Position numbers and translations under genes: made by a program
In this document: positions 1 through 36,190 of the stretch, in pieces
Layout: every line of letters starts with the position of its first letter
Position numbering within the stretch: position 1 is the stretch's first letter
Notes under the pieces: generated by a model
Seen by the model: the letters and a program-made list of their open reading frames with translations, nothing else
What the model was told of the DNA's origin: nothing
Database searches by the model: none
DNA from: Ottowia sp.
GTDB taxonomy: Bacteria; Pseudomonadota; Gammaproteobacteria; Burkholderiales; Burkholderiaceae
Assembly: GCA_020853585.1 (NCBI GenBank)
Contig: JADYYQ010000052.1
Location: 1 to 36,190, forward strand
Direction of reading: 5' to 3'
DNA length: 36,190 nucleotides

Positions 1-90
1 GCCGATTTTTATTTCTTCCGCGCCGACTAAGCCCCCCGAGCCCGCTAAGGCTGTAGCTAAAAATAAGGGGATTAGTGATGTTTTTTTCAT
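1..90 (-). CDS. Exported protein, N-terminal fragment (probable periplasmic solute-binding protein)
   Basis: Thirty codons are visible before the gene leaves the window. They begin at an ATG (complement of 88-90) with an AGGA-type ribosome binding site at 97-100. The peptide has a two-Lys start, a hydrophobic core rich in Leu and Ala, and small residues before an acidic run ending EEIKIG, so it is a clear Sec signal peptide. An EIKIG-like start of the mature chain is common in branched-chain amino acid (LivJ-type) and related ABC substrate-binding proteins, which is the best guess. It lies downstream of metH on the same strand, 114 bases after the metH stop. The function beyond export is inference. 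Confidence 0.55.
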   Translation of the reverse strand, partial: MKKTSLIPLFLATALAGSGGLVGAEEIKIG

Positions 91-204
91 GGTCATTCCT
101 AGTCTTATGTATGTAAATTAATGCTAATAGTAGAGAACTATCGATGGGCTGCATTTTACAGCGGATACGGTTGTCCTCTTGAATCAGTGAAAGTTAGATC
201 ATTA

Positions 205-2949
205 TTATTCTAATAAAGAAGCAAGTGCGCGTTGTACTTCTGTTTGTGTGCGCCCGCTGCGCTGGGCTAAATCACTGATTTGATCAGGCGCAATTTTCCC
301 AATAGTGAAGTATTGCGAATCTGGATGGGAAAAATAAAATCCTGATACAGAGGCCGCGGGGGTCATTGCCAATGACTCGGTTAACTCTAAACCCAGTTCG
401 GTGCAGTCTAGCTGGGTAAAAAGGGCGGCTTTAACAGTATGTTCAGGACAGGCTGGATAGCCGGGTGCGGGACGTATGCCGCGGTAAGCTTCACGAATAA
501 GTGCTGCGCAGTCGAGCGTTTCGTCTGCAGCATAGCCCCAAAATTCTTTGCGTATCTGGGCGTGAAGATATTCAGCGCAGGCTTCGGCTAAGCGATCAGC
601 GAGGGCTTTCATCATGATGGAAGAATAATCATCGTGCGCTTGTTCAAATTGCTCAGCACGTTGGTCACACCCGATACCTGCGGTGACGGCAAATAGACCG
701 ATGTAGTCGGCAATGCCGGTTGATTTAGGCGCGATGTAATCCGCTAGACAACGGTTAGGGACACGCGTCCCGCTTTCGAGCTTGGGTTCGCGCATATTTT
801 GCTGTCGTATTTGATGCCAGGTAAGAGCGATCTGTGTGCGCGTTTCATCGGTGTAAATTTCGATGTCATCATCACCGACGGTATTGGCGGGCCATAGTGC
901 AAATACACCTTTGGCGGTAAGCCAGCGTTCTTCAATAATATGTACTAGCATGGCACGACCATCTGCATAGACTTTACGTGCTGCATCGCCTACTACCTTG
1001 TCGTCGAAAATAGCGGGAAATTTTCCGGCTAGATCCCATGTTTGAAAAAAAGGTGTCCAGTCAATATAGTCGACGAGCGTAGCTAAATCGATATTGTCTA
1101 GCGCATGTCGTCCCATTATGCGCGGCTTGGGTGGTGTGTAATGTGCCCAGTCAATTACATATTTGTTTGCGCGCGCGGCGGCTAAGCTCACCATCGCTTG
1201 CGGTTTTTTATTCGCATGTTGTTCACGAATACGCGCATAGTCACGTTGATGTGCTAGCAAATAGGCCGCAGCGCCTTCTTCGGATAGCAGGCTGGAGACA
1301 ACGCTAACAGAGCGGCTGGCATCGGGGACATAGACAACGGGGCCAGCGTAGTGCGGGGCAATTTTAACGGCGGTGTGTACACGACTTGTGGTGGCGCCAC
1401 CGATTAATAGTGGGATATTGCGTAGGCGAAAATACGCATCACGTTGCATTTCGGTGGCGATATATGTCATTTCCTCAAGCGAGGGGGTAATGAGTCCTGA
1501 TAGACCGATGATGTCGGCATTTTCGGCTTTTGCTTTGGCAAGAATATCGTGACACGACACCATGACGCCCATATTGATCACATCAAAATTGTTGCATTGC
1601 AAAACAACCGTGACAATATTTTTGCCGATATCGTGGACATCGCCTTTGACGGTGGCAATAACGACTTTGCCTTGCGCTTTGATCAGACCATCTGCGCCGG
1701 CTTGATCGCGCTTTTCGGCTTCGATATAGGGCACTAAATGAGCAACGGCTTGTTTCATAACGCGCGCTGATTTCATCACTTGGGGCAAAAACATTTTGCC
1801 TTGCGCAAATAAATCGCCGACCACATTCATGCCATCCATCAGGGGACCTTCAATCACTTCAATGGTGCGTCCTGCGCGGGCTAATACTTCTTGGCGAATT
1901 GCTTCAGTATCTTCAATAATAAAATCGGTGATGCCATGTGTAAGTGCGTGCGTCATGCGTTGGGCAACAGCTTGTGTTCGCCATGCAAGCGTTGTTTCGC
2001 TACGGGTTGTGTGTCCCGCTTTAAATTCGTGAGCGATATCTAATAGGCGATCTGTGGCATCCGGACGGCGATCGAGCACCACATCTTCAACACATTCCCG
2101 CAGTACAGGATCAAGTGTTTGGTAAATGCCGAGTTGCCCGGCGTTGACGATACCCATATCCATGCCGGCGGCAATGGCGTGGTAGAGAAACACGGTATGC
2201 ATGGCTTCGCGGACTTGATCATTGCCGCGAAATGAAAAGCTGACATTGGATACGCCGCCACTGACTTTAGCGTGCGGTAGGTTTTCTTTGATCCAACGTG
2301 TCGCGTCAATAAAATCCACAGCGTAATGATTATGCTCAGCAATACCTGTGGCGATAGCGAAAATGTTTGGATCAAAAATAATATCTTCTGCCGGAAAGCC
2401 GACTTTTTCCACTAATAAATGGTAGCTACGTTGACAAATGGCTTGTTTGCGCGCCAGCGTATCCGCTTGCCCTTGTTCATCAAATGCCATTACGACGGTC
2501 GCTGCGCCGTAACGCCGAATAAGTTTGGCTTGCGTAATAAAGGCAGCTTCGCCTTCTTTGAGCGAAATAGAATTGACGATGGCTTTGCCTTGAATACACC
2601 GCAAGCCTGCTTCAATTACCTCCCACTTTGATGAGTCAATCATGATGGGAATGCGTGCGATATCGGGTTCGGAGGCGATAAGATTAAGAAAGCGCACCAT
2701 GGCTGACTTCGAGTCGAGCATGGCCTCGTCCATATTGATATCAATAATTTGCGCACCGTTTTCAATTTGTTGTCGTGCCACGGTGAGGGCTTGGTCATAC
2801 TGTTCAGCCAGCACCATGCGGGCAAATGCTTTAGAGCCGGTGACATTGGTGCGTTCACCTACATTGACAAAAAGGGTGGTGTGATCAAGTACAAACGGTT
2901 CGAGTCCCGCCAAACACAAAGCTTGCGTTGATAAAGGCCGAGGGCTCAT
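205..2949 (-). CDS. metH: Methionine synthase, pterin-, cobalamin- and activation-domain subunit (MetH part 2)
   Basis: This 914-residue protein is the C-terminal three quarters of cobalamin-dependent methionine synthase, which moves a methyl group from methyltetrahydrofolate through cobalamin to homocysteine. In order it has a pterin-binding domain ([15 protein letters not shown] near the start), a cobalamin cap and B12 domain with the base-off ligand motif [12 protein letters not shown] and a downstream [16 protein letters not shown], and a reactivation domain with [16 protein letters not shown] (S-adenosylmethionine site) and [10 protein letters not shown]. The homocysteine domain is missing because it is encoded by the preceding gene. 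The ATG at 2949 was chosen because it overlaps the upstream TGA as ATGA, which suggests translational coupling. A TTG at 2961 would add four residues. Splitting of MetH is known in several Burkholderiales. Confidence 0.95.
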
Positions 2950-4001
2950 TGTGAAATCCAAGTACGGGGTTTTTTGTTGGCGATTGCAGCAGCGATGGCG
3001 GCAATATGTTCAGGGGTTGTGCCGCAACAGCCACCGACGACATTCACTAAGCCACTGTTGGCAAATTCTTCAATTAAGCTGGCAGTGATGGCGGGTGTTT
3101 CATCAAAGCCGGTATCGCTCATCGGATTAGGTAGGCCGGCATTGGGATAGCAGGCAATGGCGGTATCACAGACACGCGCGAGTTCGGCAATGTAAGGACG
3201 CATTAAGCTGGCCCCTAAAGCGCAATTTAATCCAAAAGTAATGGGACGCGCATGGCGTAAGGAATACCAGAATGCTTCAACGGTTTGCCCAGATAAAATA
3301 CGTCCCGATGCATCGGTGACGGTACCGGAAATCATCACCGGTACTCGCTCACCGCTTTCTTCAAAAAGCTCATCAATGGCAAATAATGCGGCTTTGGCAT
3401 TTAAGGTGTCGAAGATGGTTTCGACCAGCAGCAAGTCGCACCCCCCTTCGAGCAAGGCTTTACTTTGGATGTAATACGCCTTACGCAAGGCTTCAAAAGA
3501 AACATTACGTGCACCCGGATCATTGACATCGGGAGACATGCTGGCTGTTTTGGGGGTGGGGCCTAATGCGCCAGCAACAAAGCGAGGCTTTTCCGGTGTA
3601 CTGTACTTTGCACATGCGGCGCGGGCCAATTGGGCGGCGCATACATTCATCTCAACTACCCACTCTTCCATTTGATAATCGGCTTGGGCAATACTGGTTG
3701 CACCAAATGTATTGGTTTCAATCACATCGGCACCGGCTGCTAAATATTCTTCGTGAATCGTACGAATGATGTGCGCTTGCGTGAGAGTAAGGAGTTCGTT
3801 ATTTCCTTTCACATCGACTGGATGCTGCGCAAAACGGGCTTCGCTTGGATCGTGATTGGGCTTGGCGCCACGGTATTGTTGTTCCGATAAACGATAACGT
3901 TGGATCATGGTGCCCATCGCACCATCCAGTATCAAAATACGTTCTTTGAGTAAAGCTGGAAATGACGCGGCGCGTGTGTAGTGCAAAGATAAATCAGGCA
4001 T
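2946..4001 (-). CDS. metH: Methionine synthase, homocysteine-binding subunit (MetH part 1)
   Basis: This 351-residue homocysteine S-methyltransferase domain protein corresponds to the first domain of full-length MetH. Visible signatures are DGAMGTMIQ near the N terminus, ETNTFGAT, and the three zinc-ligand cysteines in GLNCALGA and [10 protein letters not shown]. It should activate homocysteine as a zinc thiolate for the cobalamin subunit encoded immediately downstream, whose ATG overlaps this TGA. The start is placed at ATG 4001 (MPDLSLHY). An upstream TTG at 4037 would add twelve residues that look non-conserved, and neither start has a strong ribosome binding site. I looked for a cobalamin or SAH riboswitch upstream and did not recognise one. 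Confidence 0.93.
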
Positions 4002-4395
4002 GGTGTAAGCGCGCGGGTTGCGTGAGATTAAGAGCAAGTAAGGGGCTATTTTACGCGTGGCCCTTATGTGAGTCGGGGCGTTGGCTTAAATAAATTTTTC
4101 TGACAATAAAGCGGAGGGTACTAAAAATACACTTTCCTCATATGACTTGGGTGGTTTTTTGTGAGTGCGCGATAAGCGCAACGTGATGACAACGTATGGT
4201 TAATGTGTGAGTACGACGTGAGCATCGTGATGTGCGCGGGGTGTTTTTATCAGTGCATGTTGCTTTCAATGGCGTGGCTGCGGTCTTTTTTATAGCGTTT
4301 TTGATAAAGGGGCGCACGGCATTTTGGTATTGGGTTACGGGGATCATTATTTTAGTGGTAACCGATATAAATGACATGTGCGCTGTGCCTCGGCA
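4002..4395. other. Stretch without a convincing gene
   Basis: About 390 bases lie between the metH start and the autotransporter stop, both genes being on the minus strand. A 79-codon minus frame (4138-4377) has no ribosome binding site and unlikely composition. On the plus strand a 55-codon frame from GTG 4232 to TAG 4399 encodes two hydrophobic segments separated by IKGRTAFWYW, but it also lacks a good start signal. The metH promoter should lie here. I see no convincing hairpin terminator for the autotransporter. Confidence 0.4.
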
Positions 4396-7218
4396 TTAGA
4401 AAACAAGTTTAAAACTGGCTATACCTGTATGGGTGTATTCGTAACGTTTAAAGATACCTAGATAATCGATAAAGATACGTGCATTTTTAGCCACATCAAT
4501 ATCGATGCCTAAGCCTAATAAACTGCGCCAACGTCCCATGTCCGGTGAAGTAGCGCTAAAAGCGGGCAAATTAGCGAAAGCGGCAAAAGAGGTGTCGAGA
4601 TTGATTTGCTTGTCCCAAAGTTCGTAACCAAACCCGACACTGGCGCGGGGTGCAATGCGTCGCCCATTGATCATGTCAATATGTTTGATTTCAAAGTTAG
4701 CTTGCGCTTCGAGGTTGTTAAGTCGCGCACTGCCCACTTGCAGATTAAGGTTGCCCGCACCACTTTCAGTGTAGGCGTTGGTGTGGCTATGCAAGTAGGC
4801 AAGTCCTAAGCTGGGTGTCATATGGAGATCGCCCTGATGCAAACGGTAACCGGTTGATAGACGGGTGCCAAAAAAGCGTAGTGTTGAATCCGCATTTGCA
4901 GTGAGATTTGTGCTGCTTGAGATGGGAATATTTCGGCGATTATGGGTGAGCGCGCGTCCCGCATTGATTTGTCCGCGTACATACCAGTTCTCATTATTGT
5001 AGGCACCATACAGGGCTAACGCTAAGGTGTCTGCTTTGGTTTGCGCTTGATTTTGCTGCCAGTCTAATACACTGTGTTGCGTATTAAGCGCCATACCCAG
5101 GCGCCAACTATCTATGGCGCGGTCAAAGCCGATGCTTAAGCCTGAAGCGCCACTGCGATAACTATTGCTTGCCTCATGTTCACTGCGTTGCCCCCAACTG
5201 CCCATGACTTGTGCCCACGCTCCCCAAGGGGTGGCTTTAGCGAAATGATGTGCGGGTAAATCATTTTCGAGCGAGGCGAGTAACGATGTGGCGGTTTGTT
5301 CTGTTTGTGCGCTACGGGTTGCCATGTTTAAGCGTTGATCTAACTGTGTACCGAAAGCCTGGATGTGACCTTGAAGTGCGCTATACCCGCCGGTCAGTGT
5401 TTCACCTTGAATGGCTTGTAACATCGATGCGGCTTGGGCGATTGTCTGCGCTTGCAGCATATTGATGGCATAAGCACCTAACTCTCCAGTAAGTGCAGAG
5501 GGAGAAATACTATCGAGTGCGTGGGCGACACCTTGCGTATTCACAGAGCTACCCGCAGCCTGTGCAAAAGTTAAGGCTGAGCGTTGAACGATAAGATTTA
5601 ATTGCGTTGGACTGCTAAAGGTAAGTTGATAGTTATAGAAAGGTAAGCTGGTTTGCCCCAATACATTGCCGCTGATGGCTGGGGTGCCATTCACATAAAT
5701 CGGCGTACCGGTTATTGCCACGGGTTGTGCCACGCTACTTTGTCCTGGGGCTAGGTGAGCAGCAATTTGATTGCCTCCGAGTACATTAACCGCACCATTG
5801 ATATTGAAGGTGCGAGCCTGTAGTAGTGGGCGTTGATTCACCGCAATGTTGTAAGTTAAATTACTTCCCGCTGCGAGGCTCACAATACCTTTTGCGGTAC
5901 TGCCGTACTGTGCACCGGGTTGGAGTTGCCAAGTGCCTGCTTGAATCGTGGTGTTATCTTGATAGCCGCTTGAGTTTCCTCCTTGCTGCCACGTGCCCGT
6001 ACCTTGCTTGATAATTTGGTTGGGTTCTATTTGGCTTGTGACGCTATTAAGTCCCCCGCCATCACTCGCAACGCCGTCTTGCATATCAATCAATGTATTT
6101 GCTTCGGTATTCAGTATTAATGTGGCGGGTCCGATAGACGCTTGCGGTTGATTTAGAAAAGCCCTTAAATCGGCAGCGCTTAAATATATCGCTTCATATC
6201 GTATGCCGAGTGCATCACTGACACGATTACCTTGAAAAAGCACAGGCGTGCTGGGATCCGTGGCAGTAATGGTCACCGCGGAATTATCAAGAAAGATAGC
6301 GCCCCCTTGGGCCGTACTATTTGGGGCATTGACTTGATTATTTAAGAATTGCGGATTCACCAACATGACATTTGCTTCAAGAGGTAATGCAAGCGCACCA
6401 CCATAAGCGTTGTTCCCGCTGCTTGCTGTGTTGGTTACGCTGTTATTTATGAAAGTGGCGGGCGCATTAAAAATAGCGGTGGAATTAAGATTAGTCGAAG
6501 GGGCTTTAATCGCGATAGCGATTGCGCCTGCCATAGCCAAACCGCCACCCGACGCGTTAACGACATTACCGCTAAAAGAAGAAGGTTGGTTAAATGTAAG
6601 TACCGAGCCAGAACTAATTAACGCCCCTCCCACCGCGATACTTGGATTTCCTAATGTGCCCGTACCATTTACTACGTTATTGCTAAATATGACTGAGCCG
6701 TTAAAGGTGAGTGCCGACTGATAGTTCACCAGTGCCCCCCCTACGGCCACATGGGCATCGTTAATGGCATTGTTTGTGAATGTGGCATTGCCGTTAAAAA
6801 TAACAGTGCTATTGCCCGTTGCCATAGTGGGTGGCGAGATCATCAGCGCAGTGCCTAGTGCGACGCCTCCTTGCATAGGGTCAGGGGAAATGATGGCGCT
6901 ATCGAAAATAAAATTGCCATTCCATATGATGATCGGGTTAGCGCTATTGCCTCCTGTCGCGAACAGCGCTTGATTACTTCCTGCGCCGCTGAAGGTAATC
7001 GCTGAATTTGTTGGATTATTGATGGTTAAGTTGTAATTTAAATCGAGCAAGGTGCCCCAATTAATGGGCGTCGCTGTCATACTAATAACGGTTTCTTGAT
7101 TGGTAATGGCTGTTTGTAGGTCAATAAAACTATTCGCCGATATATCCGCCCAAGCAACAGCGGCGCTTAAACTGACTGCTAGGGTAGATACGCCATATCT
7201 GATTAACGCTAGAGTCAT
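4396..7218 (-). CDS. Classical (type Va) autotransporter with Pmp-like passenger repeats
   Basis: The protein has 940 residues. A signal peptide (about 1-24, ending AVAWA) precedes a passenger of beta-helix character (about 25-620) and a C-terminal outer-membrane barrel (about 663-940) that ends in a terminal Phe (SFKLVF). The passenger has FxxN motifs at 141, 147, 178, 215, 256, 291 and 328, alternating with GGAL or GGAI at 160, 197, 273 and 305, which is the hallmark of chlamydial polymorphic membrane protein repeats. The second half has the asparagine- and glycine-rich GTWQxQPG style seen in other autotransporters. GGAG at 7226-7229 sits seven bases before the ATG. It stands alone, with no secretion partner needed. 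A role in adhesion to host or other cells is inference from the architecture; the ligand is unknown. Confidence 0.9.
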   Translation of the reverse strand: MTLALIRYGVSTLAVSLSAAVAWADISANSFIDLQTAITNQETVISMTATPINWGTLLDLNYNLTINNPTNSAITFSGAGSNQALFATGGNSANPIIIWNGNFIFDSAIISPDPMQGGVALGTALMISPPTMATGNSTVIFNGNATFTNNAINDAHVAVGGALVNYQSALTFNGSVIFSNNVVNGTGTLGNPSIAVGGALISSGSVLTFNQPSSFSGNVVNASGGGLAMAGAIAIAIKAPSTNLNSTAIFNAPATFINNSVTNTASSGNNAYGGALALPLEANVMLVNPQFLNNQVNAPNSTAQGGAIFLDNSAVTITATDPSTPVLFQGNRVSDALGIRYEAIYLSAADLRAFLNQPQASIGPATLILNTEANTLIDMQDGVASDGGGLNSVTSQIEPNQIIKQGTGTWQQGGNSSGYQDNTTIQAGTWQLQPGAQYGSTAKGIVSLAAGSNLTYNIAVNQRPLLQARTFNINGAVNVLGGNQIAAHLAPGQSSVAQPVAITGTPIYVNGTPAISGNVLGQTSLPFYNYQLTFSSPTQLNLIVQRSALTFAQAAGSSVNTQGVAHALDSISPSALTGELGAYAINMLQAQTIAQAASMLQAIQGETLTGGYSALQGHIQAFGTQLDQRLNMATRSAQTEQTATSLLASLENDLPAHHFAKATPWGAWAQVMGSWGQRSEHEASNSYRSGASGLSIGFDRAIDSWRLGMALNTQHSVLDWQQNQAQTKADTLALALYGAYNNENWYVRGQINAGRALTHNRRNIPISSSTNLTANADSTLRFFGTRLSTGYRLHQGDLHMTPSLGLAYLHSHTNAYTESGAGNLNLQVGSARLNNLEAQANFEIKHIDMINGRRIAPRASVGFGYELWDKQINLDTSFAAFANLPAFSATSPDMGRWRSLLGLGIDIDVAKNARIFIDYLGIFKRYEYTHTGIASFKLVF

Positions 7219-7623
7219 TGCTAATCTCCACTCGATTTTGTGTTTACTTACTATTGGAATGCATGTGTTAGCGCTAAAGCAGACTGCTTTTTTACGGCTT
7301 AGGTGAACATTGTTTGCTGAGAATGGCTATAGTTGACCATGGTTTGCTGCTTGTTTTTATCTTGCCGAAATTCTCAGCGTGTATCGTATCATCCGAAGCA
7401 GTTTATGTAGCTCTTATTACTGTAATAAAACCATTTTCTGTAACACCTGCCCCCAGGGATGAGGTTCATATACAATGACGCGATTTTTCGGGGTCAACAA
7501 CAAAGAAAGGCGAGCGGCGTTTGCTGACCGCCAGTGCATCGTGTATAGGGACCATCCCACCCGTTGCAGCCTGTGTTCATGGCGGCGCCGCGATGTGTAT
7601 TGCAAAGGGAGTGAGGTCGCCAG
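7219..7623. other. Divergent intergenic region between autotransporter and dksA
   Basis: About 400 bases separate the autotransporter start (minus) from dksA (plus), so promoters for both should lie here. I see a perfect palindrome at 7414-7428, a TACAAT that could be a -10 for dksA at 7471-7476 (no good -35 at the expected distance), and a 10-base self-complementary GC box at 7582-7591. An 82-codon minus frame that runs into dksA looks like a shadow. Confidence 0.4.
7414..7428. promoter_or_regulatory. Perfect 7-1-7 inverted repeat, operator candidate
   Basis: TTATTAC and GTAATAA flank a single T. The two seven-base arms are exact reverse complements. The site lies between the divergent autotransporter and dksA genes, about 196 bases before the autotransporter ATG. 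It is the size and shape of a dimeric repressor site, but it is AT-rich and could occur by chance. The regulator is unknown. Confidence 0.3.
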
Positions 7624-8043
7624 ATGAGTAGCAAAAAAATACTTACCGAGACAGAAATTTTGCAAATGGATGAACAGAGCTACATGAACGAAGCGCAGCT
7701 TGAGTTTTTCAAGCTTCGTTTACAGCAGCTGCGTGAAGACATTCTTAAAAATGCCGACCTAACGACTGAGCATTTGCGCGAGACAGTTATCGTGCCTGAT
7801 CCAGCTGATCGGGCTACGATTGAGGAGGAACATGCCCTTGAGTTGCGTACACGAGATCGTGAGCGCAAATTGCTTAAAAAAGTAGAGCAGTCCTTGGTCC
7901 GCATTGAAAATGGGGAATATGGCTGGTGCGAGGAGACAGGCGAGCCTATTGGTGTACAGCGACTGATTGCTCGGCCTACCGCTACTTTATCGCTCGAGGC
8001 ACAGCAGCGCCGAGAACTACGACAAAAATTGTTCGGTAACTAA
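7624..8043 (+). CDS. dksA: RNA polymerase-binding transcription factor DksA
   Basis: This 139-residue DksA/TraR-family protein binds in the secondary channel of RNA polymerase and, with ppGpp, controls rRNA and amino acid biosynthesis promoters. The coiled-coil tip motif DPADRA (Asp59, Asp62, Ala64) is intact. The C-terminal zinc finger is degenerate: Cys102 remains in WCEETGEPIG, but the other three ligand positions are Thr105, Ser123 and Ala126. This non-zinc form is known in alpha- and betaproteobacterial DksA. GAGG at 7613-7616 precedes the ATG by seven bases. An extra N-terminal ATG-proximal stretch of about 20 residues (to Met21) looks variable, so a shorter start is possible. It is followed by a hairpin at 8116-8143 and then hslVU. 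Confidence 0.95.
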   Translation: MSSKKILTETEILQMDEQSYMNEAQLEFFKLRLQQLREDILKNADLTTEHLRETVIVPDPADRATIEEEHALELRTRDRERKLLKKVEQSLVRIENGEYGWCEETGEPIGVQRLIARPTATLSLEAQQRRELRQKLFGN

Positions 8044-8417
8044 GTCGTCGGCTTTAAATTTTTTTGTTATACGCGTTATTTGTATTTTTCACGCGCTAGG
8101 GCTTGTTTTTAGATTGGCAGTGGGCCGCGTGTGCGGCCCTGCCTTGTGTAGTGAAATAATTTGAGAAGGCTGTCTGTCGTATTCCACTCTAAAATGCACT
8201 GTTCACGGCGTATTTTTTGGCGCTTGTTAACAACATAAGCAAATAAGCGTCTTATCCCTAATAAAATGCGGCATGGTAGATAAATTGATCATGTACCGTA
8301 GCCTTCACTTTGTGATGGTACGGGTTGCCTGATCATTTTTGTAAGTATGCTTGTTGTTAAATGTATATTATTGGTTTTAATTAAAATTAATTTGTATTTG
8401 TAACGATAGGAAATCCT
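8044..8417. other. Intergenic region dksA-hslV
   Basis: About 370 bases without a credible gene. It contains the GC-rich hairpin at 8116-8143, a TTGTTAACAA palindrome near 8225, and a pair of TGATCA boxes with GTACC/GGTAC arms between about 8286 and 8336. The hslV promoter should be near the end. I could not identify a convincing sigma-32 or sigma-70 promoter by eye. Confidence 0.4.
8116..8143 (+). terminator. GC-rich hairpin after dksA, possible terminator
   Basis: GGGCCGC (8122-8128) pairs perfectly with GCGGCCC (8133-8139) around a GTGT loop, and the outer GGCA/TGCC arms add four pairs across a two-base bulge. It begins 73 bases after the dksA stop. There is no clean U-tract after it, so it may be a weak or factor-assisted terminator or an mRNA-stabilising stem. 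Confidence 0.45.
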
Positions 8418-8957
8418 ATGGACCAATTTCATGGCACAACCATTGTTTGTGTGCGCCGTGGTCAGCAAGTTGCTTTGGGTGGCGATGGCCAAGTTACCTT
8501 AGGTAATCTGGTGATGAAGGGAAGTGCGCGAAAAGTGCGGCGTATTTACCAAGATAAAGTACTCGTTGGTTTTGCTGGAAGCACTGCAGACGCGTTTTCT
8601 TTGCTTGATCGCTTTGAATCAAAGTTGGAAAAACATCAAGGTAATTTAATGCGTTCTGCGGTTGAGCTAGCGCGTGATTGGCGTACAGATCGTATTTTGC
8701 GGCGTTTAGAGGCGATGTTGATTACAGCTGATGCGCAGAGTACCTTAGTGATTACCGGGAATGGTGATGTGCTTGATCCCGAAGAAGGTATTGCAGCGAT
8801 TGGTTCAGGAGGCGCATATGCGCAAGCTGCGGCCCGTGCTTTATACAATCATACCGAATTAGATGCGCGCACCATTGTTGAAAACGCATTAGGCATTGCT
8901 GGCGATCTATGTATTTATACCAATAAAGAATTGGTTATTGAAACGCTAGGAGCCTAA
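8418..8957 (+). CDS. hslV: ATP-dependent protease peptidase subunit HslV (ClpQ)
   Basis: This 179-residue proteasome-type threonine peptidase forms the HslV dodecamer that degrades proteins unfolded by HslU. The catalytic nucleophile is Thr7, exposed by removal of the short pro-sequence [35 protein letters not shown] and [15 protein letters not shown] are family signatures. A six-residue pro-sequence is usual in Burkholderiales, whereas E. coli has only Met. AGGA at 8408-8411 precedes the ATG. The stop codon abuts the hslU start codon, so the two subunits are co-translated. Confidence 0.97.
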
Positions 8958-10295
8958 ATGTTATCTATTCAATCCATGACCCCGGCCGAAATTGTTGCGG
9001 AACTTGATAAACACATTATTGGTCAAGCAGAGGCAAAACGCGCGGTGGCGATTGCTTTGCGTAATCGCTGGCGCCGACAGCAAGTTGCTGAGCCTTTGCG
9101 TCATGAAATTACCCCTAAAAATATTTTAATGATTGGCCCCACAGGCGTCGGTAAAACTGAGATTGCACGGCGTCTAGCTAAATTAGCGCAGGCCCCTTTT
9201 ATCAAAATAGAGGCAACAAAATTTACCGAAGTAGGGTATGTTGGCCGAGATGTCGATAGCATAATTCGCGATTTAGCGGAGATTGCTGTCAAAGAAACGC
9301 GTGATGTGGAGATGCGTCGTGTACGTGAGCAAGCGCAAAATTTAGCAGAGGACAAAATTCTGGATATTTTGTTGCCTCCGCCACGTGATATTGCCAACGC
9401 TTTGCCTGAAGAAAAAGATAACAGCACACGCCAAATTTTTCGCAAAAAACTACGCGAAGGTGAGCTTGATGCTAAGGAAATTGAAATTGAAGCCAATTTA
9501 CCTTTGCCTCATATGGAGATTATGAGTCCGCCTGGCATGGAAGAAATGGCAGAACAGCTCAAGGGCATGTTTAGCAATTTAGGGACAGGTAAAAAACATA
9601 AGCGTACGCTGAACGTCAAAGATGCTTTGCATTTTTTGATTGAAGAAGAGGCGAGCAAATTACTGAATAAAGAGGAAATTCATAGTCGTGCAATTTCTAA
9701 TTTAGAAGAAAATGGCATTGTTTTCTTAGATGAAATTGACAAAATATCTGCGCGTACGGAGAGCAGTGGTGCGGATGTTTCGCGTGCCGGTGTACAACGT
9801 GATTTATTACCTTTAGTCGAGGGAACAACGGTTAATACCAAGTTTGGGATGGTGCGTACTGACCATATTTTGTTTATCGCAAGTGGTGCTTTTCACTTAA
9901 CCAAACCGAGTGATCTGATTCCCGAGTTGCAGGGGCGATTTCCTATTCGTGTCAATTTGAGTTCGCTGAGTGTGGATGATTTTGCGGCTATTTTGACCAA
10001 AACCGATGCCTGTTTAACGAAGCAGTATCAAGCTTTACTCAACACAGAAGATATCACTCTGCATTTTTCTGATGAAGGCATTGGACGTATTGCTGAGATT
10101 GCATTTGCGGTCAATGACCGAGATGAAAATATTGGCGCGCGTCGTTTGCACACCATGATGGAAAAATTACTTGAAGAATTATCTTTTGTGGGTCGTACAA
10201 CACAAGCACAAGAGGTAGTGATTGATGCGAAGTATGTGGATGAGCGCTTAGCCCAGTTGGCGGGTAATCAAGATTTGTCTCGCTATGTTTTATAG
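8958..10295 (+). CDS. hslU: ATP-dependent protease ATPase subunit HslU (ClpY)
   Basis: This 445-residue AAA+ unfoldase partners HslV. Visible parts are Walker A GPTGVGKT (60-67), the pore motif in [16 protein letters not shown], the inserted I domain (about 110-240), Walker [12 protein letters not shown], the sensor and arginine-finger segments around [10 protein letters not shown] and [14 protein letters not shown], and the C-terminal tail RYVL that docks into HslV to activate it. AGGAG within the end of hslV serves as ribosome binding site for ATG 8958. An internal ATG (Met7, MTPAEIV) matches the usual family start, so the true protein may be six residues shorter. Confidence 0.97.
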
Positions 10296-10296
10296 C

Positions 10297-10809
10297 ATGC
10301 GCACACGTTTTTTTGCAGCCTGGGCACCTCGTTTCTGTGTGGCCAGTGTGTTGATGCTGTGTGTGAGCGCAGTTCATGCACAGTTAGTGGTACGCAATGC
10401 TTGGGTGCGTGCAACGGTTGCGCAGCAAAATACAGCAGCAGTGTTTATGTCTTTGTCTGCGCAAGAAGATATCGTTGTGCTTTCTGTGCATACGCCGGTA
10501 GCGCAGACTGCTGAGTTACATATGATGAGCATGGAAGATAATGTGATGCGTATGCGTCATCTGCCACAGCTTGCTTTAAAGCGCGGCAAAACTTTTTTGC
10601 TTAAGCCCGGTGGTTACCATGTCATGCTGATGGATCTTAAGCACGCTCTCAAAGAGGGGACAACGTTGCCGCTGAGCTTTACCATTAAACGCGCCAATGG
10701 CACGGTGGTACAACAAACGATTGCAGCAACGGTGCGTTCAATTAACGAAATGGGCACGGGCGCCATTTCTTCTTCAGATGATTCACATTCACATAAACAC
10801 GCACACTAA
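10297..10809 (+). CDS. Periplasmic copper chaperone of the PCu(A)C family
   Basis: This 170-residue exported copper(I) chaperone of the kind that loads the CuA centre of cytochrome c oxidase. A signal peptide with basic start ends VSAVHA at residue 28. The family motif H-(M)-x10-M-x21-H-x-M is exactly present as His75, Met86, His108 and Met110, and extra Met residues surround it. A His-rich tail (SHSHKHAH) could bind metal as well. The ATG at 10297 gives a clean signal peptide; another ATG at 10285 overlaps the hslU end and neither has a good ribosome binding site. The stop overlaps the argB start by one base (TAATG). The cox genes lie far downstream in this window, so the functional link is by family knowledge. 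Confidence 0.88.
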
Positions 10810-11708
10810 TGAACGCAGACCCGCACCATTACGCGATTACCCCGAATCGAAAAGCAGAGATTCTTGCTGAAGCGTTGCCGTTTATTCGTCAATATCACGG
10901 CAAAACGATCGTCATCAAATATGGTGGCAATGCAATGACAGAGGAGCGGCTAAAGCAAAGCTTTGCCCGCGATATTATTTTGCTCAAGTTAGTGGGTATG
11001 AGTCCGGTTGTTGTGCATGGGGGTGGCCCGCAAATTGATGCGGCGCTTAAAAAAATCGGTAAGGCAGGCACGTTTATACAAGGTATGCGTGTAACTGACG
11101 ATGAGACGATGGAAATCGTCGAGTGGGTTTTGGGCGGAGAAGTACAGCAAGATATCGTGATGCTGATCAATCATTTTGGTGGGCAAGCAGTGGGGTTAAC
11201 GGGCAAAGATGGAGGGTTAATCCGTGCGCGCAAATTGTTGATTGCTGATCATGCTAATCCAGGTCATATGTTAGATATTGGCTATGTGGGCGAGATTGAA
11301 AAAATTAATCCCGCTGCGGTGAAAGCATTGCAAGATGGCGGGTTTATTCCGGTGATTTCACCGATTGGGTTTGATGAAGGCGGGCAGGCATACAACATTA
11401 ATGCGGATCTTGTTGCGGGAAAGATCGCAGAAATTTTAAAAGCTGAAAAATTGGTGATGATGACTAACACCTCAGGTGTGCTAGATAAGGATGGCACTTT
11501 GTTGACCGATTTAAGTGCGCGCGAAATCGATGCATTATTTGCGGATGGCACGCTCTCGGGAGGCATGTTACCCAAAATTTCCTCCGCGTTAGATGCAGCA
11601 AAAAGTGGGGTCCATTCCGTTCATATTGTCGATGGGCGCATTGAGCATGCACTATTACTTGAGGTATTGACTGAGCAAGCTTTTGGTACGCTAATTCGTT
11701 CTCAGTAG
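10809..11708 (+). CDS. argB: Acetylglutamate kinase
   Basis: This 299-residue amino acid kinase phosphorylates N-acetylglutamate in the second step of arginine synthesis. Recognisable parts are the nucleotide loop [10 protein letters not shown], the substrate loop [31 protein letters not shown], the ATP-binding stretch [14 protein letters not shown] and [14 protein letters not shown] near the C terminus. The length is normal. Its ATG overlaps the preceding stop, so it is the last gene of the hslV-hslU-chaperone-argB run. It converges on a small minus-strand frame whose stop overlaps the argB end by a few bases. Confidence 0.97.
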
Positions 11709-11872
11709 CGCGCTTGCTGCGTAGAATCCTGTGTGTAAGTCATGGGCAATACAGCATTGTCCCGTATGCATTTAACTGCGATTAGCACTTTGACAAAGGG
11801 CGCATCAGATCTTAATGCCCAGGCCAAAACATAGCCAATACCAAAGCCAAACATCCACTTAACGCAAGCCAT
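11702..11872 (-). CDS. Small hypothetical membrane-associated protein (56 aa)
   Basis: An ATG at 11872 opens a 56-codon frame (start [13 protein letters not shown], end QQARY) ending at TGA 11702-11704, which overlaps the argB stop region on the other strand. The N-terminal 20 residues form one likely membrane segment, followed by a more polar tail. It begins 20 bases after the stop of the minus-strand gene at 11893-12342, so the two may be co-transcribed. The ribosome binding site is weak (GTGGAAC). I do not recognise a family; the evidence is the open frame, its hydrophobic profile and its position. Confidence 0.35.
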
Positions 11873-11892
11873 AGTTCCACAATAGTGTGCGC

Positions 11893-12342
11893 TTAAGCGT
11901 TTAAAAAATGACGGTGTAAATGCAGCCAGGTTTGGCTAAGCTGCTCGAGTACATCGCTGGTAGGTTGGTTTTCTAACTGAGATTTACTTTCTAATTGGCT
12001 TAACAATAATAAAATTTCTTGAGTACGACGTGGGCACAGCCGATCGACAACACAGTCGGTGAGTAACTTAAGTAATTGCATATACAGCGAATTTTCTAAA
12101 TTCGCTTTTTGCGTTTTCTGCATATCGTGACGCTCTGGTCCCCAGTCAGCTGATGTACGAGAGCGGTATGCGTGTACAGGTAGCGTATGGCTCATATCCC
12201 CTTGTTTGGCGCCGCTGATTTCTGACGGACTTTTACTTGCCGCGGTGCTATCCATGGGTACATACATCGCTTGTTGCGCGTGGGGCTCTTGGCTGATTGC
12301 TGTATGGATTCTCGATGTGTGTGTCGGCTGGGTAGTGTTCAT
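11893..12342 (-). CDS. Hypothetical protein (149 aa), putative Fur-regulated gene
   Basis: The frame has a textbook start: GGAGG five bases before ATG 12342. The N-terminal 75 residues are polar, rich in Thr, Ser, His and Gln, and probably disordered; the C-terminal 70 are Leu-rich helices (LLKLLTDCVVDRLC, EILLLLSQLESKSQLE, LHLHRHFL). There is no signal peptide and no membrane span. A Fur-box-like sequence lies about 95 bases upstream (12438-12452) on the same strand, suggesting iron control. I cannot assign a family. The helical tail could be an interaction domain. It is followed closely by the 56-codon frame at 11702-11872. Confidence 0.65.
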   Translation of the reverse strand: MNTTQPTHTSRIHTAISQEPHAQQAMYVPMDSTAASKSPSEISGAKQGDMSHTLPVHAYRSRTSADWGPERHDMQKTQKANLENSLYMQLLKLLTDCVVDRLCPRRTQEILLLLSQLESKSQLENQPTSDVLEQLSQTWLHLHRHFLNA

Positions 12343-12437
12343 GTTGCCTCCGTGTCGGTGATATTGAGCCGGTAAGAAAAGAGGGTTGCTAACATAATTG
12401 TTTTAGGGCTCTGCTATGGATTAAGGTTTTTTGCAAA

Positions 12438-12452
12438 TGGGAATTATTATCA
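12438..12452 (-). promoter_or_regulatory. Fur-box-like operator
   Basis: Read on the minus strand the site is TGATAATAATTCCCA, which matches the 7-1-7 Fur consensus TGATAATnATTATCA at 12 of 14 positions, one half-site being perfect. A TATATT and an overlapping GATAAT could serve as -10 for the minus-strand gene starting at 12342. The assignment is by sequence likeness only. Confidence 0.55.
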
Positions 12453-12538
12453 ATATAACCGCAGCGCAGGGTGTTAAGCAAGTATTGACTTTGTTTTATT
12501 GCACTGGGGAAGTGCAGCTATGTCTCAGATAAAAATAT

Positions 12539-12572
12539 AAAAAATACCGTATTAGATAGTCGAATAGCGGTA
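12539..12572 (-). terminator. Intrinsic terminator, minus strand
   Basis: On the minus strand an arm read from 12572 down to 12563 pairs with AATACGGTA (12553-12545), giving nine pairs with one bulged base and a nine-base loop. It is followed at once by six U residues and then a further AU-rich run. It would end transcripts coming from panD and the lip genes upstream, and insulate the Fur-boxed gene that follows. Confidence 0.55.
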
Positions 12573-12884
12573 TACGCTGGCTGCGTAAGAAACGTCACAT
12601 GCCGGAAAGGCCCCTTATTTTGTTGTGTGGGGGCAACGGTGGTGAAGAAGGGGGGGAAGGATAGAGAGCGACGATTATGCGATGTATGGGGCGCTAAAAA
12701 TAAGGGCGGAAAATAGCGCGATGCGTTGCCAGAAAATAGGCAAATGTTGAGAGGGGCCTGTGTGGAAATTTGTTGATATCCCTTTTAGCGGATGTCCAAG
12801 GGACAGCCACTTTACGCGCTGATGCCGCTGTTTTCTCCATGAGGTGTATGCCAAATGGTGGTAGCCATAAATAGGGTCAGCGGG
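12573..12884. other. Untranslated stretch downstream of panD
   Basis: About 310 bases between the panD stop and the terminator. The only frames are short. The longest seen is a 48-codon minus frame starting MEKTAASARK, without a ribosome binding site. A purine-rich, G-heavy patch lies around 12635-12670. I see no RNA gene. Confidence 0.4.
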
Positions 12885-13271
12885 CTAGATGGTGGAGGGC
12901 ATACGCGCTACCTCTGATCGCAGCTCTTTGATATGGTTATGCCGGTCAACAAAAACAAGTTGAGGTTGGTGTGTACAGCATGCTTCTTCGCGAATAAGTC
13001 CAAATGCCGCAATGATAATCACGTCTCCTATTGATGCGCGCCGTGCGGCTGAACCATTGATGGAGATAATGCCACTACCGCGTTTTGCCGTGATGGCATA
13101 GGTCACGATACGCTCGCCATTCGTCACATTCCAGAGGTGTACTTGTTCGTTTTCTAAAATATGGGCGGCTTCAAGTAAGTTTTCATCGATCGCGCACGAG
13201 CCTTCGTAATGCAATTCGCAAGCCGTAACGGTAGCGCCGTGAATTTTTGATTTAAGTAGGGTGCGAAACAT
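12885..13271 (-). CDS. panD: Aspartate 1-decarboxylase
   Basis: This 128-residue proenzyme self-cleaves between Gly24 and Ser25 (YEGSCAID) to form the pyruvoyl group that decarboxylates aspartate to beta-alanine for pantothenate and coenzyme A. Other active-site residues are present: Lys9, Arg54, Thr57 and Tyr58 in ERIVTYAI, and [16 protein letters not shown]. The length is normal for the family. An AAGG-like site lies just before ATG 13271. It follows lipA on the same strand after 130 bases, so it may have its own promoter in that gap. Confidence 0.97.
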
Positions 13272-13401
13272 AAAGAGACCTTATATTTGTATTTTTTGTT
13301 TAATGAGCATGTGAGGTGTTATATCTTCCTTGCTTACTGAGTGGAGAGTAAAAACAGTTTTTATCCGCCGCTGATGCAAAAAATAACCATTTGGATGGGT
13401 G

Positions 13402-14403
13402 TTATTGACTGTGTGCCTGGGTTGGGGATGCATGGGCAAGGTCGAATTCGGCTGCTTGCACATCGGCATGATAGCTAGAGCGCACCATTGCACCGATGGC
13501 TGCATGATCGAACCCGAGTGCTTGTGCATCTAGTTCAAACTGCCGGAAAATATCGGGATGAACATAACGCCGCACGGGTAAGTGATGAGCTGACGGTGCG
13601 AGATATTGTCCGATCGTGAGCATGTTGATATGGTGTACACGCATATCGCGCATCACCTCTCTCATTTCTTCATCCGTTTCGCCAAGGCCCACCATTAACC
13701 CAGATTTTGTTGGAATATGTGGGTAACGTAGCTTGAAATCGGCGAGTAGTTTGAGTGAATGGGCATAATCTGCGCCGGGGCGCGCTTCTTTGTAGAGGCG
13801 GGGCACGGTTTCAAGGTTATGGTTCATCACGTCGGGCAATCCCGCAGCAAATGCATCGAGTGCTTTGTCTAGTCGCCCACGAAAATCAGGTACCAGCACT
13901 TCAATGCGAATATCTGGTGAGCTTGCACGAATCGCTTGAATGCAAGCGACAAAGTGTCCGGCACCCCCATCACGTAAATCATCCCGATCAACGCTGGTGA
14001 TAACAACATATTTTAATTTGAGGGCTGCGATTGTTCGGGCTAAATTAGCCGGTTCTTCGGGATCCAAGGGGTCAGGCCGGCCATGACCAACATCGCAAAA
14101 TGGACAACGGCGGGTGCATTTGTCGCCCATGATCATAAAAGTAGCGGTACCTTTGCCAAAGCATTCGCCAATATTAGGGCAGCTGGCTTCTTCGCATACT
14201 GTCACCAAATTATTAGCGCGCAGGATATCTTTGATTTCGTAAAAGCGGGAATTTCCCGATGCTGCTTTTACACGAATCCAGTCCGGTTTTTTGAGTCTTT
14301 CTGCCGGGACAATAGGAATGATTTTAATGGGGATACGCGCTGTTTTATCCGCTGCTTTTTGTTTTTGCGTCGGGTCGTAGGCGTTGTCAAAAGGCTGACT
14401 CAT
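13402..14403 (-). CDS. lipA: Lipoyl synthase
   Basis: This 333-residue radical SAM enzyme inserts two sulfurs into octanoyl groups on lipoyl-dependent enzymes. Both iron-sulfur cluster motifs are complete: auxiliary cluster cysteines 70, 75 and 81 ([12 protein letters not shown]) and radical SAM cysteines 96, 100 and 103 (CTRRCPFC). The C-terminal RSSYHA supplies the serine ligand of the auxiliary cluster. An N-terminal extension of about 40 residues is typical of proteobacterial LipA. Its ATG overlaps the lipB stop as ATGA, so lipB and lipA are translationally coupled. Confidence 0.98.
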
Positions 14404-15068
14404 CCGTTTTCCTTTATTGTTTCAGTAGGCAGCGCAAGCTGGTGTAAAAGGTGAGTGACAAGGCGCGTCTGGATATCAGCCCAATCGATGCGAACACCTA
14501 GGCTGTATAGGTCAATGGTTGTTAAATCTTGTTGTCCGCATGGATTAATCCATGTGAAAGGTTGGCAATCCATCGCAACATTCAGCGCTAAGCCGTGGTA
14601 GCTACAACCCCGGCTTATTTTGAGACCCAGGGCCGCGATTTTAACGCCAATAGGAGAATTTTGCTGTAAGTAAATACCAGGTTGGCCGCAGTGCCGCTCA
14701 GCGGCTATTCCTAATTCTGTCAAGGTTTCAAGTACAGCTTGCTCTATACGCCAGACCAAGGTGCGTACAAATAAATGTCGGCGCTTAAGATCAAGTAATA
14801 CATACGCGATCAGCTGTCCTGGGCCATGGTAGGTGATTTGTCCACCGCGGTCGGTACGAATAACGGGAATATTTCGTTGATTGTCGAGAAGGTGTGTCGG
14901 GTCGGCTGCTTGCCCTAATGTATAAACGGGCGGATGCTCAGCTAACCAAATTTGATCAGGCGTATCGGATTGACGTTGTGCGGTAAAAGTGCGCATTGCC
15001 TGCCAGCATGTGAGGTAGTCGATTAACCCCTGCTGCACAATCGTAGGTGCGTGACTATCAGGTAACAC
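14400..15068 (-). CDS. lipB: Octanoyltransferase
   Basis: This 222-residue enzyme moves octanoate from acyl carrier protein to lipoyl domains, ahead of LipA. Signatures are [14 protein letters not shown] with His81, the catalytic Lys143 in [12 protein letters not shown], and Cys177 in NPCG, which forms the thioester intermediate. It starts with GTG at 15068, which overlaps the TAG stop of the upstream ybeD-type gene by one base. No other upstream start is possible without a longer overlap. The order ybeD, lipB, lipA is common in proteobacteria. Confidence 0.97.
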
Positions 15069-15331
15069 TACAGCACAACCTTCACCAAAGTATGTCCACT
15101 TAGGGCTTTGTATAGCGCATCTAACTGGGCGCGACTGGTGGCGCGAATGGTGACGGTGATGCCAATATAATTGCCACCGCGAGATGCGCGGTATTCCACT
15201 TGGCTAGCATCAAAACTTGCATCAAATTGCTGCACGAGCGTGATTATTTCAGTACAAAAATCGGGATGCTGCTTACCCATAATTTTGATGGGAAAATCAC
15301 AGGGATAGGTGATAAGGCTTTCGTTTTGCAT
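15068..15331 (-). CDS. ybeD: YbeD/DUF493 family protein
   Basis: This 87-residue small alpha/beta protein of the YbeD family (ACT-like fold) is usually found beside lipB. The start is set at ATG 15331 (MQNESLITYPCDFPIK), where the conserved family sequence begins; the longer open frame to 15430 overlaps the upstream hydrolase and is not conserved-looking. Typical features are FPIKIMG, RGGNYIGITVTI and the C-terminal LYKALSGHTLVKVVL. A regulatory role in lipoate metabolism has been suggested for the family; its molecular function is not settled. Confidence 0.9.
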   Translation of the reverse strand: MQNESLITYPCDFPIKIMGKQHPDFCTEIITLVQQFDASFDASQVEYRASRGGNYIGITVTIRATSRAQLDALYKALSGHTLVKVVL

Positions 15332-15347
15332 AAGAAATAGGGTGAGC

Positions 15348-16031
15348 TTAGTCGATGATGGGCGTGTGCCAGGCACCGGTGATGCACTGCTTAATAACCG
15401 CAAGTTTTCCATGAAAGAAATGATCTGCACCCGGAATAACGGTTACCGGTAAATTTTGCTGCTCTCTGGCCCAATCAAATACGCTTGTTAGGGGAATGGT
15501 GTCGTCTTGTTCCCCATGAATGACGATGGTATCGGCGGGAACGCTGGCAATGTGCCACTTTGATGTCGGTGTGCCGATAAATACAAGGCGCTGTGCGGGT
15601 TGTTGCATGTGCGCTAGACGCGCGGCGACGTGACTCAGCACATAACTGCCAAAAGAGAAACCGCCTAATACGAGCGGGCAGCTATTGAGCTGTATTGAGC
15701 TTGGAGCAGGGGTGAGGTCTGCCCAGTTGTTTGCTTGCCGCATCCAGGCCAAGATGGCCAGGATATCGTCTTGTTCGCCAATACCGTTGTCGTGAATGCC
15801 GGTGCTCTCACCGACACCGCGAAAATTAAGACGCACGCATGCGTAGCCTAATTGCGCAAATGTGCGTGCCAGTGTTTGCGCTACTTTGTTTGTCATATTG
15901 CCCCCAAACAATGGATGAGGATGCGCAACAAGGGCGATGCCAAGCCAACGTTGTGTTTCGGGAAAATCAAATGCTAATTCAATGATGCTGCTGGGGCCTT
16001 GAATAAGCCGCTTAGGTGTCTGAGCAACCAT
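15348..16031 (-). CDS. Alpha/beta hydrolase (COG2945-like)
   Basis: This 227-residue cytosolic alpha/beta hydrolase has VAHPHPLFGGNMTNKV near the N terminus, RLNFRGVGES, the nucleophile elbow GFSFG with Ser126, an acid in GEQDD (about 176), and the catalytic His204 in GADHFFHG. The HPHPLxGG signature is typical of the COG2945 group, whose substrate is unknown. It ends 16 bases before the ybeD start and probably begins the operon containing lipB and lipA, an arrangement seen in related betaproteobacteria. The ribosome binding site (AGG) is weak. Confidence 0.85.
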   Translation of the reverse strand: MVAQTPKRLIQGPSSIIELAFDFPETQRWLGIALVAHPHPLFGGNMTNKVAQTLARTFAQLGYACVRLNFRGVGESTGIHDNGIGEQDDILAILAWMRQANNWADLTPAPSSIQLNSCPLVLGGFSFGSYVLSHVAARLAHMQQPAQRLVFIGTPTSKWHIASVPADTIVIHGEQDDTIPLTSVFDWAREQQNLPVTVIPGADHFFHGKLAVIKQCITGAWHTPIID

Positions 16032-16107
16032 GTGTCAACCTATTTGTTTGATGCGTACGGACATTCTCGGCGTAGAAAATAGTTTATTTATCATTGTTAA
16101 TAGCATT

Positions 16108-17160
16108 TTAACGCGGCCTTTTTGTTAAAAGGTAGACAAGGGCTAAATAAGGCCAAATTTGTGCGAGCCACTGCATCACGTGGTCAAATTGTTGCCAATT
16201 GCCGTGACGCCAGTTTTTAAGCACGTCGATGTAATAAGGATTAATTGGCATGATATGAATCATAATGAGTACCAATATAATCGCGACCAATGCAATGGTA
16301 CGTCGGTTTGATTCCGAAAAAAATAAGGCAAAAAATAGAAATATGCCCCCTAGTAGGAGTCCCAAATAAGCGCCTTCTGTAAGCCAATCAAGCGCATGTA
16401 AGCTTGAGAACTGAGCACTTGTAATCGCCCATTTAAGCAGCAAGGTGAAGCCAAAGAGCACAATTGGAAAGACAAAGCGCGGCCAGCGTGGGCGCATGGA
16501 TAAACTGGCTAATAAGCCGACATTTAAGCAAGCCATGCTACACACCATGATTTCGTGAACAAGTGGGGAAATGGTGATAAATTCGGGTACCCGCCACGGT
16601 TGTAGCCATGCGCCACTGCCAAACAGCCAGGCTTGTGGGAAAATTTGTGCGAATGGCCATAGCAATGTCAAAGTAAGACCAAAACCTGCGGGAGTGGTAA
16701 ACCAAGTGGCCTCTTTGTGCGTGTGCGTAGATTGTTTTTGTAAGCAATGCGTGTAGAGCAGCAAGCCAAGCCTGACGCCACATAGTGCGCCGAGTGTATT
16801 GCAAGCGAGGTCAAGGTAAGACGGTACGCGTTGCGGTAGCCATGTTTGTAGACTTTCCATACTTGCTGATAAGCCCGCGCTGGCTAGACTACTTAAGAAA
16901 ACAGTCAGCCATGTAGCGCAGTTTGGACGTAGGCTAAGCGCAAAAAATAAACCTAATGGGATATAGCCCAAGACATTACTTAATAAATCAATCGCAGTGA
17001 TGTAGCGTGGGAAAGGCGCGTTTAGCCAGGCAAACACGGACAGGCCTGTGCTATGCCATCCAGAAAATGGATAAAGGCTGGTATAGACGATAAGCAAAGC
17101 GTAGAGCGCTAAACTATGTCGTGCCAGCGTCGTCCAATGCGCTATGCGTACAGAGAGCAT
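16108..17160 (-). CDS. VanZ family integral membrane protein
   Basis: The protein has 350 residues with about nine or ten hydrophobic segments. The N-terminal half carries the VanZ-like pattern: YTSLYPFSGW after the first membrane span, AIDLLSNVLGYIPLG, and SAGLSASMESLQTWLPQRVPSYLDLACNTLGALCG. The C-terminal half is a further set of membrane segments often found in the betaproteobacterial version. The biochemical function of such proteins is not known. It starts at ATG 17160 without a clear ribosome binding site. It ends 76 bases before the hydrolase gene and may be co-transcribed with it. Confidence 0.85.
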   Translation of the reverse strand: MLSVRIAHWTTLARHSLALYALLIVYTSLYPFSGWHSTGLSVFAWLNAPFPRYITAIDLLSNVLGYIPLGLFFALSLRPNCATWLTVFLSSLASAGLSASMESLQTWLPQRVPSYLDLACNTLGALCGVRLGLLLYTHCLQKQSTHTHKEATWFTTPAGFGLTLTLLWPFAQIFPQAWLFGSGAWLQPWRVPEFITISPLVHEIMVCSMACLNVGLLASLSMRPRWPRFVFPIVLFGFTLLLKWAITSAQFSSLHALDWLTEGAYLGLLLGGIFLFFALFFSESNRRTIALVAIILVLIMIHIMPINPYYIDVLKNWRHGNWQQFDHVMQWLAQIWPYLALVYLLTKRPR

Positions 17161-17287
17161 TGGGTGGGGAACTTAGGATTCATAGGTATTGCTAAGCGAG
17201 TTGGGTTTGTCGTTGAGCATGATGAGTGCTCAAAAATATAACGTAAATATATTATTTAAAATAAAAATGGTTAAAAAATAATCATTT

Positions 17288-17314
17288 GCCAAAATAGATG
17301 ACCTATTTTAAGGC
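17288..17314. promoter_or_regulatory. Inverted repeat between VanZ-type gene and birA
   Basis: AAAATAG (17291-17297) and CTATTTT (17303-17309) are perfect reverse complements around ATGAC, and GCC/GGC arms extend the pairing across a two-base AA bulge. It lies in the divergent gap between the VanZ-family gene and birA, where promoters for both should be. Whether it is an operator or only an RNA stem cannot be told. Confidence 0.3.
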
Positions 17315-17426
17315 AGGACAGCGGTTTACGTTATGAGTGTGCCTGGTTATCCTTTGCAATAGGCGCTGTGGGCAAAAACGTAAGGCAATTTTTGTTAAGT
17401 GCGTATCCCCCTTTTCTTAAGATGTG

Positions 17427-18257
17427 ATGAACATTAAAAACAATCAAATTGAGTCTATTGATGCGACTCGATTGCGTGCGCGGCTACCTTTATTCTTGCA
17501 GGAATTGGATATCAGCTGCGTTGACCAGACGGGTTCGACGAATAGTGATGTGTTGCAGCTACTTCGTGAGCAACCGATACGTCACACTCCTTTGTTAAGG
17601 CAGGCGATGTGGCAGTCAGCTGGGCGGGGTCGGCTAGGCAGACCATGGTTAGGGGCTGCGCGATCTAGTTTGATGTTTTCTCTTGCTTGGCCGATGGATT
17701 TGCCCCTACGTGCATTGAGCGGCTTAAGCTTGGCTTGTGGAGTGTCGTTGATAGAGGCGTTGACCTTTGGGTTAGATACACAACAGGCGCAACGACTTAA
17801 GTTAAAGTGGCCCAACGACCTTTTACTTGATGGAGGCAAAGTAGCTGGGCTATTAATTGAAACCATACAGACCCACTACTGTTGGGTTGTGATTGGCGTA
17901 GGACTGAACTGTTGGCATAACATGCATATTGAGACGCAGTTAGCACATAAGGTGTCAAGTTTGGATCAGTTACATCCTTGTTTAGATGCAGAACATTTGT
18001 TAGCGCGTTTGGTGGTTGCCTTAGCCCAGTCACTACGCATTTTTTCTGAACAAGGTTTTGCGCCGACACGTGCGCAGTGGTCGGGCTATGACGCTTATGC
18101 CGGTCAAGAAGTCGATATCTACCAGGCATCGCGTTGTGTGGCGCAGGGTACTGTGCTGGGGGTGGATGCTCTGGGGCAATTGCAACTCGATACCCCACAG
18201 GGCGTTGAGACGATTTTGGGTGGTGAGATTTCTGTGCGCCTAAAACAGCAGGAATAG
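17427..18257 (+). CDS. birA: Biotin--[acetyl-CoA-carboxylase] ligase (no repressor domain)
   Basis: The 276-residue ligase activates biotin with ATP and attaches it to the biotin carboxyl carrier protein. Present are GSTNSD, the biotinyl-AMP loop GRGRLGRPW, the core KWPNDLLLDGGKVAGLLIE, GVGLNC, and the C-terminal SH3-like domain ending ILGGEISVRL. The N-terminal helix-turn-helix of E. coli BirA is absent, so it should not regulate biotin genes. ATG 17427 was preferred; a GTG directly before it at 17424 is the only alternative, and no strong ribosome binding site is visible for either. Confidence 0.95.
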   Translation: MNIKNNQIESIDATRLRARLPLFLQELDISCVDQTGSTNSDVLQLLREQPIRHTPLLRQAMWQSAGRGRLGRPWLGAARSSLMFSLAWPMDLPLRALSGLSLACGVSLIEALTFGLDTQQAQRLKLKWPNDLLLDGGKVAGLLIETIQTHYCWVVIGVGLNCWHNMHIETQLAHKVSSLDQLHPCLDAEHLLARLVVALAQSLRIFSEQGFAPTRAQWSGYDAYAGQEVDIYQASRCVAQGTVLGVDALGQLQLDTPQGVETILGGEISVRLKQQE

Positions 18258-18312
18258 TCGGCGGATTGCTTAAACAGTCAAATTTTGTTTGGGTGCTTGT
18301 CATGGGTGTTAA

Positions 18313-18335
18313 CGAAAATCATTATCATTTATAAT
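18313..18335 (+). promoter_or_regulatory. Fur box overlapping a sigma-70 promoter for tonB
   Basis: The 15-mer at 18313-18327 (CGAAAATCATTATCA) matches the Fur 7-1-7 consensus at 12 of 14 positions with one perfect half-site, and lies just before a perfect TATAAT at 18330-18335. The -35 region at 17 bases (TGTTAA) is weak. A repressor bound here would cover the spacer. It lies about 40 bases before the tonB start, so iron-starvation induction of the cassette is the natural reading. Confidence 0.7.
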
Positions 18336-18373
18336 TGACGAAAAATATTTTACGAAATTAATCAAGAGCTGTT

Positions 18374-19036
18374 GTGAAAGATGCGGTATTGCCCATGAAT
18401 CGCTTAACTTTTCTCTTGACCGCCTTAGTGTTGCATGGCCTGTCTTTGGCGATGTTGTTAGGTGGCGAGCCTAAGCCTGTGGCTCGGCATCAAGCAGTTG
18501 AGGTGATGGTGCGCTTGATTGCTGCATCAACTTCGTCTGGCTCTCAGAGTCAGCGTCGGCCGGTTGTTTCTCCGACCAAGGTGACAAAGCCACAGTCGCA
18601 GCGACAAGTAGTGCAAACACCAACACAAGCTTTGCCCCCTGTCGCATTAGTATCGCAAGCGATGTCTTCAACGTTGACCGATAACGTTACGGCAGAAGTC
18701 GCTTTGCCGGGGGCGGCACGTCAGTCTGATCTTCGAGCAGATGAGGAGGCGATGAGTCCTCCCCGATTGAATGCTGCCTATTTAAATAATCCCGCGCCGC
18801 TTTATCCGCCCTTGTCACGTCGTATGGGTGAAGAGGGGAAAGTTGTCTTACGTGTATTGGTGAATGCCGAAGGGGCAGCGATTCAGGTCAATTTGCATAC
18901 CACGAGTGGCTCTACACGTTTAGATGATGCGGCGACAAAGGCTGTACAACTTTGGCGATTTGTTCCGGCTCAACAGGCGGACAAAGCGGTAATGGCCTGG
19001 GTATTGGTGCCAATTCGTTTTCGTTTGGACAGTTGA
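18374..19036 (+). CDS. tonB: TonB family energy-transducing protein
   Basis: The 220-residue protein has one N-terminal membrane anchor (LTFLLTALVLHGLSLAMLL), a Pro/Ser/Gln-rich periplasmic spacer (about 45-125) and a C-terminal TonB domain (about 135-220) with PLYPPLSRRMGEEGKVVLRV and the closing AWVLVPIRFRL. It should pass proton-motive energy from ExbB-ExbD to outer-membrane receptors such as the one encoded next. No exbB or exbD is in the window. The start is GTG 18374; an ATG at 18395 (MNRLTF) would give a shorter cytosolic tail and is equally possible. It lies behind the Fur-boxed promoter. Confidence 0.93.
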   Translation: MKDAVLPMNRLTFLLTALVLHGLSLAMLLGGEPKPVARHQAVEVMVRLIAASTSSGSQSQRRPVVSPTKVTKPQSQRQVVQTPTQALPPVALVSQAMSSTLTDNVTAEVALPGAARQSDLRADEEAMSPPRLNAAYLNNPAPLYPPLSRRMGEEGKVVLRVLVNAEGAAIQVNLHTTSGSTRLDDAATKAVQLWRFVPAQQADKAVMAWVLVPIRFRLDS

Positions 19037-19305
19037 TTTGTAGGGCTTAGGCACGGTTTACGTATATCCAAGATAAGTGGTTAAGAGATCACAGCGCGCG
19101 TGTGGGCTTGATTTAATGCGGCGCGAGGTGCGTCTGGTCTTTGTAGGGTGCGTGTTTGTTGTTTGTGCTGAGGGTACAAGGCAGGCATTTCAGGCATTTG
19201 GTTTGGTCAGCCGTTGGGATTCGTGTGTTTAATTGATTGGCCTCATGATTGTGTGGCGCTTGCTTGTTTATTTTTTATAAAAATTAGGTTAATTAAGGAA
19301 AAAAC

Positions 19306-21429
19306 ATGTATTACCGAAGAAGTCTTTTGGCTTGTGCATTGATGTTTACCGGAGGTGCGTGGGCCGAACTAGTCCATATTGCTGATGGGGAGGGCACTTT
19401 GCCGGAGGTAAACGTACAGAGCCGTCGCCATAGTACTCACGGTTATGTTGTACCCACAGCGAGTAGTGCGACGAAGATTGAAGCGCCTTTGCGCGATATT
19501 CCGCAAACTGTGAATGTGGTACCGCAAAGTTTGTTGCGTGATCAGGGTATGCGCTCGATGCAGGATGTATTGAAGTCGGTTCCAGGTGTGAGTTTGTCGT
19601 CGGGAGATGGCCAGCGTGATCAAGTAAAAATTCGTGGATTTACAGCGGTAGCGGATCAATTTATTGATGGCATGCGCGATGATGCGATGTACTTTCGTGA
19701 CTTATCTAATATTGAGCAAGTAGAGGTGATTAAGGGCCCGGCTTCAGTACTCTATGGGCGAGGCTCTTCCGGTGGGTTAATTAATCGTATTACTAAAAAA
19801 CCGGGGATAGATCGTAGTGAGGTCAGCGCGCAATGGGGCAGTTGGGGACAACGGCGAGGTGAGTTTGACTTAGCGCGTACGTCGTCGTCCGATCTTCTTA
19901 ATAAAAATATGCGTTTAGCCTGGCGTGTAACGGGGGCGCTTGAACAAGCGGAGAGTTATCGGGAGCAACAATTTCTAAACCGTCAGGCTTTTGCTCCCGC
20001 GGTGTTGCTAAATTTAAGTGCGGCGACCAATGTATTGGTACAGGCCGAATATCTTTCGGATCGTCGTGTAACTGATTTTGGTGTACCGGCTTTTCGTGGA
20101 CAACCGGTTGATGTGCCGGCGAGTACCTACTATGGCGCTGCGAATGCGCGGGATGCAGATATAACGCAATCGCGAGTGGCTTCTTTTGGCGTTACTGTGC
20201 ATCACCGTTTTGATGATGTTTGGTCTATACGTAATGCTTTTCGTACGAGCCGCTATACCTTGCAACGTAGTAATACGTTGGTTGGTTCAGTCAATGAGTT
20301 AGCACAGACTGCTTTGTTGACGCGCTCACAAATTCAACGTCAAGAGCAGGGGTATTTTAATCAGACTGAGCTGATACAAAAGACGACCTTAGGCGGGATG
20401 ACTCATCAATTTTTATATGGCTTAGAGTTAGGTCAGCAGAATAAAGATCAGGTGCGCACAGGCCAAAGCAATGTCGCCACGGTTAATTTATTTCATCCTG
20501 TTTTGCCTGCGTTGTCGCCCAATTTAACGGGATCGCCTATCGTCGATAATCGCGGCACCTTAGCTGTGGTGGGCGTATATATCCAGGATATGGTGAGCTT
20601 ATCCGACCAGTGGAAAATGTTGGCGGGTGTACGCTATGATCAGTTTTCGCAAAAAACCGATGAACGGCGGATGGGTCAATCTAATTTGCAGCGTATTGAT
20701 CGTATGTGGAGTCCTCGCCTTGGCTTTGTTTATCAACCGACATTGCATCAAGCTTATTATGTTTCGTATAGCCAATCGTTTCAGCCTTCTGGGGAAATCG
20801 TGCCATTGGCAACGAATAATGCGCAACTTGCGCCTGAAAAAACCACGAACTATGAATTGGGTACAAAACTAGATTTTTTAGATGGCAATGCTAGTCTGAT
20901 GGTTTCGATATTTCGACTGGAACGTACGCATATCAAGACGACCGATCCCCTTACGGCTAGGGTGATACCCATGGGGGTTCAGCGTACCGATGGTGTTGAG
21001 ATGGCATTGTCTGGTCAGTTGCCATATGGTTGGGAAGTATGGTCTGGTTATGCTTATCTTGATACCAATATGATTTCTTCTGTGGCGGTGGATGCAGGCC
21101 AAGCTGTGCAAGGAAAACGTGCAACGCTGACGCCTAAACATAGTGCGAACCTATGGCTGAGCAAATCGTTAGGTGAGGGTTGGCGTGCAGGTGCAGGGGT
21201 CAATTATGTGAGTGCACGTTTTGCTAATGCGGGCAATGCGGTGACTTTACCGGCCTATGTGACGGTGGATGCGATGGCACAGTATCAGGCCGGTAAATGG
21301 AGTGCACAACTTAACATTATGAATATCCTGAACAATGCGTACATTGTTTCTGGACACGGTAGTCATGCGAATGCAAATCTACCCGGGGCACCGCGTTCAG
21401 TGCAATTAACGGCGCGGTATGCGTTTTAA
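19306..21429 (+). CDS. TonB-dependent siderophore receptor
   Basis: The 707-residue outer-membrane receptor has a signal peptide (ending GAWA, residue 20), a TonB-box-like LPEVNVQ at 32-38, a plug domain (about 55-165: DIPQTVNVVPQSLL, VKIRGF, FIDGMRDD, VEVIKGPASVLYGRG, GGLINRITKKP) and a 22-strand-type barrel ending in the aromatic ARYAF. Plug details are closest to the catecholate/hydroxamate siderophore receptor group (Fiu, FhuE, FcuA types); the exact ligand cannot be read. AAGGA lies seven bases before the ATG. A 269-base gap separates it from tonB, so a second promoter is possible, and its end overlaps the next gene. Confidence 0.93.
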   Translation: MYYRRSLLACALMFTGGAWAELVHIADGEGTLPEVNVQSRRHSTHGYVVPTASSATKIEAPLRDIPQTVNVVPQSLLRDQGMRSMQDVLKSVPGVSLSSGDGQRDQVKIRGFTAVADQFIDGMRDDAMYFRDLSNIEQVEVIKGPASVLYGRGSSGGLINRITKKPGIDRSEVSAQWGSWGQRRGEFDLARTSSSDLLNKNMRLAWRVTGALEQAESYREQQFLNRQAFAPAVLLNLSAATNVLVQAEYLSDRRVTDFGVPAFRGQPVDVPASTYYGAANARDADITQSRVASFGVTVHHRFDDVWSIRNAFRTSRYTLQRSNTLVGSVNELAQTALLTRSQIQRQEQGYFNQTELIQKTTLGGMTHQFLYGLELGQQNKDQVRTGQSNVATVNLFHPVLPALSPNLTGSPIVDNRGTLAVVGVYIQDMVSLSDQWKMLAGVRYDQFSQKTDERRMGQSNLQRIDRMWSPRLGFVYQPTLHQAYYVSYSQSFQPSGEIVPLATNNAQLAPEKTTNYELGTKLDFLDGNASLMVSIFRLERTHIKTTDPLTARVIPMGVQRTDGVEMALSGQLPYGWEVWSGYAYLDTNMISSVAVDAGQAVQGKRATLTPKHSANLWLSKSLGEGWRAGAGVNYVSARFANAGNAVTLPAYVTVDAMAQYQAGKWSAQLNIMNILNNAYIVSGHGSHANANLPGAPRSVQLTARYAF

Positions 21430-22102
21430 TTGGCATCGTTTGCGCACAGCACGCACGATGGTGCCCACACGGCCTCCTCGTCGCAGTCGACGTGCCATTT
21501 TCTTAACGTGGTTACGCAAAACGCATTTGTATGTGGGCTTATGGGGCGCTTTGTTGGGCTTGTTATTTGGCGCGAGCGGCATTCTTTTAAATCATCGCAG
21601 TATCTTAAAAATACCGATTGAGAAATCTGTACAGCGGACGGTGCATATCGCTGTGCCAGCGCCCGCTCAAGCCTCGCCTGAAGCGATGTCAGTGTGGTTA
21701 CAACAGACGTGGCATTTTAGCGAGACGCAAATGCCGAGTGTAAAAGTTGAGCCGGTCAAACAGTGGTTGTGGGGGGGGCAGTCTGTATTACAACCTGAGC
21801 GTTGGAGTATTAGTTTGCAGAGTCCGCAACACGGATTAAAAGCAGAGTATTTCGTTGGCAATCGCTTTGTGCGACTTGAGCAGCTTGATGCCACGCCGAT
21901 CGGTACATTGACGCGACTGCATATGGCTGTTGGTGTCAATGTGTTTTGGGTATTGTTATCAGACAGTATTGCGCTTAGTTTGATTGTCTTGTCGCTTACG
22001 GGTTTATTACTGTGGACCCAGTTGCATACGGTGCGTACATTGGCTGTGTGCACCAGTGTGGGGGCATTGTTTGTAGCAATATGGTTTATGTGGTCGATAT
22101 AG
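21419..22102 (+). CDS. PepSY-associated transmembrane protein
   Basis: The 227-residue inner-membrane protein has a basic cytoplasmic start, a first span (HLYVGLWGALLGLLFGASGI), a periplasmic part of about 110 residues, and two C-terminal spans (VNVFWVLLSDSIALSLIVLSLTG, then the end). The arrangement of WLRKTHLYVGLWGA followed by RLHMAVGVNVF is that of PepSY-associated helix proteins commonly placed after siderophore receptors, where a role in iron release or reduction has been proposed. The ATG at 21419 overlaps the receptor gene by 11 bases; an in-frame ATG at 21458 is a possible shorter start. Confidence 0.8.
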   Translation: MRFNWHRLRTARTMVPTRPPRRSRRAIFLTWLRKTHLYVGLWGALLGLLFGASGILLNHRSILKIPIEKSVQRTVHIAVPAPAQASPEAMSVWLQQTWHFSETQMPSVKVEPVKQWLWGGQSVLQPERWSISLQSPQHGLKAEYFVGNRFVRLEQLDATPIGTLTRLHMAVGVNVFWVLLSDSIALSLIVLSLTGLLLWTQLHTVRTLAVCTSVGALFVAIWFMWSI

Positions 22103-22752
22103 CAGATTTTATTTAACAGCAAACCAAGCAAGACGGGTATCCGTTGAGCATAACTTGATAGATAGGCATATTGTTGAGCGCTTACTTTTGTGTTGTGTGC
22201 CGAGCATAGGGTTTAGGTAAATACCCAAGTAGCACTACTCAGATACTAAAAATAGTTTGACGGTGAACGTGTCGACCAAGTGCGCTGGGGTGTCAGAAAA
22301 ATTGTCTTTTTGTGCTGCAATTTCGTTTTTTTGCAGCTAGTTGTTTGGGCGAAATGCACCGAGTAAGGGGTTGTGGCGTGATATTGCTAGTCCGCCATTT
22401 TGGCTGTAAGCCTTAACTGGCCTTATTTACTTCAAAACAAAATCAAACTAACAAGCGATCTATCAAAATAATGTAGGTAAGCGTGTAAGCAAAAACCCCT
22501 ATACTTATAAAAATTAAAATCCCCTACGTTGTTTTCATTTTTATACAACGTCACTGATAAAAAAGCGATTTATTTGTAGGTTGATTTTTTAAACCAACGC
22601 GCGCGTTTTTACAGGCAGGGGAAAAGCGTAACACGAGCATGAATTACGGTAGTACGTAATGTGCAAGAAGTTGTTGTGTTTGTTGCCATCAGTGAATTTT
22701 GTTGAGGATATTTTTGCGGCATGTGTCTCAAAAATATTTTTCCAAATAACTA
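22103..22752. other. 650-base non-coding region upstream of the TpsA adhesin
   Basis: No frame of note on either strand. AT-rich tracts dominate the second half. Two stems stand out: GCTGCAA (22314-22320) with TTGCAGC (22331-22337), and ACGTTGT (22526-22532) with ACAACGT (22545-22551). Neither is followed by a clean U-tract on either strand. The region must hold the adhesin promoter and perhaps a terminator for the iron cassette. Its length and AT content suggest a regulated control region, as is common before large surface adhesins. Confidence 0.4.
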
Positions 22753-25700
22753 ATGGGCTATTTCATGTACAAACATTTTCACTTTCGACATATGCATGTG
22801 CGTAGTGCATCACAAAAATATTTTTTTGCTCGGTGTTTGGTCATGGTGGTTCGTGGCTTATTAGTGAGTACTTCACTGTCTATGAGCGCGTATGCGCCGG
22901 CATTACCCTTACCTGCATCCGGCGCTTTGCCAAGTGGGGGTGTGGTGAGCTCGGGCAATGGTGTGATCAGCAGCAGCGGTACCCAGATGAACGTGACGCA
23001 AAGTAGTCAAAAACTAGTGATTAATTGGAATAGCTTTGATATCGGCAGCAATGCCGCGGTCAATTTTAATCAGCCCAATGCACAAGCAGTGGCACTCAAT
23101 CGCATCAATAGTACAAGTCCCTCACAAATTTACGGACGCTTAACTGCGAATGGGCAACTATTTTTTATCAATCCAAATGGTGTGGTGTTTGGCCCTGGAT
23201 CACAAGTGAATGCCGCCGCATTAATTGTCTCGACACACAATTTAAGCGATGCTAATTTCTTATCAGGCAACTATTTATTTAATCCGGTGAGTGTTAACAG
23301 CGCCGCGATTTTGAATCAAGGCAGTATTCAAGTACATAACGGCGGTGTGGTGACATTGATAGCTCACAACATCAATAATGTTGGAAGTATCAGCGCACCG
23401 GGCGGGACGATTGGTTTATTAGCAGGCGATACGGTTACCGTGCCTTTAAGCCTTCAAGGCAGTCATCCTTTTATGGTGAGTGCCACCAGCGCTGGTGATG
23501 CCAGCATTATCAATAGCGGTACATTAAGTGCAGCCGGTGGAACGATACAGATCAGCGCATTAAATAGTGCGAGCAGTAGCAATGCAACGACACTGACCAA
23601 TAATGCAGTGATCAACAATAGCGGCATCATCGATGTCAGCAGCAATACAAACAATGGCGGCAGTATCTACACAGATAGTGGTGTGATAGGCATCAACCAA
23701 AGCAGCGGCACATTACTTGCAACAAGTAGCCAAGGCCTAGGCGGCAATATCACGATACTGGGCGATAAAGTGGGCTTACTCGAAAATAGTCAAACCAATG
23801 CGGACGGTGCATTAGGTGGCGGCACAATATTGATCGGCGGTAACTGGCACGGTGAAGGTCCCGAACACAATGCAAACGTAGTGTATATAGATCGAGCAGC
23901 GACTATTCACGCGGATGCCACAAGCCAAGGTGATGGCGGCCAAGTGGTGTTGTGGTCAGATGACTATACCGGTTTTTATGGCCTTATTAGTGCGCGAGGT
24001 GGCAAACTCGGTGGCAATGGCGGTCAAGTTGAAACATCTAGCAAAAAAACCTTGATTGTTTCAGGTGGACGTGTGGTGCTTTTTGCTGCGCAGGGTGGTG
24101 TCGGTCGATGGTTGTTAGATCCCGGTAATGTGACGATTAGTGCGGCTGCCACTACGATTGTTCCCGCGGCCAATGTTTATACGGCACCCGTGAGTAGCAT
24201 GGGGTATGTGAGCGTGGCCGATATCGATGCGGCTCTTGCTAATGGTACGAGTGTTACGGTGACAACAGGTCTTGCAAGTCCCGATGGTGTGTATGGTCAT
24301 ATGTATGTGTTGAGCTCAATTAATCCGCTGATGACAAAGGGCAATGCCACGCTTACCTTAACTGCAGCCTTAGATATTTCTGTTGCGTCGGGTGTAAATA
24401 TTGGTCCTGCTGCGACGAGTACGAATGCGCTCAATTTAGTATTTAATGCCAACAGTGCGATTGTGATCGGCGGTAATTTAAGTACAAACGGCGGCAGTAT
24501 TTTGTTTAACGGTAATACCTCAGTACAGAACTCAACTGTTGCACAAACATTTTTGACCAATGGTGGCGCGGTTACATTTGGGGGTGCGAATGGTCGGGCC
24601 CTTCTTATTGCGAATACACGTGGATTCAACATTGATACGACGGTGGCAAATGGGCATGCCGGTGCGGTGACATTTAATGGCACCGTGGATTCAGGAAATC
24701 AATTTAGTTACGTTGCGGGTACGGTAAATTGGTTGCAGGCTCATCTGGGTGCGCAGGGATATGGATGTACTTTGGTAAATCCGGGTGGGTGTGCTGCATC
24801 ACAACATCCCAACGCCATTGGCGCAAGTTACCTTGCAACCATTAATAGTGCTTTTGAAAATTCTTTAGCTGGTTTGTCAACGTGCAGTGCGACCGGCACA
24901 GGTTGTTTCTCCTCAGCATGGTTAGGCGGCTCACGTCTTACTGCGGATCTTTTGACGACGACTTACGATCCAGTAACGCATCAATATTACTTTTCTAATG
25001 CAGCAATGAAAGCGGCGTTAGGGTGCGCTGCTGCATCGACAACGTGTTCACCCACACTGACAAGTGCGCCCAATGGTTTACCTATCGCGACATGGCAGTG
25101 GGTGAGTGGTCCGCTTAGTTTGGCAAATAATGGTAAAGGCACTGTTTTTTATAACACGACCACAAATAGTGCAACGGGCCCAGTCAATGGGGTGTACACC
25201 AATTGGAATAGTTCCACGGTAGGCACGGGTGAGCCAAATAATGCGGGTAATGAATATGCGCTGCAATTCACTGGCAGTAATGGGGTATGGAATGACCTTA
25301 ACCCGAGTTCTTCGGGTAGCGCAACGGGCTATATTGTTGAGACAAATCTGGCGCACTCAGTCCTTACGATTAATGCTGGCACAGGTGCGAATGCGGGTGT
25401 GGTGACCTTTAACGGTTTGGTGGGAAATGCGCATCCATTGGCGTCCCTCAATGTAACGGGTCAGATTGCGATGCAAGGCGGTGGTGTGACGACCGATAGC
25501 TTGCAAGTTTATGCAGGTGATATGAACCTGGGTGCAAACCAAAATACGATACTTAAACAGACCGGAACAATTTATAACGTTGATGGCACGACCTCCGTGA
25601 GCAGTGTTAATTTTCAATTGCAGCCCGGTCATGTGATTACCAATGGCAATAGCAATGAAACAAGTTTGACGATTGATACAACCGGTAGCATCAATCTTAA

Positions 25701-26400
25701 TGCGGGTAATAATATTAGCTCGTCGGGTAGTAATGGCAAACTGAATGTCACATTAAATAGCGACAGCGCAGGGGCATTACTGGGTGTGACTGACACAGGT
25801 ATTCATATTGCCGGTGCGGCGATTACCACGAATGGCGGGAGTATTGCTTTAGGGGGCGGCGCAGGTACGGGTACGAATGCAGCCTTGGGGATTGCGTTAA
25901 CCAATGGCGGTTCGCTTAATTCTGCCGGAGGCAATATCGCGTTGACGAGTGCAGCCAATACGGCAATCAGTATGGATGCTGCTTCACAGATTGCAGCCGG
26001 TGCGGGCAATATCAGTTTGATTGCTGACACCATGCAATTACCTGTTGCGGTGAGTTCGCGTATTACCGGCTCAGGGTCGTTAACACTCAATACCTATACA
26101 GCGAACAGAGCGATTGAATTAGGGGATACCAGCGGATCCGGGCTTAATCTTGCCGCAGGTTTATTTGGTGGAGCAAATGCGACATTGGCACCGGGGTTTA
26201 GTGTAATTACCGTGGGTGGTGCGAATGCGGGTGCGATTACCTTAGGTGCCAACACCACCTTTACAAGTAATTTAGCATTGGTAAGTGGTGGGGCAATTAC
26301 ATTAAATGGTGCGTTGAATAACAGCGGTAACACCGTTACATTGACGGGGGGTAATAATGCCTTGGTAAGTGGTAACGGCAATATTACGGCAAGTGGATAG
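22753..26400 (+). CDS. TpsA-type two-partner secretion adhesin with C-type-lectin-like domain (5' part, ends at in-frame TAG)
   Basis: The first 1215 residues of a filamentous-haemagglutinin-like exoprotein. A long N-terminal region with signal peptide (cleavage near SAYA, residue 48) leads into the TPS secretion domain (about 50-175; NWNSFDIG, NPNG at 140-143), followed by a beta-helix of Gly/Asn/Ser-rich repeats. Embedded at about 690-865 is a C-type-lectin-like domain: YLATI at 693, W-G core AWLGG, WQWVSG, EPN at 827-829, WND at 846-848 and closing GYIVE. Six Cys lie in and around it in three close pairs. The frame stops at TAG 26398-26400 and continues in phase for 519 more codons. ATG 22753 has no clear ribosome binding site; ATG 22765 is an alternative. 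No TpsB transporter is in the window. Confidence 0.85.
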   Translation: MGYFMYKHFHFRHMHVRSASQKYFFARCLVMVVRGLLVSTSLSMSAYAPALPLPASGALPSGGVVSSGNGVISSSGTQMNVTQSSQKLVINWNSFDIGSNAAVNFNQPNAQAVALNRINSTSPSQIYGRLTANGQLFFINPNGVVFGPGSQVNAAALIVSTHNLSDANFLSGNYLFNPVSVNSAAILNQGSIQVHNGGVVTLIAHNINNVGSISAPGGTIGLLAGDTVTVPLSLQGSHPFMVSATSAGDASIINSGTLSAAGGTIQISALNSASSSNATTLTNNAVINNSGIIDVSSNTNNGGSIYTDSGVIGINQSSGTLLATSSQGLGGNITILGDKVGLLENSQTNADGALGGGTILIGGNWHGEGPEHNANVVYIDRAATIHADATSQGDGGQVVLWSDDYTGFYGLISARGGKLGGNGGQVETSSKKTLIVSGGRVVLFAAQGGVGRWLLDPGNVTISAAATTIVPAANVYTAPVSSMGYVSVADIDAALANGTSVTVTTGLASPDGVYGHMYVLSSINPLMTKGNATLTLTAALDISVASGVNIGPAATSTNALNLVFNANSAIVIGGNLSTNGGSILFNGNTSVQNSTVAQTFLTNGGAVTFGGANGRALLIANTRGFNIDTTVANGHAGAVTFNGTVDSGNQFSYVAGTVNWLQAHLGAQGYGCTLVNPGGCAASQHPNAIGASYLATINSAFENSLAGLSTCSATGTGCFSSAWLGGSRLTADLLTTTYDPVTHQYYFSNAAMKAALGCAAASTTCSPTLTSAPNGLPIATWQWVSGPLSLANNGKGTVFYNTTTNSATGPVNGVYTNWNSSTVGTGEPNNAGNEYALQFTGSNGVWNDLNPSSSGSATGYIVETNLAHSVLTINAGTGANAGVVTFNGLVGNAHPLASLNVTGQIAMQGGGVTTDSLQVYAGDMNLGANQNTILKQTGTIYNVDGTTSVSSVNFQLQPGHVITNGNSNETSLTIDTTGSINLNAGNNISSSGSNGKLNVTLNSDSAGALLGVTDTGIHIAGAAITTNGGSIALGGGAGTGTNAALGIALTNGGSLNSAGGNIALTSAANTAISMDAASQIAAGAGNISLIADTMQLPVAVSSRITGSGSLTLNTYTANRAIELGDTSGSGLNLAAGLFGGANATLAPGFSVITVGGANAGAITLGANTTFTSNLALVSGGAITLNGALNNSGNTVTLTGGNNALVSGNGNITASG

Positions 26401-27960
26401 TTGTTAAACGGTAGTGGTGCTATCTATGCTTTGAATACCGCAGCCAATAACAATGTAAATACCTTAGCGGCAACGGGTGCGGCAAGTATTAATTTTAAAA
26501 ATAATCGTAGTTTGACCGTGGGTACGGTGGGTACGGTTTCGGGTGTGTCAGCGGCAGGCAATATTACGATTGCCGCAGTAGACGCTCAGGGTGTGAGTAG
26601 TGGTTCGGCAGTGGACTTAACCTTAAACAACGCGGTACGTAGTACGAGCGGCAATATTGCTTTGACTGCAGGGCGTGCGTTTTACAATAACAATGCGACT
26701 GATACGGGGATTGTTGTTGCATCAGGTAGTCGCTACACCGTCTATTCTTATTCACCTATGAATTTGGCTGGAGGGGGCAGTGCTCGAGGTATGACGCTGA
26801 ATGCAAGTACACAAAAACACTACAACGTAAGTAATCCAGCTAGCGCAAATTATGCCAGTGGTAATTGGTTTTTATATGCGATGCAACCCACGCTTACAGC
26901 GGGTATCAATGGGGCCACGATAACTTATGGGGACCTTTTTACCCCCAGCTTTACCGGGTATACCGGTTTTATCGATGGTGATACGAGCAGTACGGTGACC
27001 GGTGCGCCTGGGTTAATTGTGAGTGGTGGCAGATCAACTTCGGGTAACTACACCGCGGGTCAACACAATATGACAGTGGATCTTACGAATGTGGCCACTA
27101 ATTTAGGCTATGCCTTTACGTCAGGTGGTGCGCAATTAACTGTCAACAAAAAAGAGATCGTGATAACCGGTGGCACGGTCACCGCTACTTCACGGCCTTA
27201 TAGCGGCACGGCTAACAATATTGTGGCGGTAAACGATACGGGGTTTCATCTGAGTGGGGTGATGACCAATGATGTGATTGCTTCGAGTGTGTCAACGGGT
27301 ATTGGTCGGATGCAAGACGGCAATGCAGGTGTTAATAAACATGTTGTTGTTGACTTAAATAGTTTGATCAAAGGTGCGGATGCCGGCAATTATTTTGCGA
27401 ATACGGTTGCGGTATCGACTACGGTGACTATTTCTCCGGTGCAACTTATTGCTAATGCAAGCTCTGTGACCAAAGTGTTTGACGGCACACTTAATGTGCC
27501 GGGGAAAGGTCAAGTACAGCTTAATTTGCAACCTGGCGATCAGTTGATAGGTAGTCTTTTTTCGGAGTCGTATGCAAATGCGATGCCACAAGGTAAGGGC
27601 GGAAGTGTGGTACTTGTTATTAACCCCAGTGCAGCGTGGTCGATTAGCAATGCTTATGGTGATGCATTGCAAAATTATTTGCTGCCAGTTGTCCTTAACA
27701 GCGCCTCGGGCACTATTTTGCCGATACCCAGTATTCCTGCCAATGGCAATAACCCGTTTATCAGCTTAGGCGGCGGCGATGATAATGACAATAACAACGG
27801 TGATGTAAATAATCCTCGCAATAGTGAAGGAAAAATGATGGTGGGGATGACTTGCACGATCTTTGATAAAACGCACGGTATTTGGCAGGGGTGTGGTGTG
27901 GTTAAAAATAGGCGTTTGGCCCATGCAAGATCGGGTAGCAATCCTGCGCTTATATTCTAA
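26401..27960 (+). pseudogene. 3' part of the TpsA adhesin, separated by one amber codon
   Basis: This is the in-phase continuation of the adhesin, 519 codons with no frameshift. The first 155 residues continue the beta-helix. Then come MBG/YDG-like immunoglobulin-type units: about 158-250 (ATITYGDLFTPSFTGYTGF to LTVNKKE), 251-348 (RPYSGTANN to VTISPVQL) and 349-430 (VTKVFDGTLN onward). An acidic Asp/Asn tail follows, then a terminal segment with Cys485 and Cys498, a pair like that needed for surface anchoring of Haemophilus HMW1. No credible start exists: the first codon is TTG with no ribosome binding site, so it is not an independent gene. It is either dead after a recent mutation or made by readthrough. 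It is listed as pseudogene for that reason. Confidence 0.7.
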
Positions 27961-28007
27961 GCTGCAATATATCTGCGCTATTTTTAATCTAGTTTAGATA
28001 GATCTGT

Positions 28008-28046
28008 AAAAAGCCCCCTAGTGCCTTGTGCATTAGGGGGCTTTTT
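28008..28046 (+). terminator. Strong intrinsic terminator, probably bidirectional
   Basis: AAAAAGCCCCCTA (28008-28020) pairs perfectly with TAGGGGGCTTTTT (28034-28046), and four more pairs (one G-U) extend inward to a five-base loop, giving a 17-pair stem with A and U tracts. It lies 48 bases after the end of the adhesin frame and separates it from the cox locus. Confidence 0.9.
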
Positions 28047-28114
28047 GTTTGTGTTTTAAGTGCTTTGTATACCTTCGGCGATACAAACGGGGTTTCACTC
28101 TATGCCGGAGCGGT

Positions 28115-28120
28115 TATAAT
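28115..28120 (+). promoter_or_regulatory. Candidate -10 element for coxB leader
   Basis: A perfect TATAAT lies 165 bases before coxB. The sequences at -35 distance (GTTTCA at a 17-base spacing) are poor, so this would be a promoter relying on the -10 or on an activator. It lies just after the terminator, where a cox promoter is expected. Confidence 0.4.
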
Positions 28121-28181
28121 GGCGCGCCCCCGTAGGTCAAAAAATAGCTTGTGCATTGCAGTGACGCGTATTTTTTCTTGT

Positions 28182-28208
28182 AAAAGCGTGTCGACGGCGC
28201 TTTTTTTT
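28182..28208 (+). terminator. Terminator-like hairpin within the coxB leader
   Basis: AAAAGCG (28182-28188) pairs with CGCTTTT (28198-28204) around a nine-base loop and runs into eight U residues. It lies between the candidate TATAAT and coxB. It could attenuate coxB or end a short RNA of about 80 bases starting near 28127. The stem is only seven pairs. Confidence 0.45.
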
Positions 28209-28285
28209 GCGTTTGGCGCATTGATGCAGTAACGAGAAAGAAGGGGGTATGCCCAGTATGGATCGTTGTTTAATTTAGGTGGATT

Positions 28286-29470
28286 ATGAAGTGCTTTAAC
28301 AAGCTTGCGTTTGTTGGCTCAGTGTTTGTCGCATTGATAAGCGACATGGTTTTCGCTACTCAGGATATGCCTGGGGGGCCTGCGGTACGGCAGCTAAATC
28401 TTATGGCGCCTGTCACAAAAGTAGCGCAGGACATTCATTGGTTGCATTGGATGATGCTTATTCTTTGCCTAGTGATTTTTGTGGGTGTGTTTGGGGTGAT
28501 GTTTTATTCTGTTTTTAAGCACCGCAAATCGCGTGGGCATAAGGCCGCACATTTCCATGAAAGTACAACGGTTGAAATTATTTGGACCATTGTTCCTTTT
28601 ATCTTAGTGATTGGTATGGCGCTACCCGCAACAAAAACAGTTGTGGCGATGAAAGATACGACTAACTCCGATATCACCATTAAGGCGACGGGATATCAGT
28701 GGAAATGGGGTTATGACTATCTTAAGGGCGAGGGTGAAGGTATTGCGTTTGTTTCTACGCTATCTACACCCCGTGAACAGATTAATGGTTTGGCGCCTCG
28801 CAGTAACACTTATTTGATGGAAGTGGATAACGAAGTTGTGGTGCCGGTCGATAAAAAAATTCGTATTGTGACAACAGCCGATGATGTGATTCATTCTTGG
28901 ACGATTCCTGCATTTGGGGTCAAGCAAGATGCCATTCCTGGTTTTGTGCGTGATACGTGGTTTCGCGCTGAACAGATCGGTACGTTTCGAGGGCAGTGTT
29001 CGGAACTGTGTGGTAAAGAGCATGCGTTTATGCCGATTGTGGTGCGCGTGGTTTCTGCACAGGATTACACCCATTGGGTCGCCGATAAGCAAAAAGAAAT
29101 GGCTGCTCGCGCGGATGATCCAAGCAAAATTTATACGCTTGAAGAGTTAGTTACGCGTGGTGCCAAGATTTATGCAGCGAATTGCGCAGTTTGCCATCAA
29201 CCTACCGGTGTCGGTGCAGGAGTATTCCCGGCCTTAGATGGTTCCAAAATTGTGCTTGGTCCTGATCAGGCGCAAATGGAGCGTTTACTCAACGGTAAAA
29301 ATGCAATGCCTTCTTGGAAGCAATTGTCAGATGTTGAGTTAGCATCAGTGATGACTTTTACACGTAATAGCTGGAGCAATAAAACAGGTGAGCTTATTCA
29401 GCCGACTGCATTTACTGCAGCGCGTGCGGGTAATTATCCTCAGGGTGGGGGTAAAGCATCAGGTTTATAG
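28286..29470 (+). CDS. coxB: Cytochrome c oxidase subunit II with fused cytochrome c domain
   Basis: The 394-residue subunit takes electrons from cytochrome c. It has a signal peptide (about 1-24), two membrane spans (about 54-78 and 98-118), a cupredoxin domain with the complete CuA site (His203, Cys238, Glu240, Cys242, His246, Met249), and a C-terminal cytochrome c domain with CAVCH (300-304) and probable axial Met341 (NAMPSW). The fused heme domain marks the caa3-like form common in betaproteobacteria. AGGTGG lies just before the ATG. Its copper would be supplied by the SCO-like protein downstream and the PCu(A)C chaperone at 10297-10809. Confidence 0.97.
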   Translation: MKCFNKLAFVGSVFVALISDMVFATQDMPGGPAVRQLNLMAPVTKVAQDIHWLHWMMLILCLVIFVGVFGVMFYSVFKHRKSRGHKAAHFHESTTVEIIWTIVPFILVIGMALPATKTVVAMKDTTNSDITIKATGYQWKWGYDYLKGEGEGIAFVSTLSTPREQINGLAPRSNTYLMEVDNEVVVPVDKKIRIVTTADDVIHSWTIPAFGVKQDAIPGFVRDTWFRAEQIGTFRGQCSELCGKEHAFMPIVVRVVSAQDYTHWVADKQKEMAARADDPSKIYTLEELVTRGAKIYAANCAVCHQPTGVGAGVFPALDGSKIVLGPDQAQMERLLNGKNAMPSWKQLSDVELASVMTFTRNSWSNKTGELIQPTAFTAARAGNYPQGGGKASGL

Positions 29471-29726
29471 AGAGAGCCCCAATGCTTTCTGTAGAAAAGT
29501 ATAGGTATTGCTTGGCAGACTTTCTTCCCTTTTCTTTGTGCAAGAGTGAAGCCCTTGTTGCTGGGTGAATAGTGTGCTTGGTGGATGCCTTAAGGGTGCA
29601 GGGTGATATCTGTGATGGCTGTTTTTGCCAAGTAGATTTTTCTGGGCAAAGGACGAGTGCCTACACGGACTTGTTTTGATGATGTGTGGATTTCCGTTAT
29701 TTAAGATTTAAGTAAGGAGTTTTGTA

Positions 29727-31328
29727 ATGACAGCAGCGGTGACCTCAGCGAATAGCGGATCGGCTCACGAGCATGACCACCACCATGATCATCCTCACGG
29801 CTGGCGGCGTTGGTTGCTTGCGACCAATCACAAAGATATTGGCACACTGTATTTACTATTCTCTTTTGCGATGTTGATGGTGGGTGGAGTGCTTGCTTTG
29901 TTGATTCGTGCTGAGTTGTTTCAGCCGGGATTGCAATTATTTCAGCCCGAACTTTTTAATCAGTTTACGACCATGCATGGTCTTATCATGGTTTTTGGCG
30001 CGATTATGCCCGCCTTTGTTGGTTTCGCTAATTGGATGATCCCTTTGCAAGTGGGCGCGTCTGATATGGCATTTGCGCGCATGAACAATTTTAGTTTTTG
30101 GTTGCTTCCCGTTGCGGCTATTTTATTAAGTGGCTCATTTTTTGTGCCAGGTGGAGCGAGTGCTGCGGGGTGGACTTTATATGCACCACTTTCTTTACAG
30201 ATGGGCCCGGGCATGGATATGGCTATTTTCGCTGTACATATCATGGGGGCCTCTTCGATTATGGGCGCGATTAATATTATCGTCACCATTCTCAATATGC
30301 GTGCACCGGGTATGACTTTGATGAAAATGCCAATGTTTTGTTGGACTTGGTTGATCACTGCTTATTTGTTGATTGCCGTGATGCCGGTATTAGCGGGCGC
30401 GATTACGATGTTGCTCACGGACCGTCATTTTGGCACAAGCTTTTTTTCGGCAGCCGGGGGCGGGGATCCGGTGATGTATCAGCATATCTTTTGGTTTTTT
30501 GGGCATCCTGAGGTGTACATCATGATTTTGCCGGCATTTGGCATTATCAGTGAAATTGTGCCGACTTTTGCCCGGAAGCGTTTATTTGGCTATAGCTCGA
30601 TGGTGTATGCCACTTCGTCGATTGCTATCTTGTCTTTTATTGTTTGGGCGCATCATATGTTTACAACAGGGATGCCGGTGACGGCTCAGCTGTTTTTTAT
30701 GTATGCCACGATGTTAATTGCGGTGCCTACAGGTGTGAAAATCTTTAATTGGATTGCGACGATGTGGCGTGGTTCGATGACCTTTGAAACGCCGATGTTA
30801 TTTGCTGTGGGGTTTATTTTTGTGTTTACTTTAGGGGGCTTTACCGGCTTGATATTGGCTGTCACGCCGATTGATATTGCCGTACAAGATACCTACTACG
30901 TGGTTGCCCATTTCCATTATGTATTGGTTGCCGGGTCTTTATTTTCTCTGTTTGCGGGCTTTTATTATTGGGGGCCAAAATGGAGTGGTTTTATGTACAG
31001 TGAAACGCGTGGGCGCATCCATTTTTGGGGCTCCATGATTTTCTTTAATATCACTTTTTTCCCCATGCATTTTCTCGGTTTAGCAGGTATGCCACGTCGT
31101 TATGCTGATTATCCAGCGCAATTCGCTGATTTTAATATGTTGGCTTCAATCGGTGCGTTTGGGTTTGGCTTAATGCAGGTGTATTTCTTTTTGGCGGTTG
31201 TGTTGCCTTCTTATCGTGGTGGAGAAAAAGCCTTGCAAAAACCGTGGGACGGGGCACATGGTTTGGAGTGGACCGTACCTTCGCCTGCGCCTTTCCACAC
31301 ATTTGAAGAACCCCCGCAGGTTAATTAA
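29727..31328 (+). CDS. coxA: Cytochrome c oxidase subunit I (aa3 type)
   Basis: The 533-residue catalytic subunit has about 12 membrane spans and reduces oxygen at a heme a3-CuB centre while pumping protons. Heme and copper ligands are visible: His84 (heme a), His260 with the cross-linked Tyr264 in HPEVY, His309 and His310 (CuB), and His395/His397 in AHFHYV (a3 and a). Lys338 in PTGVKIF marks the K channel. A cytosolic His/Asp-rich N terminus (residues 14-24) is typical of the Burkholderiales form. AGGAG lies eight bases before the ATG. A 256-base gap follows coxB. Confidence 0.98.
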
Positions 31329-31395
31329 AGAAATATTGCTATCTTGGCGTTTATATTTTTATTTGATAAGAGGCGATATTTTTCAAGGAACGTAG

Positions 31396-31590
31396 ATGCA
31401 AGTGCAGACTAAAGGCACAGGAAAATCGGTCGTACGCGATGGCAATTCGTGTATCGGGCCGCATACTGGAGTATTTATCCATCAGATGGCTGAGCGGCGT
31501 TTGGCTAACCGACGCTTGGGGTTTGTTTTTTTGAGTATCGCCTTGATTTTTTTTGTTGGTATTGTCGCTAAAAAAATAATTGTAGGTTAA
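31396..31590 (+). CDS. Cytochrome oxidase small assembly protein
   Basis: This 64-residue protein has one C-terminal membrane span (GFVFLSIALIFFVGIVAKK) after a basic stretch (MAERRLANRR). Small proteins of this pattern are conserved between coxA and ctaG in Burkholderiales and are annotated as oxidase assembly factors; their exact task is not established. AGGA lies seven bases before ATG 31396. The conserved part starts at Met30 of this frame, so the N-terminal 29 residues may be an extension. It ends two bases before the ctaG start. Confidence 0.75.
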   Translation: MQVQTKGTGKSVVRDGNSCIGPHTGVFIHQMAERRLANRRLGFVFLSIALIFFVGIVAKKIIVG

Positions 31591-31592
31591 CG

Positions 31593-32159
31593 GTGAGTGC
31601 TCATCTAAAGCATAAATGGCAAGGCGCTAACCGTCAGATGTTAATACGTCTTTTAGTGGTGGTGCCGGTGATGTTTGCATTTGGCTATGCGTTAGTGCCA
31701 CTGTACAAAAAAATTTGCGAGGCTACAGGCATTAATGTACTAACGAGTCAATCTGCGGATGCCGATAAGTTTGAAAATAGTCAGATTGATTTGTCGCGTA
31801 CGGTTACCGTTGAGTTTGATGCAAATGCGCGTGGCCCTCTGCGTTTTCGTGCGGGACGTCCCAGTATGCAAGTCCACCCTGGTGAGCTAGCCTATGTGGC
31901 TTATGAGGTGGTGAATACGCAGGCGCGCCCCGTATCTGCACAGGCAATTCCAAGCTATGCACCAAAGCAGGCCGGTGCGTATTTTAAAAAATTAGAATGT
32001 TTTTGTTTTAAGCAACAAACGCTTGATGCGCATGAAACGCGCGCCATGCCGGTCGTGTTTGTGATTGATCCGGCTTTGCCCAAAGATGTGAAGACAATCA
32101 CTTTGTCTTACACTTTTTTTGATATTGCGCATGCGAATGTAGGATTTAAGCAGCCTTAA
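31593..32159 (+). CDS. ctaG: Cytochrome c oxidase assembly protein CtaG/Cox11
   Basis: The 188-residue copper-delivery protein for the CuB site of subunit I. One N-terminal membrane anchor (LIRLLVVVPVMFAFGYALVPLY) is followed by an immunoglobulin-like periplasmic domain with the copper-binding CFC motif (Cys136, Cys138; ECFCFKQQ) and the supporting Cys42. YALVPLYKKICEATG and the closing LSYTFFD are family signatures. It starts with GTG at 31593, two bases after the preceding stop, with an AGG-type site at the end of the upstream gene. Confidence 0.96.
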   Translation: MSAHLKHKWQGANRQMLIRLLVVVPVMFAFGYALVPLYKKICEATGINVLTSQSADADKFENSQIDLSRTVTVEFDANARGPLRFRAGRPSMQVHPGELAYVAYEVVNTQARPVSAQAIPSYAPKQAGAYFKKLECFCFKQQTLDAHETRAMPVVFVIDPALPKDVKTITLSYTFFDIAHANVGFKQP

Positions 32160-32230
32160 ATGATCACGCGCTTGTCGGGGTGGGGGTGTTTTGTATGGGG
32201 GTTTTTGCATTGCGTTTTTGAAGGATGGTC

Positions 32231-32491
32231 ATGCTTAATCAGGATTCGGACAATATAAAACCGGAGCCCGCACTGAAACAAGCTGTGCAGCGTAAGGCTT
32301 CTTTTTTTCGCACCGTGAGCGCAGTATTGTGGTCTTTTTTGGGTATACGTAAGCAGTCATCGCATGAGCTTGATTTGGCTCAATTAAATCCATTGCATTT
32401 GATTGTGGTGGGCGTGTTGGCAGCAGGGGTGTTTGTAGGTGTATTGCTGATCGTTGTGCGTATGGTGATCAGTTATATGGTGTCGATTTAG
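32231..32491 (+). CDS. DUF2970 family membrane protein
   Basis: An 86-residue protein with a basic N-terminal half (VQRKASFFRTVSAVLWSFLGIRK) and one strong C-terminal membrane span (IVVGVLAAGVFVGVLLIVVRMV). The sequence LNPLHLIVVGV and its place between ctaG and coxC mark the DUF2970 family of Burkholderiales, which has no known function but follows the oxidase genes closely. ATG 32231 was chosen over ATG 32225 because the AGGA at 32222-32225 is correctly spaced only for the former. Confidence 0.85.
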   Translation: MLNQDSDNIKPEPALKQAVQRKASFFRTVSAVLWSFLGIRKQSSHELDLAQLNPLHLIVVGVLAAGVFVGVLLIVVRMVISYMVSI

Positions 32492-32507
32492 GAAAGTGGA
32501 GAAAAAA

Positions 32508-33368
32508 ATGAGTGCGAATCGCACGGTAGCGCCTAATTATTTTGTGCCGGGTCCTTCACCTTACCCGATTCTGGCTAGTCTGGGTTTGCTGGGTTTTGGT
32601 TTAGGTGCGGCAGCATGGGTCAACGGCGTGGTATGGGGGCCGATAGTATTTTTTGCGGGTGTGGCGTGGTTGATTTATGTACTGATTCGTTGGTTTGGTC
32701 AGTCTATTCGTGAATCAGAGGGGGGCTTATATGGCAAACATGTCGATACCTCTTATCGTTGGTCCATGAGTTGGTTTATTTTTTCTGAGGTGATGTTTTT
32801 TGGTGCTTTTTTTGGTGCTTTGTTTTATGCCCGGTCTATCTCTATGCCTTGGCTGGGGGACCTTGACCATAAACTGCTCTGGCCCAATTTTATGGCAGTG
32901 TGGCCTAATATCGGCCCTGCGGAACTGGTACCTCATTTTATTACGATGGGACCTTGGCCATTGCCGACGATTAACACAGCATTACTTCTATCCTCTGGTA
33001 TTACCCTGACTTGGGCGCATCATGCTTTGCGAGAAGGTAAGCGTTCGCAAGTTATTTGGGGGCTAGGCGCCACGATTTTGCTCGGCGTGCTGTTTGTATG
33101 TTGTCAGGCTTATGAATATATCCATGCTTACCATGAGCTTAATTTGCGGCTTGATTCGGGGGTATATGGATCACTTTTCTTTCTGTTGACAGGTTTTCAC
33201 GGGTTTCACGTGACTGTGGGCGCAGTGATGCTATTTGTTGTTTGGATACGTGTTTGTCGAGGTCATTTCACTACCGATCATCATTTTGCTTTTGAGGGTG
33301 CAGCGTGGTATTGGCACTTTGTGGATGTGGTTTGGCTGGGTCTGTATGTCGTTGTTTACTGGTTGTAA
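32508..33368 (+). CDS. coxC: Cytochrome c oxidase subunit III
   Basis: The 286-residue subunit has seven membrane spans and stabilises subunit I. Signatures include YPILASLGLLGFGLG at the start, WFIFSEVMFFGAFFGALFYAR with the conserved Glu, ITLTWAHHALREG, TGFHGFHVTVG and WYWHFVDVVWLGLYV. ATG 32508 is preceded by GGAG at seven bases; an in-frame GTG at 32496 would add four residues. It follows the DUF2970 gene by 16 bases and is clearly in the same operon. Confidence 0.97.
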   Translation: MSANRTVAPNYFVPGPSPYPILASLGLLGFGLGAAAWVNGVVWGPIVFFAGVAWLIYVLIRWFGQSIRESEGGLYGKHVDTSYRWSMSWFIFSEVMFFGAFFGALFYARSISMPWLGDLDHKLLWPNFMAVWPNIGPAELVPHFITMGPWPLPTINTALLLSSGITLTWAHHALREGKRSQVIWGLGATILLGVLFVCCQAYEYIHAYHELNLRLDSGVYGSLFFLLTGFHGFHVTVGAVMLFVVWIRVCRGHFTTDHHFAFEGAAWYWHFVDVVWLGLYVVVYWL

Positions 33369-33390
33369 AGGTTAGCCACAGCGTTTTTTT

Positions 33391-33424
33391 GGATCTATCG
33401 CTGCATCGTGTAGCGATAGATAGT
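33391..33424. terminator. Hairpin downstream of coxC
   Basis: ATCTATCGCT (33393-33402) pairs perfectly with AGCGATAGAT (33412-33421) around a nine-base loop, starting 24 bases after the coxC stop. A run of seven T residues precedes rather than follows it on the plus strand, so it is not a textbook terminator in either direction. It lies between coxC and the convergent DUF2909 gene. Confidence 0.4.
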
Positions 33425-33557
33425 CCAATAATTATGTGTTGTAAAAGGTAAGAAAGGGGTAAAGGGTGATAGGGCTGAGTAGGCGCTTGGCCCCGCCCAT
33501 ATTATTTGGCCTATTGCGATAATTTTATGTATAGGGCCGGAGGATGACAGTGCATTT

Positions 33558-33770
33558 TTAATGTAGAGGGATGCCGGTACTATTGACCCAGCCTAAGCGA
33601 TATGCCAGCAAAATAAACAAGAAAAGTCCGATTGATAATCCCACTCGTAACATCAGTGCGTGTACGGTGCGGTTACTTTTCCCTTTGTCAGTCATCAGAT
33701 AGAACAGTGCCCAACCTAGGCTGGCGATAATAACAACAAAGACGATGGCGACGATAAGCTCAAGACGCAT
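33558..33770 (-). CDS. Twin transmembrane protein, DUF2909 family
   Basis: The 70-residue protein has two membrane spans (LIVAIVFVVIIASLGWALFYLM and VGLSIGLFLFILLAYRLGW) joined by a short charged loop TDKGKSNRTVH. Small proteins of this form are found beside coxC and SURF1 in Burkholderiales, often on the opposite strand as here. GGAG lies nine bases before ATG 33770. Function unknown; a role in oxidase assembly is inferred only from position. Confidence 0.8.
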   Translation of the reverse strand: MRLELIVAIVFVVIIASLGWALFYLMTDKGKSNRTVHALMLRVGLSIGLFLFILLAYRLGWVNSTGIPLH

Positions 33771-34002
33771 GGTATTGACTCCGGGTATGCTGATGTAACA
33801 AGTCCGACATTATCCTGGAAATAGCCACGTAGTGTAGCGTTACTACCGAAACGCAAATAAGGCTGTGAGTAAGCGGGGTCTGAATATCGATATGTGTACA
33901 TGCATGACGATGATGATAAGTCGGAGTATTTTTTAGGGTTCAAATAATTTTTTTAGTTGTCGTAAGCGATAAGCGTGTCGTGTTGAGTCTTGGGGATGGT
34001 CT

Positions 34003-34833
34003 ATGCGTGCCAAATGGTGGCCGTATTTTGTTGCGGTGTTATTGACGATATGTGCGTGTGCATTAGGTCGTTGGCAATTAAATCGTGCGGATGAAAAAAC
34101 AATGCGTGCTCGCCAAATGGTGGCGCAAACACATGCTGTTGCGCTGGATGGCGCTGGGCTAGACAACTATGTGGCCGGGACAAAACAATCCAACCTGCAA
34201 AATGCTGCTCGTTTAATCCCTTCAGGGAAGAGCCCCTCGGGGATATTGTCCACGGATATGTTGTTTCGGAGAATATATGTAAGGGGTGTGTGGCAACCAC
34301 ATGCCGTGGTGTATTTGGATAACCGTCCTAATAGTCAAGGTCAAGCCGGCATGGAGGTGGTGATGCCCTTGCGTTTAGATACTGGCAAAGTGCTTTTGAT
34401 TAATCGGGGGTGGTTACCTCGCGATGCTGTGTGGCGGACACGGATTGCGCATTTTTCTACGCCCAGTGGGTGGGTGCCTGTTGAAGGACGTTTACTGCCT
34501 TATTTTGATCGCGTGTATGCCCTAGGCGGTCAAGAGCCTGACATAAAAAATGCGCCCTTGCGCCAAAATGTAAAAGTAGCTGATTTTGCCGGGTTTATTT
34601 CGGATGAAATGTACCCGTTTGTCGCTCGTCAGGAAGGCGGTACGCAGGACGGTTTGTTGCGCCGCTGGGCGGTGATTGATAGTGGTGTTAGCCGGCATTA
34701 TGGTTATGCATTTCAGTGGTTTAGTTTCGCTGCATTGATTGTGGGTTTGACGTTTTATTTTGGCGGATGGCGGGGGCGATCAAAATGGTGGTCACGGGAT
34801 AGGGATAAAAAGTCGCATGAATACAGAGGTTGA
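34003..34833 (+). CDS. SURF1 family oxidase assembly protein
   Basis: A 276-residue protein with the SURF1 layout: an N-terminal membrane span (WWPYFVAVLLTICACALGRWQL, with the typical GRWQLNRA), a periplasmic domain of about 200 residues (YVRGVWQPHAVVYLDNR, VLLINRGWLPRD, VEGRL) and a C-terminal span (YAFQWFSFAALIVGLTFYF, with the typical YAFQWF). It helps insert heme A into subunit I. GGGGA lies six bases before the ATG. The next gene starts one base after its stop. Confidence 0.95.
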   Translation: MRAKWWPYFVAVLLTICACALGRWQLNRADEKTMRARQMVAQTHAVALDGAGLDNYVAGTKQSNLQNAARLIPSGKSPSGILSTDMLFRRIYVRGVWQPHAVVYLDNRPNSQGQAGMEVVMPLRLDTGKVLLINRGWLPRDAVWRTRIAHFSTPSGWVPVEGRLLPYFDRVYALGGQEPDIKNAPLRQNVKVADFAGFISDEMYPFVARQEGGTQDGLLRRWAVIDSGVSRHYGYAFQWFSFAALIVGLTFYFGGWRGRSKWWSRDRDKKSHEYRG

Positions 34834-34834
34834 G

Positions 34835-35509
34835 ATGTGCCAGAGTAGTGAGCTAGGGGGGGTAAAGAACCAAGTGAATCGCACACGTCGTGGTCGCATT
34901 CAGATGTTGCTGCTTTTAAGTTGTTTTGCACTACCGGTCATTGCATCCTATTTTGCTTACTATGTGGTGCGCCCGGTGGGAGGCATGACGAATTATGGTT
35001 TTTTAATCGCACCTCAGCGTCCTATTCCGCCCACGTTACGTGTGGAAGAGGGGCGCTTTCCGCAAGACTTAGCGGGCGATGCATTGCCCTTAGCAGGGCG
35101 ATTTGAAAAAAAATGGTTGCTTATCAGTGTGCACCCCGCATTGGCTTGTACACAGGCATGTGTAAAGAAATTATTTTTTATGCGTCAATTACGTGTGGGG
35201 CAGGGGTCAGAGCGTTTTCGTTTGGTTCCTTTATGGTTGATGACGGATAAAGCATCGGTTGCCTCATCTCTTCTTATGGCTTATGGCGATACACAGGCGG
35301 CCGTGCAATTTTTACGTGCGGATGCTCAGGCTTTAGAGGCTTGGTTACCTGTCGAAAGTGGCCATACGATGGAGGACTACCTGTATTTAGTGGATCCCCA
35401 AGGTAATTTAATGATGCGTTTTCCCGCTTCGCCAGATGCGACAAGAATGCGAAAAGACTTAAGCAAATTGCTTAAATGGAATGCCATTGGCAAAGGTCAG
35501 GGGGCATGA
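34835..35509 (+). CDS. SCO1/SenC-like copper chaperone, membrane-anchored
   Basis: This 224-residue protein has a basic N terminus, one membrane span (MLLLLSCFALPVIASYFAYYVV) and a thioredoxin-like periplasmic domain. CTQAC (Cys105, Cys109) matches the CxxxC copper site of SCO proteins, and GHTMEDYLYLVDPQG (His177) aligns with their third copper ligand. Overall likeness to SCO1 is low, so it is often annotated only as a membrane protein. ATG 34835 has AGAGG five bases before it; an in-frame ATG at 34817, inside the SURF1 gene, lacks a ribosome binding site. The stop overlaps the ctaA start as ATGA. It probably metallates the CuA centre of CoxB. Confidence 0.8.
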   Translation: MCQSSELGGVKNQVNRTRRGRIQMLLLLSCFALPVIASYFAYYVVRPVGGMTNYGFLIAPQRPIPPTLRVEEGRFPQDLAGDALPLAGRFEKKWLLISVHPALACTQACVKKLFFMRQLRVGQGSERFRLVPLWLMTDKASVASSLLMAYGDTQAAVQFLRADAQALEAWLPVESGHTMEDYLYLVDPQGNLMMRFPASPDATRMRKDLSKLLKWNAIGKGQGA

Positions 35510-36190
35510 TGGGAGGGATCGGTGTTGCAGCGTTACTTAAGTTGTTGTCCATCGGCGCTGTACTTGGATTAATTCCTATTATTTGGGTGGGATATCGAGG
35601 GCGGGGTGATGCTTATCGTCGTTTGATTTGGGTGACGGCTTTTTTGACACTTGATTTAATTATGTTTGGTGGCTTTACGCGACTCACCGATTCGGGTTTG
35701 GGATGTCCAGATTGGCCTGGTTGCTATGAACAGGCTACCCCTTTTCATGCGCGCGACCATATTGCAGCAGCACAAACTGCCGACCCATATGGACCGGTCA
35801 CGTTAGATCGCGCTTGGATTGAAATGCTGCATCGTTATTTTGCGATGGCAGTAGGGTTATTAATTACCGCGATTACGGTGTTAGCGTGGTGGGGGCGTCA
35901 TCGTAGCGATCGCCCCTCGCCTTGGTATGCGAGTTTTCTGTTAGTCCTAGTATGCATACAAGGGGCATTTGGTGCATGGACGGTTATATTAAAACTACAG
36001 CCCGTTATTGTGACTTTGCATTTGCTTTTTGGTATGGCCTTGTTGGGGGGGCTCACTTGGCTAGCATCTTTACATAGGTTACCCGTGGCGCTTTCACTTG
36101 GCCGGGGTGCGGTGGATGTACCGGCGGCTCTGTTGTTAAAGGGTGCGCGACCTTGGTATAGCCGTATAAGGCAATATGGATTACAGCGGC
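35506..36190 (+). CDS. ctaA: Heme A synthase CtaA (COX15), 5' part, runs off the window
   Basis: There are 228 codons before the window ends. The enzyme oxidises the heme O methyl group to give heme A for the aa3 oxidase. Visible features are the first span, FGGFTRLTDSGLGCPDWPGC, which contains the family's conserved Cys pair, an EMLHRYFAMAVG segment with a heme-ligand His, QGAFGAWTVILKLQP and VTLHLLFGMALLGGLTWLA with another His. ATG 35506 overlaps the stop of the preceding gene; a second ATG follows directly. Confidence 0.95.
   Translation, partial: MMGGIGVAALLKLLSIGAVLGLIPIIWVGYRGRGDAYRRLIWVTAFLTLDLIMFGGFTRLTDSGLGCPDWPGCYEQATPFHARDHIAAAQTADPYGPVTLDRAWIEMLHRYFAMAVGLLITAITVLAWWGRHRSDRPSPWYASFLLVLVCIQGAFGAWTVILKLQPVIVTLHLLFGMALLGGLTWLASLHRLPVALSLGRGAVDVPAALLLKGARPWYSRIRQYGLQR

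Follow-up and report, generated by a model that had tools for sequence, protein, structure and literature searches.

CdrA of Pseudomonas aeruginosa is a TpsA matrix adhesin that binds the mannose-rich Psl, and the aggregation it brings about is inhibited by mannose (PMC2847200, PMC7616799). It possesses MBG-type stalk repeats, and a C-terminal Cys hook holds it in the pore (PMC7616799). For FHA of Bordetella pertussis, the prototype TpsA beta-helix adhesin, a heparin-inhibitable lectin activity has been reported in work cited in PMC2847200. Intimin and invasin are outer-membrane-tethered adhesins that bear a C-type-lectin-like domain (CTLD) (PMC3008723). Ligand recognition by most TpsA adhesins is poorly resolved, and the sources that we read assign the sugar binding of neither CdrA nor FHA to any fold whose chemistry is known. 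To our knowledge, the lectin activity of FHA has not been attributed to any CTLD. Intimin and invasin are exported by way of an N-terminal barrel and carry Ig-like stalks that end in a protein-binding CTLD.

The locus described here lies in a stretch of 36,190 nucleotides from Ottowia sp., referred to below as the window. All features of the locus are on the forward strand. An open reading frame at 22753-26400, which ends at an in-frame TAG, encodes a TpsA-like (two-partner secretion, TPS) protein of 1215 amino acids. Residues 58-303 (22924-23661) constitute the TPS secretion domain, matched by Pfam PF05860 (111.9 bits, E=6.4e-32) and by TIGR01901 (85.1 bits, 2.2e-24), and the presence of an INPNG motif, of the NPNG type, further marks the domain as that of a TpsA exoprotein (type Vb). 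In a 398-residue structural model the CTLD is flanked on either side by a stretch of short beta strands of the kind typical of a beta-helix. The first stretch (24409-24687) is composed of regular short strands with pLDDT values mostly of about 83-91; the strands resume beyond the lectin domain at 25360-25602, and the sequences of both stretches are kept among TpsA relatives. A fold search with this model returned lectins only among the matches listed, so that the assignment of the flanks to a beta-helix draws on strand prediction and TPS family membership and not on a fold match. We read the product of this frame as a probable two-partner-secretion filament adhesin with a CTLD inserted in a predicted beta-helical rod. 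Another surface protein of the type V secreted kind is encoded elsewhere in the window, a 940-residue autotransporter-domain protein (PF03797) at 4396-7218 on the reverse strand.

A first-pass annotation of this DNA had proposed that residues 690-865, approximately, depart from the repeat pattern of the rod and adopt a C-type-lectin-like fold. The motifs that it named are all present at the places given. YLATI (residue 693, 24829-24843) corresponds to the conserved CTLD strand that precedes helix alphaB, and AWLGG (residue 722, 24916-24930), strand beta2 in the model, is the counterpart of the WIGL core motif; its Trp (W78 of alignment A3, which consists of 19 CTLD sequences from relatives gathered from whole genomes) is found in at least 90% of these domains. 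WQWVSG (residue 781, 25093-25110) is the conserved W-x-W ahead of the long loop, and it is followed by EPN (residues 827-829, 25231-25239) and WND (residues 846-848, 25288-25296). GYIVE (residues 859-863, 25327-25341) forms the closing strand beta5 (strand 214-219 of the model), and its Glu (E218) is invariant. The span proposed is, however, too short. Strand beta1 and helix alphaA (GNQFSYVAGTVNWLQAHLGAQ) lie ahead of YLATI, the helix being predicted at residues 660-667 (24730-24753) by DSSP of the AlphaFold2 model, and both the profile match and the predicted structure put the start of the domain near residue 644-648 (about 24688), some 45 residues earlier. The CTLD thus extends over 24688-25356 and is matched at 1.3e-25 by a profile from which the window sequence had been left out.

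Scans of the window domain itself with Pfam and NCBIfam yielded no lectin match, including to Lectin_C, and its relatives were used for this reason. One relative, L004, which is about 47-49% identical to the window sequence over the domain, passes Pfam Lectin_C (PF00059) with 27.4 bits against a cut-off of 22.6. When the window domain alone was compared with PDB sequences the best matches were mannose-binding proteins (E=0.0097), and the 19-sequence family profile matched 133 PDB sequences at E<=0.01, with a best value of 4.1e-13; the best 60 of these 133 were all C-type lectins or CTLD-bearing proteins. Designed Pizza proteins, which had topped the first profile search, owed their position to summed weak repeat matches and no longer appeared among the leading matches once the profile was widened. 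To guard against circular reasoning, another profile was built from the CTLDs of non-TpsA proteins only. It matched the window at 4.5e-9, compared with 0.31 for the best of 2,300 shuffles. Against the window's own genome, the alignment A3 profile matched the window CTLD and nothing else. Plasmid searches gave no CTLD match, one returning nothing and another only matches to the TPS part.

The predicted structure agrees with these results. An AlphaFold2 model of the CTLD, made with the 19-row alignment, has a mean pLDDT of 72.8 and a pTM of 0.76; block means are 82-85 from EPN to WND, and values below 50 are confined to inserts specific to the window copy. The order of elements, beta1-alphaA-beta1'-alphaB-beta2-loop-beta3-beta4-beta5, is that of the CTLD fold. 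Superposed with VIA-align on MBP-C in complex with Man-a1,3-Man (1kza), the model gives a Z of 16.1 and 1.7 Å rmsd over 113 of 115 residues, and in the whole comparison Z is at least 8 for 471 of 487 chains, with the best 50 all C-type lectins or CTLDs. Foldseek probabilities against C-type lectin chains are 0.98-1.00. Structure prediction had been suggested in the first-pass annotation, with a plain beta-helix named as the outcome that would tell against a lectin; a lectin fold was obtained and a plain beta-helix was not seen. The C-type-lectin-like identity is accordingly upheld by independent evidence from sequence, structure and phylogeny, and the window domain is genuinely homologous to the animal lectins that bind sugars by means of calcium. 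In the window copy, strand beta2 is separated from the W-x-W motif by a long insert modelled with low confidence, and this insert might change the domain.

The six cysteines to which attention had been drawn are indeed arranged in three close pairs in and near the domain (residues 672/680, 711/718 and 758/765, within 24766-25047). They are located in loop inserts that are missing from most relatives and have mostly low pLDDT, and the alignment rules them out as the classical CTLD disulfides; they do not sit in the CTLD core. Most relatives are Cys-free within the domain, but the first insert of L026 contains one such pair. The further suggestion that such pairs are unusual for TpsA proteins does not hold, because two other TpsA-like reading frames of the same genome also contain several of them; close Cys pairs look like a habit of the lineage and not a sign of a lectin. 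The two conserved disulfides of the animal CRD family are absent from the window domain, which we therefore assign to the CTLD superfamily only and not to the animal family, these cystines being typical of the latter but not defining for the superfamily.

The residues proposed to form the calcium site are strongly conserved. In alignment A3 the EPN column contains E in 18 of 19 sequences, P in all 19 and N in 18, and WND is kept as W in 19, N in 18 and D in 19 of 19; this supports, at the level of sequence, the assignment of both motifs to a calcium site. A further predicted ligand, E834 (25252-25254), is Glu in 18 of the 19. We take E827, N829, E834, N847 and D848 to match the main site at which mannose-type CRDs such as MBP bind calcium and sugar. 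By a count of residues, the spacing from E834 to N847 is one residue greater than that of the equivalent positions in MBP, which is within the variation among CTLD hairpins. These five residues would hold one calcium ion, and the conserved EPN/WND site suggests that the bound ion would take a sugar of the mannose, GlcNAc or fucose type. From this conservation we infer that the window CTLD binds sugar in a calcium-dependent manner. More generally, since the domain is a true lectin relative and the arrangement recurs in unrelated bacterial phyla, TpsA filaments that bear it probably grip sugars with it.

Other readings of the domain need to be weighed against this one. That the motifs are chance matches in an Asn/Gly-rich beta-helix sequence, with no lectin at all, might be argued from the failure of the window domain to match Lectin_C by itself. 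However, EPN...WND pairs are expected from composition alone at a frequency of about 2e-5 in a protein of such make-up and occurred in none of the 2,300 shuffles, and together with the profile matches, the phylogeny and the superposition on MBP-C, these controls lead us to reject this reading, to which we attach almost no weight. A different possibility is that the calcium is structural and that the domain has a protein as its ligand or merely spaces out the chain, in the manner of intimin, invasin and the receptor-binding CTLDs of phage DGR systems. Many bacterial domains with the CTLD fold are protein binders and the window copy has large inserts, both of which favour such a role. Against it, nearly all relatives, in several kinds of host protein, retain EPN, WND and the additional Glu, whereas the protein-binding CTLDs of bacteria that we know of typically lack the complete ligand set. 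We regard a protein-binding or spacer function as unlikely.

Whether the filament is displayed in this strain is a separate matter, which concerns the window copy alone and is compatible with a sugar-binding role for the family. The TAG at 26398-26400 is followed in the same frame by 519 open codons (26401-27960) that encode a YDG domain (about 27163-27399; PF18657, E=1.3e-8) and a C-x12-C pair (Cys 485 and 498 of the continuation, 27853-27894). A relative of similar layout, L026, has an uninterrupted frame of 1729 residues containing TPS, CTLD, YDG and MBG domains, and no TpsB gene was found within the window. All of this is consistent with a dead or dying gene, in a family that functions elsewhere. 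On the other hand, the codon-position base composition (GC) is equal before and after the TAG, as would be expected if the stop were recent or a sequencing error, and the N-terminal 1215 residues include a complete TPS domain and the CTLD and so could be secreted and released. The unchanged composition and the open frame of L026 suggest that the TAG probably is recent, or else an error of assembly or sequencing. Loss of display in this strain thus seems to us a serious possibility, though one that we would put somewhat below even. The window copy may be truncated ahead of the YDG domain and the Cys pair. If the TAG is real, the filament would be shortened, with the lectin kept and the stalk end and hook lost, and the product would be either released or non-functional.

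Taken together, these data make it probable, in our judgement, that the gene belongs to a family of TPS filament adhesins in which a calcium-dependent sugar-binding CTLD is inserted in the rod and serves in tethering. The N-terminal TPS domain would take the protein through a TpsB pore, the candidates being two TpsB (ShlB) genes found on other contigs of the window genome; a TpsB gene adjoins the TpsA-CTLD gene in two other genomes, G113 and that of L025. Seven further TPS-domain places were observed in the window genome, as against only these two detected TpsB genes. Once outside the cell, the secreted chain would fold into a beta-helical rod, with the CTLD predicted to lie between two turns about 645 residues from the N-terminus. 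The N- and C-terminal strands of CTLDs are generally adjacent, and for this reason the domain could bud sideways without breaking the rod. Full-length relatives end in YDG/MBG stalk repeats, some of them also in a C-terminal Cys pair; the C-x12-C form is present in L025 and L027 as well as in the window continuation and may, by analogy, be a CdrA-like hook. A C-terminal stalk and hook of this sort would place the lectin towards the outer end of the filament, where it could tether cells to matrix or to foreign glycans.

The same CTLD was found in TPS-domain or TpsA-like proteins of two Rhodopirellula species, a Comamonadaceae MAG, a Selenomonadaceae MAG and genome G113, and of two gammaproteobacterial, one alphaproteobacterial and two betaproteobacterial/Burkholderiales MAGs. 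It is located inside the predicted beta-helix of TpsA proteins in three phyla, Pseudomonadota, Planctomycetota and Bacillota. The TPS domain is present in the window protein and the seven relatives scanned. In most hosts the CTLD starts at residue 617-690, with starts at 994 in L024 and at 1276 in the longer frame of G113, and the Rhodopirellula proteins have two copies each. A tree was made of 38 CTLDs, chosen with resemblance to the window family as the guide. In it all 13 CTLDs of TpsA hosts fall into a single clade (support 100/99), a result that fits a single origin within TpsA followed by spread, though other captures may also have taken place. In close pairs of relatives dN/dS ranges over 0.06-0.10 in the CTLD, as against 0.12-0.16 in the preceding beta-helix, and comparison of these sequences argues that the CTLD is under purifying selection. 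Of 369 genomes sampled from the class, 122 contain TPS domains and at least four, the window's own among them, showed the TpsA CTLD, a lower bound since a single-sequence search was used; the combination is uncommon in the class.

Lectin domains with EPN were also seen in other surroundings. Flagellin-like proteins, three from Alphaproteobacteria MAGs and two from Burkholderiales genomes (G581 and G053), carry the same EPN/WND lectin domain in mid-chain; the alphaproteobacterial and Burkholderiales versions are apart in the tree, which suggests separate captures. Seven small Burkholderiales proteins consist of a signal peptide, one EPN CTLD and a PEP-CTERM-like tail. Stop-free frames with TPS domains reach 29,206 codons (G113:C1:290030) and 18,106 codons (G166:C1:301724) in genomes of only 1.9-2.0 Mb. 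We are inclined, by a little, to the broader view that TpsA filaments acquired an EPN-type calcium-dependent lectin module a single time and retained it towards the N-terminal, outer end of the rod, that it then spread over three phyla, and that related modules decorate flagellin filaments, giant cadherin-like adhesins and PEP-CTERM-like proteins; the module would then be a sugar-binding head that can be plugged into bacterial surface structures in general.

How does this locus compare with the systems described at the outset? Bacterial adhesins with a CTLD, such as intimin and invasin, are already known, as are sugar-binding TpsA adhesins. What appears to be new is a mannose-type CTLD built into a TpsA rod: the literature searched, which took in few subscription journals, yielded no description of a TpsA protein with a CTLD. 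A TpsA subfamily with a recognisable, predicted calcium-dependent lectin site offers a ligand mechanism that is directly testable with EDTA, mannose competition and point mutants. Intimin and invasin share a CTLD with the window protein but differ from it in secretion route, in stalks, in the placement of the CTLD and in their protein ligand. CdrA may be regarded as the nearest working analogue, the window gene being likewise of the TPS-secreted type, with a YDG domain and a C-terminal Cys pair, a resemblance at the level of domains. In contrast to CdrA, the gene described here is broken by a stop and lacks a neighbouring TpsB, and the published description of CdrA names a haemagglutination domain and a predicted glycine-rich sugar-binding region and not a CTLD. 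The domain itself is closest to the mannose-type CRDs of animals (MBP-A and MBP-C, surfactant protein D, langerin), with which it has in common the predicted fold (Z about 14.6-16.1), the EPN/E/WND pattern and the WIGL-like and W-x-W motifs. It differs from them in its lack of the two conserved cystines, in its long window-specific loops and in its setting within a secreted bacterial beta-helix. This comparison suggests that the design of an animal-type CRD is used on bacterial filaments in three phyla.
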